In this document: positions 1 to 64,000 of the stretch, in pieces | Layout of the letters: every line of letters begins with the position of its first letter | How positions within the stretch are numbered: position 1 is the first letter of the stretch | Notes under the pieces: model-generated | Database searches by the model: none | What the model was told of the DNA's origin: nothing | The model's input: only the letters and a program-made list of their open reading frames with translations | NCBI RefSeq assembly: GCF_003667225.1 | Contig: NZ_RCOM01000004.1 | Coordinates: forward strand, 1-64,000 | Length of the DNA stretch: 64,000 bases | From: Kocuria rhizophila | Lineage (GTDB): Bacteria > Actinomycetota > Actinomycetes > Actinomycetales > Micrococcaceae | Direction of reading: 5' to 3' | Position numbers and translations under genes: made by a program

Positions 1-22
1 CCCCGACCCCGAGGAGACCGTC

Positions 23-784
23 ATGTCCCTGACCTACACCGCCCACGACGTCCTGCGGAACGTCCGCGCGATCCCCAACCTGGTGTTCGTGGCCCTGCTG
101 CCCGCCGTGCTGTTCATCCTGTTCGGCGCGGTGCAGGGCTGGTCCGACGCCCGCCTGCCCGGGGGCAACGTCTCCGCGTACGTGATGGTGTCGATGGCCG
201 TGTACGGGGCCGTCACGGCCACCACCGCCATCTCCGCCGGCGCCGCCGTGGAGCGGCTGCAGGGCTGGGGCCGGCAGCTCGCGCTGACCCCCATGGGCAC
301 GGGCGGCTACGCGGCCACCAAGGTGGCGGTGGCCCTGCTGATCGCGGTGCTGCCCGTGGTCATCGTGTTCCTGGTGGGGGCGTTCACCAACGCCTCGATG
401 GACGATCTCTGGCGCTGGGCGCTGGCCGCCGTGCTGTGCGTGGTGGTCTCCGTGGTCTTCGCGTTCTACGGGCTTGCCGCGGGCCTGATCTTCCGCTCGG
501 ACACCGCCGTGGGGGCCGCCTCCGGCGCCCTGGTGGTGTTCGCGTTCTTCGGCAACGTGTTCATGCCGCTCTCCGGCGGGATGCTGGCCGTCGCCCGGTT
601 CACCCCCATGTATGGAATCGTGGGGATCGCCCGCTATCCCGTGACCGAAGGTGAGGTGGCCACCATGGGCGGTGCCCCGCAGACCGACAGCCTGCTGTGG
701 CTCGTGGTCAACGCCGTGGCCTGGGCCGCCGTGTTCGGGATCATCGCGCTGCTGGCCGCCCGGTCCTCCACGGGCCGCCGATGA
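23..784 (+). CDS. ABC-2 type transporter permease
   Basis: This 253-residue integral membrane protein has about six hydrophobic segments (near residues 20-40, 52-75, 98-120, 132-155, 165-190 and 225-245) and the layout of ABC-2 permeases that export drugs, lipids or peptides. A GAGGAG ribosome site lies 6 nt before the ATG. An upstream frame ending in a TGA at 30-32 may be the tail of the partner ATPase gene, which would lie outside the window; this is inference. The stop overlaps the start of the histidine kinase (ATGA), so permease, kinase and regulator are probably co-translated. That layout is typical of export systems controlled by a LiaS/DesK-type two-component system. The substrate is unknown. 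Confidence 0.85.
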   Translation: MSLTYTAHDVLRNVRAIPNLVFVALLPAVLFILFGAVQGWSDARLPGGNVSAYVMVSMAVYGAVTATTAISAGAAVERLQGWGRQLALTPMGTGGYAATKVAVALLIAVLPVVIVFLVGAFTNASMDDLWRWALAAVLCVVVSVVFAFYGLAAGLIFRSDTAVGAASGALVVFAFFGNVFMPLSGGMLAVARFTPMYGIVGIARYPVTEGEVATMGGAPQTDSLLWLVVNAVAWAAVFGIIALLAARSSTGRR

Positions 785-2121
785 GCACCCCCACTCGGAC
801 CGCCCCGCGCCCACGCACCGAGGAGCCCGAGCACGACTGGTCCGACCTGCTGTTCGCCACCGTCTGGCTCGTGTTCCTCGTCATTCCCGCCGCGGCACTG
901 CTGCAGAGCGACGAGTCGGCCTGGGCCACGGTCCTGGGACTGCTCGGACTGGTGCTCTTCGCCGGGCTCTACACGCTCTCCTGGATCCGGCACATCCTGG
1001 TTCCGCGCCTGAGCGTGCTGGGCAACGCCGTGCTGTGGTGCGTGGTCCTGCTGGTGCCGCTCGCCCTGCTGCTGCCGGCCTCCCCGTGGGGCATGACCTA
1101 CATGGCGCCGTTCTTCGTGGCCGTGTGCGCGTTCCGGCTGCCCCTGCGCCAGGGCATCCTGGCCTCGCTCCTGATCGAGGTGGCCGCCCTGCTTCCGTTG
1201 CTCATGCTGCTCCCCCGGCAGCAGTGGTTCTGGCCGCTGTTCGGCCTGGTCCCGTCCGGGCTGATCATCATGTTCTCCCGCTTCGCCGTGGAGCGCTCCG
1301 AGACCCACGAACGCCTGGCCCGCGAGCTCGAGGTCTCCCGGCAGCGCGAAGCCGTGGGCCGGGACGTCCACGACATCCTGGGCCACTCCCTCACGGTCAT
1401 CACCGTCAAGACCCAGCTCGCCCAGCGGCTCGTGGAGACGGATCCGCAGCGCGCCGTCGCCGAGCTCGACGACGTCCTGGCGCTGTCCCGCGAAGCCCTC
1501 GCGGATGTGCGCTCCACGGTCGGCAAACTGAGGGACCTGGACCTGGGCGTCGAACTCGTCCAGGCACGCGCGGCCCTGCGCGCCGCCGGGATCACCCCGC
1601 ACCTGCCGTCCTCGGTCCCGTCCCTGGACGCCGCCACCCGCTCCGCGTTCGCATGGATCCTGCGGGAGGCCGTGACCAACGTGGTCCGCCATTCGGGCGC
1701 CGCGCACTGCCGCGTCACGGTCACCAGTTCGTCGCTGCGCATCGCGGACGACGGCGCACGGGCCGCGGGTGCCTCCCCTCACCACTCCGCGCGGACCGGG
1801 CCCGGCGCTCGTCCAGACGGCGCGGCGCCCTCGACCAGCCGTCCCCGCACCAACGACGCCGCGGCGGATGCGCCCGACCGGAACGGGGTGGGGCACGTCG
1901 GCCCGGACACGCAGCGGCCGGTGCGTGCCGAGGACCGCGGTGAGGCGGCGGCGTCGTGCTCCGGAACCGAAACGCGCTCCGGGACCGGTGCCGCCGAACC
2001 GGGCCTGCGAGAGGGCAACGGCATCCGCGGCATGAAGGAACGGGCTCGTGCGGCGGGATGTGACGTGACCGTCGCGCGGGATCCCCGGGGCGGCACGACC
2101 GTGGAGGTGAGGCGGGCATGA
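781..2121 (+). CDS. sensor histidine kinase, NarL/DesK type, with an insertion in the ATP-binding domain
   Basis: The 446-residue protein has an N-terminal region of about five membrane segments (residues 22-175). A HisKA_3 dimerisation domain follows, with the phospho-acceptor His197 in the motif RDVHDILGHS, and then a HATPase_c domain with an N-box (REAVTNVVRHS), a G1 box DDG (323-325) and a G2 box GNG (starting at 412). About 86 residues of Pro/Ala/Gly/Arg-rich sequence separate G1 and G2, where related kinases have roughly 10-20 residues in the ATP lid. The ATG overlaps the permease stop and the stop overlaps the regulator start. The longer upstream frame is rejected because this ATG is translationally coupled. 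Membrane-stress or drug sensing is inferred from the family. Confidence 0.88.
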   Translation: MSTPTRTAPRPRTEEPEHDWSDLLFATVWLVFLVIPAAALLQSDESAWATVLGLLGLVLFAGLYTLSWIRHILVPRLSVLGNAVLWCVVLLVPLALLLPASPWGMTYMAPFFVAVCAFRLPLRQGILASLLIEVAALLPLLMLLPRQQWFWPLFGLVPSGLIIMFSRFAVERSETHERLARELEVSRQREAVGRDVHDILGHSLTVITVKTQLAQRLVETDPQRAVAELDDVLALSREALADVRSTVGKLRDLDLGVELVQARAALRAAGITPHLPSSVPSLDAATRSAFAWILREAVTNVVRHSGAAHCRVTVTSSSLRIADDGARAAGASPHHSARTGPGARPDGAAPSTSRPRTNDAAADAPDRNGVGHVGPDTQRPVRAEDRGEAAASCSGTETRSGTGAAEPGLREGNGIRGMKERARAAGCDVTVARDPRGGTTVEVRRA

Positions 2122-2729
2122 CCGAGATCCGAGTGCTGATCGCGGACGACCAGGCCCTCGTGCGCGCCGGACTGGCCGCCCTGCTGGACCTGGAACCGGA
2201 CATCACCGTGGTGGCCCAGGCAGCGGACGGCGCCGAGGCGGTCGCTCTTGCCGGGGACCTCCCCGTGGACGTGGCCCTGCTGGACATCGAGATGCCCGGG
2301 CTCACCGGCCTGGAGGCCACCGAGCGGATCGTCGCCGCGGGGCACGGGACGCGCTGCCTGATGGTCACCACGTTCGACCGCCCCGGCTACCTGCGGCGGG
2401 CGTTCGACGCCGGGGCGTCCGGTTTCGTGGTCAAAGACACCCCCGCTGCGGAGCTCGCGGAGGCCATCCGGAAGGTGCACGCCGGGCTGCGGGTGGTTGA
2501 CCCGGCCCTGGCCGAAAAGTCCCTGCTGGCGGGGCCCAATCCCCTGACCCCGCGGGAGCAGGACGTGCTGCGCGAGGCGTCCCACGGGGCCTCGGCGGGA
2601 CAGATCGGGCGGGCCCTGCACCTCTCCGCGGGCACGGTGCGCAACCACCTGTCCTCCGCGATTGGCAAGACCGGAACCGCCAACCGGACCGAGGCGGCGG
2701 CCGTCGCCGCGCGCAACGGGTGGCTGTAG
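2118..2729 (+). CDS. LuxR/NarL-family response regulator
   Basis: The 203-residue protein begins with a receiver domain (residues 1-120): acidic pair DD at 10-11, phospho-acceptor Asp in LLDIEMPG, and the conserved Lys in FVVKD. A LuxR-type helix-turn-helix follows ([15 protein letters not shown] ... [15 protein letters not shown]). Its ATG overlaps the kinase TGA, so the two form a cognate pair. It probably controls the adjacent ABC exporter, as in LiaRS/DesKR-like systems. The target promoter is not visible here because the operon start lies upstream of the window. Confidence 0.92.
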
Positions 2730-2799
2730 CCTTCCGGACCCGTTGATGAGCTCCACCGGGACGCTTATGCGTGTCGGACGGAATTGTCATGGTGAGCGC

Positions 2800-4002
2800 A
2801 TGGATGCTTCGGTGATGGCTCAGGTGTGGTGGTTGTGGGCGCTGTTCGCCCTCGTGGTGGGCATGGTGCTGGGGTACGTGCTGGCCCACCAGAAGTCGAC
2901 GGCGCTGGAGACCGAGCTGGAGGAGGCACAGGGGCAGCGGCTCGCCGCCCTGCAGGACGCCGCCTCCGCCCGGGCGGCCGCCGAGCAGCTCGAGCAGCGT
3001 GTGGAGTCCCTCGAAGCGCGGGCCGTGCAGGACCAGGACGTCATGCGCGCGCTGGCACCGCTGAACGACCAGCTCTCCTCCGTGGGCCGGCACGTGAACC
3101 AGCTGGAGCGGGACCGTGCGCAGCAGTTCGGGGCCGTGGCCCAGGCCCTGGAGGCGGCCCGCACCACGGACCAGCAGCTGTTGCACGCCACCACCTCCCT
3201 GGAGGGCTCCCTGCGCTCCACCACGGCGCGCGGTGCCTGGGGTGAGATGCAGCTGCGCCGCGTGGTGGAGGCCGCCGGCATGACCCGCCACGTGGACTTC
3301 ACGGAGCAGACGGTGCGCTCCACGGAGTCCGGCACCCAGCGCCCGGACATGGTGATCAACCTGCCCGGGGCGCAGACCGTGGTGGTGGATGCAAAGGCCC
3401 CCATGTCCTCCTACCTGGACGCCCAGGCCGTCCCCGCGGACGGCTCCCCCGAGAACGAGCAGCGCCGCGCCCAGCTGCTCACCGCGCACGCCAAGGCCCT
3501 GAGGGCCCACGTGAACACCCTGGGCACCAAGAAGTACTGGTCCGCGGAGGAGAACTCCCCCGAACTGGTGATGTGCTTCGTGCCGGTCGAGTCCGCCCTG
3601 GCCGCCGCGCTGGATGCGGATGCCTCCCTGCTGGATCACGCGGCGCGTGCGAACGTGGCCCTGGTGTCCCCGGTGTCCCTGCTCGCCTCGCTCAAGGCCG
3701 TGGCGTTCAGCTGGCGTCAGGCCACCCTCACGGACAACGCACGAGAGCTGTACCGGCTGTCCCGGGAGCTCTACGACCGCATGGGCGCCGTGGGCAAGCA
3801 CCTCTCCGACATGGGCGGTTCACTGCGGCGCTCGGTGGACGGCTACAACAAGCTGGTGGGTTCCCTCGAGTCCCGGGTCCTGCCCTCGGCGCGGAGGATT
3901 GCCGAGCTGGACCCCACGGCCACCGACTCCGAGGCGCTGGAGACGAGAACCGTGGAGTCCGTGCCGCGACCAGTCACGGCCACGGAGTTCGTGAACGACT
4001 GA
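2800..4002 (+). CDS. rmuC: DNA recombination protein RmuC
   Basis: This 400-residue protein has an N-terminal membrane anchor (residues 8-27), a long coiled coil (about 28-110) and the RmuC nuclease-like domain (about 130-330, including RGAWGEMQLRRVVEAAGM and VVVDAKAPM). RmuC proteins are linked to limiting DNA inversions and to recombination at repeats; their biochemistry is poorly known. The start is placed at 2800, six nt after a CATGGT hexamer resembling the other leaderless promoters here. An ATG at 2815 is an alternative. Convergent with ispH, from which it is separated by a tandem-repeat region. Confidence 0.87.
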   Translation: MDASVMAQVWWLWALFALVVGMVLGYVLAHQKSTALETELEEAQGQRLAALQDAASARAAAEQLEQRVESLEARAVQDQDVMRALAPLNDQLSSVGRHVNQLERDRAQQFGAVAQALEAARTTDQQLLHATTSLEGSLRSTTARGAWGEMQLRRVVEAAGMTRHVDFTEQTVRSTESGTQRPDMVINLPGAQTVVVDAKAPMSSYLDAQAVPADGSPENEQRRAQLLTAHAKALRAHVNTLGTKKYWSAEENSPELVMCFVPVESALAAALDADASLLDHAARANVALVSPVSLLASLKAVAFSWRQATLTDNARELYRLSRELYDRMGAVGKHLSDMGGSLRRSVDGYNKLVGSLESRVLPSARRIAELDPTATDSEALETRTVESVPRPVTATEFVND

Positions 4003-4008
4003 CCGCTG

Positions 4009-4072
4009 CCCAGGGCAAGGGCCTGGCACGGCGGCCCAGGGCAAGGGCCTGGCACGGCGGCCCAGGGCAAGG
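4009..4072. repeat. 26-bp tandem repeat downstream of rmuC
   Basis: Two perfect 26-bp units (4009-4034 and 4035-4060, beginning CCCAGGGCAAGG) are followed by a third that matches only over its first 12 bases. More degenerate copies of related words (CAGCGCGAGGGC, CTCAGC) continue to 4191. The block fills the space between the converging rmuC and ispH genes and has no T-tract terminator. It could be a minisatellite expanded from a terminator-like sequence. Confidence 0.8.
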
Positions 4073-4191
4073 TCCTGACGCCAGGGCTCGGGGGGACGAG
4101 GCGGTGCCAGGGCTCAGCCAGAAGACCCGGAGCGCAGGCTCAGCGCGAGGGCCTGGATCCAGCGCTCAGCACGAGGTCTTGGCGTCAGGTC

Positions 4192-5271
4192 TCAGCGCGA
4201 GGGCTTGGTGCCGCGGCCACCCAGGCCGCGGGTGGTGTCCCCGTCCTTCGCGAGCTTGGCGCGCAGCTCCTTGGGCAGTGAGAACAGAATGTCCTCCTGG
4301 GCGGTCACCACTTCTTCGACCTCCCCGTAGCCGTACTCCGCGAGCAGGTCCAGGACCTGCTGCACGAGCACCTCGGGGACGGAGGCTCCGGAGGTCAGCC
4401 CCACGGTGGCCACGCCCTCGAACCAGGACTCGTCCACCTGGTTGGCGAAGTCCACACGCTCTGCGCGCCGGGCCCCGTACTCCAGGGCCACTTCCTTGAG
4501 GCGCACCGAGTTGGAGGAGTTCGCCGAACCGACGACCAGCACCAGGTCCGCCTGCGGGGCGATCTCCTTGATCGCAGCCTGGCGGTTGGAGGTGGCGTAG
4601 CAGATGTCGTCGCTGGGCGGGTCGATCATGTTGGGGAACTTGGCGCGCAGCCGGTTCACCGTCTCCATGGTCTCGTCCACGCTCAGGGTGGTCTGGGAGA
4701 GCCACACGACCTTGTCGGGGTCGTGCACCTCCAGGGTGTCCACGTCCTCCGGGGAGTTCACGATCTGGATGTGCTCGGGGGCCTCCCCGAACGTGCCCTC
4801 GACCTCTTCGTGGCCCACGTGGCCGATCAGCAGGATCTCGTAGTCGTTCTTGGCGAAGCGCACGGCCTCGCGGTGCACCTTGGTGACCAGGGGGCAGGTG
4901 GCGTCGATGGTGTTGAGGTTGCGGTCCTGCGCGGACTGCACCACGGCCGGGGACACCCCGTGGGCGGAGAACACCACGAGCGATCCCTCCGGGACCTCGT
5001 CGGTCTCCTCCACGAACACGGCTCCGCGTTCCTCCAGCGTCTGCACCACGTGCTTGTTGTGCACGATCTCCTTGCGCACGTACACCGGGGCACCGTAGTG
5101 CTCCAGGGCCTTCTCCACGGCGATCACGGCTCGGTCCACGCCCGCGCAGTAGCCGCGCGGCGCTGCCAGGAGCACCTTGCGCCCGGTGACCGGAGCGGCG
5201 TCGGCAATCTCCTGGGGAGTGCGACGCACCCGGGGGACGGTGGGCATAGAGAGGTCAACCACGGTGGACAT
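4192..5271 (-). CDS. ispH: 4-hydroxy-3-methylbut-2-enyl diphosphate reductase
   Basis: IspH (LytB) catalyses the last step of the MEP isoprenoid pathway, reducing HMBPP to IPP and DMAPP with a 4Fe-4S cluster. The three cysteine ligands sit in GYCAGV (Cys42), DATCPLV and [11 protein letters not shown], and the conserved substrate-binding loop VFSAHGVSP is present. The 359-residue protein carries a short N-terminal extension (about 30 residues) and a Gly/Lys/Arg-rich tail relative to the usual 310-330. The start is set at 5271 because a TACGAT hexamer ends 7 nt upstream. That promoter lies inside the 3' end of the upstream membrane-protein gene, whose coding region overlaps ispH by 17 nt. Confidence 0.96.
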
Positions 5272-6181
5272 GCCCACTATCGTAAGTGACCGTACGGACA
5301 CGCACCACGGCGCCGATCACACCCGCCAGCGCCACGACCCCCGCCCAGATCATGCCGGTGACGCCGCGTTGCGTGAAGGACTCCTGCAGCAGCGAGACGA
5401 TCTGCTCGGTCACCAGGTGCGCCACCGGGTCCACGGTGGCGGCGCCCACCACCGCACGTCCGCCCGCGAGCGCCAGGGCGAGCACGATCCCCGTGCACAC
5501 CACCCCCGCGACTCCCACTCCCGCGAGCGCGAGCCAGCGGCGCGGGGACACCACCACGGCGGCGATCCCGGCCGCGCCCGCGAGCCACGGCAGGACGTAG
5601 CGCCACTGGGCCAGCTGAACGAGGGCGTCCACCACCGCTCCCGTGTGCACGCCCGGGACGGTCACCGTGAAGTTCTGCTCGTCGATGCCCGGGGAGAAGC
5701 CCACGGCGTCCTCCACCTGGCGGTTCACGGCCTCCCCGAGCGCGCTGACGTCCACCACGAGCTCGTCCGGCGCGTGCCCGGCGGAGGGGGTCAGGGGGAT
5801 GTTCGCGTCGTGGGTGTCGTTGAGCACCGCGAGCCACGCGCCCTCCTGCTCGGGCGCGGTCAGCCAGGACTGGGCGGAGTCCACCACCGTCTCGCGGATG
5901 GACTCGATCGTCCGGTCCACGGCGTCGATGCCGGTGGCTTTGTCCTCCAGGGCGCTGAAAGTAGCCCGGTCCAGCAGGGTGCGGACCAGCTCGTCCTGGA
6001 AGCTCGTCTCCGTGATCACGGACGCGGCGGTGTCCTGGAACCCGGAGGGCGAGAGCAGGTGGTCCTGCAGCCAGGACACCCCCAGCCACAGGGCGAAGCC
6101 TGCGCCGGCCAGCAGGGCCAGCGCAGCGGCGGCCACGCTGCGGAGGGCATCGGAGGGGTGGGGGAACGGCGAGGAGCTCAC
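5255..6181 (-). CDS. membrane protein of unknown function, upstream of ispH
   Basis: This 308-residue protein has an N-terminal transmembrane segment (about 13-38), an extracytoplasmic domain of about 150 residues rich in Asp/Glu/Thr, and three C-terminal membrane segments (about 190-215, 222-245 and 278-300). I do not recognise a named family. The layout of one TM helix, a folded loop and a TM bundle suggests an envelope protein. The GTG start is supported by a TAGAGT hexamer 6 nt upstream. It is divergent from xseA, and its 3' end overlaps the ispH start by 17 nt. Confidence 0.75.
5279..5284 (-). promoter_or_regulatory. -10 box, leaderless ispH promoter
   Basis: TACGAT on the minus strand ends 7 nt before the ispH ATG, so the transcript probably starts at or next to the start codon. 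No clear -35 is seen. Confidence 0.55.
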
Positions 6182-6187
6182 CGCTCC

Positions 6188-6193
6188 ACTCTA
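6188..6193 (-). promoter_or_regulatory. -10 box, leaderless promoter of the membrane protein
   Basis: TAGAGT on the minus strand lies 6 nt before the GTG start at 6181. It faces the xseA promoter in a gap of 58 bp. Confidence 0.5.
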
Positions 6194-6239
6194 GGGAGCA
6201 GCGGCTGTGCGTGTCCCCAACGGGTGATACTTATGTCCC

Positions 6240-7559
6240 ATGGACACCTCGTCGTCTCCCAGCGCCGCGTTCCCCCCGGACGCCGAGCGCTCCGCCGCGC
6301 CGGCGGGTGCTCCGGCCGAGCTCCCCCGGCTGGCACGGGACACCACCCCCGAGAACCCCTGGCCGCTGAGCAAGCTCTCCCACTCCCTGCACGGCTGGGT
6401 CCAGAAGGCCCCGGACGCGTGGGTCGAGGGCCAGGTGATCGAGGTCAACGAGCGCGCCCGGGTCTGCTACGTGACCCTGCGGGACCTCCAGGAGGAGGTC
6501 TCGGTGAACGTGACCCTGTTCAAGAACGAGATGGCCCGGCTGGAGCGTCCCCTGGAACGGGGCTCGCGCGTGGTCGTGAGCCTCAAGGCTGACTTCTACG
6601 TCAAGACCGGGCGGCTCTCCATGCTGGGCCGGGACATCCGCCCCGTGGGCCTCGGCGACCTCCTGGAGCGCCTGGAGAGGCTGCGCCGGTCCCTCGCGGA
6701 CGAGGGACTGTTCGACCAGACCCACAAGAAGCCCCTGCCGGTGCTCCCCCACCGCGTGGGGCTGATCACCGGGCGCAACTCGGACGCGGAGAAGGACGTG
6801 GTGCGCAACGCCACCAACCGGTGGCCGGGTGTGCATTTCGAGATCCGCGAGGTCCCCGTCCAGGGCTCGGGCTCGGCACGCGCCGTCATCGGGGCCCTCC
6901 AGGAGCTCGACGCCCTGGACGAGGTGGACGTCATCGTGATCGCCCGCGGTGGCGGTGCCTTCGAGGACCTGCTCTCGTTCAGTGACGAATCCCTGCTGCG
7001 GGCGGTCTTCGCGGCCCGGACGCCGGTGGTCAGTGCGATCGGCCACGAGAACGACCAGCCCCTGCTGGACCACGTGGCCGACGTTCGGGCCTCGACCCCC
7101 ACGGACGCGGGCAAGCGCATCGTGCCGGACGTCCAGGACGAACGGCTGCGCCTCGGCCAGGCCCGCGCCGCACTGGACCGCGCCGTGGGTTCGATGCTCG
7201 ACCGCGAGCAGCACGGCCTGGACACCGTGCGCTCACGTCCCGTGCTCGCACAGCCGGAGGGCATGATCCTGGTGCGCGAGGAGGACGTGGACCGGCTGCG
7301 CTCCCGCGCCTGGTCTGCCGCGAACTCCCTGGCCCTGCGGGCCCAGGACTCCGTGGTCCAGCTGCGCGCCCGGGTCCGTGCCCTGTCCCCGCAGCAGACC
7401 CTGGACCGCGGCTACGCCGTGGTGCAGACCGCGGACGGCTCCGTGCTCACGGACGCCGCCCGCGCGGAGACGGGCCAGTCCCTCACCGTGCGGCTGGCCG
7501 CCGGAGAGCTGGGCGTGGACGTCACCGCCGCCAGTACCCGTCAGCCGGGCGAGCGCTGA
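6240..7559 (+). CDS. xseA: exodeoxyribonuclease VII large subunit
   Basis: The 439-residue protein has an N-terminal OB-fold (about 40-140, PWPLSKLSHSLHGWVQKAPDAWVEGQV) followed by the exonuclease VII catalytic domain (VGLITGRNSDAEKDVV, VIARGGGAFEDLLSFSDE, AIGHENDQPLLDHVAD) and a C-terminal helical region ending in LDRGYAVVQ. With XseB it degrades single-stranded DNA. The ATG at 6240 lies 8 nt after GATACT (6226-6231), so leaderless initiation is possible. A low-complexity Ala/Pro stretch precedes the OB-fold. xseB follows 102 nt downstream. Confidence 0.95.
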   Translation: MDTSSSPSAAFPPDAERSAAPAGAPAELPRLARDTTPENPWPLSKLSHSLHGWVQKAPDAWVEGQVIEVNERARVCYVTLRDLQEEVSVNVTLFKNEMARLERPLERGSRVVVSLKADFYVKTGRLSMLGRDIRPVGLGDLLERLERLRRSLADEGLFDQTHKKPLPVLPHRVGLITGRNSDAEKDVVRNATNRWPGVHFEIREVPVQGSGSARAVIGALQELDALDEVDVIVIARGGGAFEDLLSFSDESLLRAVFAARTPVVSAIGHENDQPLLDHVADVRASTPTDAGKRIVPDVQDERLRLGQARAALDRAVGSMLDREQHGLDTVRSRPVLAQPEGMILVREEDVDRLRSRAWSAANSLALRAQDSVVQLRARVRALSPQQTLDRGYAVVQTADGSVLTDAARAETGQSLTVRLAAGELGVDVTAASTRQPGER

Positions 7560-7661
7560 GGCGTTCGCCCGTCCCACCAGCGACCGGACAGGGCATCCGA
7601 CCCGGGGCGCACAGCACCCGCACACCACGCATCACCAGGCACCACCACCGGAAGGAACACC

Positions 7662-7952
7662 GTGGCACAGCAGAACCAGAGCACCGACTCCCAGCAGAGC
7701 CCCCAGCAGGGCGCGCCGGACCTCTCCGACGTGGACCAGCTCGGCTACGAGCAGGCCCGCGAGCAGCTCGTGCAGATCGTCTCCCAGCTCGAGACGGGCG
7801 GCGCCTCCCTCGAGGAGTCCCTGCGGCTGTGGGAGCGCGGCGAGGCCCTGGCCACCCGTTGCGAGCAGTGGCTCGACGGCGCCCGGGAACGGCTCGACGC
7901 CGCCCGCGCCCGACGGGAGAGCCGGGACCAGGCGGCGTCGGACGCCGAGTAG
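7662..7952 (+). CDS. xseB: exodeoxyribonuclease VII small subunit
   Basis: The 96-residue protein contains the XseB two-helix domain: YEQAREQLVQIVSQLETGGASLEESLRLWERGEALATRCEQWL, split here by the usual turn. XseB binds the XseA C-terminus to form the active nuclease. It starts at GTG 7662 after an AAGGAA ribosome site. An N-terminal Gln/Ser tail and a charged C-terminal tail flank the domain. The convergent aminotransferase gene ends only 13 nt away. Confidence 0.94.
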   Translation: MAQQNQSTDSQQSPQQGAPDLSDVDQLGYEQAREQLVQIVSQLETGGASLEESLRLWERGEALATRCEQWLDGARERLDAARARRESRDQAASDAE

Positions 7953-7965
7953 GAGTAGGAACGGC

Positions 7966-9183
7966 CTACTGCTGGTAGGTCGAGAGGAACTCGCCCAGGC
8001 GGTCCAGGGCAGTGTCCAGCATGTCCACCGCGGGCAGGGTGACCAGTCGGAAGTGGTCCGGCTTGCCCCAGTTGAACGCGGTGCCGTGGCTGAGCAGGAT
8101 CTTCTGCTCCTTGAGCAGGTCCAGGGCGAAGCGCTCGTCGTCCACGATCCCGAACTTCTCCACGTCCAGCTTGGGGAACAGGTACAGCGCACCGCGGGCC
8201 TGCTCGCACGTGACGCCGTCGATCTCGTTGAGCTTGCGGTGGGCGATGTCCCGCTGGGCCTTGAGCCGGCCGCCGGGGAGGATGAGGTCGTTGATCGACT
8301 GGTATCCGCCCAGGGCGGTCTGGATGGCGTGCTGCGCGGGGACGTTGGCGCACATGCGCATGTTGGCGAGCAGCTTGATGCCCTCCAGGTAGGACTCCGC
8401 GCGCCAGTTGGGCCCGGTGATCGCGAGCCACCCGGAGCGGTAGCCCGCCACGCGGTACGCCTTGGAGAGCCCGGAGAAGGTCAGGCACAGCACGTCCTCA
8501 CCGGTGAGGCTCGCGGTGTTGATCATCTCGGCGTCGTCGTACGTGATCTTCTCGTAGATCTCGTCCGAGAACAGGATGAGGTCGTGCTCCTTGGCCAGGT
8601 CCACGATCTTCTGCAGGGTCTCCTTGGAGTACACCGCCCCCGTGGGGTTGTTGGGGTTGATGACCACGATGCCCTTGGTGCGCTCCGTGATCTTGGAGGC
8701 CATGTCCTCGAGGTCAGGGTTCCACCCGTTCTCCTCGTCGCACTCGTAGTGCACGGGGGTACCGCCGGACAGCGCCACGGACGCGGTCCACAGCGGGTAG
8801 TCCGGGGAGGGGATGAGCAGCTCGTCACCAGGGTTGCACAGCGCCTGCAGGGCCATGGTGATCAGCTCGGAGACGCCGTTGCCCAGGTAGACGTCGTCGG
8901 TGTCCAGGTTCATGATCCCGCGCGTCTGGTAGTACTGCACCACCGCGGTGCGGGCTGAGTAGATGCCCCGGGAGTCCGAGTAGCCCTGCGCGTTGGGCAG
9001 GTTCTTGATCATGTCCACCAGGATGGCGTCCGGTGCCTCGAAGCCGAAGGGTGCGGGGTTGCCGATGTTCAGGCGCAGGATGCGCTGACCCGCCGCCTCC
9101 ATCTTCTCCGCCTGCTCCAGCACGGGGCCGCGGATGTCGTAGAGGACGTTCTTCAGTTTGTCGGACTGCTTCACCTTTGCCAT
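7966..9183 (-). CDS. AlaT-like PLP-dependent aminotransferase
   Basis: The 405-residue protein belongs to the class I/II aminotransferases (fold type I). Visible features are NIGNPAPFGF near residue 40, the PLP-binding segment VINPNNPTGAVY, FSDEIYEKITYDD, and the Schiff-base lysine in SGLSKAYRVAGYRSGW. Actinobacterial proteins of this type make alanine from pyruvate and glutamate; a related 2-oxo acid specificity is possible. The ATG is supported by a TAGTCT hexamer 6 nt upstream with a weak TGAACC 16 bp beyond it. Confidence 0.9.
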   Translation of the reverse strand: MAKVKQSDKLKNVLYDIRGPVLEQAEKMEAAGQRILRLNIGNPAPFGFEAPDAILVDMIKNLPNAQGYSDSRGIYSARTAVVQYYQTRGIMNLDTDDVYLGNGVSELITMALQALCNPGDELLIPSPDYPLWTASVALSGGTPVHYECDEENGWNPDLEDMASKITERTKGIVVINPNNPTGAVYSKETLQKIVDLAKEHDLILFSDEIYEKITYDDAEMINTASLTGEDVLCLTFSGLSKAYRVAGYRSGWLAITGPNWRAESYLEGIKLLANMRMCANVPAQHAIQTALGGYQSINDLILPGGRLKAQRDIAHRKLNEIDGVTCEQARGALYLFPKLDVEKFGIVDDERFALDLLKEQKILLSHGTAFNWGKPDHFRLVTLPAVDMLDTALDRLGEFLSTYQQ

Positions 9184-9189
9184 GGGGCC

Positions 9190-9195
9190 AGACTA
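9190..9195 (-). promoter_or_regulatory. -10 box, leaderless aminotransferase promoter
   Basis: TAGTCT on the minus strand lies 6 nt before the ATG at 9183. Confidence 0.55.
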
Positions 9196-9292
9196 CTCGC
9201 GGGTCCCCGGCGGTTCAGCGGTGCGACGCACCCGTTCCGGGTCCCCGGATCGGTCCACAGCGGGCATGGTGCCCCGCGGATCGCCTCCGGAG

Positions 9293-10345
9293 TCAGCGGG
9301 GCTGCTCCCGGAGGTAGGTGGCCGCCTTCTCGGGGCTCATGGCCGGATCCTCACCGCCGGTGAGCCGGGTGATGGTGGTGAGGTCCTCGGTGGTAAGTTC
9401 CGCGGTCACGGCGTTGACGCTGGACACCGCCTGGTCGCTGAGCTTCTCCGATCCCACCACCACGGCGTGCTCCGGGCGGAAGAGCCGGTTGGGGTCCTCC
9501 AGGGCCACGAGCCCGTCGTCCTGAATCACCGGTTCCGAGGACCGCAGCACGGCGGCCTGCACCTGATCGGTGAGCAGCGCGTTCACGAGCTCGTCGGTGG
9601 TCTTGTACTCGGGCGCGGCCTTGGGGTCGCAGTCGTAGTACGCCTTCAGGCCGGGCTCCCCCTGGGCGCTGTCCGCATAGTCGGTGGGCATCCCCACGGC
9701 GAGCTTGCCGCACTGCTTGCCCGAGCCGTCCAGGCTCTTGAGGTCGTACTGCGCGTCCGTGGCGGCGGTGACCACCACCTGGTCCGTGCGCTGGGCGCCG
9801 GAGGAGTCCAGCACCTCCAGACCGCTGGGCATCACGTCCGGCAGGGCCCGGTAGACGTCGTCCCCGGACGGCCCGGTCTCCCCCGTGATCCCCAGCAGCT
9901 GCCCGAGGGAGTCCAGGAGCCCGCGCGGGGCGTCGGTGTCCGCGGATGCGCTGGGCGCCGGTGTGGGGCTCGCGCCGGTCGCCTGCGAGGCCGGCACTTC
10001 GTGCTGCCGCGCGTAGACGTAGAGGTCGCCCGTGAAGTCCGGGACCATGGTGGCCCGCCCGTCCTGCAGCGCGTCGAAGATCTCCTCGCGGGTGGATCCC
10101 ACGTCCACCACGGTGGCGGGCACACCGTCCGCGCTGAGCCGCTGCTGGTACAGGTGCGCGAGCACGCGCGTCTGGGTGTCCACGCCCGCGGCGATCTTCG
10201 CGGTCTCGGACCCGGTGGACGACGCCGCCGCGCTGGGTTCCCCGCCGTCGGCCCCGTTCTGCCCGTCCCCCGCGGAGCAGCCGCTCAGCAACAGGGCACC
10301 CGTGGCGAGCACGGCCACGGCCCGGAGCCGCCCGGGGTGGGTCAC
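9293..10345 (-). CDS. OpuAC/ProX-like substrate-binding lipoprotein
   Basis: This 350-residue protein has a lipoprotein signal peptide with lipobox LLSGC (Cys23) and then an Ala/Ser-rich linker. The folded part resembles glycine betaine/choline-binding proteins: AAGVDTQTRVLAHLYQQ, ATMVPDFTGDLYVYARQ, KTTDELVNALLTDQVQAAVL and LTTEDLTTITRLT. A roughly 40-residue Pro/Ser/Ala insertion sits between PDFTGDLY and DVYRALP. No permease or ATPase gene is adjacent. Instead its start overlaps the Nudix gene stop by 4 nt, so it may be an orphan binding protein. The ligand is uncertain, with osmoprotectant uptake inferred from the fold. Confidence 0.78.
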   Translation of the reverse strand: MTHPGRLRAVAVLATGALLLSGCSAGDGQNGADGGEPSAAASSTGSETAKIAAGVDTQTRVLAHLYQQRLSADGVPATVVDVGSTREEIFDALQDGRATMVPDFTGDLYVYARQHEVPASQATGASPTPAPSASADTDAPRGLLDSLGQLLGITGETGPSGDDVYRALPDVMPSGLEVLDSSGAQRTDQVVVTAATDAQYDLKSLDGSGKQCGKLAVGMPTDYADSAQGEPGLKAYYDCDPKAAPEYKTTDELVNALLTDQVQAAVLRSSEPVIQDDGLVALEDPNRLFRPEHAVVVGSEKLSDQAVSSVNAVTAELTTEDLTTITRLTGGEDPAMSPEKAATYLREQPR

Positions 10346-10860
10346 CGGTCCCCGCCGGGCTCGGTGGAGACGTCCTGCTCGGCCACGTTCTCCGGCGGTG
10401 TGGCCGCAGCGTCCACCACATCGCTGAGCCCCGCGAGGCGAAGCCCCTGGTCCACGAGGTCCAGCCGCTTGATCGAGCCGAGCTGCGAGAACGGGACCCA
10501 GGCGGCGTCGTCCGAGGAGCCGTCCTGCTCCACCGCGAGCTCACCGCCGGTGATGTGCGCGGTGTAGAGCACACGGCACGCGTGGTTGCCGCGCGTGGTG
10601 GGGTCCAGGCGCTGCTCCGCGCTCATCCAGTAGCTGTGCACGCCCACGAGCCCGTCCGAGGCCACGTGGAACCCGGTCTCCTCGAAGACCTCCCGCACCA
10701 TGGTCTCCTCGGGCTGCTCCCCCGGTTCCATGCCGCCGCCGGGAAGCGTCCACGCACCCTCGAAATCGGGGTGGCGGGGGTTCCAGTGCGTGAGCAGGAG
10801 GTGCTCGTCGCGGGTGATCAGGGCGTAGGCGCCCACGCGGGAATCGAACGGCTGGCTCAT
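10342..10860 (-). CDS. Nudix hydrolase
   Basis: The 172-residue protein contains a complete Nudix box, GGGMEPGEQPEETMVREVFEETGF (positions about 43-66), with the metal-binding REVFEE core, in the usual context of AYALITRDEHLLLTHW and WTLPGGG. It probably hydrolyses a nucleoside diphosphate derivative; the substrate is unknown. The ATG at 10860 is chosen because a TAGACT hexamer lies 7 nt upstream and the longer frame runs into the corA promoter. It is translationally coupled to the downstream lipoprotein and divergent from corA across only 37 bp. Confidence 0.9.
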   Translation of the reverse strand: MSQPFDSRVGAYALITRDEHLLLTHWNPRHPDFEGAWTLPGGGMEPGEQPEETMVREVFEETGFHVASDGLVGVHSYWMSAEQRLDPTTRGNHACRVLYTAHITGGELAVEQDGSSDDAAWVPFSQLGSIKRLDLVDQGLRLAGLSDVVDAAATPPENVAEQDVSTEPGGDR

Positions 10861-10867
10861 GGCGGCC

Positions 10868-10873
10868 AGTCTA
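10868..10873 (-). promoter_or_regulatory. -10 box, leaderless Nudix promoter
   Basis: TAGACT on the minus strand lies 7 nt before the ATG at 10860. It overlaps the expected -35 region of the divergent corA promoter. Confidence 0.55.
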
Positions 10874-10885
10874 GTGGCGGACCCC

Positions 10886-10891
10886 CATAAT
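10886..10891 (+). promoter_or_regulatory. -10 box, leaderless corA promoter
   Basis: CATAAT lies 6 nt before the GTG start at 10898 and identifies that GTG as the first codon. Confidence 0.6.
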
Positions 10892-10897
10892 GGGCGG

Positions 10898-11929
10898 GTG
10901 AGCATCGTGGAGAACGCCATCTATCGCAACGGCCGCAAGGTCGAGTCCCCGCGCTCCCTGGAGGAGACGTACAGCCTGCTGCGGCGGGTCATGGACCAGC
11001 CGGACGAGTCGGGCAGCGGCGAGGACACCGTGCTGGCGTGGATCGGGCTGTACCGCCCCGAGGCGGAGGAGATCCGCTCGCTCGCCGAGCACTTCCAGCT
11101 GCACGAGCTCGCCGTGGAGGACACCGTGCAGGCCCACCAGCGGCCCAAGATGGAGCGCTACGGGGACACGCTGTTCACCGTGATCCGTCCGGCCGTGTAC
11201 CAGGACGAGACCGAGACCGTGGAGATCGGCGAGATCCACATCTTCACCGGCCCCAACTTCGTGATCACCATCCGTCACTCCGAGTCCCGTGGCGTGAGCC
11301 GGGTGCGCAAGCGCGTGGAGGCTGACCCGGAGCTGCTGTGCTTCGGCCCGGACGGGGTGCTCTACGCGCTGCTGGACCAGATCGTGGACGACTACTTCCC
11401 GGTGCTCTCCGGGCTGGAGAACGACATCGACGAGATCGAGGACGCCCTGTTCGCCGGGGAGCCGAACGTGTCCCAGCGGATCTACGAGCTCGCCCGGGAG
11501 ATCAACGACTTCCACCGCGGGGTGGCACCCCTGAGCACCGTGATGCAGCGGTACTTCGCGGGCTTCACCAAGTACGGCACCCACGAGGAGCTGCAGCACC
11601 GGCTGCGGGACGTCCTGGACCACGTGATCGCGGTGACCGGCAAGCTCGAGTCCATGCGCTCCTCGCTGACCGACGCCATGAGCCTGGACTCCACGCTCAC
11701 CACGGCACGGCAGAACGAGGCCGCGATGGTGCAGAACGAGCAGATGAAGAAGATCTCCTCCTGGGCGGCCATCCTGTTCGCGCCGTCCATCGTGGGCTCC
11801 ATCTACGGCATGAACTTCCAGGCCATGCCGGAACTGGAGTGGGCTTTCGGCTACCCCATGGCGCTCGTGCTCATGGTGCTCGTGGGCGTGGCGCTGTACG
11901 TGGTGTTCAAGGTCAAGGACTGGCTCTGA
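10898..11929 (+). CDS. corA: CorA family magnesium/cobalt transporter
   Basis: The 343-residue protein has the CorA layout: a large cytoplasmic alpha/beta domain, a long stalk helix, and two C-terminal membrane helices. The signature YGMNF precedes the periplasmic loop, and the pore helix segment is KKISSWAAILFAPSIVGSIYGMNF, broken here by no insertion. The homopentamer imports Mg2+ (or exports divalent ions in some subgroups). The GTG start fits the CATAAT hexamer 6 nt upstream. The MscS channel gene follows in the same direction after 128 bp. Confidence 0.93.
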   Translation: MSIVENAIYRNGRKVESPRSLEETYSLLRRVMDQPDESGSGEDTVLAWIGLYRPEAEEIRSLAEHFQLHELAVEDTVQAHQRPKMERYGDTLFTVIRPAVYQDETETVEIGEIHIFTGPNFVITIRHSESRGVSRVRKRVEADPELLCFGPDGVLYALLDQIVDDYFPVLSGLENDIDEIEDALFAGEPNVSQRIYELAREINDFHRGVAPLSTVMQRYFAGFTKYGTHEELQHRLRDVLDHVIAVTGKLESMRSSLTDAMSLDSTLTTARQNEAAMVQNEQMKKISSWAAILFAPSIVGSIYGMNFQAMPELEWAFGYPMALVLMVLVGVALYVVFKVKDWL

Positions 11930-11955
11930 GCGTCTGAGCCGCCCCGGGTCTGCGT

Positions 11956-11972
11956 CGGGTCCGCGGGACCCG
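11956..11972 (+). terminator. short hairpin after corA
   Basis: A 7-bp inverted repeat CGGGTCC/GGACCCG with a 3-nt loop lies 27 nt after the corA stop. There is no T-tract, so this is a weak candidate. Confidence 0.35.
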
Positions 11973-11983
11973 CCTGCCGACCG

Positions 11984-11993
11984 ACGACGCCGC
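11984..11993 (+). repeat. intergenic copy of the ACGACGCCGC motif
   Basis: An exact copy of the dispersed 10-mer lies between corA and the MscS gene, where no protein constrains it. Confidence 0.6.
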
Positions 11994-12044
11994 TCCCCCA
12001 GCTCCCGCCCCGGCCGCGCCAAGCGCACACCCACGGGCTGCGGA

Positions 12045-12050
12045 TACGCT
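12045..12050 (+). promoter_or_regulatory. -10 box, leaderless MscS-gene promoter
   Basis: TACGCT lies 7 nt before the ATG at 12058. Confidence 0.5.
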
Positions 12051-12057
12051 GAAGCCG

Positions 12058-13134
12058 ATGCACAACCTCGAATTCTGGCTCGACAAACCCTTCCGCGTGC
12101 TCCTGGTGCTGATCGGGGCTGTGGTGGTCTCCGCCGTGGTGCGCCTGCTGATCCGCAAGGTCACCCGCGGCATCGCGCGCGGCACGCAATCCCGGATCGT
12201 CAAGCGCCTCGACCACGGCCAGTCCCGCTGGGTGCAGGACGCCGGGGTGGCCTCGGAGCGGCAGGCGCTGCGGGCCCGCACCATCGGTGCGGTGCTGGCT
12301 TCGGTGGCCACCATCATCGTGTGGGCCATCGCGATCCTCATGATCATCTCGGAACTGGGCTTCAACATCGCCCCGGTGATCGCCTCGGCGGGCATCGCCG
12401 GTGTGGCCCTGTCCTTCGGCGCGCAGTCCCTGGTGAAGGACTATCTGTCCGGCATCTTTATGGTGGCCGAGGACCAGCTGGGCATCGGTGACTCCGTGGA
12501 CCTCGGGGAGGCGATCGGCACCGTGGAGAACGTGGGGTTGCGCGTGACCCAGGTGCGGGACGTCAAGGGCACCCTGTGGCACGTGCGCAACGGCGAAATC
12601 CTGCGGGTGGGCAACCAGTCCCAGGGCTGGGCCCGCTGCGTGCTGGACATCCCCGTGCCCTACGACACGAACATCGACCTGGTGGCGGACATGATCGAGC
12701 ACGAGGCCCTGCTGGTGCGCGACGACCCGGACGTGGGCCCCAGCATCGTGGACGACCCCGAGGTGTGGGGCGTGGAGAACATCTCCGGGGAGAGCATCAC
12801 CATCCGCCTCGCTGTCAAGACCGCCCCGCTCGAGCAGTGGGACGTGGCCCGGGTGATGCGCGTGCGGATCAAGAAGATGCTGGACCGGGACGGGCTGCGC
12901 ATCCCCCTGACCAACCAGGTCACGGTGCGCACCGGCTCCGAGCCTGAGACCTTCGCTGACGCCCCCACCACGTCCTTCCCGATGCCGCGTGTGCCCACCA
13001 CGGGCCAGGTGCGCACCACTCCGCTGCGCCCCCACGGCTCGGCCGCGGACAGCCACACACCGGACGGCCGCACCCCCAGCCGGGACGAGACCGGCGAGGG
13101 CACCACATCCTCGGAACGCCGCGGGGACGGCTGA
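12058..13134 (+). CDS. MscS family mechanosensitive ion channel
   Basis: The 358-residue protein has three N-terminal membrane helices (about 14-33, 80-101 and 105-130). The pore-lining third helix (SAGIAGVALSFGAQSLVKDYLSG) is rich in the Ala/Gly packing pattern of MscS TM3, and the beta domain follows (GDSVDLGEAIGTVENVGLRVTQVRD). It would release solutes on hypo-osmotic shock. The C-terminal 45 residues are disordered Thr/Pro/Ser/Gly-rich sequence. It lies downstream of corA but has its own promoter-like hexamer. Confidence 0.92.
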   Translation: MHNLEFWLDKPFRVLLVLIGAVVVSAVVRLLIRKVTRGIARGTQSRIVKRLDHGQSRWVQDAGVASERQALRARTIGAVLASVATIIVWAIAILMIISELGFNIAPVIASAGIAGVALSFGAQSLVKDYLSGIFMVAEDQLGIGDSVDLGEAIGTVENVGLRVTQVRDVKGTLWHVRNGEILRVGNQSQGWARCVLDIPVPYDTNIDLVADMIEHEALLVRDDPDVGPSIVDDPEVWGVENISGESITIRLAVKTAPLEQWDVARVMRVRIKKMLDRDGLRIPLTNQVTVRTGSEPETFADAPTTSFPMPRVPTTGQVRTTPLRPHGSAADSHTPDGRTPSRDETGEGTTSSERRGDG

Positions 13135-13242
13135 GCCACAGGCTCGGCCTCCGCTGCCACTCTTTCCGCAACAGACCCTCGCCCGACGCCGCTCGGAGCC
13201 CTTCCCGTCCGGCTCGACTCGTCCCGGGAGGCAGGCCCCGGC

Positions 13243-14259
13243 TCAGCGCCGCTTCTTGGACCGGCTGTTCTTGACCTTGCACCCGGGCTTGCGGCGCAGC
13301 CCCGGCTTCGTGCTCGCCCCGGCCTTGGCCCACCCACCGGACTGGGGCTTGACGCTGCGCGTTGCCGGCTGCTTCTCCTGCGACTTCTCTGAGGCCGCAG
13401 GCTTCATCGCCCGTGACGGCCGCCCCTCTACCCCGGACGACGCCGCCTGGCCGGGCGCCGCGCCGTCGTCCCGCCCGCTGGACTCCTTGCGCCCACGCAC
13501 GATGCCCACGAAGCGCTGCACCGCGCCCTCCATGTCCTCGTCCAGACCCCGGGGCCACACGAGGAAGACGGGGACGGTCGGGGCGTCCGTGAGTTCGCGG
13601 TGGGTGACGTCCTTGCGGGCGTGCAGCCGTGCCACGGACATCGGCAGCACCACGGGACCCACACCGGCGGCCGCGAGTTCCACGGCCATGGCGGCGTCGT
13701 CGATGTCCGCGTGCGCCTGGGGCGTGGACTCCTCCGCGAGCTGTGCCGTGGTGAGGCTGTCCAGGACCCCCAGGACGTCGTCGGTGCTCAGCACGGCCAC
13801 CTGGAGCTCGTCGTAGAGGTGCACCGCGTGGTGAGTGGTGCGGAGGTGGTCCGGGTCGGGGTCCTCGGGCGACCAGTCGAGGCGGACGAAGCACGCGGTG
13901 ACCTCCCCGGAGTCCAGGGCCTGCCGCCACCCGGCGGCCGTCAGCAGCTCGTCCCGGAGGACCGGCCGCATGCGGCGCTGGCGCCACCGGCCGAGCCACT
14001 TCCCCGGCATGACCCCGGGGACGTAGCCGACGGTGAGGAACGGCCCGGCGGCCTCGGGGTCCCCAGGGTGCAGGGCGTCCTCGTGAGCAGGAGCGTCGTC
14101 GTGGGCCGATGCGGGAGCGGCGTCGTCGTGGCCCGGGGCAGGCGCGGCGTCGTCGTGGCCCGGGGCGGGCGCAGCGGTGCCGCGAACGTCATCGGGGCCG
14201 TCTGCGGGATCTGCGGAGGAGAGCTGGGGCGAGGAAGGCGTGGGGTCCGCTGCGGTCAT
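13243..14259 (-). CDS. LysR effector-domain-like protein without HTH
   Basis: This 338-residue protein begins with 70 residues of Ala/Pro/Asp/His-rich sequence that include the repeat PAPGHDDAA (twice) and related copies. From residue 75 it resembles the periplasmic-binding-like effector domain of LysR regulators (FLTVGYVPGVMPGKWLGRW, TACFVRLDW, VHLYDELQVAVLSTDDVL, GVGPVVLPMSVARLHARKDV). No DNA-binding helix-turn-helix is present. The C-terminus is a Lys/Arg-rich tail (GLRRKPGCKVKNSRSKKRR) that could bind nucleic acid. Similar proteins occur in other Micrococcaceae as far as I recall. The function is unknown. It is convergent with the MscS gene. Confidence 0.75.
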   Translation of the reverse strand: MTAADPTPSSPQLSSADPADGPDDVRGTAAPAPGHDDAAPAPGHDDAAPASAHDDAPAHEDALHPGDPEAAGPFLTVGYVPGVMPGKWLGRWRQRRMRPVLRDELLTAAGWRQALDSGEVTACFVRLDWSPEDPDPDHLRTTHHAVHLYDELQVAVLSTDDVLGVLDSLTTAQLAEESTPQAHADIDDAAMAVELAAAGVGPVVLPMSVARLHARKDVTHRELTDAPTVPVFLVWPRGLDEDMEGAVQRFVGIVRGRKESSGRDDGAAPGQAASSGVEGRPSRAMKPAASEKSQEKQPATRSVKPQSGGWAKAGASTKPGLRRKPGCKVKNSRSKKRR

Positions 14260-14265
14260 GGACCC

Positions 14266-14271
14266 ACCCTA
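14266..14271 (-). promoter_or_regulatory. -10 box, leaderless promoter of the LysR-like gene
   Basis: TAGGGT on the minus strand lies 6 nt before the ATG at 14259. Confidence 0.5.
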
Positions 14272-14348
14272 GGGCCAGTGCAGCCGCGGCGATCACCGCC
14301 CCGGGGCACCCGGCGCCCGGCGAATGTGCGAAATCCGTCCGGGAGGAC

Positions 14349-14354
14349 TACAGT
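14349..14354 (+). promoter_or_regulatory. -10 box of tRNA-Ala
   Basis: TACAGT ends 14 nt before the tRNA 5' end, a normal distance for a short 5' leader. No convincing -35 is seen. Confidence 0.4.
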
Positions 14355-14368
14355 GACTCCTGTTGTTC

Positions 14369-14441
14369 GGGGCCTTAGCTCAGTTGGTAGAGCGTTTCGT
14401 TCGCAATGAAAAGGTCAGGGGTTCGATTCCCCTAGGCTCCA
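14369..14441 (+). tRNA. tRNA-Ala (anticodon CGC)
   Basis: The 73-nt sequence folds as a full cloverleaf: 7-bp acceptor stem, D arm (GCTCAGTTGGTAGAGC), anticodon loop TTCGCAA with anticodon CGC at 14402-14404, and T arm AGGGGTTCGATTCCCCT. The acceptor carries the G3-U70 pair that defines alanine tRNAs. The 3' CCA is not encoded. The anticodon reads GCG codons, common in this genome. I saw no second copy of the tRNA 3' end that would mark an integrated element. Confidence 0.96.
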
Positions 14442-14492
14442 CACCACGTCCACGGTCACGTGCTTTCGCACGAAGGATCGAGGGAACGCCGA

Positions 14493-14525
14493 GAAGGCCC
14501 TGGAACGCACCGTTCCGGGGCCTTC
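14493..14525 (+). terminator. terminator of tRNA-Ala
   Basis: A 14-bp stem with one G-U pair (14493-14506 with 14512-14525) and a 5-nt loop is followed by TTG. It lies 52 nt after the tRNA. Confidence 0.65.
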
Positions 14526-14599
14526 TTGCTGCCTCCGGTGGCTCCTGCCCCAGGGACACCGCGCATTCCGCGAGCATCGGCCGGTGCGCCGAGCGGCGA

Positions 14600-14605
14600 T
14601 ACGGT
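14600..14605 (+). promoter_or_regulatory. -10 box, leaderless pcp promoter
   Basis: TACGGT lies 6 nt before the ATG at 14612. Confidence 0.55.
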
Positions 14606-14611
14606 GGGCCC

Positions 14612-15253
14612 ATGAAGATCCTCGTGACAGGCTTCGAGCCCTTCGGCGGTGAAACGGAGAACGCGAGCGGCACCGCGGTCCAGCGGCTCGGCGAGATCCC
14701 TGGTCCGGACGGCGTGAACCTCGCCACGGCGATCCTCCCGGTGACGTGGTCCGGCGCCGGTCCGGCGCTGCTGCGGGCTGTCGAGACCCACCAGCCGGAC
14801 GCGATCATCGCCGTGGGAGAAGCGGGTGGCCGCGCGGTCGTCACTCCGGAGCGCTGGGCCAGGAACCTGGGGCACGGGCGCATCCCGGACAACGACGGTG
14901 TGGTGCGGGATGCCGCTCCCCTGGCCCCCGGGCCCGCACGCCTCGAGTCCCGCCTCGATCCTGCGGCTCTGACCCGGGCCATTCAGGACGCGGGAGTTCC
15001 CGCGGAGGTGTCCGAGGACGCTGGTGCATTCCTGTGCAACGCCGTCTTCTGGACCGCCCTGCACCGAACAGACCTGCCCGCCACGTTCATCCACGTGCCC
15101 GCGGTCAGGTCACAGGGAACCGCGAGCATCGGCGCCGAGACCGACCCGGAGAATGCCCGCGCGGAGTCCGCGCTGAACTTCAACGACATCACCCACGCCC
15201 TGGCCGCGGCGGTGGGCGCCGCCGCGCGGCAGCTACGACCTCATCACTCTTGA
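14612..15253 (+). CDS. pcp: pyroglutamyl-peptidase I
   Basis: The 213-residue protein matches the usual length of family C15 cysteine peptidases, which remove N-terminal pyroglutamate from peptides in the cytoplasm. The N-terminal signature ILVTGFEPFGGE is present. The catalytic triad is visible as Glu in VGEAGGR, Cys in EDAGAFLCNAVFW and His in TFIHVP. The ATG follows a TACGGT hexamer by 6 nt, so the frame continuing upstream over the tRNA is not coding. It is followed by the ArsR gene in the same direction after 196 bp. Confidence 0.95.
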   Translation: MKILVTGFEPFGGETENASGTAVQRLGEIPGPDGVNLATAILPVTWSGAGPALLRAVETHQPDAIIAVGEAGGRAVVTPERWARNLGHGRIPDNDGVVRDAAPLAPGPARLESRLDPAALTRAIQDAGVPAEVSEDAGAFLCNAVFWTALHRTDLPATFIHVPAVRSQGTASIGAETDPENARAESALNFNDITHALAAAVGAAARQLRPHHS

Positions 15254-15431
15254 GCGCCTCAGTGAGCGGCCACCGTTCACTGTGCAGCTCGGGCCGGAGC
15301 ACTCCGCTCGCGGCACTGACGCGGTGGACTGCACCGGGACCGGGCCACCCTCCGGCGGCAGGTTCCTCGCGTCCGGTGAGCTCGTCTCGTCCGCCGCAGA
15401 GGTCTCCTCTAGGCAGACACATCCGCCTTGT

Positions 15432-15448
15432 CAGCGATATCATCGTTG
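15432..15448 (+). promoter_or_regulatory. ArsR operator over a leaderless -10 box
   Basis: An imperfect 17-bp palindrome (CAGCGAT...ATCGTTG) ends 1 nt before the ArsR ATG at 15450. It contains TATCAT (15438-15443), 6 nt from that ATG, which fits a leaderless -10. A repressor bound here would block its own transcription and that of the CDF gene. Confidence 0.55.
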
Positions 15449-15449
15449 C

Positions 15450-15929
15450 ATGGCGATCTGTCCTACCGACCTCCCTGCACTCGATGAGCAGGCCACCCAC
15501 GCGTACGCGCACCTCTTCCAGGCCCTGAGCGAGCCCATCCGCCTGGCGGTCCTGCAGCATCTGGCCTCCGGCGAGCACCGCGTGCGGGATCTCGTGGCCC
15601 ACATGGGGCTTGCGCAGTCCACGGTGAGCAAGCACCTGAGCTTTCTGGCGCAGTGCGGGCTCATCCGTTCCCGCCCCGAGGGCCGCGCCACGTGGTACTC
15701 CCTCACGCACCCCCACGAGCTGGCGGGACTCATCGCGGCGGCCGAGCAGCTGCTGGGTGCAACGGGCACCCGCGCGGTGCTGTGCACGCACCTGCACCAC
15801 CCTCCCGCCAACCAGGAGCCCTTCCCGGACGGCCACCCCTCCGGGGTCCTTTCCGGGAACTCGGCCACGGGCGCCCCGCTCACCGGGGCCGCAGCTGCGC
15901 CGACGACGCCGCGGCAGGAGTCCCTCTGA
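15450..15929 (+). CDS. ArsR/SmtB family metalloregulator
   Basis: The 159-residue protein has the winged-helix core of the family (ALSEPIRLAVLQHLASGEHRVRDLVAHMGLAQSTVSKHLSFL, broken as helix 2 to helix 5; recognition helix AQSTVSKHLSFL) and metal-ligand candidates. These are Cys4 in the N-terminus, and CTHLHH near residue 115 as a Cys/His-rich C-terminal site like that of CmtR/NmtR-type sensors. A disordered Pro/Ala tail follows. Its TGA overlaps the ATG of the CDF exporter, so it probably derepresses the exporter when Zn, Co, Ni or Cd is in excess. Confidence 0.9.
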   Translation: MAICPTDLPALDEQATHAYAHLFQALSEPIRLAVLQHLASGEHRVRDLVAHMGLAQSTVSKHLSFLAQCGLIRSRPEGRATWYSLTHPHELAGLIAAAEQLLGATGTRAVLCTHLHHPPANQEPFPDGHPSGVLSGNSATGAPLTGAAAAPTTPRQESL

Positions 15930-16858
15930 TGGGCGCCGGCCACGCGCACGACCACGGCGCTGGCGCGGGCGACCACCGCGGCCGGCTGTGGATCGCGTTC
16001 GGGCTGACCGCCGGAATGGTCCTCGCCCAGGCGGTGGGCTCCGTGCTCACGGGCAGCCTCGCCCTGCTCACGGACACCGTGCACGCCCTCACGGACGCCC
16101 TCGGTCTGCTGGTCGCCCTGGTGGCGGCCCACCTGATGCGCCGCCCTGCGAGTTCCAAGCACACGTGGGGGTTCCGACGTGTGGAGGTCATCGCCGCCCT
16201 CGCGCAGGCCACCCTCCTGCTGGGCGTGGGGATCTTCGCCGTGGTCGAGGGCATCCGGCGGCTGCTGGAGCCCCGGGTTGTGCCACCCACCGAGCTGCTC
16301 GTGTTCGGTGCGATCGGCCTGGCGTGCAACGTGGTCGCCATCCTGGTGCTCGCCTCCGGGCGCGGCGCCAACTTCAACATGCGCGCCGCGTTCCTGGAGG
16401 TGGCCAACGACGCCCTGGGGTCCCTCGGCGTCATCGTGGCCGCCGTGGTCATCGCCACCACCGGCTTCCAGCAGGCGGACACCGTGGCCGCCCTGTTCAT
16501 CGCCGCGCTGATCCTGCCGCGGGCGGTCACCATCATGCGCGAGACCGCGGCGGTGCTCATGGAGTTCACGCCCCGGGGTCTCGACCTGGACCTGTTCCGC
16601 GAGCACATCATGGGGCTGCACCACGTGGTGGACGTGCACGACGTCCACGCCTCCACGGTCGCCACGGGCCTGCCCACCATCAGCGCCCACGTGGTGGTGG
16701 AGGACGAGTGCTTCCGGGACGGCCACGCCGCCGACCTGCTCAAGGACGTCAAGACGTGCGTGGCCGAGCACTTCGACGTCTCGGTCCACCACTCCACGTT
16801 CCAGATCGAGACCGTGGAGATCCGCGACTCCGAGTCCCACGAGGTCCTGCACGCCTGA
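15929..16858 (+). CDS. cation diffusion facilitator metal exporter (CzcD-like)
   Basis: The 309-residue protein starts with a His-rich stretch (GAGHAHDHGAG) and has six membrane helices. The CDF metal site is recognisable in helices II and V: SLALLTDTVHALTDALG (DxxxD-type, with H) and FLEVANDALGSLGV. The C-terminal cytoplasmic domain (DVHDVHASTVATG ... SAHVVVEDECF) binds metal in family members. It exports Zn2+, Co2+ or Cd2+ against protons. Start and ArsR stop overlap (TGATG). Confidence 0.94.
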   Translation: MGAGHAHDHGAGAGDHRGRLWIAFGLTAGMVLAQAVGSVLTGSLALLTDTVHALTDALGLLVALVAAHLMRRPASSKHTWGFRRVEVIAALAQATLLLGVGIFAVVEGIRRLLEPRVVPPTELLVFGAIGLACNVVAILVLASGRGANFNMRAAFLEVANDALGSLGVIVAAVVIATTGFQQADTVAALFIAALILPRAVTIMRETAAVLMEFTPRGLDLDLFREHIMGLHHVVDVHDVHASTVATGLPTISAHVVVEDECFRDGHAADLLKDVKTCVAEHFDVSVHHSTFQIETVEIRDSESHEVLHA

Positions 16859-16892
16859 GCCGGGTCCCACTGCCCCCGGAGTGACCGGCCGA

Positions 16893-18077
16893 TCAGTCCC
16901 GCTGCAGGCGCCGCCACGCGAGCTCGGCGAGCGCCGCGGCCTGGGTGCCCAGCACGGCGTCGTCGAACAGCACCGTGGGCGAGTGGTTCCACCCGGGATT
17001 CTCCTGGTCCAGGTCCGGAGGGCTGCACTCCAGGAAGAAGAAGCAGCCCGGGACCTGGTCGAGCACGAACGAGAAGTCCTCGGAACCCATGAGCGGGTCC
17101 GCATCCTGGCGCACGTGCTCCTCCCCCACCAGCTCGGCCAGGGTGTTCGCCACGAACGCCGTCTCCGCGTCGTCGTTGAGGGTGAGCGGGTACAGCACGG
17201 TCCACTCCACCTCGGCGCGCACACCGTGGGCGGCGGCGATGCCGTGGGCCAGCTCGCGCACGGCGGCGGGGAAGGCCTCGTCACTGGCCGCGGACAGCGT
17301 GCGAACGCTCGCGCCCAGGCTCGCGCGGCCCGGGATCACGTTGATCGCCTCGCCCGCGGAGAGCTGCGTGATGGAGGCGACCACGGGGTCGAACACGCTG
17401 AACCGCCGCGTGACCATGGTCTGCAGGGCCGTGCCGAACTCGAGCAGCGCGGGAACGGGGTCCTTGGCGGTGTGCGGCTGGGACCCGTGTCCTCCCTCGC
17501 CGTGGAACGTGACGTGGAGGTAGTTGGCGCCCGCCATCGCGGTGCCGGGGCGGTACGTGAACAGCCCGCGCTCCCCGGGGAACACGTGGATCCCGTACGC
17601 GGCCACCGGCTTCTCGCCCGTGACCTCCAGCAGCCCCTCCTCGATCATGGGCTTGGCACCGCCCGGGCCCTCCTCCCCCGGCTGGAACATGAACACCACG
17701 CTCCCGGCGAGCTCGTCCCTCCGCGCGCTCAGCAGGTGCGCCGCTCCCACCAGCCCGGCCATGTGCAGGTCGTGACCGCACGCGTGCATCGCCCCGGTGG
17801 TCGAGGCGTACTCCAGCCCGGTCTGCTCGGCCACCGGCAGCCCGTCCATGTCGCCGCGCAGCAGCACCGTGGGCCCGGGCCTGGCGCCACGCAGCACCGC
17901 GACCACCGAGGACACCGAGCGCCCCAGGGTGATCTCCAGGTCCAGCCCGTCCAGCGCGTCCACGATCCGCTGCTGGGTCCACGGGAGGTCGTTGCCCACC
18001 TCCGGGTGGGCGTGCAGGGAGCGGCGCAGGGCAACGAGCTCCGGCTGCAGGGACGTGGCATGGTCGAGGAACGACAT
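16893..18077 (-). CDS. M20D amidohydrolase, paralogue A
   Basis: The 394-residue zinc peptidase of the HipO/N-acyl-amino-acid hydrolase group shows the metal ligands in MHACGHDLHMAGLVGAA, GEEGPGGA, AYGIHV and NHSPTV, and the dimerisation-domain HGEGGHGSQPH. Such enzymes deacylate N-acyl amino acids, hippurate or IAA conjugates. An AAGGAG ribosome site lies 7 nt before the ATG. A paralogue of identical length lies immediately upstream in the same direction. The divergence between the two is spread along the protein, so they may differ in substrate. Confidence 0.92.
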   Translation of the reverse strand: MSFLDHATSLQPELVALRRSLHAHPEVGNDLPWTQQRIVDALDGLDLEITLGRSVSSVVAVLRGARPGPTVLLRGDMDGLPVAEQTGLEYASTTGAMHACGHDLHMAGLVGAAHLLSARRDELAGSVVFMFQPGEEGPGGAKPMIEEGLLEVTGEKPVAAYGIHVFPGERGLFTYRPGTAMAGANYLHVTFHGEGGHGSQPHTAKDPVPALLEFGTALQTMVTRRFSVFDPVVASITQLSAGEAINVIPGRASLGASVRTLSAASDEAFPAAVRELAHGIAAAHGVRAEVEWTVLYPLTLNDDAETAFVANTLAELVGEEHVRQDADPLMGSEDFSFVLDQVPGCFFFLECSPPDLDQENPGWNHSPTVLFDDAVLGTQAAALAELAWRRLQRD

Positions 18078-18119
18078 GGTGGAACTCCTTCACAACGGGA
18101 ACGGGTGGGTGGTGGTCGG

Positions 18120-18167
18120 TGGGCCGCCAGACCACACGGCGACCCCCAAGGGGAACGTGGCGGCCCA
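18120..18167 (-). other. branched inverted repeat between the M20D paralogues
   Basis: TGGGCCGCCA (18120-18129) pairs with TGGCGGCCCA (18158-18167), and a small CCCC/GGGG hairpin sits in the loop. It lies 79 nt past the stop of paralogue B and 42 nt before paralogue A. It could attenuate transcription between the genes. Confidence 0.4.
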
Positions 18168-18246
18168 GTCGATGGCGCACAGGTCCCGGCTCACAGGGCC
18201 CAGGAAGCGGCCCCGCACGAGGCCGGCCGGGACATCGGTGGGCGGC

Positions 18247-19431
18247 TCAGCCCCGCGCCACTCGCTCCCACGCCACCTCGGCAAGCGCGGCGGCCTGGTC
18301 CCCCAGGACGGAGTCGTCGAAGAGCACCGTGGGCGAGTGGTTCCAGCCGGCGTCCGCGGGATCCACCTCGGGCGGGGTGCAGTGCAGGAAGAAGTAGCAC
18401 CCGGGGACCTCGCGCAGCACGAACGAGAAGTCCTCCGAGCCCATGCGGGGGTCCGGGTTCCGGGACACGCGCTCCGGGCCGAACACGCGGGCGAGCGTGT
18501 CGCTCACGAAGGCGGCCTCGGCGGCGTCGTTGACCGTGGGCGGGTACAGCGGGGACCAGTCCACCTGCGCGGTGAGCCCGTGGGCCGCGGCGATCCCGTC
18601 CGCGAGCTCCGTCACGAGCCGCGGGAACCGTGCGGACGTCTCCGGGGACAGGGTGCGCACGTCCCCGGAGATCCAGGCGCTCTCGGGGATCACGTTGTTC
18701 ACCTCGCCGGCGGAGAGCCGGGTCATGGTGGCCACCACGGGGTCGAACACGCCGAACCGGCGGGTGACCATGGTCTGCAGCGCGGTGCCGAACTCGCACA
18801 CGGCCGTCACGGGGTCCAGCGCGGTGTGGGGCTGCGAGCCGTGCCCGCCGCGTCCGTGGAAGGTCACGGTGAGGTTGTTGGCCCCGGCCATCGCGGTCCC
18901 GGGCCGGTAGCTGAACTGCCCCAGCGGCCCGGGGTTCACGTGGATGCCGTAGGCCGCCACCACGCGCTCCCCGGCGATGTCCAGCACGCCCTCCTCGATC
19001 ATGGGCCTGGCGCCGCCCGGACCCTCCTCCCCCGGCTGGAACATGAACACGATGTTCCCGGCGAGCTCGTCCCGGCGCGCGCTCAGCAGCCTGGCCGCAC
19101 CCACGAGGGCAGCGGTGTGGAGGTCGTGACCGCACGCGTGCATCGCCCCGTTGGTCGAGGCGTACTCCAGCCCGGTCTGCTCCACCACGGGCAGCCCGTC
19201 CATGTCACCGCGCAGCAGCACCGTGGGCCCGGGCCTCGCACCGCGCAGCACCGCGGTCACCGACGTGAGCGACTCGCCCTTCGTGAGCTCCAACCCGCAC
19301 CCGTCCAGCGCGGCGAGGACCTGCTGCTGCGTCCACGGCAGGTCGGTGCCCAGTTCGGGGTTGGTGTGCAGTGTGCGGCGCAGCGCCACCAGCTCGTCGT
19401 GCATCCGGTGGGCGTCGTCCAGGAAGCTCAC
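18247..19431 (-). CDS. M20D amidohydrolase, paralogue B
   Basis: This 394-residue protein is a close paralogue of the next gene downstream. It shares GARPGPTVLLRGDMDGLP, MHACGHDLH, FMFQPGEEGPGGA, RPGTAMAGAN, GSQPHTA, GTALQTMVTRRF and MGSEDFSFVL. Metal ligands match the M20D pattern. It starts at GTG 19431 with a GAGGAG site 7 nt upstream. The pair probably arose by tandem duplication, and the identical lengths imply substitution without indels. The substrate is unknown; amino-acid N-acyl conjugates are likely. Confidence 0.92.
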   Translation of the reverse strand: MSFLDDAHRMHDELVALRRTLHTNPELGTDLPWTQQQVLAALDGCGLELTKGESLTSVTAVLRGARPGPTVLLRGDMDGLPVVEQTGLEYASTNGAMHACGHDLHTAALVGAARLLSARRDELAGNIVFMFQPGEEGPGGARPMIEEGVLDIAGERVVAAYGIHVNPGPLGQFSYRPGTAMAGANNLTVTFHGRGGHGSQPHTALDPVTAVCEFGTALQTMVTRRFGVFDPVVATMTRLSAGEVNNVIPESAWISGDVRTLSPETSARFPRLVTELADGIAAAHGLTAQVDWSPLYPPTVNDAAEAAFVSDTLARVFGPERVSRNPDPRMGSEDFSFVLREVPGCYFFLHCTPPEVDPADAGWNHSPTVLFDDSVLGDQAAALAEVAWERVARG

Positions 19432-19461
19432 GTGCGGACTCCTCGGTCTCGGCGGGCGGGG

Positions 19462-20175
19462 TCACTCCCCGTCCGCGGGCATCCCCGCGAGGTCCGGTCC
19501 CGGTGCCAGCCGGATGGGACCGCGGGCTGTACAAGGGTCCACTGTCTCACCTTTTTGGGTGACTGTGACTTCTCCCACACCGGCCATCTCCCCCGCCACG
19601 TCCCGAATCTGCGGCATGAGGTCCCGCCAGTGCTCCCCGCCCAGGGTGCGGGCCACGTCCGACGGGCAGATGGTCTTCCCCGCCCGGTGCCGCAGCAACG
19701 CCCGGATGGTCGCGGCCTCCCGTGCGCGCAGCCCGTCCTCGGTGGGCTCCTCCCACCACGGCTCCCCGCGCTCGCCCAGCGCCACCTTCGCGTCCTGCAC
19801 GCGGTCCCGCGCGTGCTCGTCCCTGGACTTCACGGCGCGGCGCGCGCTCATCAGCTCGGCGACCAACTCCTTCCGGAACGTCTCGGGGATCCCGGTGTCC
19901 GTGGCCCGCCACTTCCGGCCCTTGACCACGATGTGGTGCCCGTCCGGGGTGCGTTCCGGGCCCGACGACGCCGCTGCGCCGCCTTCCTGCCCGTTCTCGC
20001 CCTGTCCCGCGGGCCCGTTCCTGCGGCCCTGGCCCGGTTCCACGGACCCGTTCCCGCGATCCTTGCCGGGTCCCGCCGACCCGTTCGAGCGGTCCTCGCC
20101 CGGTTCCGCAGGCCCGTTCGCGCTGTCCTCGCCCGGTTCCGCAGGCCCATTCCCGCGTGCCTTGTCCGTGCTCAT
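19462..20175 (-). CDS. DUF3253-like protein with N-terminal 11-residue repeats
   Basis: Residues 4-58 are five tandem 11-residue repeats of the type NGPAEPGEDxx. A linker with AAASS follows, then a domain beginning HHIVVKGRKWRATDTGIPETFRKELVAELMSARR (broken here by family convention into a short beta strand plus helix) and a winged-helix-like C-terminal DUF3253 region (IRALLRHRAGKTICPSDVARTLGG ... RDVAGEMAGVGEVTVTQKG). DUF3253 has no established role. The gene is the last of four overlapping genes. Its ATG overlaps the WcbI-like stop by 4 nt, but the functional link to glycan synthesis is uncertain. Confidence 0.82.
   Translation of the reverse strand: MSTDKARGNGPAEPGEDSANGPAEPGEDRSNGSAGPGKDRGNGSVEPGQGRRNGPAGQGENGQEGGAAASSGPERTPDGHHIVVKGRKWRATDTGIPETFRKELVAELMSARRAVKSRDEHARDRVQDAKVALGERGEPWWEEPTEDGLRAREAATIRALLRHRAGKTICPSDVARTLGGEHWRDLMPQIRDVAGEMAGVGEVTVTQKGETVDPCTARGPIRLAPGPDLAGMPADGE
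20002..20166 (-). repeat. five 33-bp coding tandem repeats
   Basis: Units at 20002, 20035, 20068, 20101 and 20134 each run 33 bp and encode one 11-residue Gly/Pro/Glu/Asn repeat. The two units nearest the start codon are the most alike, suggesting recent copy-number change. Confidence 0.85.
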
Positions 20176-21122
20176 GCGCTCAATCCCAGTCGTTGAATCA
20201 GGTGCTCGTGGCGCCGCAGCCCCGCGGCCACCACGGACGGGTGCTGTGCGTACCAGCGCAGGTGCTCGGCGGCGATGTCCTGCGCGGGAACGTGCTCCCC
20301 GTGGATGACCCAGTCCTCGTGCGGCCCACCCTCGAGCTCGGTGGGGTCGTACCCGAGGGCCTCGAGGGTGCTCGTCAGGATGGGTGCCCGGATGCCGCCC
20401 AGCAGCACCCGGCCCGGATCCGGGACCGGCGCGGACAGCCCCGCATCGTCCAGCACCGCCGAGGCCACCGCCCGCAGCACCCCGTTGCCCGGGTGGTTGA
20501 TCACGTGCACCGCGTTGGGTCCAGCGGCGTCCAGCAGGGAGGCGGCGTCGAGCGTGCGGTGGGCGTCCTGACGCAGCCGGAGCTGGGCGAGGGACTCCTC
20601 ACGGGCGGCCCGGGCGGCGTCGGCGGACGGCGGGGTGAGGTCCACGCGCCGCTCTCCACGGGCGGCTGCGCTGAGCACCCGGAGGTCGTGGTACGGCGCG
20701 ATCGGCGGATCTCCGACCCCGGGAGCGCGCACGATCGCGAGCGTGGGCATGAGCGCGGTCCATCGCATCACGGGCACCCGCACCACCCGGGCGTCCGGGG
20801 ACAGCCGCGCCAGGACGTCGTCGGTGCCCAGCGGCAGCCCCCGGTAGCCCTCCGCGATCGGCTGCGTGACCAGCAGGCACAGCCGGGGCAGCAGGGCGTG
20901 CAGGTGCGGCAGGTCCTGCTCCAGCAGCTCGTGCACCGGGGGCATCCGCACCCCGTGCCAGTCACCGGCGAGCGCGCCGTGCAGCAGCACGCGCAGGGAC
21001 TCCGCCTGGCAGTTGCCGTGCACGGCGAACAGGGGCTTGTCCGGGAGCTCGCTCAGCCCGTAGAAGTCCCCGTAGTGGGCGCGGCGGCCCTCGTCCTGCG
21101 GGTCGAATCCCAGCTCAGCCAT
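20172..21122 (-). CDS. WcbI-like polysaccharide biosynthesis protein
   Basis: The 316-residue protein contains the WcbI signature near the N-terminus (LFAVHGNCQAESLRVLLHG) and further blocks of that family (LCLLVTQPIAEGYRGLPLGTDDV, VIHGEHVPAQDIAAEHLRWYAQHP). WcbI proteins act in capsule assembly and bind CoA-type ligands, so an acetyl- or sulpho-group transfer onto a surface glycan is likely. The start is placed at ATG 21122, which overlaps the glycosyltransferase stop by 8 nt, rather than at a more distant start inside that gene. Confidence 0.82.
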   Translation of the reverse strand: MAELGFDPQDEGRRAHYGDFYGLSELPDKPLFAVHGNCQAESLRVLLHGALAGDWHGVRMPPVHELLEQDLPHLHALLPRLCLLVTQPIAEGYRGLPLGTDDVLARLSPDARVVRVPVMRWTALMPTLAIVRAPGVGDPPIAPYHDLRVLSAAARGERRVDLTPPSADAARAAREESLAQLRLRQDAHRTLDAASLLDAAGPNAVHVINHPGNGVLRAVASAVLDDAGLSAPVPDPGRVLLGGIRAPILTSTLEALGYDPTELEGGPHEDWVIHGEHVPAQDIAAEHLRWYAQHPSVVAAGLRRHEHLIQRLGLSA

Positions 21123-22353
21123 GGTGGCCCACCCTGTCCTCGAGTCGTCGGGCAGTGTCTGCGGGGTGCACCGCGCAGCCGGCGTGGTCACGGGGCATGC
21201 GCCGCGGAGAAGACTCCGCGCGGTGGACGGCGCGCACCGAGCGCACCGTGAGCACTCCCGGCACCTCGCTCTCTCCGCGCTCGCACCACACGCGCAGGGG
21301 CTCGTCCAGCGTCAGCGCAGCGTGGGCGTCCGCGAGCACCACGGCGCGCTCCAGCACCCCGGCCGGCGGCTCTCCCGTGCGCACGCGCGGGTCCGCGGCC
21401 AGCGCGGCCGGAACGTCCTGGCGGTCCACGAACCACAGCCCGGCGTCCGTGTCCCGCAGCAGGTGGCACGCGGTGAGATACGCCTCGGCGTCCTCGCGGT
21501 GGCCGTGCACGCGCACCACCGCCCAGGGCTGCTCGAAGACCACGCCGATCCCGCGCGTGCTCGGCAGGGGAATGCGCTGCGCAAGCGCGAGGGTCTCCGC
21601 GTCCTTCACAGCGCGAGTGTCCGCCCGCCCACCGAGGTCCGGGCCGTCGTGCCACGCCCCGGCCCCGGGCACGTGGGCGAGGTTCGCCCCGAGCTGGCGG
21701 CACCGGTGGGCGAGGTCCCAGTCCTCGCCGCCGTAGCCCACGAGGGACTCGTCGAAACCGCCGCAGCGCTCGAAGAGCTCCCGGTCCACGGCCAGCAGCG
21801 CACTGATGACCAGCCGGAAGTCCTCCACGCCCGCCTCGCGCAGATTCGCGGTGCGCGCGTAGCCCTCCGCGAGCCACGCGGGATCCTCCAGACGCCGCGC
21901 CCCGGGCACGTCCTCCCCCGCCACCCAGCGCAGCACGTCCGGGACGTCCAGCTCCGACAGCTCCGCGTGGTGACGCGCTCCCACGGCGAGCGCCCCGTGG
22001 CCGTCGTCCGCGGCGTCGCGGCCCGCGAGCAGCGCGGTGAGGAAACCCGGCTCGGGGATCATGTCCCCGTCCAGGAACACGAGCACTGTTCCCGACGACG
22101 CCCGCGCCCCCAGGTTGCGCGCGGCACCGGCTCGGAAGCCCAGGTTTTCCTGGCGCACCACCGAGCACGTGAACGGCGTGGCGGGAAGGACGGGCGGGGT
22201 GGCGGAGCCGTCGTCGGCGATGACCACCTCGAACTCCCGGGCGGTCATGTCCTGGCGGGCGAGGGCGGCGAGCAGCCGGTCCAGACCGCGTTGGTTCTCG
22301 AAGTAGGGGATCACCACGCTCACGCGGGGCGGGGCGGCGTGCTCGACCGTCAT
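21115..22353 (-). CDS. GT2 family glycosyltransferase with a C-terminal extension
   Basis: The 412-residue protein has a GT-A fold domain (residues 10-240): VSVVIPYFENQRGLDRLLAALARQ, the DXD motif in VFLDGDMIPEPGF, and the ED acid in GYGGEDWDLAHRC, typical of chondroitin-synthase-like GT2 enzymes. A C-terminal region of about 170 residues follows (GIGVVFEQPWAVVRVHG ...) that I do not recognise. The ATG overlaps the upstream glycosyltransferase stop by 4 nt. It probably adds a sugar to a surface glycan acted on by the WcbI-like protein. Confidence 0.88.
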   Translation of the reverse strand: MTVEHAAPPRVSVVIPYFENQRGLDRLLAALARQDMTAREFEVVIADDGSATPPVLPATPFTCSVVRQENLGFRAGAARNLGARASSGTVLVFLDGDMIPEPGFLTALLAGRDAADDGHGALAVGARHHAELSELDVPDVLRWVAGEDVPGARRLEDPAWLAEGYARTANLREAGVEDFRLVISALLAVDRELFERCGGFDESLVGYGGEDWDLAHRCRQLGANLAHVPGAGAWHDGPDLGGRADTRAVKDAETLALAQRIPLPSTRGIGVVFEQPWAVVRVHGHREDAEAYLTACHLLRDTDAGLWFVDRQDVPAALAADPRVRTGEPPAGVLERAVVLADAHAALTLDEPLRVWCERGESEVPGVLTVRSVRAVHRAESSPRRMPRDHAGCAVHPADTARRLEDRVGHHG

Positions 22354-23384
22354 GACAGCTCCCCGCCGCCGGTGATCTGCTCCCACTGCACGGCCGCGGC
22401 CACCGCACTGGACGGCAGGTCGGTGGTGCGCCACTCGTCCGGCGCGATCCACGTGCCCACCGGGTCCTTGAGGGCGCGGCGCAGTGCACCGGGCAGATCG
22501 TCGGTGAGGGTGAGCGCCCACGGCGCCCGCGCGGCGAGCTCCTCGAAGAACGGATGGGGCATGACCAGCGGGCGGCGCCCGGCACTGATCCAGCGCCCCA
22601 CGGAACCGGAGGCCGAGACGTGGGCGGGGGCGACCACCGGGACGGTGACCTGCTGCGCGGCGCGCGTCAGGGCGGCGTCGTCCAGGAAGCCCGTGGCACG
22701 GAAGGTGTGACCGGCGCGGCGGGCGGCACGGTCCAGCTGTTCCACGAGGTCCTCGTGACCGTCGGACGCGCGGCCGAGCGCGAGCACGTCCACGGGGAAC
22801 GGCACGTCCGCCAGGGCATCCAGCACACGGTCGTGCCCCTTTCCGGGGTAGAGGAAGCCCAGCATCCCCACGGTGGGCCGCTCCCCCTCGGTGGGGTGCT
22901 CGCCCGCAGCGGCGTGCCGTCGAGCGGCGTCCCACGCCCCGCGCTCCGGCGGATCGACCGGCAGGGGCGCCACGAGCACGGGAGCACTGCCCGTGATCGG
23001 GACGTACCGCGCCAGCTGGGCCCGCTCGGAGTCGCTGCTCACGATGACGGTGCGGGCGGCGTCGGACACCCGTGCGTAGCACGCGCGGCGGGCCTCGAAC
23101 GCGTGGCCGTTGGCGGGCTGCGGGAGGTCGTGGAGCGTCACGGTGACCGGGCGGACGCGTGCGATCTCAGCCACCGCGTCCGCGGCACTGGCGGGCGTGG
23201 ACCCGAAGATGCGGTCCGTGAAGTGCAGGTGCACCGGGGACCGCCCGGCGAGAAGTTCCATGCGGAGACGGTCTATGGGCCCCTCAACAGAGCGGGCGCG
23301 CGGAGTGTGGGCCGCGAGGTTCTCCGCGTGCATCCGCACGCCGTGCTGGGCGGGGCCCACGCAGGCCAGTAAGGGTGCTGTCAC
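22350..23384 (-). CDS. GT4-like glycosyltransferase
   Basis: This 344-residue protein has the two-lobed GT-B pattern: an N-terminal VHLHFTDRIFG and TVTLHDLPQP region, a central VGMLGFLYPGKGHDRVLDALAD nucleotide-sugar block, and VPVVAPAHVSASGSVGRWISAGRRPLVMP near the end. The usual C-terminal EX7E is less clear, so catalysis is likely but not certain. It starts at GTG 23384, 6 nt after TACAGT, and is the first gene of the four-gene operon. It is divergent from the TetR gene. Confidence 0.8.
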   Translation of the reverse strand: MTAPLLACVGPAQHGVRMHAENLAAHTPRARSVEGPIDRLRMELLAGRSPVHLHFTDRIFGSTPASAADAVAEIARVRPVTVTLHDLPQPANGHAFEARRACYARVSDAARTVIVSSDSERAQLARYVPITGSAPVLVAPLPVDPPERGAWDAARRHAAAGEHPTEGERPTVGMLGFLYPGKGHDRVLDALADVPFPVDVLALGRASDGHEDLVEQLDRAARRAGHTFRATGFLDDAALTRAAQQVTVPVVAPAHVSASGSVGRWISAGRRPLVMPHPFFEELAARAPWALTLTDDLPGALRRALKDPVGTWIAPDEWRTTDLPSSAVAAAVQWEQITGGGELS

Positions 23385-23390
23385 ACGCCC

Positions 23391-23396
23391 ACTGTA
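23391..23396 (-). promoter_or_regulatory. -10 box, leaderless promoter of the glycan operon
   Basis: TACAGT on the minus strand lies 6 nt before the GTG at 23384. Confidence 0.6.
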
Positions 23397-23488
23397 GCGA
23401 GCGCCTCGGGGTGTTACCGCCGGCGCGCACCCACGTGGAGGGCCGTCGCCGTGCGCGGTGAGCGGAATCATACCCACCGGGCAAATTC

Positions 23489-23520
23489 TGCACTTGTGCA
23501 AGTTTGCACGAGTGCATAAT
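23489..23520 (+). promoter_or_regulatory. TetR operator and leaderless promoter
   Basis: A 28-bp near-perfect palindrome (23489-23516, arms TGCACTTGTGCAA and TTGCACGAGTGCA) abuts CATAAT (23515-23520), 8 nt before the GTG at 23529. TTGTGC at 23494-23499 could be the -35 with a 15-bp spacer. Repressor binding would cover the whole promoter. Confidence 0.7.
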
Positions 23521-23528
23521 GTGTACCC

Positions 23529-24149
23529 GTGACCACACCCCAGCCGTCCCTGCGTGAACGCAACCGCACCCGCACACTCGCCGAGATCCACCAGGCCGCC
23601 CTCGAGCTCTCCGCCGAGGGCCGTTTCTCGGACACCACCGTGGACGCGATCGCCGAACGCGCGGGCGTGTCCCGGCGCACGTTCTTCAACTACTACGCGA
23701 GCAAGGAGGACGCGGTGCTGGGCATCACCCCGCCGCAGATCTCCGAGGCCGCGCACGCGCGCTACATGGACCGCAGCACCGGCGACGAGTTCGCACGCAC
23801 CGTGCGGCTGTTCATGGACGTGCTGCGGGACGCCACGGGCCCACCCGAGCTCATGGCCCAGCGCCGCGCCCTGGTGGACCACCACCCCGAGCTCAAGCGC
23901 CGCATCGGGATGCACGTGACCACCGCGGAGTCCCTCGTGGTCTCCACAGTCGCGGAGCACTCCGGGCGCGGCCCCACGCCCCGTTCCGAGGAGACCACGC
24001 ACGCCTTCGTGCTGCTGGCCGGCTCGGTCATCAAGTTCGCATTCCGCACCGACACCCACCTGGCTGCCGTGTCCGACGACGCCGCCGTCCAGCGCGCGCT
24101 CGACCACGCCATCGGCGTCTTCCGCACCGCTCTCAAGGAGATCTCATGA
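23529..24149 (+). CDS. TetR family repressor
   Basis: The 206-residue protein has a TetR N-terminal HTH (RNRTRTLAEIHQAALELSAEGRF ... TTVDAIAERAGVSRRTFFNYYASKEDAVLG) and an all-helical ligand domain typical of regulators of efflux pumps. It starts at GTG without a ribosome site, consistent with a leaderless mRNA. Its stop overlaps the start of the MFS pump (ATGA). With the adjacent palindrome this is a self-regulated efflux pair responding to a small ligand that I cannot name. Confidence 0.93.
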   Translation: MTTPQPSLRERNRTRTLAEIHQAALELSAEGRFSDTTVDAIAERAGVSRRTFFNYYASKEDAVLGITPPQISEAAHARYMDRSTGDEFARTVRLFMDVLRDATGPPELMAQRRALVDHHPELKRRIGMHVTTAESLVVSTVAEHSGRGPTPRSEETTHAFVLLAGSVIKFAFRTDTHLAAVSDDAAVQRALDHAIGVFRTALKEIS

Positions 24150-25963
24150 CCGCCACCGCCACCCGGGCTGCGTCCAGCCCTCCCGTGGACGAGAAACCAC
24201 CCCACCTCGGACTGCTGTTCGCGAGCCTCATGGTCGTCATGCTGCTCGCGTCCCTCGGCCAGACCATCCTCTCCACCGCCCTGCCCACCATCGTGGGGGA
24301 CCTGGGCGGCGTGGACCACATGAGCTGGGTCATCACCGGCTTCATCCTGGCCTCCACGGTGATGATGCCGGTCTACGGCCGCATCTCCGACCTCTTCGGC
24401 CGCAAGCCCGTGCTGATCGCGGCCATCGTGCTGTTCATCGCGGGCTCCGCCCTGGGCGCGGCGGCCGAGAGCATGAGCTGGCTCATCACCGCCCGCGTGG
24501 TGCAGGGCCTGGGCGGCGGCGGTCTGATGATCCTCGCCCAGACCTCCATCGCGGACGTGGTGCCCGCCCGTGAGCGCGGCAAGTACATGGGCGTGATGGG
24601 CGCCGTGTTCGCCGTGTCCTCGGTGGCCGGACCGCTGCTGGGCGGCTGGATCACGGAGGGTCCCGGCTGGCGCTGGGCGTTCTCCTTCAACATCCCGCTC
24701 GGCATCCTGGCCATCATCGCCGTGGCCGTGTTCCTCAAGCTGCCGCGGCGGCCCCGCGAGGAGCGCGAGCGCATCGACTACCTGGGCATGATCCTGCTGG
24801 CCGGTGCCACCACGTGCCTGATCCTGGTGTGCACGTGGGGCGGAACCCAGTACGACTGGAACTCACCGCAGATCCTGCTGCTGTGCGCCACCACCCTCGC
24901 CGGGGCCATCGCCTTCGTGGTCGCCGAGACCCGGGCCAGCAGCCCCGTGATCCCGCTGTCCCTGTTCAAGGACCGCAACTTCACCCTGACCACCGTGTCC
25001 GGGCTCGCGGTGGGCGTGGCCATGTTCGGCGCGATTGGCTACATGCCCACCTACATCCAGATGGTCAAGGGCGTGGACGCCACCCAGGCCGGTCTGCTCA
25101 TGACCCCCATGATGGCCTCCCTGCTGGTTGCGTCCATCGTGTCCGGGCAGATCGTCTCGCGCACGGGCCGGTACAAGCTGTTCCCCCTGGTGGGCATGCT
25201 GATCATGGGCATCGGCCTGTGGCTGCTGTCCACCCTGAAGGTCTCGGACTCCACCGTTCGGATGTGCGTGTTCCTCGCGGTGTTCGGCGCGGGCATCGGG
25301 CTGAGCATGCAGATCCTGGTGCTGATCGTGCAGAACTCCGTGCCCAACCGGATCGTGGGCACGGCCACCGCCTCCAGCAACTTCTTCCGCCAGGTGGGTG
25401 CCACCGTGGGCTCCGCCGTGGTGGGTTCGCTGTTCATCTCCCGCCTGAAGGACCTGCTGGCGGAGAACCTGCCCCCGCTGCCTCCCCAGGCCTCCGGCTC
25501 CGTGGACGCCAACTCCTTCACGCCGGAGACCGTGCACGAGCTGCCGCAGATGATCCAGGACCCTGTGGTCCAGTCCTACAACGATGCGCTGCTGCCCATC
25601 TTCCTGGCCATGATCCCGCTGGCCGTGGTGGCGTTCCTGCTGCTGCTGTTCGTGGAGGAGAAGCCCCTGGCCACCCGTGTGGACCACACCGGGACCGGCG
25701 AGATCTCCACCGTGCAGGCCACCGCCACGGAGTCCGGGGCCACCGGGACCACCACGTCCACCGACGCCTCGGACAGCGTGGCGGACGCGCACACGTCCGC
25801 GGACCCCGCGGATCACGATGCCACCGAGCGTGAGCCCGAGCCCGTTGCGGCCCGGCCCGCGATCGGTGGTGCCGAGACCAGCGCCACCGCCGCTTCCTCG
25901 GGTGAGGGACCTGCCCAGCGGACCCGCAGGTCAGGCCGCCGGGCACCGCGACATCGCGCCTGA
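24146..25963 (+). CDS. DHA2 family (EmrB/QacA-like) MFS efflux transporter
   Basis: This 605-residue protein has 14 predicted membrane segments. MFS motif A is GRISDLFGRKPV, the DHA2 motif C is in SSVAGPLLGGWITEGPGWRW, and LVLIVQNSVPNRIVGTATASSNFFRQVGATVG is the typical late-loop block. It exports drugs or toxic compounds with proton antiport. About 100 C-terminal residues after the last helix form a Thr/Ala/Asp/Glu-rich tail. It is co-expressed with the TetR gene and ends before a strong hairpin. Confidence 0.93.
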   Translation: MTATATRAASSPPVDEKPPHLGLLFASLMVVMLLASLGQTILSTALPTIVGDLGGVDHMSWVITGFILASTVMMPVYGRISDLFGRKPVLIAAIVLFIAGSALGAAAESMSWLITARVVQGLGGGGLMILAQTSIADVVPARERGKYMGVMGAVFAVSSVAGPLLGGWITEGPGWRWAFSFNIPLGILAIIAVAVFLKLPRRPREERERIDYLGMILLAGATTCLILVCTWGGTQYDWNSPQILLLCATTLAGAIAFVVAETRASSPVIPLSLFKDRNFTLTTVSGLAVGVAMFGAIGYMPTYIQMVKGVDATQAGLLMTPMMASLLVASIVSGQIVSRTGRYKLFPLVGMLIMGIGLWLLSTLKVSDSTVRMCVFLAVFGAGIGLSMQILVLIVQNSVPNRIVGTATASSNFFRQVGATVGSAVVGSLFISRLKDLLAENLPPLPPQASGSVDANSFTPETVHELPQMIQDPVVQSYNDALLPIFLAMIPLAVVAFLLLLFVEEKPLATRVDHTGTGEISTVQATATESGATGTTTSTDASDSVADAHTSADPADHDATEREPEPVAARPAIGGAETSATAASSGEGPAQRTRRSGRRAPRHRA

Positions 25964-25990
25964 GCCCATCCACGGAGCGGCCCCTTCGAA

Positions 25991-26030
25991 GGAGCGCCCC
26001 GTCGACGACCACTCGTCGACGGGGCGCTCC
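25991..26030 (+). terminator. strong bidirectional hairpin between MFS and CHAD genes
   Basis: A perfect 18-bp stem (25991-26008 with 26013-26030) and 4-nt loop sits between converging genes, 27 nt after the MFS stop. There is no T-tract, as is common in GC-rich actinobacteria. Confidence 0.85.
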
Positions 26031-26074
26031 CGTCTCCCGTGGCCCCGGTTCACGGACCGGGGCACCCGTGCGGG

Positions 26075-28000
26075 TCAGTCCTGCGAGGGCAGCTCGTCCC
26101 TCAGGTCCTCCACGAGGTCCTCCAGGATCTCGGCGGCCTCCAGCATCCCGTTGCGCAGCTCGGTGAGCTCCATCCCGTGGAGCACGCCCACCGCGTAGCG
26201 GTCCTTGCCGGTGCGCTGGAACGAGCGGGCGGCGCGCGCGAGCCACTCCTCCATGACCGCGGCGTCCGTGATCACCCCGAGGTCGTCCTGGTAGTCCTTG
26301 GCCACTGCGGCGGCGCGGATCCGCTTCTTCCCCGCCTTGGCGTGCGCCCGTCCCAGCGCCTCGGAGACGTAGCGCGCGGACTTCGCGGCCTTGCGGGTCT
26401 CGTGCAGCACCTCGAACGCCGCCGCGGTCTGCAGAGCGTCCTTGCCGGGCAGGGCGATCCGCTCCCCCACGTCCATGGCCATGTCGCTCAGCGAAACCTC
26501 GGCCCCCGGTTCGGGTGTGGTGGTGCTGGCCGTGACGACCACCCGGTTCAGTGCCGCGCCGAGCACCGCCTTGGCGAACTTCCTGTCGGACAGCGCCGCG
26601 GCCTCCTCCGTGAAACCCTCTCCGCGACCGAGCGCGTGCAGGTCCCGGACCAGCTGGAGGTAGTCCTGACTGTCCAGCTCCCGCCGGACCGCCCGCCCGG
26701 TGCCGGTGCCCAGGTGACTGGCCGCCTCGCGCAGCTCCTCCTTGGCGGCACCGCTCAGCACACCCGCCGGCTGGCCGTCGAGCAGCACGTCCAGCCGCTC
26801 CAGGGCCACCTCCTGGTCCCGGGCGTCGCCGAGCACACGCGCCAGGTCCTTGAGCCGCTGCTCCATGTCCGCCACCACGTCCTCGGCCACGAAGCCCCGG
26901 GACGCCTGGAGCACGCTGCGCAGCGCCCGCGAGCGCACGCGCATCTGGTGCACCGAGTCCTCGGCCTCGATGCGCACCGCGAAGTCCCAGCGCTGCAGCT
27001 GCGAGGTCAGGTGGGAGATCATCTCCGCGAGGACGTCGGCCCCCGTGCGTTCCCCCCGGTCCCCGGTGTCGGACGACGACGCCGCGTCGTTGCCCTTCGC
27101 ATGCCCGCCCCCACTCCCCGCGGAGCTCTTGCCGTTCTTCGTGTCCTTGCCGTTCTTGGACGACTTGCCCTTGGCGGAGCCCTTGTCCTTCTTCTTCCCC
27201 GAGCCCTTGTTCTTAGACGAGCTCGTGTCCTTGGAGGAGCCCTCGTCGTTCGACGAGCCCTTCCCGGACGGCTGCTCTCCCTCAGACTCTCCCGCACCCG
27301 GCGCGAACCCCGCGGAGGCGGCGTCAGCGGCGTCGTCGGACGTGACGGCGGCGTGCTCCGGCGAGACCACGCGCACCACGTCCCCGCCGTCCTGGCCGAG
27401 GGCCCGGGCGATCTTGGCCACCGAGGAGGACGGCTCCGCCCCCGCGGCGAACAGGACGGTCTCCACGGCCTCGAACACGGCCTTGGCCTGCTTCTCGGTG
27501 AGGTCGTCGCGCGTGAGCTCGACCTCGCACTCGGTCCACTCCCGGGTGACCCCAGCGCGCTCGTCCCGCGCAGAGACGGCGTCCAGGCACAGCTCGGCGT
27601 ACTGCCCGTCCTCCGCGAGCACCGGGTACAGCGTGCGCCGCGTGTCCACGGTGGCCACGGGCTGGAGGTCCTCGCCCAGGGTGAGACCCAGCAGCACCTT
27701 TCGCAGTGCCGCCGGAAGCCGGTCGGGGGCGGTCTTGAGGGGCTCGTAGTGCAGCTCGCCGCGCACCGCACCGGCCTCGTACTTCACGTGCCAGCCGTCG
27801 TCGCTGCCGCCGGTACGACGCCGCACGGCCACCGCGGAGCGCGCGAGCAGCAGATCGGCGGTGTCGTAGTACGTGGCGCTCATGTCGTGCTCCACGGGAT
27901 CGCCCACGGTGAAGTGCTCCAGCTTGTGCAGCTTGAGCTTGGGCTTCTTGTTCCCCGCGACGTCGTACTTGCGCTCGATCTCAACCTGATGCGTGACCAT
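26075..28000 (-). CDS. CYTH-CHAD domain protein with a Ser/Lys-rich linker
   Basis: The 641-residue protein starts with a CYTH domain (residues 3-205; QVEIERKYDV gives the ExExK signature, and ATYYDTADLLLARSAVAVRRR). A linker of about 110 residues (210-320) is rich in Ser, Lys, Gly and Asp/Glu. A CHAD domain (325-640) follows, with conserved histidines and basic residues (SVHQMRVRSRALRSVL, ADMEQRLKDLARVLGDARDQEV). CYTH enzymes act on triphosphates and CHAD binds polyphosphate, so polyphosphate handling is the likely role. An AGGGAG site precedes the ATG. Confidence 0.92.
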   Translation of the reverse strand: MVTHQVEIERKYDVAGNKKPKLKLHKLEHFTVGDPVEHDMSATYYDTADLLLARSAVAVRRRTGGSDDGWHVKYEAGAVRGELHYEPLKTAPDRLPAALRKVLLGLTLGEDLQPVATVDTRRTLYPVLAEDGQYAELCLDAVSARDERAGVTREWTECEVELTRDDLTEKQAKAVFEAVETVLFAAGAEPSSSVAKIARALGQDGGDVVRVVSPEHAAVTSDDAADAASAGFAPGAGESEGEQPSGKGSSNDEGSSKDTSSSKNKGSGKKKDKGSAKGKSSKNGKDTKNGKSSAGSGGGHAKGNDAASSSDTGDRGERTGADVLAEMISHLTSQLQRWDFAVRIEAEDSVHQMRVRSRALRSVLQASRGFVAEDVVADMEQRLKDLARVLGDARDQEVALERLDVLLDGQPAGVLSGAAKEELREAASHLGTGTGRAVRRELDSQDYLQLVRDLHALGRGEGFTEEAAALSDRKFAKAVLGAALNRVVVTASTTTPEPGAEVSLSDMAMDVGERIALPGKDALQTAAAFEVLHETRKAAKSARYVSEALGRAHAKAGKKRIRAAAVAKDYQDDLGVITDAAVMEEWLARAARSFQRTGKDRYAVGVLHGMELTELRNGMLEAAEILEDLVEDLRDELPSQD

Positions 28001-28018
28001 GGTGCTCCCTGTGTAGAA

Positions 28019-28051
28019 CGCGCCGCGGCCCTGTTCGGGATCCGCGGCGCG
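28019..28051 (-). terminator. terminator candidate after the SepX-like gene
   Basis: A 10-bp stem CGCGCCGCGG/CCGCGGCGCG (28019-28028 with 28042-28051) lies 34 nt past the stop of the SepX-like gene and before the CHAD gene. Confidence 0.55.
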
Positions 28052-28084
28052 CTGCTGTCGTCAAATCGGTAGGTGCTGGAGGCG

Positions 28085-29020
28085 TCAGGCCCGGCGTCGC
28101 TTCAGGACGTCGTCCAGGTTCAGCGCGGCGCTCTCCTGCTCCCCAGCGCGGACCGCGTCCTTGAGGGACGTGGTGGTGGCCGCCGGGCGCTGCGGCACCC
28201 GCAGCGGTTCCGGTGCGCGGCGCTGCACCACGGGCGCCTGGGTGTAGAGCGGCTTGGGCACCGGGACCGGCTCCCATGTGGCCGCGGTGGATCCCGCGGC
28301 GGCCGAGCTGCGGGCCACCTTGAGGGCCTCCGCGCGCAGCTCCGCCACGCTGTAAGTCTTCTCGACCGCGGGGCGCTCGGGCTCCACCGTCTCGGGCAGC
28401 TGCCCCTCGGCCGGCAGATCCAGGGCGGCGTCCGCCTGCAGCTCCTGCTCCTCGCGGTCCTGACGGGCCTGGTCCTCGTTGTCGAAGATGGCGTGCTGGG
28501 CGGGGGCCGTCTGACGCGTGGCGGCCTGGGCCGACACGCCGGCGCGGTCGGTGACGGCCAGGTAGCGCAGACCCGCCACGCAGCCGGCCCCCAGCAGGAG
28601 CAGCACCACGGGCACGGCCCACGTGACGGCCGTGAAGGGCGCGGCGATTCCGGTGAGTACGGCGGCCAGGACGAGCGCGGCGCCGGTCAGGAACACGATG
28701 GTGCGGTCCCACTTGATCCGGAGACCCGCCACGGATCCGCGGCGGACGGTGATGGCGGACGGCGCATGTGCCGAGGTGTCCATGGCTGTCGTCTCCCGTT
28801 CATGAAGCTGTACTGAGGCCGTGGCCCCCACTCTACTGGGCGTGCTGCGGACGTGCTCGCGGGGGCGGTCCGACGGGTGGAGCAGCAGGTCCGGGGCCTC
28901 CACCTGGGCGCGGACCGGAACGCTGGTGCGCCTGGCCACGTGCGGTGCGAACCACATCACACACAGCACGATGATAGCGGCCAGGACCGCTGAACTGCTC
29001 ACCCAAGACAAACCCACCAT
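28085..29020 (-). CDS. SepX/GlpR-like membrane protein
   Basis: The 311-residue protein has one N-terminal membrane helix (about 8-27), a linker, a pair of membrane helices (about 108-150) and a long charged cytoplasmic tail (FDNEDQARQDREEQELQADAAL) ending in KRRRA. Position next to rimJ and galU matches the mycobacterial Rv0993-Rv0996 region and the corynebacterial/streptomycete SepX/GlpR gene, which encodes a membrane cell-division scaffold partner. Assignment rests on synteny and topology. TACCCT at 29024-29029 favours initiation at GTG 29017, with ATG 29020 as alternative. Confidence 0.7.
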   Translation of the reverse strand: MVGLSWVSSSAVLAAIIVLCVMWFAPHVARRTSVPVRAQVEAPDLLLHPSDRPREHVRSTPSRVGATASVQLHERETTAMDTSAHAPSAITVRRGSVAGLRIKWDRTIVFLTGAALVLAAVLTGIAAPFTAVTWAVPVVLLLLGAGCVAGLRYLAVTDRAGVSAQAATRQTAPAQHAIFDNEDQARQDREEQELQADAALDLPAEGQLPETVEPERPAVEKTYSVAELRAEALKVARSSAAAGSTAATWEPVPVPKPLYTQAPVVQRRAPEPLRVPQRPAATTTSLKDAVRAGEQESAALNLDDVLKRRRA

Positions 29021-29023
29021 TTC

Positions 29024-29029
29024 AGGGTA
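29024..29029 (-). promoter_or_regulatory. -10 box of the SepX-like gene
   Basis: TACCCT on the minus strand lies 3 nt before ATG 29020 and 6 nt before GTG 29017. The 6-nt spacing seen elsewhere in this window favours the GTG. Confidence 0.5.
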
Positions 29030-29233
29030 GGACAGGTGAGAAAGATTCCCGGCGTGGAATGAGCGTGTTGCTCACATCAATGTCATTCGATGGTCCTGGG
29101 GCGGAGTTCGGGTGCCCGTCAGCCGTACGTCGTCCGGTTTCAGGCCCGACCGGCGGACGCCCGGGGCCGGTCGCGCGATGGGCACAGCCCTGGGTCCGGC
29201 CGCTCGGCGCGCACCCGCGCGCCGAGCGGTGGG

Positions 29234-29878
29234 TCAGCGCAGCCCGCGCCGCACGGTGATGCCCTCGTCCTCGCCGGTGAACCGGCGCACGAGGCCTTCG
29301 GGAACCTCCTCGGCCGTGAGCGCGAAGCTGCGGTGGTCCGCCCACCGACCGGCAATGTGCAGGAAACGCTCCCGCAGGCCCTCGTCCCGGAAGCCCAGTT
29401 TCTCCACGACCCGCAGGGACTTGGCGTTCTCGGGACGGATGTTGATCTCCATGCGGTGCAGCCTCAGGTGCTGGAAGCAGTAGTCGGTGGCCATGGCCAC
29501 GGCCATCGGAGCGATCCCCCGGCCCGCCTGCGCGCCGTCCACCCAGTACCCCAGGCTGGCCGAGCGGAACGAGCCCAGGGTGATGCCCGAGACGGTCAGC
29601 TGCCCCACGAGCTCCTGCCGCCTGCTCACCGGGTCCAGCTCCGTGATCAGCCACGGCAGAGACTGCCCGGCCCGCGCCTGCTGCCGCATCTGCCGCACGA
29701 AGCTGCGGTACGACGGCGCCGTCCCCGCCGCCTCGGGGTTGCTCGCCTCCCACGGCTCGAGCCACTCCCGGTTGCGGTAGCGCACCCGGTCCCACTCACC
29801 GCGGTCACTCATGACCAGTGGGCGCAGCATCAGCTGCGCCCACTGGACGGTGACGGGCCACTCGGCTGCCGTGCTCAC
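29234..29878 (-). CDS. rimJ: RimJ/RimL-type GNAT acetyltransferase
   Basis: The 214-residue protein shows the GNAT acetyl-CoA motif as AQAGRGIAPMAVAMATDYCFQHL, followed by LHRMEINIRPENAKSLRVVEKLGFRDEG. The fold matches RimJ-like N-terminal acetyltransferases of ribosomal or other proteins. The GTG start lies 13 nt after the galU stop, so the gene is in the galU operon. It is followed by 213 bp of untranslated DNA that carries the SepX promoter but no other signal I can name. Confidence 0.88.
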   Translation of the reverse strand: MSTAAEWPVTVQWAQLMLRPLVMSDRGEWDRVRYRNREWLEPWEASNPEAAGTAPSYRSFVRQMRQQARAGQSLPWLITELDPVSRRQELVGQLTVSGITLGSFRSASLGYWVDGAQAGRGIAPMAVAMATDYCFQHLRLHRMEINIRPENAKSLRVVEKLGFRDEGLRERFLHIAGRWADHRSFALTAEEVPEGLVRRFTGEDEGITVRRGLR

Positions 29879-29891
29879 CCGGTGCGGGTCC

Positions 29892-30800
29892 TCAGACCTC
29901 GAGGGTCTTGGCGTAGTCCGCGATCCAGGACCGCAGACCCGGGCCGAGGTCGTCGCGCTCGCACGCTAGCTCGATGTTGGCCTTGAGGTAGGAGAGCTTG
30001 TCGCCGGTGTCGAAACGGCGTCCCTTGAACACCACGCCGTACATGCCGTGGGCGTCCCCACCGCGGTCCGCAACAGTCTGCATGGCGTCCGTCAGCTGGA
30101 TCTCGCCGCCGCGGCCCGGTGCGGTGCTCTCGAGGATCTCGAAGATCTCCGGGTGCAGCACGTAACGGCCGATGATCGCCAGGTTGGAGGGGGCGTCCTC
30201 CGGGGCCGGCTTCTCCACCAGGCCGTTGACCTTCACGTAGTCCTCGCCCTCCACGGCGGTGACGTCGGCGCAGCCGTAGGCGCTGATGCTCTCGCGCGGC
30301 ACCTCCATGAGGGCCACCACGGAGCCGCCCGTGCGCTCCTGCACCTCGATCATCCGGGAGAGCAGGTCCTCCTTCTCGTCGATCAGGTCGTCTCCGAGCA
30401 GCACCGCGAAGGGGTCCTCCCCCACGTGAATCTTGGCGCGCAGCACGGCGTGGCCGAGGCCCTGGGGGTCCTGCTGGCGCAGGTAGTGGATCTCCCCGAG
30501 GTCCGACGCGTGCTCCACCTCGGAGAGCAGGGCGTCCTTGCCCGACTCCTTCAGCTGGGCTTCGAGGGCGGGAACGCGGTCGAAGTGGTCCTCCAGGGCC
30601 CGCTTGGAGCGGCCCGTGATCATGAGGACGTCGTCCAGGCCGGCGTCCACGGCCTCCTGGACCACGTACTGGATGGCCGGGCGGTCCACGACCGGCAGCA
30701 TCTCCTTGGGCATCGCCTTGGTGGCGGGCAGGAAGCGGGTGCCCAGTCCCGCGGCGGGGATGACGGCCTTGTGTACGCGCTTGGTTTCGTGAGGGCTCAT
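29892..30800 (-). CDS. galU: UTP-glucose-1-phosphate uridylyltransferase
   Basis: The 302-residue enzyme makes UDP-glucose from UTP and glucose-1-phosphate. The nucleotide-binding signature VHKAVIPAAGLGTRFLPATK and the catalytic/substrate block KAMPKEMLPVVDRPAIQYVV are present, with QQDPQGLGHAV, DDLID and VEKPAPEDAPSN as further GalU motifs. The start is ATG 30800 because TACCCT ends 6 nt upstream; the longer frame is not used. UDP-glucose feeds cell-wall glycans and trehalose. It is divergent from the 5-FCL gene. Confidence 0.96.
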   Translation of the reverse strand: MSPHETKRVHKAVIPAAGLGTRFLPATKAMPKEMLPVVDRPAIQYVVQEAVDAGLDDVLMITGRSKRALEDHFDRVPALEAQLKESGKDALLSEVEHASDLGEIHYLRQQDPQGLGHAVLRAKIHVGEDPFAVLLGDDLIDEKEDLLSRMIEVQERTGGSVVALMEVPRESISAYGCADVTAVEGEDYVKVNGLVEKPAPEDAPSNLAIIGRYVLHPEIFEILESTAPGRGGEIQLTDAMQTVADRGGDAHGMYGVVFKGRRFDTGDKLSYLKANIELACERDDLGPGLRSWIADYAKTLEV

Positions 30801-30806
30801 GGACTT

Positions 30807-30812
30807 AGGGTA
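30807..30812 (-). promoter_or_regulatory. -10 box, leaderless galU promoter
   Basis: TACCCT on the minus strand lies exactly 6 nt before the galU ATG. Confidence 0.6.
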
Positions 30813-30910
30813 AACGACGAGGCATCCGCGCCCCGGCTCCAACCCTGGAATCCGGCCGGTAATGCACTCCGTGTACTCCCAAGAGCGGACAGTCACCCAG
30901 GAGCGTGCCC

Positions 30911-31528
30911 ATGGAACAGCCCTCAGGGGACCGCGCCGCCAAGGCAACCCTGCGCGCGCACGTGCTCGAGCGGCGTCGTCACCGCGGTGCCGGGGTGCGG
31001 CGCGAGGCGCAGGCGGGCCTGGGGACGCACCTCACCCGGCTTCTCGCAGAGACCGGAGCGGGCGACGTCGCCGGCTTCCTGCCGCTGCCCGACGAACCGC
31101 CGCTGCTGCCGGCGCTCGAGGACGCCCATCGGCGGGGGCGGCGCGTGTGGCTGCCGGTCGTGGCCCCGCGGCGGACGCTGGCCTGGGTGCAGTGGCGTCC
31201 CGGGGCCGCGCGGGTGGACGGCGCCCTGCCCGGTCTGCGCGAACCCGCCGGCCCGCGGCACGGCCTGGAAGTGTTCGCGGCCGTCCGCGTCCTGGTGGTT
31301 CCCGTGGTGGCCGTGGACCGCAGCGGCGTGCGACTGGGCTTCGGTGGCGGCTACTACGACCGGTTCCTCGAGGCCCTCGGGACCGCCGGACACCGGCCCC
31401 GGACCGTGGCGTGCTGCTTCGCGGACGAGGTGCTCCCCGCCGGAGAGGTCCCGTCGGAGCCCCACGACGCGGTCCTGGCCGAGGTGCTCACCGAGCACGG
31501 CGTCGTGGCGCTGGGCGGGTCCGCCTGA
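30911..31528 (+). CDS. 5-formyltetrahydrofolate cyclo-ligase
   Basis: This 205-residue enzyme converts 5-formyl-THF to 5,10-methenyl-THF with ATP. The family motif VRLGFGGGYYDRFLE is intact, as are VAGFLPLPDEPPLLPAL and VPVVAVDRSG. An AGGAG site at 30898-30902 fits the ATG at 30911 better than the GTG at 30905. It is divergent from galU, as in mycobacteria (Rv0992c/Rv0993). Confidence 0.93.
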   Translation: MEQPSGDRAAKATLRAHVLERRRHRGAGVRREAQAGLGTHLTRLLAETGAGDVAGFLPLPDEPPLLPALEDAHRRGRRVWLPVVAPRRTLAWVQWRPGAARVDGALPGLREPAGPRHGLEVFAAVRVLVVPVVAVDRSGVRLGFGGGYYDRFLEALGTAGHRPRTVACCFADEVLPAGEVPSEPHDAVLAEVLTEHGVVALGGSA

Positions 31529-31633
31529 GCGCACCCGTGTGGGCGGCCCGAGCTGGCGCGGTCGAGCGGGAGCCCGCGAGTAGGATGTGACGTCGGTGAA
31601 CGACCGTCCCTCCCGCTCTCGAAGGAATCATCC

Positions 31634-32020
31634 GTGCCCGTTTACGCCTACGCCTGCAAAGACTGCGGCCATGCTTTCGACATCCGCCAGTCCTTCTCCG
31701 ACGACGCCCTGACCGTGTGCCCCGAGTGCGGGGGCGTGCTGCGCAAGAAGTTCAACTCCGTGGGCGTGGTGTTCAAGGGCTCCGGCTTCTACCGCACCGA
31801 TTCCCGCTCCGGGGCCTCCGGAGATGCCGGCACGGCCTCCGGCTCGGGATCCGCCGGCGGGTCGGGAGCCTCCGGTGGTTCTGGAACCTCCGGGGACACC
31901 GCGGCCACCGGCAGCGGCTCCGGTTCCTCGGGAAGCGGCGCCTCGACCCCTTCGGCCGCGCCCACCACCGGAGCGGGCTCCGCGACCACGACGTCGGGCG
32001 GTTCCGCGAGCTCCCGGTGA
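31634..32020 (+). CDS. FmdB family zinc-ribbon protein with a Gly/Ser tail
   Basis: The 128-residue protein starts with the FmdB zinc ribbon (MPVYAYACKDCGHAFDIRQ ... CPECGG), four cysteines in two CxxC pairs, and the conserved VGVVFKGSGFYRTDSR. Residues 58-128 are almost pure Gly/Ser/Thr/Ala. The role of FmdB-like proteins is unknown. It starts at GTG 31634 after AAGGA. The Gly/Ser tail is longer than I would expect for the family. Confidence 0.9.
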   Translation: MPVYAYACKDCGHAFDIRQSFSDDALTVCPECGGVLRKKFNSVGVVFKGSGFYRTDSRSGASGDAGTASGSGSAGGSGASGGSGTSGDTAATGSGSGSSGSGASTPSAAPTTGAGSATTTSGGSASSR

Positions 32021-32149
32021 CGCTCCCCGCCCGCTGATCCCACGCTCCGCCCGCGGCGAGCGCCCTGCACAGTCCCGGACCGGGTGCGGCAGACCGTGGC
32101 GCAGTGCACCGCTCGTGGAGCGCAGGCCCGGAGATGCTCCATGCCACCC

Positions 32150-32155
32150 TAGCGT
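32150..32155 (+). promoter_or_regulatory. -10 box, leaderless promoter of the SAF gene
   Basis: TAGCGT lies 6 nt before the ATG at 32162. Confidence 0.5.
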
Positions 32156-32161
32156 CCGGGT

Positions 32162-32836
32162 ATGAGCTCACCGCCCCGTCCGCACTATCCCCTGGGTCTG
32201 AGGCTGCGCACTGCGGTGCGCCGGCGCCACCGGCTCGTGGCCGCCGCGCTCTGCGCGCTGGCCCTCACGATCGTGGTCCTCCGGCTCGCCCCGCCCGGTG
32301 ACCGGACCACCCCCGTGGTGACAGCCGCCCACGACGTTCCCGCGGGCACCGCCCTGACCGCCGAAGACCTCACCGTGACCGAATTCCCCGTGGACATCGC
32401 GCCGGCAGCTGCCTTCACCGGCATTCCCGAGGCGGGCGGGCAGACCACCACCGTGGCGCTCTCACCCGGTCAGCCGGTGACCTCCACCAGCGTGCTGGGG
32501 CCCGGTGTGCTGACCGGCCAGCCCCCGGGGACGACCGCCGCCACCGTGCGGGTGAGCGATCCCGCGGTGCTGCGTCACATCCGTCCCGGGGACGCCGTGG
32601 ACGTCGTGCACCATGCGGACGACGCCTCGGCCGCGCGCGGCCGCCCGGTCGCCCGCTCTGTCACGGTGCTGTGGGCCGCGGCGTCCACGTCCGGAGGTGA
32701 CACATCCATGCTGGCCCCGGCCGGGACGGACACGGACTCCGGCCTGGTGGTGCTGGCCGCTCCACGAGAGACGGCAGCGAGTCTTGCCGCGCTCGAGGGG
32801 TCCGGCCGGGTGTCACTCGTCCTCGTGGCACCGTGA
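32162..32836 (+). CDS. SAF-domain protein (CpaB/RcpC-like)
   Basis: The 224-residue protein has an N-terminal membrane anchor (about 21-41) and a SAF/AFP-like domain (VVTAAHDVPAGTALTAEDLTVTEFPVDIAP ... TTVALSPGQPVTSTSVLGPGV, given here in two pieces of the same domain). The C-terminal half is like the RcpC/CpaB region that assembles Flp-type pili. No other tad/flp genes are in the window, so its role is unknown. It starts 6 nt after TAGCGT. Confidence 0.85.
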   Translation: MSSPPRPHYPLGLRLRTAVRRRHRLVAAALCALALTIVVLRLAPPGDRTTPVVTAAHDVPAGTALTAEDLTVTEFPVDIAPAAAFTGIPEAGGQTTTVALSPGQPVTSTSVLGPGVLTGQPPGTTAATVRVSDPAVLRHIRPGDAVDVVHHADDASAARGRPVARSVTVLWAAASTSGGDTSMLAPAGTDTDSGLVVLAAPRETAASLAALEGSGRVSLVLVAP

Positions 32837-32926
32837 CCCGCTGAACGGTGACGGCGCCCCGCTCGAACCGGGAGCGTCCCACGCAGTGCGGCGGGACGGA
32901 CCCCGTGGCGCGGCCGGTCCGGACGG

Positions 32927-33139
32927 TCAGCCCCAGTGAGGGGGCCGCTGCTCGCGCAGCCACTGCTCGTGCCCGTCCGAGGTCCCGGCCTCCCGGGGGT
33001 CCGGGGCGTCCGAGCCGAGCGACGGCGTGGCCTCGCCCCACACGGGGCCGCCCAGGGCGCGCTCCTGGTCGGGGGCGGTCCCTCCGGTCACGCGCCGGTG
33101 CGACCCGCGCCGCCGGCCACCCGAGGACTCATCCGACAC
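32927..33139 (-). CDS. small conserved protein ending in RPPHWG
   Basis: This 70-residue protein (GTG at 33139) ends with EQWLREQRPPHWG, a terminal motif I recall from other actinobacterial small proteins at this kind of locus. The rest is charged and disordered. Its start overlaps the end of the upstream helicase-like gene by 11 nt, so the two are translated together. The function is unknown. Confidence 0.75.
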   Translation of the reverse strand: MSDESSGGRRRGSHRRVTGGTAPDQERALGGPVWGEATPSLGSDAPDPREAGTSDGHEQWLREQRPPHWG

Positions 33140-36100
33140 GGTCCGCGCTCCCCTGCGCAGCGCCCGGCGCCGGGGCGGCAGCCGCCCCGGCCTCGCCACC
33201 CGAGAGTCCCAGGTAGCGCTGCACGAGTCCGGCCACCGTCTGCGGATCGGTGAAGACCTCCACGGACCACAGGCTCACGTAGTTCCACCCCGCGCGCTCC
33301 AGGTGCTGCGGGATCAGCCGGGAACGTTCGCGCACGCTCAGGGCACGGCTGCGGTCGGAGCCGTCCGACTGCAGGGCCACGGGGATCCGGACGGGAGCGT
33401 CGTCGTCCCCGCGGTGCAGGACCGCGCCGGCGGAGAGCGACTCGGCATCCGCGTGCGCCGCCATGTCCACGGCGTGCGCGTAGCCGGTGTGCACGGTGGC
33501 TCCGGCGGCACGCAGCCGCCGCGCGAGGTCTGCCACGAGCGCATCGGTCGCGGCTCCGGGGTCGTCCACGGGTGCCGGGGCGCGCTCGGACGTGGTCTCC
33601 TCCCCGAACAGCACCTCGAGCATGTGGTACATGTCCTTGGCACCGTGCTGCAACCGCCGCAGCTCGGTGTCCTTGGGGTGGATGGACGTCACGATGTGGG
33701 TGTGGCGACGCGAGCGGGTCATCCCCCGCACGAACGCCTGGCGGCCGTCCCGCTCGGAGAGCGAGCCCAGCTGAGGCGTGCTGCGCCCGGAGGTGGTCCG
33801 CCCGAAGCCCAGCGAGAAGATCACGGTGTCCCGTTCGATGCCGGCCGCCCGGTGCAGCTCCACCACCCGGAAGGACTCGTGGCCCGGCGCGAAGAACTCC
33901 GCAGACTCCCCGGACTCACGCAGCCTGCGCTGCACCGCCTGCGCCACGCGGGCGGCGTGCATCGCGCTCGCGGTCACCACGGCCAGCGAGCGCTCCGGGT
34001 GGCGCACCGCGTGGGCGAAGACCAGGTCCACGGTGCGCTGGACCTCTGCCGCCGGGGCCTGGACGCCCTCGCTCCCGGCCGTGAGCACACCCACCCCGTC
34101 CACCACGTACTCCGCGGAGAGCCCGGTGGTGGCGCCCATGAGCTCCGAGGCGTAGGGCACACGGGTCAGCGCGCCGTCGTAGAAGGCCTCGTTGAGGTAG
34201 GAGAACAGGCGGGGGTCCATGGGACGGCGCACCGAGGTCAGTGAGCGGGAGTCCACCACGCGGGACAGCGTCTCGAACGCGGAGTCCACCTCGGTCACGG
34301 GCTGCGGGGTGTCCCGCGCGCTCACGCGGGGAGCCACCGTGAACGGCTGCGGACCGCCCGCGTGGGGGTCGCCGAAGGCGATCACCTGCTCCGCCTTGAC
34401 CACCGCCGGGAGCGTTGCGGCCAGCGGCGTGGACTCGGCGTCCAGGATCACGACGGCGTCCACGGCCTGCTCGTCACCGAGGGTCGCCGTGAGCACGAGC
34501 GGACTGGCCGTCCACACGGGCACCAGGGAGGGCGTGAGGCGCTGGACCCGGTCCAGCTCCTCGGTGCGGACCCGTCCGCTGCGCAGCATGTCGCGCAGGG
34601 TGCGTGCCTCCCGCGGGAACCGCTCGGCATCCCGGGCCCACCGTGTGGCCAGCTCGTGCTCCAGCCGAGCCGGGGCCGCGGCGATGTGCGCGGAGTCGGC
34701 ACGCCGGAAGGCGGACTCCGTCCTGCGCAGCTGGGAACCGTCCGGCATGGCCACGAAGTCGTCTCCGCTGATCATGGCTTCGAGGACGGACTGCCACCAC
34801 GCCAGCTCGAGCTCGTCGTCCACCTGCTCCGCGGGCACGCCCCGGGACTCGAGGTCCGCGAGGAACTCCCCCAGACCACGGGCCCGCAGGTCCTCGAGCA
34901 GCACGGTCCGCTCGGGAAGGGTGCTCAGGTGGGCCTCGTCGTTGATCAGTTCGTCCAGGATCACCTGGAGCTCGTCCACGGTGGCGGTCTCCAGCCGGGC
35001 CGCGGTGACCGAGCCCTCCAGGGCGATGGCCAGGCCCTCGAGGTCCTCCCGGAAGCGGCGGTGGGTGCGCAGGGTCTCCTCCGCGCGGTCGGACACGGCC
35101 GGCTGCTCCAGAGTGGTGGCCCACTGCCGCCAGCGGTCCCGCTCGGACTGCACCTTCACCAGCGCGGCGTGCAGGTCGGACAGGTGCACGCCCGGGCGGA
35201 TGTACTCCTTGGCCGCCTTGCGCAGCCGGGAGCGCTGCAGCCCGCTGAGCTCGATCTCGTGGTCGCGGCGCCAGGACGCGGAGGCCGTGGCGGCAATCAG
35301 GTCCGTGACGGGGCGGTCGTAGATGTCCGGGGTGAGGTGGCGCAGCGAGTTGCCCACGTCGATCACCAGCTCGAGCTGCTGCTCCCACTCCGCGATCGTG
35401 GAGCCCACCCGCAGCCCGGACACGCCCAGGACGTGGCGCATGGCGGTGGACAGCGTGGTCAGCTCCAGCAGGAGGGACTTCGCGAGGTCGTGGGCCTGGC
35501 GGGCCTCGTCGTCGTTGACCAGGCGGGCACCGTGCCACGGGCCCGCGAGCGTGGCCGGGTCGAAGGCCCCCAGGGCGGCGGCGCGCTGCAGCTGGCGCCG
35601 CACCTCGCCGCGGTGGGACACGGCGTCGAGCACGGAGCGCCGGAAGCGCACCGTGGTCTGGGGCCCGGGATCCCGAGCGGTCAGCTCCGCGAGGGCCTGC
35701 ATGGCCTCGTAGGGGGACGCCTGCCAGCGTGGCCGGCGGGTGTGCAGCGACTCCTCGTGCACGCGCAGCTGCTCCCGAGTGCGCTGCAGCGCCTCCCGGA
35801 TCGGCTCGGTGTGCGGTTCCTGGGTGCGCTCGTTGCGGGCCACCGCGCGCACGAGCCGCTCGGCGACGTCGTCCGGGCTCAGGTGGGAGCCCAGCGGGAG
35901 CACGAGCGAGTCCAGTCCCGTGCGGTTCCAGGCGCGGTTGAAGGCGGCCAGCGTGGTGCGGGACTCGCCCAGCACCAGCACGCTGCGCCCGCGGTGCACC
36001 AGGGCGCCCACGGTGGAGACCACGGTGTCCACCGCGGCGGTCCCCACGGGGGTGCCCACCACGAAGCTCTTGCCCTGCTCCGCGAGGTCCACAACCTCCT

Positions 36101-36971
36101 GCTGGTTTGCGTCCAGGTCCGTGAGCAGCAGCTCGTCCGCGGGATCCCGCTGGTCCAGCGCGGGGGCGTCGTTGGTGAGGGCGTGCACCACGGGCAGCTT
36201 GCCCACCTCGGAGTTCTTCAGGCGCGCCAGGTCCTCCACCAGGCGGGTGCGGGCCACCACGTGCTCGTCCGCCGGACGCTCGTGCAGGTCCGCGAACGTG
36301 GAGACCACCAGCTGGTGCTCCACGTGCATCCCGGGGACCTCCACAGCGAGCTGCCGCAGGGTCTCGAGCACGGGGGCGGGGTCCAGCTTGCGCGTGCCGT
36401 ACGCCAGGCGGGACATCTCCGCGGTGGCCAGCTCCACACCGTGGTCCTCCCGGAGTCTGCGCACGAGCGCGGGGTTCAGGTGCGCCGGTCCCACGATGTG
36501 CAGCTCGAAGTCCTTGTGGTCCGGGCGCAGCTTCACGGTCACCGGCGCCAGCAGGACGGGGGCGATGAAACGCCGCAGCCCGTCCGCCACGGGGTCCGCG
36601 AGCCAGGACGCGGTGCCCGCCGCGAGGTACGCCGCGTCCAGCCCGTGGCCCACGGACAGCTCGTGGATCTTGGTGCGCAGCGCACGGGCGGAGCGCACCG
36701 CGCGGTCGTACGCGGGGGTGTTCTGGTGGATCATCGTGGACAGCCGCGTGGGCCGCTGCATCAGCAGCTGCGCCTGCCCCGAGGAGTTGGCCTCCGTGAG
36801 GTCGATGCACACGTTGTCCACCTGGTTGAAGTCCAGGAGAGTGTCCGGCCCCGTGTACGCGTCCATCTGCTGGGTCCACGCGCGCAGGGACACGCGGGGG
36901 TGCTCCCGGGGCCCCTGCATGGCGTCCGTGTCCTGGGGGGTGGGTCGCGGGCTGTCCTGGGGTGTCGGCAT
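33129..36971 (-). CDS. large helicase-like protein (SF1-related) with a degenerate P-loop
   Basis: The 1280-residue protein has an N-terminal domain of unknown function (about 20-280). A helicase-like core follows: a Walker-A position VVGTPVGTAAVD (304-315) that lacks GK[ST], a Walker-B-like VVILDAES, FGDPH as motif III, and a late TRSRRHTHIV block like motif VI. A long helical middle region (about 380-800) and a C-terminal domain (ATVHTGYAHAVDMAA ... RSRLIPQHLERAGWNYVSLWSVEVFTDP, split) resembling the Vsr-like/DUF3320 nuclease-fold ends of large DUF4011 helicases complete it. The AGGAG site 4 nt before ATG 36971 fixes the start. It may bind but not hydrolyse ATP. Confidence 0.78.
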   Translation of the reverse strand: MPTPQDSPRPTPQDTDAMQGPREHPRVSLRAWTQQMDAYTGPDTLLDFNQVDNVCIDLTEANSSGQAQLLMQRPTRLSTMIHQNTPAYDRAVRSARALRTKIHELSVGHGLDAAYLAAGTASWLADPVADGLRRFIAPVLLAPVTVKLRPDHKDFELHIVGPAHLNPALVRRLREDHGVELATAEMSRLAYGTRKLDPAPVLETLRQLAVEVPGMHVEHQLVVSTFADLHERPADEHVVARTRLVEDLARLKNSEVGKLPVVHALTNDAPALDQRDPADELLLTDLDANQQEVVDLAEQGKSFVVGTPVGTAAVDTVVSTVGALVHRGRSVLVLGESRTTLAAFNRAWNRTGLDSLVLPLGSHLSPDDVAERLVRAVARNERTQEPHTEPIREALQRTREQLRVHEESLHTRRPRWQASPYEAMQALAELTARDPGPQTTVRFRRSVLDAVSHRGEVRRQLQRAAALGAFDPATLAGPWHGARLVNDDEARQAHDLAKSLLLELTTLSTAMRHVLGVSGLRVGSTIAEWEQQLELVIDVGNSLRHLTPDIYDRPVTDLIAATASASWRRDHEIELSGLQRSRLRKAAKEYIRPGVHLSDLHAALVKVQSERDRWRQWATTLEQPAVSDRAEETLRTHRRFREDLEGLAIALEGSVTAARLETATVDELQVILDELINDEAHLSTLPERTVLLEDLRARGLGEFLADLESRGVPAEQVDDELELAWWQSVLEAMISGDDFVAMPDGSQLRRTESAFRRADSAHIAAAPARLEHELATRWARDAERFPREARTLRDMLRSGRVRTEELDRVQRLTPSLVPVWTASPLVLTATLGDEQAVDAVVILDAESTPLAATLPAVVKAEQVIAFGDPHAGGPQPFTVAPRVSARDTPQPVTEVDSAFETLSRVVDSRSLTSVRRPMDPRLFSYLNEAFYDGALTRVPYASELMGATTGLSAEYVVDGVGVLTAGSEGVQAPAAEVQRTVDLVFAHAVRHPERSLAVVTASAMHAARVAQAVQRRLRESGESAEFFAPGHESFRVVELHRAAGIERDTVIFSLGFGRTTSGRSTPQLGSLSERDGRQAFVRGMTRSRRHTHIVTSIHPKDTELRRLQHGAKDMYHMLEVLFGEETTSERAPAPVDDPGAATDALVADLARRLRAAGATVHTGYAHAVDMAAHADAESLSAGAVLHRGDDDAPVRIPVALQSDGSDRSRALSVRERSRLIPQHLERAGWNYVSLWSVEVFTDPQTVAGLVQRYLGLSGGEAGAAAAPAPGAAQGSADRVG

Positions 36972-37066
36972 GGTGCTCCTACTCACGAGTGCGCCGGTCC
37001 GCGCGCCACGGGGACGTGGGGCCGACCGGCGCACCGGGACTGACGATGGCTCTCAGAGGGCGGGGA

Positions 37067-38665
37067 TCACTCCCACTCGATGGTTCCCGGCGGCTTGGAC
37101 GTCACGTCCAGGACCACGCGGTTGATCTCCTCGACCTCGTTGGTGATGCGGTTGGACACCCGCGCCAGCAGCTCGGAGGGCAGCCGGGACCAGTCAGCGG
37201 TCATGGCGTCCTCGGAGCTGACCGGGCGCAGCACGATCGGGTGGCCGTACGTGCGGCCGTCACCCTGCACACCCACGGAGCGCACGTCCGCGAGCAGGAC
37301 CACGGGCATCTGCCAGACCTCGTCGTCCAGGCCCGCCCGGGTGAGCTCCTCACGGGCGATCGCGTCCGCGCGGCGCAGGACGTCCAGGCGCTCCTCCGTG
37401 ACCTCGCCGATGATGCGGATGCCCAGACCCGGACCCGGGAAGGGCTGACGGCCCACGATGTTCTCGGGAAGCCCGAGCTCGCGGCCCACCGCGCGCACCT
37501 CGTCCTTGAACAGGGCCCGCAGCGGCTCCACGAGCTCGAACTGCAGATCCTCGGGGAGCCCGCCCACGTTGTGGTGGCTCTTGATGTTGGCCGCGCCCTC
37601 GCCACCGCCGGACTCGACGACGTCCGGGTAGAGGGTGCCCTGGACCAGGAACCGCACGGGCTGGCCGTCCTGGGCCTCCTCGCGCAGCACCTTCTCCTCG
37701 GCGGCCTCGAACGCGCGGATGAACTCCCGGCCGATGGCCTTGCGCTTGGTCTCGGGGTCCGTGACGCCCTTGAGCGCGTCCAGGAAACGGTCCTGCTCAC
37801 GGGCGATGTGGAGCTTGACGCCCGTGGCGGCCACGTAGTCCTTCTCCACCTGCGCCACCTCGTCCTGACGCATCAGCCCGTGGTCCACCAGGACGCACGT
37901 GAGGCGGTCGCCGATGGCGCGCTGCACGAGGGCTGCGGCCACCGCGGAATCCACGCCGCCGGAGAGCCCGCACAGCGCCTTGCCGTCGCCCACCTGGGCA
38001 CGGATCGCGGCCACCTGCTCCTCGATGATGTTGCCGGTGGACCACGTGGGGGTCAGCTGCGCGCCGTTGAAGAGGAAGTTCTCCAGCACCTTCTGGCCGA
38101 ACGCGGAGTGCTTGACCTCGGGGTGCCACTGCACGCCGTAGAGGCGGCGCTCGCGGTTCTCGAAGGCGGCCACGGGGGCACCCTCGGTGGTGGCGAGCGT
38201 GGTGAACCCCTCGGGGGCGGCCGTGACGGAGTCCCCGTGGCTCATCCACACGGTCTGCACGTCCGGGGTGCCGTCCAGCAGGGTGCCCACGGCGGTGTCC
38301 GGGCACGTGGCGGTGGTGGCGCCGTACTCGCGCACACCGGTGCGCTCCACGGTGCCGCCCAGGGCGTTGGCCATGACCTGGAACCCGTAGCAGATGCCCA
38401 GCACGGGCACCCCGGCCTCGAAGAGCTCGGCGTCGCGCTGCGGCGCACCGGGCGCGTACACGGAGGCGGGACCGCCGGAGAGGATCAGCGCGGCAGGGTT
38501 GCGCGCGAGGATCTGCTCGGTGGACCAGGTGTGCGGGACGATCTCGGAGTACACGTTCGCCTCGCGGACCCGGCGGGCGATCAGCTGCGCGTACTGCGCA
38601 CCGTAATCGACCACGAGGACCGGGCGCTGCTCCAGTTCGCTCAGGGTGTCAGGGGTTTCAGTCAC
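37067..38665 (-). CDS. guaA: GMP synthase (glutamine-hydrolysing)
   Basis: The 532-residue enzyme converts XMP to GMP. The glutaminase domain shows the catalytic Cys in GICYGFQ and His/Glu in [10 protein letters not shown]. The ATP pyrophosphatase domain has the P-loop LSGGVDSAV, and the C-terminal dimerisation domain ends in KPPGTIEWE. Of two in-frame GTG codons (38671 and 38665), 38665 is chosen because the TAGACT hexamer lies 7 nt upstream of it and only 1 nt from the other. It sits in a purine block with guaB and guaB3. Confidence 0.96.
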
Positions 38666-38672
38666 GCCCACA

Positions 38673-38678
38673 AGTCTA
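38673..38678 (-). promoter_or_regulatory. -10 box, leaderless guaA promoter
   Basis: TAGACT on the minus strand lies 7 nt before GTG 38665 and decides that start. Confidence 0.55.
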
Positions 38679-38707
38679 GAACACGCACGGGCCTCCCCCG
38701 GCGGGGC

Positions 38708-39301
38708 TCAGTAGCGCTTGGCGGCCTTGGGGTTGGCCGCGAGCTCGGCCTCGGTGGAGCGGTGGATCTTGCGCTCCACGATGAAGGAGAGGAACGGCAC
38801 CACGCCGCCCAGGGCCATGACGATGAGCTGGGCGAACGGCCAGCGCATGAGGGACCACACGCGCAGGCACGAGAGCAGGTAGATCACGTAGAACCAGCCG
38901 TGGACGATCAGGATCCACGTGGAGATGTTCACGCCGCCGGCCAGGTTCTCCAGCTCCAGGTTCTGCCAGCCCAGCGCGACGGTCTCGCCCGTCACCTTGT
39001 CGGTGCCGCCGGCAATGAGGTCGTACCCCAGCCCGTAGCGGGTGACCATCTCGGCCACGAGCAGCAGCAGGAACGTGCCGGAGATCCACGCGCACACCTT
39101 GTAGAACGTCAGCGCGCCCCGGATCTGCGCCTCGGTGCCGCCGAAGCGGCGCCGGGGCTTGAGCGCCGCGGCCTTGGCCCGCACGCTGTCGGGCACGGTG
39201 GCCCGCTCGGGGCTCGCGTCCTCGGGGGCGCTCACCCGCACGCCGTCGGTGCGGCGGACCGGGCGGGGCTGCGGATCGGAGTGCGGCGTGGGGTCAGTCA
39301 T
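38708..39301 (-). CDS. DUF3817 membrane protein
   Basis: The 197-residue protein has a disordered N-terminus (about 50 residues) and three to four membrane helices (about 65-85, 125-145 and 150-172) in the DUF3817 pattern (YKVCAWISGTFLLLLVAEMVTRY, VHGWFYVIYLLSCLRVWSLMRW). The family is common in actinobacteria between guaA and SURF1-like genes and has no known role. Its start overlaps the SURF1 stop by 8 nt. Confidence 0.87.
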   Translation of the reverse strand: MTDPTPHSDPQPRPVRRTDGVRVSAPEDASPERATVPDSVRAKAAALKPRRRFGGTEAQIRGALTFYKVCAWISGTFLLLLVAEMVTRYGLGYDLIAGGTDKVTGETVALGWQNLELENLAGGVNISTWILIVHGWFYVIYLLSCLRVWSLMRWPFAQLIVMALGGVVPFLSFIVERKIHRSTEAELAANPKAAKRY

Positions 39302-40274
39302 CAGAGGCTCCGTTGTCGGATCGCGGGGTGGCGCGGGGCCCGGCGGAGCGGTCCGCCCCGGCCACCGCGGGCTGGTCGTCGAAGTAGTAGTAGCGCTGGT
39401 CCTGGGCGTCCCAGTAGTAGTAGGACTGCTCGGACTCGTCCCAGAAGTAGTCGCCGTCGAAGTAGAAGTACTGCTCGGGGTTCTGACGGCGCAGGTAGTC
39501 GTCCCGCACGAAACGCCACCACAGGAAGACCGCGAAGCCCGCGAACACCACCCACTCCACGGCGTAGAAGAGGTTCAGCGCGTGGACGGACGTGTCCGTG
39601 GGCTGCTGGTCGATCTGCAGCTCTGCGAGCCCCTCCCCCATGGGAGCCGCCGACGCCGCCAGGGTCCCTTCCGGCGTCACGGGCGCGGGCTGCGCGGCCG
39701 GGTTCTCCGAGAACGAGGCCACGTACCCGGCATACACCGGAGCGTCCCACAGGTTGCTCAGCTGCGCCGAGGCCACGGTGCTCACCTGGTCGGCGGGCAG
39801 GGCCTCGCTCGGCAGGGGCGACTCCGTGGGCATGAGCCTGCCGATCACCCGGACCTCGCCCGACGGCGCGGCGGGCACCTCGTCCGGGGAGGCCACCCAC
39901 CCGCGGGCCACGGCGATGGAGAGGTCCTCGTCCGCGGCGTCCCAGCGGTCCTGCGAACCGGGGATCACCAGCTGCGAGACCACCCAGTACCCCGAGTCGC
40001 CGTCGTGCAGACGTCCGGGCACCAGGACCGTGGAGTCGGTGGCGTAGCGCCCCGTCACGGAGACCACGTGGTCCGCCTGCTGGGCCGAGGTCGGCTCACC
40101 GGGGGTGGTGACGGTCTCGAGCGCGGAGACACGGTCCTTGGCAGGGTCCGCCACCGTGGTTGCGCTGCGGGACGCGTTCAGCTGCCACGCGCTCAGCCCC
40201 ACGAACAGGCACGCCACGAGCAGCGCCACGGCCAGGAAGGCCAGTGAACGGGGGCGCAGCGCGGTTTTGAGCAC
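39294..40274 (-). CDS. SURF1 family protein with an aromatic/acidic tail
   Basis: The 326-residue protein has an N-terminal membrane helix (about 10-30), a periplasmic domain with SURF1 features (GRYATDSTVLVPGRLHDGDSGYWVVSQLV; VARGWV; VIGRLMPTE) and a second membrane helix (about 233-252). SURF1 aids cytochrome c oxidase assembly. The cytoplasmic tail (about 258-300) is strikingly Tyr/Phe/Trp/Asp-rich, including YFYFDGDYFWDE and QRYYYFDD. It starts at GTG 40274, 6 nt after TAGTGT. Confidence 0.88.
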   Translation of the reverse strand: MLKTALRPRSLAFLAVALLVACLFVGLSAWQLNASRSATTVADPAKDRVSALETVTTPGEPTSAQQADHVVSVTGRYATDSTVLVPGRLHDGDSGYWVVSQLVIPGSQDRWDAADEDLSIAVARGWVASPDEVPAAPSGEVRVIGRLMPTESPLPSEALPADQVSTVASAQLSNLWDAPVYAGYVASFSENPAAQPAPVTPEGTLAASAAPMGEGLAELQIDQQPTDTSVHALNLFYAVEWVVFAGFAVFLWWRFVRDDYLRRQNPEQYFYFDGDYFWDESEQSYYYWDAQDQRYYYFDDQPAVAGADRSAGPRATPRSDNGASDD

Positions 40275-40280
40275 GACCCA

Positions 40281-40286
40281 ACACTA
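40281..40286 (-). promoter_or_regulatory. -10 box, leaderless SURF1-gene promoter
   Basis: TAGTGT on the minus strand lies 6 nt before the GTG at 40274. Confidence 0.5.
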
Positions 40287-40326
40287 CTGGCCCGCCCTGG
40301 GCGTTCTCCAAACCCCCGGCGGCCGC

Positions 40327-41448
40327 TCAGTTGCGGATGACCACCTCGGCCCGCTGGAACTCCTTGAGGTCCGAGTATCCGGTGGTGGCCATGGCCCGGC
40401 GCAGCGCGCCCATCACGTTGGAGGAGCCGTCCACGTGGCGCGAGGGCCCGTTGAGCAGCTCGTCCAGGGGACCCACCGTGCCCACGTGGGTGCGCACGCC
40501 GCGGGGCGAGTGCGGGTTGTGCGCCTCCGCACCCCACAGCCAGCCCTGCCCGGGGGCCTCCTCCGCACGGGCCAGCAGCGTGCCGAGCATCACGGCGTCG
40601 GCGCCCATGGCGATGGCCTTGACGATGTCGCCCGAGGTGCCCAGACCGCCGTCGGCGATCACGTGGACGTAGCGGCCGCCGGACTCGTCGAGGTAGTCGC
40701 GGCGGGCCGCGGCGACGTCGGAGATGGCCGAGGCCATGGCGGCGTGGATGCCCAGGATGGACTCGGTGCGCAGGGACGCTCCCCCGCCGAAGCCCACGAG
40801 CACGCCGGCCGCGCCCGTGCGCATGAGGTGCAGTGCCGGGGTGTAGCCCGCGGCACCGCCCACGATCACGGGGACGTCGAGGTCGTAGATGAACTGCTTG
40901 AGGTCCAGCGGATCCTGCGTCTTGGACACGTGCTCCGCGGAGACCGTGGTGCCGCGGATCACGAAGAGGTCCACGCCCGCCTCGAGCACCGTGCGGTAGT
41001 GCTCCACCACACGCTGCGGGGACAGCGAACCGGAGACGATCACCCCGGCCTCACGGATCTCCGCCAGCCGGGCGGTGATCAGCCCGGGCTGGACGGGCGC
41101 GGAGTAGAGCTCCTGCATGCGGCGCGTGGCCTGCGGAAGGTTCTCCGAGCTGAGGTCGGCGATCTCGTCTAGGACCGGCTGCGGGTCCTCGTAGCGCGTC
41201 CAGAGGCCCTCGAGGTCCAGCACGCCCAGCCCACCGGCGCGGCCCAGGTCGATCGCGGTGGCCGGGGACATCACCGAGTCCATGGGTGCACCCACCACGG
41301 GGATGTCGAACCGGTAGGCGTCGATCTGCCACGCCGTGCTCACGTCCCGCGGGTCGCGCGTGCGCCGGGAGGGCACCAGGGCGATCTCGTCCAGGCTGAA
41401 CGTGCGGCGGGCGCGTTTGGATCGCCCGATTTCGATGTCGTAGCTCAC
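40327..41448 (-). CDS. GuaB3 family IMPDH-related protein
   Basis: This 373-residue TIM-barrel protein resembles IMP dehydrogenase (ARRTFSLDEIALVPSRRTRDP, VVGAPMDSVMSPATAIDLGR, HVIADGGLGTSGDIVKAIAMGADAVMLGTLL, HVGTVGPLDELLNGPSRH). It has no CBS pair, and the usual catalytic-cysteine loop of IMPDH is not seen at the equivalent place. GuaB3 is widespread in actinobacteria beside guaB. Its catalysis differs from IMPDH and has been debated, with a GMP reductase-like role possible. AAGGA lies 7 nt before the GTG at 41448. Confidence 0.88.
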   Translation of the reverse strand: MSYDIEIGRSKRARRTFSLDEIALVPSRRTRDPRDVSTAWQIDAYRFDIPVVGAPMDSVMSPATAIDLGRAGGLGVLDLEGLWTRYEDPQPVLDEIADLSSENLPQATRRMQELYSAPVQPGLITARLAEIREAGVIVSGSLSPQRVVEHYRTVLEAGVDLFVIRGTTVSAEHVSKTQDPLDLKQFIYDLDVPVIVGGAAGYTPALHLMRTGAAGVLVGFGGGASLRTESILGIHAAMASAISDVAAARRDYLDESGGRYVHVIADGGLGTSGDIVKAIAMGADAVMLGTLLARAEEAPGQGWLWGAEAHNPHSPRGVRTHVGTVGPLDELLNGPSRHVDGSSNVMGALRRAMATTGYSDLKEFQRAEVVIRN

Positions 41449-41496
41449 GTGGGGTCCTTTCACCGCGCAGGGCGCACGGGGGATGTGCGGTGCGGG

Positions 41497-43059
<1,563 letters not shown>

Positions 43060-43116
43060 CGGGCCGGGCCGCGCGCTCCCCTCGCCCCACGGCCCTCGTC
43101 GTCACGGGTGCGTCCG

Positions 43117-43126
43117 ACGACGCCGC
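43117..43126 (+). repeat. intergenic copy of the ACGACGCCGC motif
   Basis: An exact copy lies upstream of guaB, outside the guaB leader and 23 nt beyond the acyltransferase stop. Confidence 0.6.
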
Positions 43127-43148
43127 TGCCGCGCCCCGCGAGCTCGCC

Positions 43149-45242
43149 TCAGCCCTCGGACTCCACGGCCGCCACGAGGTCCTCCCGCAGCAGGGGCGCC
43201 ATGCTGCGCGCGTAGTCCCACGTGAGGTGGTGGAAGTCCAGCCACACGTTCACGTTGCCGATCACGGGAGCGCACACGTCCTGCGGGCAGATCAGGGGGG
43301 TGGGGTCGATGCCCGTGTAGCCCGGGATGGACTCCAGGGACCGCGCGGGGTTCTCCGCGGTGAGCACCTCGTCCTTCTCCGTGGTGCAGGACGGGTCCTC
43401 GCGTCCCTTCTCCGCGACGCACCGGGTGGGGTCGTAGCCCAGGCGGGGGTTGTCCCGGAACCCCACCACCGTGGTGCCGTCCGCAGTGAGGTCCCGGACG
43501 ATCGGCTCCAGTCCGGCCACGGTGTGCTCGGCTGCCCCGTCCATGAGTTCGGCCCGCGTGGAGGTGGTCAGAACGGCATCGGGCTGCAGCTGGTCGAGGT
43601 ATTCCAGGACCGCCTCGTTGCCCTTCCGACACTCCGGTGTCTGGCCCTCCACGCCGAGTCCGCACCCGGGCTGCAGCACGGAGACCAGCTGCCAGTTCTC
43701 CTCCTCGGCCACCGGGATCACGGCGCCCATGTACTGCTCCATGTGGGAGTTGCCCACCACGGCGACCACCTTGGTGGGATTCTCCACCGGCTCGGTCTGG
43801 CGGCAGAAGTCCTGCGCCACCGGGTTCTGGGAGGTGAACTCGCCGCTGCACCGCTCGGGCAGCCCCACCCACTGGTCCGTCATGGAGGTGGGCAGCGCCG
43901 GAGCGTCGGGGTCCCCCTCGAACTCGAAGCCGGGCTCCAGCACCCGGGCGCCGGGGTTGTTGAGCTCCGCCTGCGCCTCGAGCTTCGTCTCCCGTCGTTC
44001 CTCCACGGCTGCCCAGGAACCCGCCACGGCCAGCACCAGGCTCATGCACACCGCGATCACCAGCCCCAGCCGCCAGTTCTTCGCCTCCGGCCACGCCCAG
44101 TTCTTCAGGGGCGTCTCCACCAGACGGGTCAGCAGCAGCGCCAGGAGCACCGAGACCACCACGATCACCACGCCGGAGCGCGGCCCCGCCACGGGGCGGT
44201 CACGGACCACCAGGTAGGTGATCAGCAGGGGCCAGTGCACCAGGTAGAGGGCGTAGGCCGAGTCACCCATCCGCACCACCGGACCCCACGAGAGGAAACG
44301 GTCGAAACCCCACCGCGAACCCGACTGCCCGGCCACGATGATCGCCGCGGCAGAGACCAGGGGCCACAGTGCGATCCACCCCGGGAACGCGCCCTGCACG
44401 TCCACGAGGATGCCCACGGACACCATGCTCACGAAACCAGCCCATCCCAGAAGCACCCGCAGCCCACGGCTCGGCCGCAGGTACGGAATGGCCAGAGCCA
44501 CCAGGGACCCCAGCGCGAACTCCCACAGCCGGGCGCGGGTGTCGAAGTACGCGAACGCCTGCTGGGTGTGCGTGGTGATCACCGAGAACGCCAGCGAGAC
44601 CGCGAAGACCGCCCCGAAGCACACCGCGAGCACGGGCACGCTGCTGCGCCCCGTGCGCCGCTTGACCAGCCACGCGAGTGCGAAGATCAACGGCCAGACC
44701 AGGAACACCTGACCCTGCACCGACAGCGACCAGAAGTGCTGGAACGGGGACGCGCTGGAGTGGTCCGCCGCGTAGTAGTCCACGGCGTTGAACGCCAGCG
44801 ACCAGTTCTCCACGTACAGGATCGACGCCACACCCTGGGAGCGGAAAGCGGCTGCGTCCTGCGCCGGGTAGAACAGCCACAGCAGCACGAAGGTGCCCAG
44901 GACCACCAGCGTGGCCAGGGGCAGCAGACGTTTGAACGTGTGCAGCCAGTACCGCCCCAGTGCGAGCGGACGCCCGCCCTCGATCTTGCGCACGAAGGAC
45001 GAGGTCATGAAGAAGGCGGAGATGAACAGGAAGATGTCCACACCACCGGAGACCCGGCCCATGAACACGTGGTAGACCACCACGAGCAGCACGGCCACAG
45101 CGCGCAGACCCTGCACCTCGGGGCGGAACCCCGAGTACCGGGACACCCGGTCGGAGGGTCTCGATCCCCCGGCTCCGCCGCTCCCCGCACCCCAGGGAGG
45201 GGTCTTCGCGGAGTCGGGAGACGGGACCGTGGGGAAGTGCAT
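43149..45242 (-). CDS. OafA-like acyltransferase 3 fused to an SGNH domain
   Basis: The 697-residue protein has an N-terminal acyltransferase-3 membrane domain of about 10-11 helices (SGFRPEVQGLRAVAVLLVVVYHVF, with the catalytic His in YHVF; ADHSSASPFQHFWSLSVQGQVFLVWPL). A periplasmic SGNH hydrolase-fold domain (VVAVVGNSHMEQYMGAV with Ser/Asn, and DFHHLTWDYARSM for Asp/His) follows. Such fusions O-acetylate peptidoglycan, teichoic acids or glycans. It starts 6 nt after TAACCT. Confidence 0.93.
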   Translation of the reverse strand: MHFPTVPSPDSAKTPPWGAGSGGAGGSRPSDRVSRYSGFRPEVQGLRAVAVLLVVVYHVFMGRVSGGVDIFLFISAFFMTSSFVRKIEGGRPLALGRYWLHTFKRLLPLATLVVLGTFVLLWLFYPAQDAAAFRSQGVASILYVENWSLAFNAVDYYAADHSSASPFQHFWSLSVQGQVFLVWPLIFALAWLVKRRTGRSSVPVLAVCFGAVFAVSLAFSVITTHTQQAFAYFDTRARLWEFALGSLVALAIPYLRPSRGLRVLLGWAGFVSMVSVGILVDVQGAFPGWIALWPLVSAAAIIVAGQSGSRWGFDRFLSWGPVVRMGDSAYALYLVHWPLLITYLVVRDRPVAGPRSGVVIVVVSVLLALLLTRLVETPLKNWAWPEAKNWRLGLVIAVCMSLVLAVAGSWAAVEERRETKLEAQAELNNPGARVLEPGFEFEGDPDAPALPTSMTDQWVGLPERCSGEFTSQNPVAQDFCRQTEPVENPTKVVAVVGNSHMEQYMGAVIPVAEEENWQLVSVLQPGCGLGVEGQTPECRKGNEAVLEYLDQLQPDAVLTTSTRAELMDGAAEHTVAGLEPIVRDLTADGTTVVGFRDNPRLGYDPTRCVAEKGREDPSCTTEKDEVLTAENPARSLESIPGYTGIDPTPLICPQDVCAPVIGNVNVWLDFHHLTWDYARSMAPLLREDLVAAVESEG

Positions 45243-45248
45243 CGCATC

Positions 45249-45278
45249 AGGTTAGGCCGGGGGCGCAGGCAGGTCCAA
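45249..45278 (-). promoter_or_regulatory. leaderless promoter of the acyltransferase gene
   Basis: On the minus strand a -35 TTGGAC (45273-45278), an 18-bp spacer and -10 TAACCT (45249-45254) stand 6 nt before the ATG at 45242. Confidence 0.65.
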
Positions 45279-45336
45279 CCACGGCTCCGCTCGCGCAGAC
45301 CCCCAGTGGGCCGCGTGCTGGTCTGCGCACAGCACG

Positions 45337-45370
45337 ACGGCGGCCCCCTCCCGCAGGAGGGGGCCGCCGT
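45337..45370 (-). terminator. groEL terminator
   Basis: A perfect 15-bp stem (45337-45351 with 45356-45370) and 4-nt loop lies 71 nt past the groEL stop and before the acyltransferase promoter. Confidence 0.8.
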
Positions 45371-45440
45371 GCCGATCAACCGCTCACCCCGTGGCGCGTG
45401 CCGCAGAGGGCGGGGCGCTCACTGGAGCGACGAGGGGTGA

Positions 45441-47039
<1,599 letters not shown>

Positions 47040-47133
47040 TTAGGGAACCGGGAAGACTGCGGAGACGACGCACGCGGTGCCCGCGGCCCGTTCCCGGGCG
47101 GGCGGGCACCGCGTACGAAAGGGTGTGGAGAAG

Positions 47134-47430
47134 TTACTTCTCGATGACGGCCAGCACGTCGCGCGCCGGGAGCACCAGGTACTCCTCGCCGTTGTACTTG
47201 ACCTCGGTCCCGCCGTACTTGGAGAAGATGACCAGGTCACCCTCGTTGACGTCCACGGGGATGCGGTTGCCCTTGTCATCCACGCGACCCGGGCCCACGG
47301 CCAGGACGGTGCCCTCCTGGGGCTTCTCCTTGGCGGTGTCCGGGATGACCAGACCGGAGGCGGTGGTCTGTTCAGCGGCCAGCGGCTGAACCACGATGCG
47401 ATCCTCGAGGGGCTTGATGGAGACCGACAC
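47134..47430 (-). CDS. groES: co-chaperonin GroES
   Basis: The 98-residue protein shows the GroES fold: [43 protein letters not shown] in two strands with the mobile loop, and [21 protein letters not shown]. It starts at GTG 47430 with an AGGGAG site 5 nt upstream, not at codons farther up in the untranslated leader. Confidence 0.95.
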
Positions 47431-47561
47431 GATCTCTCCCTTTCTTCTAGGCGTGTGAGACGGTGTGCGTCCGCCGCGTGCCATGGGGTCCCATGACGGC
47501 GAGCGCCACAGGCCAGTTGGCGTGCCAACCGTCGTCGCGGTGCCGATTGAGCGCCTGGCCT

Positions 47562-47588
47562 TTAGCACCCTCCATGGGAGAGTGCTAA
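47562..47588 (-). promoter_or_regulatory. CIRCE operator (HrcA-binding)
   Basis: TTAGCACCC, 9 nt, then GAGTGCTAA: the CIRCE inverted repeat with one base off consensus in the first arm. It lies immediately downstream of the -10 and covers the transcription start, so HrcA should repress groESL until heat shock. The 314-bp gap 47431-47744 holds this, the promoter and a long leader. Confidence 0.92.
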
Positions 47589-47592
47589 TAGC

Positions 47593-47622
47593 ACTGTAGG
47601 GACGCGGGCCGCGCCCGGTCAA
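47593..47622 (-). promoter_or_regulatory. groESL promoter
   Basis: On the minus strand a -35 TTGACC (47617-47622), an 18-bp spacer and -10 TACAGT (47593-47598) sit just upstream of CIRCE. It is the best sigma-70-type promoter in the window. Confidence 0.75.
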
Positions 47623-47744
47623 GACGCGCCCGCGCCACTCCCCTGTGGGCTGAACAGGCCCGGCCGACGCCGCTCGGGAGCCCTCCTGCCGGGCGTCACA
47701 GCCGCGGCACCCGCTCCGCCTCCGGGGCGTGATGTGATGGTCGG

Positions 47745-49025
47745 GTGACTGCACCCACCGCTCCGGACGACGCCGAGGCCCGCGGCCTGGCCCGCCTCCT
47801 CACTCCCGAGGGCCGCCACCTGCTCGACGCCCTCCCCCCGTACGACGCCTCGGCCTCGCTCGCGCTGAACAAGTCCCTGCGCGACCAGGGCCACGACCCC
47901 GAGCTCGTGGCCGCGGCCCTCACCCAGTCCCGACTGAGGGAGAAGGCCCGGACGAAGTTCGGGGACTTCGCGCGGCAGCTGGTCTTCACGCGCGACGGCG
48001 TGGAGCAGGCCACCCGGTGGTCCGTGGCCGCCCTGCACGCCCAGCGCTTCGCCCAGGCGGGCGCGGAGCACGTGGTGGACCTCGGCTGCGGCATCGGCGC
48101 AGACTCGCTGGCGCTCGCGGCCCTGGACCGTACGGTCACCGCGGTCGAGCGGGATCCCCTCACTGCGGCGGCGGCCACCGTGAACCTCACGGGCTGGCCG
48201 CGGGCCCGCGTGCTGTGCTCGGACGCGCAGGAACTGGATCTCTCCGCGCTGGAGAACGGCCCCGTCCACGGGGTGTGGCTGGATCCGGCTCGCCGCGTCA
48301 CGGGCGGTGGCCGCACCCGCAGGATCTTCGACCCCGAGGCATTCTCCCCTCCGCTGTCCTTCGTCACGTCGCTCGCGGAGGCCGGACTCGCCGTGGGCGC
48401 GAAGATCGGACCCGGGATCCCCCACGAGCACGTGCCCGAGGGCGCGGAGGCCCAGTGGATCTCCGACCGCGGGGACGTGGTGGAGGCCGTCCTGTGGTTC
48501 GGGGCGGTGCGCCGCCCGGACGTGGTGCGCTCCGCGCTCGTGCTGGGCGGGGGCGCGGAACCCGGCTCCGCGGCGTCGTCGGCGGCGGAACTGACCTCCG
48601 GCTCCTGGGACTCCCCGGCCCCCGAGGGCCCCCTGCTGGGCCCCGTGGGCCGCTACCTCTACGAGCCCGACGGCGCCGTGATCCGCGCGGGGCTCGTCAC
48701 CGACCTCGCGCGGCGCCTCGAGGCGCACCTGGTGCACCCGGACATCGCGTACCTCTCCTCGGAGACCCTGGTGGAGACCCCGCTGGCCCGCGCGTACGAG
48801 GTGCGCGAGGTGCTGCCGCACACGGTCAAGGTGCTGCGCCGGTGGGTGCGGGAGCACGACGTGGGCACCCTGGACGTGAAGAAGCGCGGCACGGACGTGA
48901 CCCCTGAGCAGCTGCGGAAGCAGCTCGCGCCGCGCGGCACGCAGCGCGCCACCCTGGTGATGACACGCGTGGCCGAGCCCGGCGGGGAACGTCGTGTGGT
49001 GCTGGCCGTTAACCCCCTACACTGA
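47745..49025 (+). CDS. class I SAM methyltransferase, THUMP-like type
   Basis: The 426-residue protein has an N-terminal helical region ([30 protein letters not shown], broken by two turns) and a Rossmann domain with SAM motif [17 protein letters not shown], acidic motif [10 protein letters not shown] and VWLDPARR. The C-terminal region has the THUMP-like look of actinobacterial proteins ([30 protein letters not shown]). It is probably an RNA methyltransferase. An insertion at about 270-300 is Ala/Ser/Pro-rich. It starts at GTG 47745; no clear promoter is seen. Confidence 0.85.
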
Positions 49026-49109
49026 GAGCCCCTGCGTTCGGACCGCGAGCCGCGGCCACGCTCCAGGACGCAGCAGCCGCTCCCGGCGAACCCATGAGAG
49101 GACCACGCC

Positions 49110-50255
49110 GTGCACATTGACTTCGAGATCTCCGACAACTCCACCCTGGGTGTCGAGTGGGAGGTCGCCCTGGTGGACCGGGACTCCGGAGAGCTCGCGC
49201 AGCGGGCGCAGGAGGTCCTCGAGGCCGTGGTGTCCGAGTACCCGGAGCTCGGCGAGGAGGGGGACCACCCCCAGGTCACGGGCGAGTTCCTGCAGAACAC
49301 CGTGGAGATGGTCACGGGCGTGTGCCAGAACGTCCCCGAGGCCCTCGAGCACCTCTCGCAGACCCAGGACCGGATCCGGGAGGTCACGGACCCGCGCGGG
49401 CTCGAGATCTTCGCGGCGGGAACCCACCCGTTCTCGGACTGGGCGGACCAGCCGGTGGTGGACGCGGAGCGCTACTACAAGGTGCTGGACCGCGCGCAGT
49501 ACTGGGGCCGTCAGATGGTGATCTTCGGGCTGCACGTGCACGTGGGGGTCGACCACCGGGACAAGGCGCTGCCCGTGCTGGACGGGCTCATGAACTACTA
49601 CCCGCACCTGCTGGCGCTGTCCGCCAACTCGCCGTACTGGTGCGGCCACGACACCGGCTACGCCTCGCAGCGCGCGCAGCTGTTCCAGCAGCTCTCCACG
49701 GCCGGGCTGCCCTTCCACTTCGACTCGTGGGACGAGTACGAGGCCTACGTGGCGGACCTGATCGCCACGGACGTGATCGAGGAGACCTCCGAGAACCGCT
49801 GGGACATCCGCCCCGTCCCACGCTTCGGCACGGTGGAGATGCGCGTGTGCGACGGTCCCTCCAACCTGCGTGAGGTGGGTGCGCTGACGGCCCTGACCCA
49901 GTGCCTCGTGGAGTCCTTCTCCCGCACGCTCGACCAGGGCGGCAGCATCCCCGTGATGCCCCCGTGGCACCACCAGGAGAACAAGTGGCGTGCCGCCCGC
50001 TACGGTCTGGACGCCGTAGTCATCAAGGACGCGCAGAACCACCAGACACCGCTCACCGAGGACCTCACCGACGTGCTGAACCGCCTGGAGCCGCTCGCCG
50101 CGGAGCTCGGGTGCGCCCAGGAGCTGGCCTACGTGGAGACCATGATGAGCGGTGAAGCCGGCTACCTGCGCCAGCGCCGGATAGCCCAGGAGAACGGCGG
50201 GGACCTGCGGGCCGTGGTGCGAGACATCGTGGCGCAGAACCGCGAGATCCGCTGA
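49110..50255 (+). CDS. carboxylate-amine ligase (GCS2/YbdK-like)
   Basis: The 381-residue ATP-grasp-like enzyme of the glutamate-cysteine ligase 2 family shows LGVEWEVALVD, GEFLQNTVEMVTGVC, LEIFAAGTHPFSDW, FGLHVHVGV and FGTVEMRVCDGPS. These conserved Glu, His and Arg residues bind ATP and metal. Family members form gamma-glutamyl amides, and the partners are often unknown. It starts at GTG after AGAGGA. It is not assigned to ergothioneine synthesis because no egt gene is near. Confidence 0.9.
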   Translation: MHIDFEISDNSTLGVEWEVALVDRDSGELAQRAQEVLEAVVSEYPELGEEGDHPQVTGEFLQNTVEMVTGVCQNVPEALEHLSQTQDRIREVTDPRGLEIFAAGTHPFSDWADQPVVDAERYYKVLDRAQYWGRQMVIFGLHVHVGVDHRDKALPVLDGLMNYYPHLLALSANSPYWCGHDTGYASQRAQLFQQLSTAGLPFHFDSWDEYEAYVADLIATDVIEETSENRWDIRPVPRFGTVEMRVCDGPSNLREVGALTALTQCLVESFSRTLDQGGSIPVMPPWHHQENKWRAARYGLDAVVIKDAQNHQTPLTEDLTDVLNRLEPLAAELGCAQELAYVETMMSGEAGYLRQRRIAQENGGDLRAVVRDIVAQNREIR

Positions 50256-50307
50256 CCCCGGGGCTGGTCCGGGCAGGTCGCACCGGCGCAGTCCGGGAGG
50301 CGCGGAC

Positions 50308-51390
50308 TCAGGCCGGAGCGGGCACCGACACCGTGGTCACGGGCAGTCCTGGATCCGCGGTGAACTCGATGCCCGTGGGTGCCACGCCCCGCGTGACGAG
50401 GCGGGCACCGAGGGCCGCCACCATGGCCCCGTTGTCCGTGCACAGGGACAGCGGCGGGACCACCACGCGGATCCCGCGCTGCGCGCAGCGCGCCGTGACA
50501 ACCTCCCGCAGCCGGGAGTTCGCGGCCACTCCCCCGCCCATGAGCAGCGTGGTGATCCCGTGCTCGGTGCAGGCCAGCACGGTCTTGCGGGAGATCACGT
50601 CCACCACCGACTCCTGGAAGCTCGCGGCCACGTCCGCCACGGGCACGGGCTGACCGGCGGCCTCGAACGCCTCCACCACGCGGGCCACGGCGGTCTTGAG
50701 CCCCGAGAAGGACATGTCGTAGCGGTGCCGGCCGGGATGCTCCGCCGAGCCCATGTACTTGCCCGCGGTCAGCCCGCGCGGGAACCGGAAGGCCTCGGGG
50801 TTGCCGCCCTTCGCGGCCCGGTCGATGGCCGGCCCACCGGGGTAGGCGAGTCCGAGCAGGCGGGCCACCTTGTCGTAGGCCTCGCCGGCGGCGTCGTCGA
50901 TCGTGGCACCGAGCAGGCGGACGCCCTCTGTGATCTCCCCCACCGCGAGGATCTCGGTGTGCCCGCCGGAGACGAGCAGCGCGCCCAGGTCCTCGGGCAG
51001 GCTGCCGTCCCCGTCCAGCAGGCCCACGCCCACGTGGGCCACGAGGTGGTTGATCGCGTACAGGGGCGTGCCCGTGGCCACCGCGAGCGCCTTGGCCGCC
51101 GCGACGCCCACCATGAGCGCGCCCGCGAGTCCGGGCCCGGAGGTCACGGCGATCGCGTCCACGTCCGCGAGCGTCACGTCCGCCGCGGCGAGCGCCTCGC
51201 GCACCGTGGGCACGAACGCCTCGAGGTGCGCGCGGGAGGCGATCTCGGGGATCACCCCGCCGAAGCGCACGTGCTGCTCCATGGAGGAGGACACCGTGTT
51301 GGTCAGCAGCTCGGTGCCGCGCACGATGCCCACGCCGGTCTCGTCGCACGAGGACTCGATGCCCAGCACGAGGGGCTCAGCGGTGCTCAT
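50308..51390 (-). CDS. tsaD: t6A synthase catalytic subunit TsaD
   Basis: The 360-residue protein transfers threonylcarbamoyl to A37 of tRNA. It has the ASKHA fold with [13 protein letters not shown], the metal ligands in AINHLVAHV (HxxxH) and LCTDNGAM, and [11 protein letters not shown]. It starts at ATG 51390; the preceding rimI gene overlaps it by 14 nt. It is the last gene of tsaB-rimI-tsaD. Confidence 0.96.
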
Positions 51391-52048
51391 GGATGGTCCT
51401 TCCGTCCGCGCTGCGCTCCTGCGGCCCGGGTGGGACCAGTTCGCAGCGCATGATGAGTGCGTCGTGTCCCGGACCGTAGTAGTGGGCCCGGGTGTGGATG
51501 TGCTCGTAGCCGAAGCGCCGGTACAGGGCCTGGGCGCGTGGGTTGTCCGCGCGCACCTCAAGCATCATCTCGGTGGCCCCGGCGCGCACGGCCGCCTCGT
51601 GCAGCACGCGCAGCAGGGTGCTTCCCAGACCCTTGCCCTCGTGGGCCGCGGCCACGGCGATCGTCTGGACGTCCCCCACCGGCGGGATGCACATCATCCC
51701 CGCGTACGCCACGATCTCCTCGTCCCGGGTGACCACCCAGTACTGCCGGGTGGGGTGCGCCAGCTCCTCGTCGAACATGGGCCGGGGCCACGCGTCCTCG
51801 GGGAACAGCACGGTCTCCAGGGCGTGCACGGCGTCCAGGTCCCCGGGCTGCATGGGCCGCAGGGCGTGCCCCGCGGGGAGGGACGACGCCGCCGCGCTCG
51901 CCGCGCCGTGCGCCTCCCGCGGGTGCGCGGTCGTTTCTGCGCCCCTCCCCTGCGGGCCTGCGGAGAAGTGGTTCCCACCGGGTCCGGCGGCGGGTCCGGC
52001 GGCGAGGTGCTCGCCGGGATGCTCAGCGGGGTTCTCGGCGCCGTTCAC
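51377..52048 (-). CDS. rimI: ribosomal protein alanine acetyltransferase RimI, with an N-terminal extension
   Basis: The 223-residue protein is a GNAT enzyme from about residue 65 ([87 protein letters not shown]), broken in motif order. RimI usually has about 150-160 residues. Here the first 65 are Ala/Gly/Pro/His-rich and carry a motif copy (AAASS region). It starts at GTG 52048, overlapping the tsaB stop (GTGA). Confidence 0.9.
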
Positions 52049-52728
52049 GAGGTCACCCGCTTGAGCGATGCGGGCACCTTGGCGTCGGAGTCGCGCAGGT
52101 ACAGCGGGGAGGTGTCCGTGCTGAGGGGTGTGCCGCGGCTGGTCAGCGCCCAGCCCGCGCGGGCGAGCTCCGCGGCCGTGGGGTGCAGTTCCTCGGTGCC
52201 GCGCAGGGGGTGCGCGAGCCGGTCGGGGTACAGGCCCGCGCCGGGTCCCGCGCACGGCAGGTCCGGGAGCTCCTCCGGGGCGCCCACCTGCGGGGCGGAC
52301 ACGGGCGTGGCTAAGGTGCCGGCGTCGTCGTCCACGCGGTAGTGGCGCCAGTAGAGCTCCTTGCGGCGGGCGTCGATGGCCACGAGGAACTCCGGGTGCC
52401 CGGCGGAGCGGACGGTCGGGGCCACGCGGTGGGCCACAGCGTCCAGGGAGCACAGACCGTGCACGGGGAGGTCCCACGCGAAGCCGAGCGACCGCGCGGT
52501 GGCAAGACCCGCGCGCAGACCCGTGAACGGGCCGGGGCCCGTGCCCACGAGCAGCGCGTCCAGCTCCGCACCCGTGACCCCCTGCGCGGACATCAGATCA
52601 CGCACCGCCGGAGCCAGCGCCTCCGCGTGGGAACGCGTGTCCGAGGTGGCGAACTCCCGCAGCACCTCACCGTCACGGGACAGCGCCACGGAGGCGATCG
52701 AGGAGGAGTCCAGACTCAGCACAAGCAC
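52045..52728 (-). CDS. tsaB: t6A biosynthesis protein TsaB
   Basis: The 227-residue protein is an ASKHA-fold, non-catalytic partner of TsaD (LVLSLDSSSIASVAL, HAEALAPAVRDLM, LVGTGPGPFTGLRAGLATARSLGF), needed for tRNA t6A37. GTG 52728 is chosen because TAGACT ends 6 nt upstream and the resulting N-terminus resembles other TsaB proteins. The GTG at 52734 directly abuts the hexamer. Confidence 0.93.
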   Translation of the reverse strand: MLVLSLDSSSIASVALSRDGEVLREFATSDTRSHAEALAPAVRDLMSAQGVTGAELDALLVGTGPGPFTGLRAGLATARSLGFAWDLPVHGLCSLDAVAHRVAPTVRSAGHPEFLVAIDARRKELYWRHYRVDDDAGTLATPVSAPQVGAPEELPDLPCAGPGAGLYPDRLAHPLRGTEELHPTAAELARAGWALTSRGTPLSTDTSPLYLRDSDAKVPASLKRVTS

Positions 52729-52734
52729 CCGCAC

Positions 52735-52740
52735 AGTCTA
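52735..52740 (-). promoter_or_regulatory. -10 box, leaderless tsaB promoter
   Basis: TAGACT on the minus strand ends 6 nt before GTG 52728 and overlaps nothing else. It gives the tsaB-rimI-tsaD operon its own start, independent of the deoD-MFS genes. Confidence 0.55.
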
Positions 52741-52753
52741 AGCCCGCAACGCA

Positions 52754-52802
52754 GCAGCCCCTCCGTGCCGGATCCCCGAGGGGAAGGGCACGGAGGGGCT
52801 GC
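52754..52802 (-). terminator. terminator of deoD-MFS operon
   Basis: A perfect 16-bp stem (52754-52769 with 52787-52802) with a 17-nt loop that holds a small CCCC/GGGG hairpin lies 19 nt past the MFS stop. Confidence 0.85.
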
Positions 52803-52820
52803 GAGCCGCGGCGCGGGAGG

Positions 52821-54329
52821 CTACGCCTGCTTGGTCAGCTGCTGGGCCGCCTTGGCGTTGCTGCGCTCGATCAGCCCGAACAGCACGCGGTAGGCCACCA
52901 GGCCCAGCAGGGTGATGCCCACGAGCAGCCACAGGATCGTGGAGAAGTAGTCACCCTCGGGCGTGGTGCCCACGCTGAGGCCGCTGAACCAGGTGGGCTT
53001 GCCGGACATCAGCGTGGCCGTGTACGCCACGCCGATCGGGGAGGCCACGTTGATCACCAGGTTGTAGAAGCCCACGGCCACGCCGGACTTGGAGGCCGGC
53101 ATGAGCAGCAGCGCGCTGGACATCAGCGGCGCGTACAGGAGCCCGAAGCCCACCGAGAACATGGCCATCGCGATCACCATGGCCACCACGGAGACGTTGA
53201 TGAACACACCCGCGACCGCCAGGGACAGCGCCAGCAGGCACAGCGCCAGCGTCACGGCCTGCTTGGAGTCCAGCCGCTTGCTGAGCCGACCGGACATGGC
53301 CGCCGTGGAGGCACCCAGGATGTAGCCGGGGATGGTGAGCAGGGAGACCTTGTCCATGGCCATGTCGTGCACACCGTGGATCGCGAACGGGAACAGGAAG
53401 ACGAACGCCAGGTTCACCGAGTAGATGATGAACACGACCACCAGCGCGCTGATGTAGGGGCGGTTGGTGAAGAAGGACGCGTCCACCAGGGCCTTGGGGT
53501 TGGTGCGCACGTGGATCATGAACAGCACAGTGGCCACGACCACAGGGATCCACCACCACCACACGAACTGCTGCATGAACATGATCAGCCCGGTGGCGAT
53601 CACACCCACGAGGAACAGCCCGTAGACGTCCACCCCGGAACTGGTCTGCTGAACCTCGTCCGGCACGCGGGTCTTGATGAACGGCAGGGACAGCAGGATG
53701 ATCAGCGGGATCAGGAACATCCAGGTCCAGGACACGTAGGTGGCCAGGAAGCCGGAGATCAGGGTGCCGATCAGTGACGCCAGCTGGAAGGACATGTTGG
53801 AGAAGCCCAGGTACTTCTTGAGCTCCACGCCCTCGAAGTGCTTGGTCACGTACACCACGTAGAGGGTCTCCGCCGCGGCCAGGCCGGCCGTCTGGATCAC
53901 GCGGCCCACGAGCACCACGGGGAAGGACGCGGAGCCCACGAAGCCGATCACGGAGCCCACCACGATCAGCCCGATGCTCAGATACAGCAGCTTGCGGATG
54001 GCCACGGAGTCCGCGAGCGCGGAGTACACCACGGCGCCGATACCGATCAGCACGCCCGTGAGCGTGGCCTGCAGGCTCACGGTGGACTCGCTGAGGTTCA
54101 GCGCCTCGGCCATGGGCTGGGACGTGAACTTGAAGCCCTGGTCGATCACCAGGCAGAAGATGAAGAGGAACAGCAGCACGGGCACGGCACGGCGGGGGTT
54201 CACACCGCTCGTGGTGCGGGCCCCGGCGGCACCGGTGGCCGTGGCGGGCACGGCGGCCGCGGGCGTGGACGCCGCGCTCTGGGGCCCCGCCTCGGAGGCC
54301 GGGACGGGGTTCTGGTTCTCGGGGTTCAT
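52821..54329 (-). CDS. 14-TM MFS transporter next to deoD
   Basis: The 502-residue protein has a disordered N-terminus (about 45 residues) and about 14 membrane helices (VPVLLFLFIFCLVIDQGFKF to VGITLLGLVAYRVLFGLI). The layout resembles the TetL/QacB-like DHA2-type group (VGRVIQTAGLAAAETLYVVYVTKHF; LGFSNMSFQLASLIGTLISGFLATYVSWTWMF). It lies 5 nt after deoD, so nucleoside or purine transport is a reasonable but untested guess. ATG 54329 is chosen; GTG 54338, which overlaps the deoD stop (GTGA), is an alternative. Confidence 0.85.
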   Translation of the reverse strand: MNPENQNPVPASEAGPQSAASTPAAAVPATATGAAGARTTSGVNPRRAVPVLLFLFIFCLVIDQGFKFTSQPMAEALNLSESTVSLQATLTGVLIGIGAVVYSALADSVAIRKLLYLSIGLIVVGSVIGFVGSASFPVVLVGRVIQTAGLAAAETLYVVYVTKHFEGVELKKYLGFSNMSFQLASLIGTLISGFLATYVSWTWMFLIPLIILLSLPFIKTRVPDEVQQTSSGVDVYGLFLVGVIATGLIMFMQQFVWWWWIPVVVATVLFMIHVRTNPKALVDASFFTNRPYISALVVVFIIYSVNLAFVFLFPFAIHGVHDMAMDKVSLLTIPGYILGASTAAMSGRLSKRLDSKQAVTLALCLLALSLAVAGVFINVSVVAMVIAMAMFSVGFGLLYAPLMSSALLLMPASKSGVAVGFYNLVINVASPIGVAYTATLMSGKPTWFSGLSVGTTPEGDYFSTILWLLVGITLLGLVAYRVLFGLIERSNAKAAQQLTKQA

Positions 54330-54334
54330 GCGGT

Positions 54335-55051
54335 TCACAGCTCCGTCACGGTTGCGGCCAGCTCGATCATCTGCGCGAACCCCGTCTGGCGGTCCTCGGG
54401 GCTCATCTCCTCGTGGGTCACGAGGTTGTCGGAGACCGTGAACATGGCCAGGGCCTCCACCCCGGCGGCCGCGGCGTTGGCGTAGAGCCCCACGGTCTCC
54501 ATCTCCACGGCGAGCACGCCCATCCGGGCCCAGCGCTGCGTGGTGTCGTCCTGCGCGTGGTAGAAGGTGTCCGATGACACCACGTTGCCGGCGTGGGCGG
54601 TGATCCCACGCTCGGCGGCGCCGCGGTACACGTGGTCCAGCAGCCGGAAGGAACCGGTGGGGGCCCACGTGCCGGGCAGGTCGAACTGCGCCAGGTAGTT
54701 GGAGTCCGTGGAGGCGGCCTGGGCGAGCACGATGTCGTTGAGGCCCAGCTCGGGGGTCAGTCCACCGCAGGAGCCGATGCGCACGAGCTTGCGGCAGCCG
54801 AACTCGTGGATCAGCTCCCAGCTGTAGAGCGCCATGGACGGGATCCCCATCCCGGTGCCCATGACGGACAGCTCACGGCCGTTGAAGGTGCCGGTGTAGC
54901 CGAGCATGTTGCGCACGGAGTTGAACTGCACGGCGTCCTCGAGGAACGTCTCCGCGATGTACTGGGCGCGCAGCGGGTCACCGGGCAGCAGGATGGTCTC
55001 GGCGATGGGTGCGCCATCGGGTTTGATGTGGGGTGTCGATGTCCGCGGCAT
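54335..55051 (-). CDS. deoD: purine nucleoside phosphorylase DeoD-type
   Basis: The 238-residue enzyme cleaves purine nucleosides with phosphate. The motif ETILLPGDPLRAQYIAETFLE, the phosphate-binding GTGMGIPSM and the nucleoside-binding MGVLAVEMETVGLYANAAAAGVEALAMFTVSDN (split by a loop) are present. A GAGGAG site precedes the ATG. It forms an operon with the MFS gene inserted between tsaE and tsaB. Confidence 0.95.
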   Translation of the reverse strand: MPRTSTPHIKPDGAPIAETILLPGDPLRAQYIAETFLEDAVQFNSVRNMLGYTGTFNGRELSVMGTGMGIPSMALYSWELIHEFGCRKLVRIGSCGGLTPELGLNDIVLAQAASTDSNYLAQFDLPGTWAPTGSFRLLDHVYRGAAERGITAHAGNVVSSDTFYHAQDDTTQRWARMGVLAVEMETVGLYANAAAAGVEALAMFTVSDNLVTHEEMSPEDRQTGFAQMIELAATVTEL

Positions 55052-55303
55052 GCGGTTCTCCTCGGGTCGGTGCGCGCAGGCGGCCGAGTGCCCATGGAAC
55101 GACGACGCCGTCGGGGTCCCCCTGGGGTCTCACCGTCTGCGGTGGACGTGCAGGTGTCCGCCCTCATTGTGTCACGCAGAGGGGCCCCGCCCCGGTCTGA
55201 CCGGGCGTGATCCGCGACGCATCCTGCCCCCTCGGACCGGTGCCCCGGGGCGGTCACGGGAACCGGTTCTCACGCCACCCATCCTCCGGACGTGGCGGCC
55301 CCG

Positions 55304-57256
55304 TCACATCCGCGGGCACTGTGCCCAGCGCGGGCCGATTCCCCGCAGCGTCACCCGGCGCGTCTCGTCGGCCGTGTCCTCGTCCTGCCACTGGGCGCCC
55401 AGGTCCGCGAGCACCCCGGCCAGGTCCGTGCCCTGCTGCTCGGGAACCGCCTCGGCCCCGCGGGCCCGCTCGATGTCGACCACGAGCCGCGAGCCGCTCA
55501 GGTGCTCCACCTTGCCGGTGCCCCACTCCACCACGGTCACGCACGTGTCCAGCGTGTCCTCCAGGTCGATGCTCTCGATGTCCTCCGCCGTGGTCAGCCG
55601 GTACGCGTCCACGTGCACGAGGTCCGGTCCTCCCGGGCGGGGGCCGTCCGCCAGGTTGGGGTGGCGGCGCGCGAGCACGAACGTGGGCGAGATGATCCCC
55701 TCGCGCACGCCCAGCCCCTCGCCGAGCCCCTGGGTGAAGGTCGTTTTGCCCGCGCCCAGCTCGCCGTTGAGCAGCACCAGGTCACCCGCCCGCAGGTGCG
55801 GTGCCAGGGCACGCGCCAGCTCGCGGGTCTCCTCCGCCGTCCCGAGCTCCCGGGTGAGGCTCCAGTTCTCCCCCGCCGCGTCACTCTCCCCGGAGCCGTC
55901 CTGCGCGTCCTGCCCGGGCACGACGCCGCCCGGTCCGGTTCCCGGCCCACGGTCGCGGTCCGCGCCGGGTGCCTTCAGGGAATCCGCGGCGGGCTCCTCG
56001 CCGGTGTCCGCACCGGGGTGCCCACTGCGCTGGGCGTTCCGGTTCTGGCCGTGCGTGGAGCCCGGTTCCACCCCCACGTACTCGCGGGGGACGCGCGGAG
56101 AGATCCGGGTGACGATCTCGTAGTTGATGGTCCCGGCGGCGTCGGCCCACTCCACCACGGAGGGGTCCTCCCCGGCGCCGAAGAGGACGGCCTCGTCCCC
56201 GATCCGCACGGACTGCTCCTGCGAGCCGGTGCCCACTGGCCGCCCCAGGGACAGGTCCACGACGCACTGGTCCATCGCGATCCGGCCCACCACCGGGTAG
56301 ACCCGGTCCCCGATCCGCACGGGAGCTCCCGTGGCCACCCGGGGGACGCCGTCGGCGTAGCCCAGAGGAACCAGCGCGAGCCGGGTGGGGCCCTCGGTGC
56401 GGTAGGTGAGCCCGTAGGACACCCCGGCACCGGCCGGCACGTCCTTGACGTTGGCCACCCGGGTCCGCAGGGTCATCGCGGGCACCAGCCCGAACTCCTG
56501 CGGGGTGCGCTCCGCGAACGGGCTCAGGCCGTACAGCCCCAGCCCCACGCGCACGGCGTCGAGCAGCATGGCGTCCGGGTCCGGGAGGTCCGCCGCGGAC
56601 AGCAGCCCCGGGGTGTTGGCGGCATGGACCATCGTGGGGTTCAGACCCGCGTCGCGGGCGGCACGCACCGCGTCCTGGAACGCGGCCAGCTGCTGGGCCG
56701 TCTCCGGGCGTGCTGGCTCGTCCGCGACGGCGAGGTGCGTGAAGATGCCCTCCACCGTGAGCAGGCCCTGGCCCTCGGCCTGGCGCACCCGTTCCAGCAG
56801 CTCAGGCCACTGCGCGGGGGTGGCCCCGTTGCGCCCCAGCCCGGAGTCGAACTTGAGGTGGACCACGGCGGGCCTGCCGACCGCCCGGGCAGCGTCCAGC
56901 ACGAGGTCCAGCTCCCCGCCGCTGAGACCCAGGCGCACGTCCTGGCGCACCGCGGCAGGGAAGTCCGTGGCCGCAGTGTGCAGCCACGCCAGCACGGGAG
57001 CCGTGATGCCCTCCGCGCGCAGGGCCAGTGCTTCCGCCACGTGGGCCGTGCCGAGCATGTGGGCCCCGGCCGCGAGCGCCGCCCGCGCCACCCGGGGTGC
57101 ACCGTGGCCGTACGCGTCCGCCTTGACCACGGCGATCAGGGTGCGGCCCCGGGCGAGCTCGAGCAGCCGCCCCACGTTGTGCTCCACCGCGGCGAGGTCC
57201 ACCACCGCGCTGCGCTCGCTGGGTCCGTCTGCCGGCCGGTTCTGCTCCGAGGTCAT
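55304..57256 (-). CDS. alr: alanine racemase fused to TsaE
   Basis: The 650-residue protein joins two enzymes. Residues 1-385 are alanine racemase: PLP lysine 45 in VVKADAYGHG, catalytic Tyr in GAGVSYGLTYR and the conserved Met/Asp in IAMDQCVVDLSLG. It makes D-Ala for peptidoglycan. After a disordered linker of about 80 residues comes TsaE, with Walker-A GELGAGKTTF (Lys504) and VHVDAYR, the ATPase that cycles the TsaB-TsaD complex. Alr and TsaE genes are adjacent in many actinobacteria, and here the stop codon is lost. ATG 57256 or GTG 57265 may be the start. Confidence 0.93.
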   Translation of the reverse strand: MTSEQNRPADGPSERSAVVDLAAVEHNVGRLLELARGRTLIAVVKADAYGHGAPRVARAALAAGAHMLGTAHVAEALALRAEGITAPVLAWLHTAATDFPAAVRQDVRLGLSGGELDLVLDAARAVGRPAVVHLKFDSGLGRNGATPAQWPELLERVRQAEGQGLLTVEGIFTHLAVADEPARPETAQQLAAFQDAVRAARDAGLNPTMVHAANTPGLLSAADLPDPDAMLLDAVRVGLGLYGLSPFAERTPQEFGLVPAMTLRTRVANVKDVPAGAGVSYGLTYRTEGPTRLALVPLGYADGVPRVATGAPVRIGDRVYPVVGRIAMDQCVVDLSLGRPVGTGSQEQSVRIGDEAVLFGAGEDPSVVEWADAAGTINYEIVTRISPRVPREYVGVEPGSTHGQNRNAQRSGHPGADTGEEPAADSLKAPGADRDRGPGTGPGGVVPGQDAQDGSGESDAAGENWSLTRELGTAEETRELARALAPHLRAGDLVLLNGELGAGKTTFTQGLGEGLGVREGIISPTFVLARRHPNLADGPRPGGPDLVHVDAYRLTTAEDIESIDLEDTLDTCVTVVEWGTGKVEHLSGSRLVVDIERARGAEAVPEQQGTDLAGVLADLGAQWQDEDTADETRRVTLRGIGPRWAQCPRM

Positions 57257-57406
57257 CTCACTCACGCCCCCATTGTGCCCCGTGACCTCCGCGTGCCCCG
57301 AGGCCGAGCGCCCCGTGGGTGCGGTTCCGGTCCGTGGCCGGTGGCGCGGCCGGGCCCCGGCGGGTCCACGTGAGCCCGCGCTCCCGGCCCGGTCCGGGGA
57401 CGCCGG

Positions 57407-57412
57407 TAGGCT
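57407..57412 (+). promoter_or_regulatory. -10 box, leaderless mshA promoter
   Basis: TAGGCT lies 6 nt before the GTG at 57419. Confidence 0.55.
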
Positions 57413-57418
57413 GGGCGC

Positions 57419-58759
57419 GTGCCTCCCGCCTGCCCCGACCGCGTGCTGCTGCTCAGCATGCACACCTCCCCCGTGGACCAGCCGGGCTCCGGGGACGCCG
57501 GGGGCATGAACGTCTACGTGTGGCACCTCGCGCGCGCGCTCGCCCAGGCCGGGTGGCTCGTGGACATGGCCACGCTCGACCGCAACCCCTCCCACGCCGA
57601 GGGCGTGCACCCCTCGGTCATCGCACGCGGCATCCGGTTGCTCGCCGTCTCGCTGCCCGGCGCGGCCACGGCCCCCAAGCAGGACCTGCCGCGCTTCACC
57701 GAGCTCTTCGGCCGCACCCTCGCGCACTTCTACGACGGCGACGACGCCGCTCCGCGCGTGCTGCACGCCCACTACTGGCTGTCCGCGGTGGCGGGGCTGG
57801 AGCTCGCCGAGCACCTGCACACCCCCCTGGTGCTGACCCTGCACACGTCCGCGGCCGCCAAGAACCTGCGCGCCGGCGCGGACGAGGCCCCCGAGCCCCG
57901 GGAGCGCGAGGACGCCGAGCGGCGCATCATCTCCCGCTCGTGCCGCACCGTGGTCAACACCCCGACGGAGAAGCGGCAGCTCGTGGAGCTGTACGGCGCG
58001 GACCCGGCGCGGATCGCGGTGATCCCGCCGGGGGTGGACCCGGCCGTGTTCCACCCCGCGCCACGGGACCCGGCACCGCGGTGCGTCCCGCCCACGGCCG
58101 CGCCCCGCGTCGGGGAGCACGAGCCCGTGCGCTCCGACGGCGGTCCGGACGCCGCAGCTCGAGCCCCTGCGCAGTCCCCGGACCAACCGGGGCCCTTCAC
58201 CGTGCTGTGCGCGGGCCGCATGCAGCCGCTCAAGGGCCAGCAGGTGCTCGTGCGGGCGTTCGGTCAGCTGCGCCGCACCCACCCGGAGATTCCCGTGCGG
58301 CTGGTCCTGGCCGGAACGGGGTCCCCGGACTTCCTGGATCACCTGCGCGAGCTGGCGCACGCGGAGGGGGTCGCGGGCGACGTCGTGTTCTGCGGGTCCC
58401 TGCCCCGCCCCGAGCTTGCCCGGCTCATGGGCTCGGTGGACGCGGTGGCCGTGCCGTCCTCGTCGGAGACCTTCGGGCTCGTGGCCGTGGAGGCCCAGGC
58501 GTGCGGAACCCCCGTGCTCGCCACGGACGTGGACGGGCTGCGCCACGCCGTGCGCGACGGGGAGACCGGCCGGCTCGTGCCCGGCAGGGATCCGGCGGTG
58601 TGGGCCGAGGCCCTGCACCGCGCGGCCGCCGATCCCACCGCGTGGAGAGCGATGTCACAGGCCGCGGCCCGGCGGGCGCGCGAACTGACGTGGGACGACG
58701 TCGCCGGGCAGCACGTCCGCGCCTACCTCGCGTGTGCGGGTGGCGGGCCCACCACCTAA
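57419..58759 (+). CDS. mshA: D-inositol-3-phosphate glycosyltransferase
   Basis: The 446-residue GT4 enzyme joins UDP-GlcNAc to 1L-myo-inositol-1-phosphate, the first step of mycothiol synthesis. Motifs are SMHTSPVDQPGSGDAGGMNVYV (the MshA N-terminal signature), LHAHYWLSA, GRMQPLKGQQVLVRA and SSSETFGLVAVEAQACGTPVLA. An Ala/Pro-rich insertion lies at about residues 215-260. The acceptor substrate is made by ino1, encoded convergently two genes away. Confidence 0.93.
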   Translation: MPPACPDRVLLLSMHTSPVDQPGSGDAGGMNVYVWHLARALAQAGWLVDMATLDRNPSHAEGVHPSVIARGIRLLAVSLPGAATAPKQDLPRFTELFGRTLAHFYDGDDAAPRVLHAHYWLSAVAGLELAEHLHTPLVLTLHTSAAAKNLRAGADEAPEPREREDAERRIISRSCRTVVNTPTEKRQLVELYGADPARIAVIPPGVDPAVFHPAPRDPAPRCVPPTAAPRVGEHEPVRSDGGPDAAARAPAQSPDQPGPFTVLCAGRMQPLKGQQVLVRAFGQLRRTHPEIPVRLVLAGTGSPDFLDHLRELAHAEGVAGDVVFCGSLPRPELARLMGSVDAVAVPSSSETFGLVAVEAQACGTPVLATDVDGLRHAVRDGETGRLVPGRDPAVWAEALHRAAADPTAWRAMSQAAARRARELTWDDVAGQHVRAYLACAGGGPTT

Positions 58760-58762
58760 ACT
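58757..58762 (+). promoter_or_regulatory. -10 box, leaderless promoter of the phosphatase-like gene
   Basis: TAAACT lies 7 nt before GTG 58770 and overlaps the mshA stop codon (58757-58759). Confidence 0.55.
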
Positions 58763-58769
58763 CGCGACT

Positions 58770-59567
58770 GTGACCACCGCGTACCTGAGCCGTGACTCCC
58801 TCGCCCGATACCTGGACCGCTCCCGGATCACCGGAGCCGTCGCCACCCCGCGCGAGGCCAACCTCCGCAACATCCAGGGCTTCCTGGACGGGGACCAGCA
58901 CCAGCACATGGGGGTCGAACGGACCCGCGAGTGGGACTTCGACTCCGTCTTCGAGCTCATGCGGGACCGCGTGGGCATCAACGACGACCCCGCCTACGTG
59001 AGCGGTCAGGACTCGATCTCCGCACAGCTGTGCGTGGCCAGGCTGGACGAGTACGCGGAGATCTTCAGCAGGGCGGTGCGGGGCCGCAAGCGCCTGCTCT
59101 TCGCCACGGGCCACCCCTCCGGGCTCGCGCCCGTGTACGCGCGCCTGGCCCGGGTGGCCCGCGCTTCCGGGGCCCGGGTGATCCGCTTCGACGAGGCCCT
59201 GCCCTTCGAGGACGGGGACGTCCGCCAGATCGAGGACGTGGTGATGGTCGAGCAGTACGGCGGGCTGCGCCACACCCACTTCCCCGACCCCATGCGGCTC
59301 GTGCTCGAGCACCTGGCCGAGCAGGGCAGGCAGGCACCGGATCTCGTGGTCTCGGACCACGGAATGGCCGGCTGGGCCGGGTCCCGTGCGGGGCTGCCCA
59401 CCATTGCGATGGGCGACTGCAACGACCCCGGGATCTTCGTGGCGGAGGCCCAGAACCAGGTGGACGTGGTGGTGCCCCTGGACGACAACGTGGCCCCGCA
59501 CCTCTACGACCCCCTGGTGGACTACGTCATCTCCCGCGCGGGACTCGCGGGGCAGGACCGCCCCTGA
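58770..59567 (+). CDS. phosphatase-like protein of an actinobacterial family
   Basis: The 265-residue protein shares blocks with a widespread actinobacterial family often labelled phosphatase: AVATPREANLRNIQGFLDGD, FDSVFELMRDRVGINDDPAY, LLFATGHPSGLAPVYARLAR, VVSDHGMAGWAGSRAGLPTIAMGDCNDPGIFVAEAQ and VPLDDNVAPHLYDPL. Conserved His, Asp and Asn residues suggest metal or phosphate binding. The reaction is not established. It starts at GTG 58770, 10 nt after the mshA stop. Confidence 0.8.
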   Translation: MTTAYLSRDSLARYLDRSRITGAVATPREANLRNIQGFLDGDQHQHMGVERTREWDFDSVFELMRDRVGINDDPAYVSGQDSISAQLCVARLDEYAEIFSRAVRGRKRLLFATGHPSGLAPVYARLARVARASGARVIRFDEALPFEDGDVRQIEDVVMVEQYGGLRHTHFPDPMRLVLEHLAEQGRQAPDLVVSDHGMAGWAGSRAGLPTIAMGDCNDPGIFVAEAQNQVDVVVPLDDNVAPHLYDPLVDYVISRAGLAGQDRP

Positions 59568-59603
59568 GTCGCCCGTCCCGCCCACGGGCGTCCGGACGCA
59601 CCA

Positions 59604-59640
59604 CGGCGCCCGGCACCGAACTTCTCGGTGCCGGGCGCCG
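59604..59640. terminator. bidirectional terminator between the phosphatase-like gene and ino1
   Basis: A perfect 16-bp stem (59604-59619 with 59625-59640) and 5-nt loop stands between converging genes. Confidence 0.85.
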
Positions 59641-59666
59641 CGATGGGTGCCGGGGATGTCAGTCGC

Positions 59667-60752
59667 TCAGCGCTCCACCTCGCCGCGGATGAACTTCTCC
59701 ACGTTCTCGCGGGCGGTGTCGTCGTCGAACTGCTCGGGCGGGGACTTCATGAAGTAGGAGGACGCCGAGGTCAGCGGCCCGCCGATGCCCCGGTCCAGGC
59801 CGATCTTCGCCGCACGGATGGCGTCGATGATCACGCCCGCGGAGTTCGGCGAGTCCCACACCTCGAGCTTGTACTCCAGGGAGATGGGGGCGTTGCCGAA
59901 GCCGTGGCCCTCCAGGCGCACGAATGCGAACTTGCGGTCGTCCAGCCAGCCCACGTAGTCGGACGGACCGATGTGGACGTCCTTGGCGCGCATCTCGTGC
60001 GGCACGTTGGAGGTCACCGCCTGGGTCTTGGAGATCTTCTTGGACTCCAGCCGGGAGCGCTCCAGCATGTTCTTGAAGTCCATGTTGCCGCCCACGTTGA
60101 GCTGGTAGGTGCGGTCCAGTACGTAGCCGCGGTCCTCCAGCAGCTTGGCGAGCACGCGGTGGGTGATGGTGGCGCCCACCTGGGACTTGATGTCGTCGCC
60201 CACGATCGGCAGACCCGCGTCCGTGAACTTCTGCGCCCACTCGTCCGTGCCCGCGATGAACACGGGCAGGGCGTTGACGAACGCGACCCCGGCGTCGATC
60301 GCGGCCTGCGAGTAGAAGCGGTCCGCCTCCTCGGAGCCCACGGGCAGGTAGGACACGAGGACGTCCACCTGACGCTCCCGCAGCACCTGCGCCACGTCCA
60401 CGGGCTCGGCGTCGGACTCCGTGATGGTCTCGCGGTAGTACTGGCCCAGCCCGTCCAGGGTGGGCCCGCGGTCCACGGTCACGTCCAGCGGCGGGACCTT
60501 GGCGATCTCCATCGTGTTGTTCTCACCGGCCAGGATGGCCTGGGACAGGTCCAGGCCCACCTTGGCGGCGTCCACGTCGAACGCGGCGACGAACTGCACG
60601 TCCCGCACGTGGTAGTCCCCGAACTGCACGTGCATGAGCCCGGGCACGGAGTCGGAGGGATCGGCGTCACGGTAGAAGTGCACGCCCTGGATGAGCGATG
60701 TGGCGCAGTTGCCCACACCGGCAACGGCCACGCGGATGGGATGTTCGGACAC
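59667..60752 (-). CDS. ino1: inositol-1-phosphate synthase
   Basis: The 361-residue enzyme makes 1L-myo-inositol-1-phosphate from glucose-6-phosphate with NAD. The NAD motif [16 protein letters not shown] and the active-site region [27 protein letters not shown] (two short segments around the conserved Lys) are present. It feeds mycothiol and inositol lipids. It starts at GTG 60752 with a GAGGAG site 5 nt upstream. Confidence 0.95.
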
Positions 60753-60853
60753 GGTTCTCCTCGACTCGGCGGATGACGGCCCACGCACGTCTCGCGCGCG
60801 TTCGTGCGGCCACGGAGTCACCACCGTGCCACGCCGCACTCGACCGACTTCAC

Positions 60854-60859
60854 AGTGTA
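60854..60859 (-). promoter_or_regulatory. -10 box of ino1 (leadered)
   Basis: TACACT on the minus strand lies about 100 nt before the GTG at 60752, leaving room for a regulated leader. No structure is obvious in it. Confidence 0.4.
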
Positions 60860-60983
60860 ACCAGGCTCACCACCCTTTCCTTCCCGTGCGCGGACGACGA
60901 CGCCCGGCCCAGCGCCTGCCCCGCAGCCAGGGTGCAGCCTCCCGCCCGGTGGCTCCCTCCGTCCCCGGCGCAGCGGCGAGGTG

Positions 60984-61847
60984 TCAGATCGTCAGCAGGG
61001 CCTCCACGAGCAGCCCCACGGCCACGAGGGCGAACACCACGCCGGAGACGATCTCGACCTCGGCGGTGCGGGCCTGGAACCGGCGCGCAAGGGCGGGAAT
61101 GGACCCCGCCCAGGCCACCGCGAGGAACCAAGCGAGGCCCACGGCCACCATCATCCCCAGCACCGCGAGGGCCTCCCACCAGAGGATCCCGGCGGGAACC
61201 ACCGAGCCGAACAGCGCCACGAAGAACACCACGGCCTTCGCGTTGGCGAGGTTGGTGACGGTGCCCTGGGCCAGCGCCCGCCAGGGGGTGAGACCCTCCG
61301 GGCCCAGGAACCGGCCGCGGCGGGAACCGGCGGAGAGCTCCGCGATGACCGCGGCGTCGTCGGAGCGCAGCGGATCCGTGGCGAGGCCCGTGCGGGCGGG
61401 TTCCGCGGCGACGTCGTGCGCCACGGGGTGCTGCGCGGCGGACCCCGTGCCGCCAGGACCGCGCCCGGGGGCGCCGCCCTGGACCGGGTGCGCGCCGCCT
61501 GGGTCCTGCGGCTCGTGGAGCACGGGGCCCAGGGTGCTGCTCCGGCGGGCCGCTCGGCCGTCGAGTCCCGAGCGCAGGGAGCCGTAGCCCATGCGCAGCA
61601 GGAACAGGGCGCCGCCGATCTGCACCGCGAGCTTCAGCACGTGGTTGTCGCTGATGAACACCGTGACGCCCATGAGGGACAGCGCGATCCAGGCGAAGTT
61701 CCCGACCATCACGCCCAGGGCGGTGAACACGGCGCTGGGCCGCGAGGACAGGAACGCGTTGCGCAGGATCACGAAGATGTCCGGACCGGGGACCACGATC
61801 CCCGCGATCCACAGTCCCAGCAGCGCCGCGTACTGCGCTGAGGTCAT
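60984..61847 (-). CDS. LysE family exporter with a large central insertion
   Basis: The 287-residue protein has the LysE/RhtB amino-acid exporter fold: an N-terminal block LWIAGIVVPGPDIFVILRNAFLSSRPSAVFTALGVMVGNFAW (two helices) and helices near 72-92, 195-230 and 260-285. A hydrophilic Gly/Pro/Ala-rich insertion of about 80 residues (about 95-180, HEPQDPGGAHPVQGGAPGRG onwards) lies in the central loop where family members have only about 10-20. The ATG overlaps the aldo-keto reductase stop by 4 nt. Confidence 0.85.
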   Translation of the reverse strand: MTSAQYAALLGLWIAGIVVPGPDIFVILRNAFLSSRPSAVFTALGVMVGNFAWIALSLMGVTVFISDNHVLKLAVQIGGALFLLRMGYGSLRSGLDGRAARRSSTLGPVLHEPQDPGGAHPVQGGAPGRGPGGTGSAAQHPVAHDVAAEPARTGLATDPLRSDDAAVIAELSAGSRRGRFLGPEGLTPWRALAQGTVTNLANAKAVVFFVALFGSVVPAGILWWEALAVLGMMVAVGLAWFLAVAWAGSIPALARRFQARTAEVEIVSGVVFALVAVGLLVEALLTI

Positions 61848-62935
61848 GCGTGCTTGGACTCGGTGGCCGCACCCCAGATGTTCACGCCGGCGTCCGTGAC
61901 GAGCTCGTCGATCCGGCGCAGCTCGTCCGCGGAGAACTCCAGGTTGGCCACGGCCCGGGCGGAGTCCTCGATCTGCTGAGCGGAGGAGGCCCCCACCAGC
62001 GCGGAGGTGACCTGCCCGGAGTCCTGCGGGCGCAGGGTCCACGCGATCGCCATCTGGGCCAGGGTCTGGCCGCGCTCCTGTGCCATGGTGTTGAGCTCAC
62101 GAATCTGGTCCAGCGTCTGCTCGCTGAGCCAGGACGGGTCCAGGGACTTGTTCTCCGCGGCGCGGGAGCCCTCCGGCACGCCGTTGAGGTACTTGTCGGT
62201 GAGCATGCCCTGCGCGAGCGGGGTGAAGCAGATGGAGCCCATGCCGGTCTCGGTCAGCGCGCCCAGCAGGTTCTTCCCGCCCGCGCGCTCGTTGGGCTGC
62301 TCGATCCAGCGGTTGAGCATCGAGTAGGAGGGCTGGTGGATCACCAGCGGGGTGCCCAGCTCGCGCATGATCCGCTGCGCCTCGAGTGTGAGGTCCGCAC
62401 CGTAGGAGGAGACGCCCACGTACGTGGCGCGACCGGAGCGCACGATGTGGTCCAGTGCCCGCATGGTCTCCTCGAGCGGCGTCTCGGGGTCCGGTCGGTG
62501 GTGGTAGAACACGTCCACGTGGTCCAGGCCCATGCGTTCCAGGGACTGGTCCAGGGAGGTGACCAGGTACTGGCGGGAGCCGCCCACGTCACCGTACGGG
62601 CCGGGCCACATGTCCCACCCGGCCTTGGTGGAGATCACGAGCTCGTGGCGGTGCCCCGCGAAGTCCTCCTTGAGGATCCGGCCGAAGTTGAGCTCCGCCG
62701 AGCCCGCGGGCGGGCCGTAGTTGTTGGCCAGGTCGAAGTGGGTGATGCCCAGGTCGAATGCGCGGCGCAGCGTGGCGCGCATCCCGGCCACGGGCTTGTC
62801 GTCCCCGAAGTTGTGCCACAGCCCCAGGGAGACGGCGGGCAGCTTGAGCCCGGACTCCCCCACACGCCGGTACGGCATGGTCTCGTAGCGGTTCTCGGCA
62901 GGGGTCCACACGGTGTCGTCGCCATAGATCAGCAT
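61844..62935 (-). CDS. aldo-keto reductase, GPR/YghZ-like
   Basis: This 363-residue TIM-barrel NADPH enzyme shows the catalytic Asp/Tyr of AKRs (HFDLANNYGPPAGSAELNFGRIL), the catalytic His in FYHHRPDPETPLEETM and the Lys in STKAGWDMWPGPYG. YghZ-like enzymes reduce L-glyceraldehyde-3-phosphate and related aldehydes. The ATG at 62935 is chosen over an upstream ATG at 62989 that overlaps the motif repeats. Confidence 0.92.
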   Translation of the reverse strand: MLIYGDDTVWTPAENRYETMPYRRVGESGLKLPAVSLGLWHNFGDDKPVAGMRATLRRAFDLGITHFDLANNYGPPAGSAELNFGRILKEDFAGHRHELVISTKAGWDMWPGPYGDVGGSRQYLVTSLDQSLERMGLDHVDVFYHHRPDPETPLEETMRALDHIVRSGRATYVGVSSYGADLTLEAQRIMRELGTPLVIHQPSYSMLNRWIEQPNERAGGKNLLGALTETGMGSICFTPLAQGMLTDKYLNGVPEGSRAAENKSLDPSWLSEQTLDQIRELNTMAQERGQTLAQMAIAWTLRPQDSGQVTSALVGASSAQQIEDSARAVANLEFSADELRRIDELVTDAGVNIWGAATESKHA

Positions 62936-62984
62936 GGGCACCAGTCTGCCACCGCTCGGCTCCGCACACCGCACCGCATGACGG

Positions 62985-63056
62985 CGCACGACGCCGCCCG
63001 GGTCCCTTCGCGCACGACGCCGCCGGGCCCGTTCGCGTGCCAGGCGGCGTCGTGCG
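62985..63056. repeat. three copies of the ACGACGCCGC motif; 14-bp inverted repeat
   Basis: Copies lie at 62988-62997, 63014-63023 and (reverse) 63044-63053. The last two form a perfect 14-bp inverted repeat CGCACGACGCCGCC (63011-63024 with 63043-63056) with an 18-nt loop. The first two are tandem units of about 26 bp. The hairpin could terminate treZ transcription, but it has no T-tract. Confidence 0.75.
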
Positions 63057-63080
63057 GGTTCGGTTGCCCAGCGGGCGGTC

Positions 63081-64000
63081 TCAGACGCGCAGCACCACGG
63101 CGGTCTCCGGGGCCACGCGCACGGTGCCCTCGGAGCCCGGCTCGGGGGCCGCGCCGCTGGCGAACAGCAGCTGGGGTTCGTCCCCGCCCATGAGTGGCAG
63201 GTTGCGGGGCTCGTTGCCTAGGTTGATGGCCACGACCACGCCGTGCACGGACTCGGGCTCGCTCATCCGCTTGAGCACGAACCACTGCTCGTCGTCGCTG
63301 GCCTGGGTGGCCACGGTGTCCCAGCGCTGGTCGGTGAGCTCGGGGGTGCCCCGGCGCAGAGCGATGAGGTCCCGGTAGGCCCGGTAGATCCGCTCGTGGT
63401 CACCCTCGTGGACCTCGGACCAGTTGAGCTTGGAGCCCTCGAACGTCTGCGGGTCCTGGGGATCCGGCACGGTGGCGTGGTCCCAGTCCATCTGCGCGAA
63501 CTCTGCCTTGCGGCCCTTCGCCACCGCCTCACCCAGCTCGGGCTCGGGGTGCGCGGTGAAGAACTGCCACGGCGTGCTGGCGCCGTACTCCTCCCCCATG
63601 AACAGCATGGGAGTGAAGGGCTGGGTCATGAGCCACGTGGCGGCGGCGATCGCCCGGTCCACGCTCATGGACTGGTTCATCCGGTCACCGGCCGCGCGGT
63701 TGCCCACCTGGTCGTGGTTCTGCAGGAACGTGACGAACTGGAACGGGCGCTGCTCGGCGGCGTCGATCTCCCGGCCGTGCGAGCGGCCCCGGAACGTGGA
63801 GTACGTCCCGTTGTGGAAGTACGCGGTGTGCATGGTCTTCTCCAGGGCGTGCAGGGACGCGAAGTCCCCGTAGTAGCCGTGGGTCTCACCCGTGAAGGCC
63901 GTGTGCGCGGCGTGGTGGACGTCGTCCAGCCACTGCGCGTCCATGCCCAGGCCGTGGCGGTCCGTGGCGGCAATCATGCGGGGGTCGTTGAGGTCGGACT
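63081..64000 (-). CDS. treZ: malto-oligosyltrehalose trehalohydrolase (3' part)
   Basis: The 3' 306 codons of a gene that runs past the window edge are present (reading SDLNDPRMI upstream of GMDAQWLDDVHHAAHTAFTGE). Motifs are the GH13 segments TFLQNHDQVGNRAAGDR and TPMLFMGEEYGAS. TreZ releases trehalose from maltooligosyl-trehalose and works with TreY, which is not in the window. The C-terminal beta domain ends at RVAPETAVVLRV. Confidence 0.93.
   Translation of the reverse strand, partial: SDLNDPRMIAATDRHGLGMDAQWLDDVHHAAHTAFTGETHGYYGDFASLHALEKTMHTAYFHNGTYSTFRGRSHGREIDAAEQRPFQFVTFLQNHDQVGNRAAGDRMNQSMSVDRAIAAATWLMTQPFTPMLFMGEEYGASTPWQFFTAHPEPELGEAVAKGRKAEFAQMDWDHATVPDPQDPQTFEGSKLNWSEVHEGDHERIYRAYRDLIALRRGTPELTDQRWDTVATQASDDEQWFVLKRMSEPESVHGVVVAINLGNEPRNLPLMGGDEPQLLFASGAAPEPGSEGTVRVAPETAVVLRV

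Follow-up and report, generated by a model that had tools for sequence, protein, structure and literature searches.

An expanded, probably tolerated ATP lid in a Kocuria histidine kinase holds a clade-specific 10-mer distributed like a DNA uptake sequence

How did the ATP lid of a sensor histidine kinase come to measure 86 residues, and why do two copies of a dispersed 10-mer, ACGACGCCGC, lie within it? The question was raised by the window studied here, i.e., the whole stretch of 64,000 nucleotides of Kocuria rhizophila DNA that was analysed. The kinase gene spans 781..2121 on the + strand (446 aa). Translation and alignment place its G1 box DDG at residues 323-325 (1747..1755, +) and its G2 box GNG at residues 412-414 (2014..2022, +). 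The lid between them (residues 326-411; 1756..2013, +), characterised by predicted disorder (328-407), dN/dS and codon-position GC, contains 18 Ala, 12 Gly, 11 Arg and 9 Pro among its 86 residues. A forward copy of the 10-mer (1853..1862, + strand) codes for part of Asn-Asp-Ala-Ala and a reverse copy (1948..1957, - strand) for part of Ala-Ala-Ser-Cys. Length, position and both copies are exactly as the initial annotation had given them. Our reading, which we consider probable, is that the lid grew in one Kocuria clade as a disordered loop under near-neutral evolution, hosting a clade-specific 10-mer whose distribution is that of a DNA uptake sequence.

The kinase was assigned by its ORF and by Pfam and structure matches. 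HisKA_3 scored 58.7 bits (Pfam cut-off 24; match 189-253), and the domain region, residues about 188-256 (1342..1548, +), includes the H box DVHDILGH. HATPase_c reached 23.5 bits (cut-off 26.4) in a match which spans 292-326 and ends at the lid, as expected for an ATPase domain split by a long loop. The alignment shows conserved N, G1 and G2 boxes in the protein. By sequence, the closest solved structure is DesK (7ssj, E 8.3e-21). A Foldseek search with the kinase model (mean pLDDT 66) gave 31 matches with E <= 0.001, of which ranks 1-29 were all DesK; 7ssj was found with E 7e-10 and a TM score by target of 0.51, the isolated ATP-binding domain 3ehg with a TM score of 0.75. By domain and fold, the protein is therefore a DesK-type HisKA_3 kinase, and we infer that its kinase activity is intact. 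DesK of Bacillus subtilis has the same H, N, G1 and G2 boxes, but its lid before the KGHG box is short compared with the 86 residues in Kocuria, and the Kocuria gene differs in sitting with an ABC-2 transporter. An ABC-2 type permease-like protein (23..784, +; below Pfam cut-offs) precedes the kinase in what is apparently the same operon, and a LuxR/NarL-type response regulator (2118..2729, +; Pfam Response_reg and GerE), the probable kinase partner, follows it. The first ORF of the operon in K. varians (L002) resembles, by eye, an ABC ATPase. By gene content, the arrangement resembles LnrJK-LnrLMN of B. subtilis, a two-component system with an ABC exporter, in which ABC transporter, kinase and regulator also occur together (available sections of PMC7472640).

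To determine how the lid length is distributed, 27 Kocuria genomes were searched for the kinase. Orthologues were found at 21 loci (L017-L037), of which L033 in G011 was broken with an unreadable lid and was dropped, leaving 20 orthologues with a readable lid. G003, G005, G006, G013, G021 and G023 gave weak matches only (E 2e-10 or worse) and were left out. The 86-residue lid of the genome of the window (G000) recurs in its three closest orthologues (G026, G016, G012). Lids of 77 residues were found in G008 and G009, of 55 in G025, of 31 in G024 and of 18 in G001, G002, G007 and G018, the last four being genomes rich in the 10-mer. In motif-poor genomes, the lid has 7 (G014, G015) or 9 residues (G004, G010, G017, G019, G020, G022). 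The statement in the initial annotation that related kinases have 10-20 residues is thus roughly right, with 7-9 in the eight motif-poor orthologues and 18 in four motif-rich ones. Lids are also short in the Humibacter and Bacillales rows of the alignment. In a tree of the kinase calculated without the lid, in which the Humibacter row served as far root only (its lid was misparsed, lid -1), all lids of at least 18 residues fall into one group of 12 with a support of 85/91, which is below the tree tool's 95/80 mark. This group consists of two sub-groups and lids >31 residues occur in both; hence, long expansions arose at least twice. Judged from these alignments, the long lid is an expansion of a loop which is short elsewhere, and it belongs to the clade and not to this genome alone. 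The proposed insertion therefore holds in the sense of a lineage-specific expansion of a short loop, but not as a peculiarity of this strain, given that the nearest relatives have the same 86-residue lid. Of the two signs of an old family feature named in the initial annotation, one was seen: close homologues have the same long lid, but its residues are not conserved.

A loop of this kind, placed between two glycine boxes, might serve a regulatory function by slowing or gating ATP binding or by contacting the response regulator, in line with the effect on ATP binding or on the regulator that the initial annotation expected. Histidine kinase lids close over the nucleotide and differ most among kinases, and in a comparison of solved structures including VanS they are the most variable part and often disordered, as is predicted for the Kocuria lid (accessible text of PMC10017428). 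By the measure used there, the Kocuria lid would be roughly 105 residues long, with the N-box end placed by eye. The constancy of the length, 86 residues in each of four genomes and 77 in both of two others, also favours a regulatory role. However, length (18-86 residues) and sequence vary widely within the clade, and dN/dS in four close pairs was 1.21, 0.64, 1.48 and 1.41 for the lid compared with 0.13, 0.11, 0.14 and 0.05 for the core. The other five pairs gave lid values of 0.40, 0.63, 1.13, 0.37 and 0.20, and the core value was ≤ 0.20 in all nine pairs. Lid values are noisy due to the few codons, and the range of 0.20-0.63 in some of the more distant pairs, which speaks for a regulatory role, makes some constraint on the lid possible. 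With a near-neutral lid and a strongly purified core in close pairs, a selected role of the lid is not indicated, and the proposed biochemical effect finds no support here.

The base composition argues in the same direction. Codon positions 1, 2 and 3 have GC contents of 0.80/0.76/0.83 in the lid, compared with means of 0.72/0.50/0.92 in the genes called in the window. In this respect, the lid resembles GC-rich DNA on which coding has left little mark, and its Pro/Ala/Gly/Arg content is thereby accounted for as well. We rejected the idea that the lid stems from a frameshift or from a different reading frame, since the codon-position GC is flat and not rotated. AlphaFold2, run with a 15-row alignment, gave pLDDT values <50 across residues 328-407; in blocks of ten residues, values were 85-93 in 261-320 and 79-87 in 411-446. 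The lid is predicted to be disordered, as the initial annotation had envisaged, although a low pLDDT from 15 rows is not a proof. Taken together, the data point to a tolerated, nearly neutral loop rather than a selected regulatory module, with a biochemical effect being possible; we regard the regulatory explanation as improbable.

The 10-mer is a constant companion of the expanded lid. An exact copy of ACGACGCCGC lies in the lid of all 12 readable orthologues from motif-rich genomes and in none of the eight from motif-poor genomes, whose lids of 21-27 nt offer little room. A reverse copy was found in 11 of the 12; the lid of G009 holds a forward copy only and has lost the reverse one. When the lid of G000 was shuffled preserving dinucleotides, at least one copy appeared in 20 of 2000 shuffles, and 0.083 copies are expected from the density of the motif in coding DNA of a sister genome, compared with two observed. 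The copies in the G000 lid are unlikely by chance. Shuffled 18-residue lids contained a copy in 11 or 12 of 2000 cases.

The lid copies could nevertheless be nothing special, i.e., inherited from a single Ala-Ala-Ser stretch that an ancestor encoded with GC-rich codons, with the forward copies arising by chance in a GC-rich loop of a genome full of the motif. All motif-rich orthologues belong to one clade, so that the contrast of 12 to 8 lids may be a single event. The reverse copy reads GCG GCG TCG; in the sample of G012 described below, 39% of Ala codons are GCG and 21% of Ser codons are TCG. Being partly a repetition of these codons, the reverse copy could have persisted by descent alone. 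Against this, shuffles of 11 lids each hold a copy in only 4 to 41 of 2000, and the two groups with forward copies have them at separate places in the lid (position 97 for the K. varians group, 22 for G009). We think this account rather unlikely, albeit worth keeping in mind. As the reverse copy is present in 18-residue, 31-residue and long lids, it is probably older than the long expansions; its distance to GNG differs between the sub-groups, therefore repeated gain is also possible.

Insertion of a mobile or repeat-bearing cassette, the origin suggested in the initial annotation, would fit the flat codon-position GC, which suggests a non-coding make-up, and the two motif copies in +- order. 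However, a search of the own genome with the 258-bp lid found no second copy; beyond the lid itself there were 40 matches, all ≤ 70 bases, many of them over the reverse ACGACGCCGC. A REP-type repeat or mobile cassette was rejected, because the whole unit is without homologous copies in its own genome. In addition, lengths differ between sub-clades and the motif is already present in the shortest lids of the clade, the reverse copy being found in those of 18 and 31 residues. A cassette origin is thus very improbable. An RNA hairpin formed by the two lid copies was considered as well. Although the two arms do pair in the structure predicted, the stretch is no more stable than shuffled sequences (z -0.69; 42 of 200 shuffles at least as stable), and the hairpin was discarded as unsupported.

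Outside the lid, ACGACGCCGC is abundant. The window contains 28 copies compared with 0.85 expected, and the maximum of 100 dinucleotide shuffles was 4. Across the whole genome, 503 forward and 492 reverse copies were counted (995 in total), the strands thus being alike, while the reversed control word gave 21 + 15 = 36. Twelve of 27 Kocuria genomes are motif-rich (499-1124 copies); the other fifteen have 44-237, counts which are mostly still above their controls. Among 245 genomes of the family (18 Kocuria), none outside Kocuria reaches 499, the highest count being 420 in genus g27. Two genomes of g27 had 202/218 copies per strand against 17/11 for the control (G052) and 151/155 against 22/11 (G079). 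In genus g3 (G083, G104, G210 and G244 were noted), copies per strand vary from 1 to 158. Enrichment outside Kocuria may represent a second gain or a relic.

For a closer view of the distribution, 20 stretches of 20 kb from the complete motif-rich genome G012 (400 of 2698 kb) and stretches of the complete motif-poor genome G010 (a first sample of 20, 60 in all) were used, with genes called by a simple home-made caller. ACGACGCCGC is the top over-represented 10-mer of the G012 sample, both in the whole and in intergenic DNA, and no comparable over-represented 10-mer was seen in the 60 G010 stretches. Intergenic copies numbered 69 in the G012 sample plus window compared with 1.58 expected (44-fold), and 1 compared with 1.24 expected in the first G010 sample. 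The window and part of the G012 stretch L052 are orthologous, thus the pooled counts are not fully independent. A protein-level codon effect as origin of the 10-mer is ruled out by the intergenic excess. The density in G012 is 0.70 copies per kb in intergenic regions versus 0.32 in genes. Single-base variants of the word show a strict core, with positions 1, 4, 7 and 10 being more tolerant.

Genic copies in G012 (59 sense, 40 antisense) are mostly read as xDAA (52) or AASx (22). At the 20 genic sites for which G010 has an orthologue, identity was 0.31 compared with 0.55 expected (a value this low arose in 4 of 5000 simulations), and 6 of the 20 sites touched insertions compared with 2.0 expected (46 of 5000 simulations reached 6); these values refer to a single reference genome, and one orthologous position was counted twice. 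At 79 control places with similar residues lacking the motif, identity was 0.47 and 5 touched insertions. In an earlier run with 40 G010 stretches, insertions or unaligned ends were involved at 7 of 13 sites (1.8 expected); the result relied on is the one from 60 stretches with end-to-end alignment, which is larger and weaker. ACGACGCCGC thus appears to prefer weakly conserved, permissive protein regions. Two genes called in the window, 13243-14259 and 26075-28000, contain four and three exact copies, respectively, and are candidates for further motif-rich loops.

Successive copies less than 60 bp apart in the G012 sample plus window are arranged as +- pairs nine times, compared with 1.24 expected, a number reached in 0 of 2000 simulations. 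The other orders occur 2, 1 and 1 times (about 1.2 expected each). Eight of the nine +- pairs are intergenic. Over-representation together with inverted intergenic pairs would fit a terminator or a protein-binding site, and ACGACGCCGC might accordingly be a DNA signal unrelated to uptake, i.e., a word bound by a factor for chromosome organisation, repair or termination, with the lid copies as by-products. A polar motif of the Chi or KOPS type was rejected, since the halves of the G012 sample show no replication-related strand bias (44/49 and 30/40, assuming the origin near coordinate 1). A pure terminator is contradicted by the 99 of 163 copies in the G012 sample which lie inside genes and by the fact that most copies are single. 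Overall, a non-uptake signal is doubtful, although by no means far-fetched.

The 10-mer was also compared with DNA uptake sequences. According to the parts of PMC3630211, PMC1939737 and PMC2346458 at hand, these occur in hundreds to thousands of copies with an intergenic excess and in permissive locations, form inverted intergenic pairs tied to terminators and have no chromosomal orientation bias, one orientation being commoner in genes. DUS of Neisseriaceae and USS of Pasteurellaceae, 9-12-mers repeated hundreds to thousands of times, share with ACGACGCCGC the lack of orientation bias, the intergenic excess, the hairpin-capable inverted pairs and the permissive places, as far as these sources extend. 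ACGACGCCGC differs from DUS and USS in being unrelated in sequence and in belonging to a Gram-positive actinomycete. It is thus distributed like an uptake sequence, and a function in uptake may be supposed. Neisseriaceae and Pasteurellaceae are described as the only families known to discriminate DNA by such motifs (sections available of PMC12616744). No uptake-type motif for Kocuria or any other actinomycete was found among the titles and opening lines of abstracts listed in the literature searches, which covered few subscription papers.

ComEC, the competence gene searched for, was above the cut-off in 26 of 27 Kocuria genomes including all 12 motif-rich ones, and thus does not separate rich from poor genomes. 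In G010, comEC is split into two parts about 34 kb apart (L091:9260-9700, i.e., G010:C1 at about 129.27 kb, and G010:C1:163086-163805). The first part runs into a reading frame which resembles, by eye, a serine recombinase; an integrated element seems to interrupt the gene. Micrococcus luteus belongs to the same family as Kocuria. Its natural transformation is reported to depend on Flp pili (excerpts of PMC4322843 and PMC6370729), and the terms ‘uptake sequence’, ‘foreign DNA’ and ‘heterologous’ are absent from the portion of PMC4322843 available. The competence system of K. rhizophila was judged incomplete or divergent in a published genome paper, in the text of PMC13388538 that is accessible.

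Recombination was detected next to the lid. G025 (K. tytonis-type) and G026 diverge by 3.5% up to about position 1680 of the window and by 16.4% thereafter, the lid being excluded (chi2 206; the largest value of 200 permutations was 16.4). The same boundary was found for G016 and G000 versus G025 (L021 versus L017, L018 and L019; 3.1-5.1% changing to about 16%). It lies about 76 bases before the lid. On sequence grounds, this is a clear exchange boundary, showing that DNA of this locus was exchanged between species of the clade. Exchange of this sort is what a transformation model needs, but transformation as its cause is not implied. A signal between G007 and G018 was weak (chi2 23.5, permutation maximum 17.5) and was not used.

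From these data, we infer an order of lid events and a molecular drive. An ancestral lid of 7-9 residues would have grown by about ten residues or more, the reverse motif (Ala-Ala-Ser) among them, and the lid would be tolerated because the ATP-binding fold closes around the loop. Biased uptake and recombination may have kept the motif in place by restoring it (molecular drive), while the surrounding amino acids drifted. The mechanism proposed for known uptake sequences is gradual point mutation and not insertion (PMC1939737, as far as its text was available). The loop would then have expanded at least twice independently, namely in the K. varians/K. tytonis group (to 55-86 residues) and in K. 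marina (to 77), and the expanded lids would have gained further motif copies. The strongest form of this model, in which ACGACGCCGC is a working uptake sequence of the Kocuria clade, the third independent origin of sequence-specific transformation and the first in Gram-positives, and in which the lid records how the motif entered and persisted during swelling without breaking the enzyme, is put forward tentatively, its chances being in our estimate slightly less than even.

If it is true, the Kocuria motif would open the origin and drive of an uptake system to tests in Gram-positives, the motif-poor sister species serving as controls. The lid displays the cost side, having swollen to about 10x the length found in motif-poor relatives with a core still under strong purifying selection. 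The motif is the part most worth pursuing.

Other repeats were encountered in the course of the analysis. From the end of the ORF ending at 4002, three repeat copies with a spacing of 26 bp extend over window positions 4002-4093. In G010, the intergenic words AGCGCAACTG (22 copies, 0.3 expected) and ATCCACTCGG (22 copies, 0.6 expected) were found in the stretches L067-L086, L091-L110 and L113-L132, and both are probably parts of a longer repeat.
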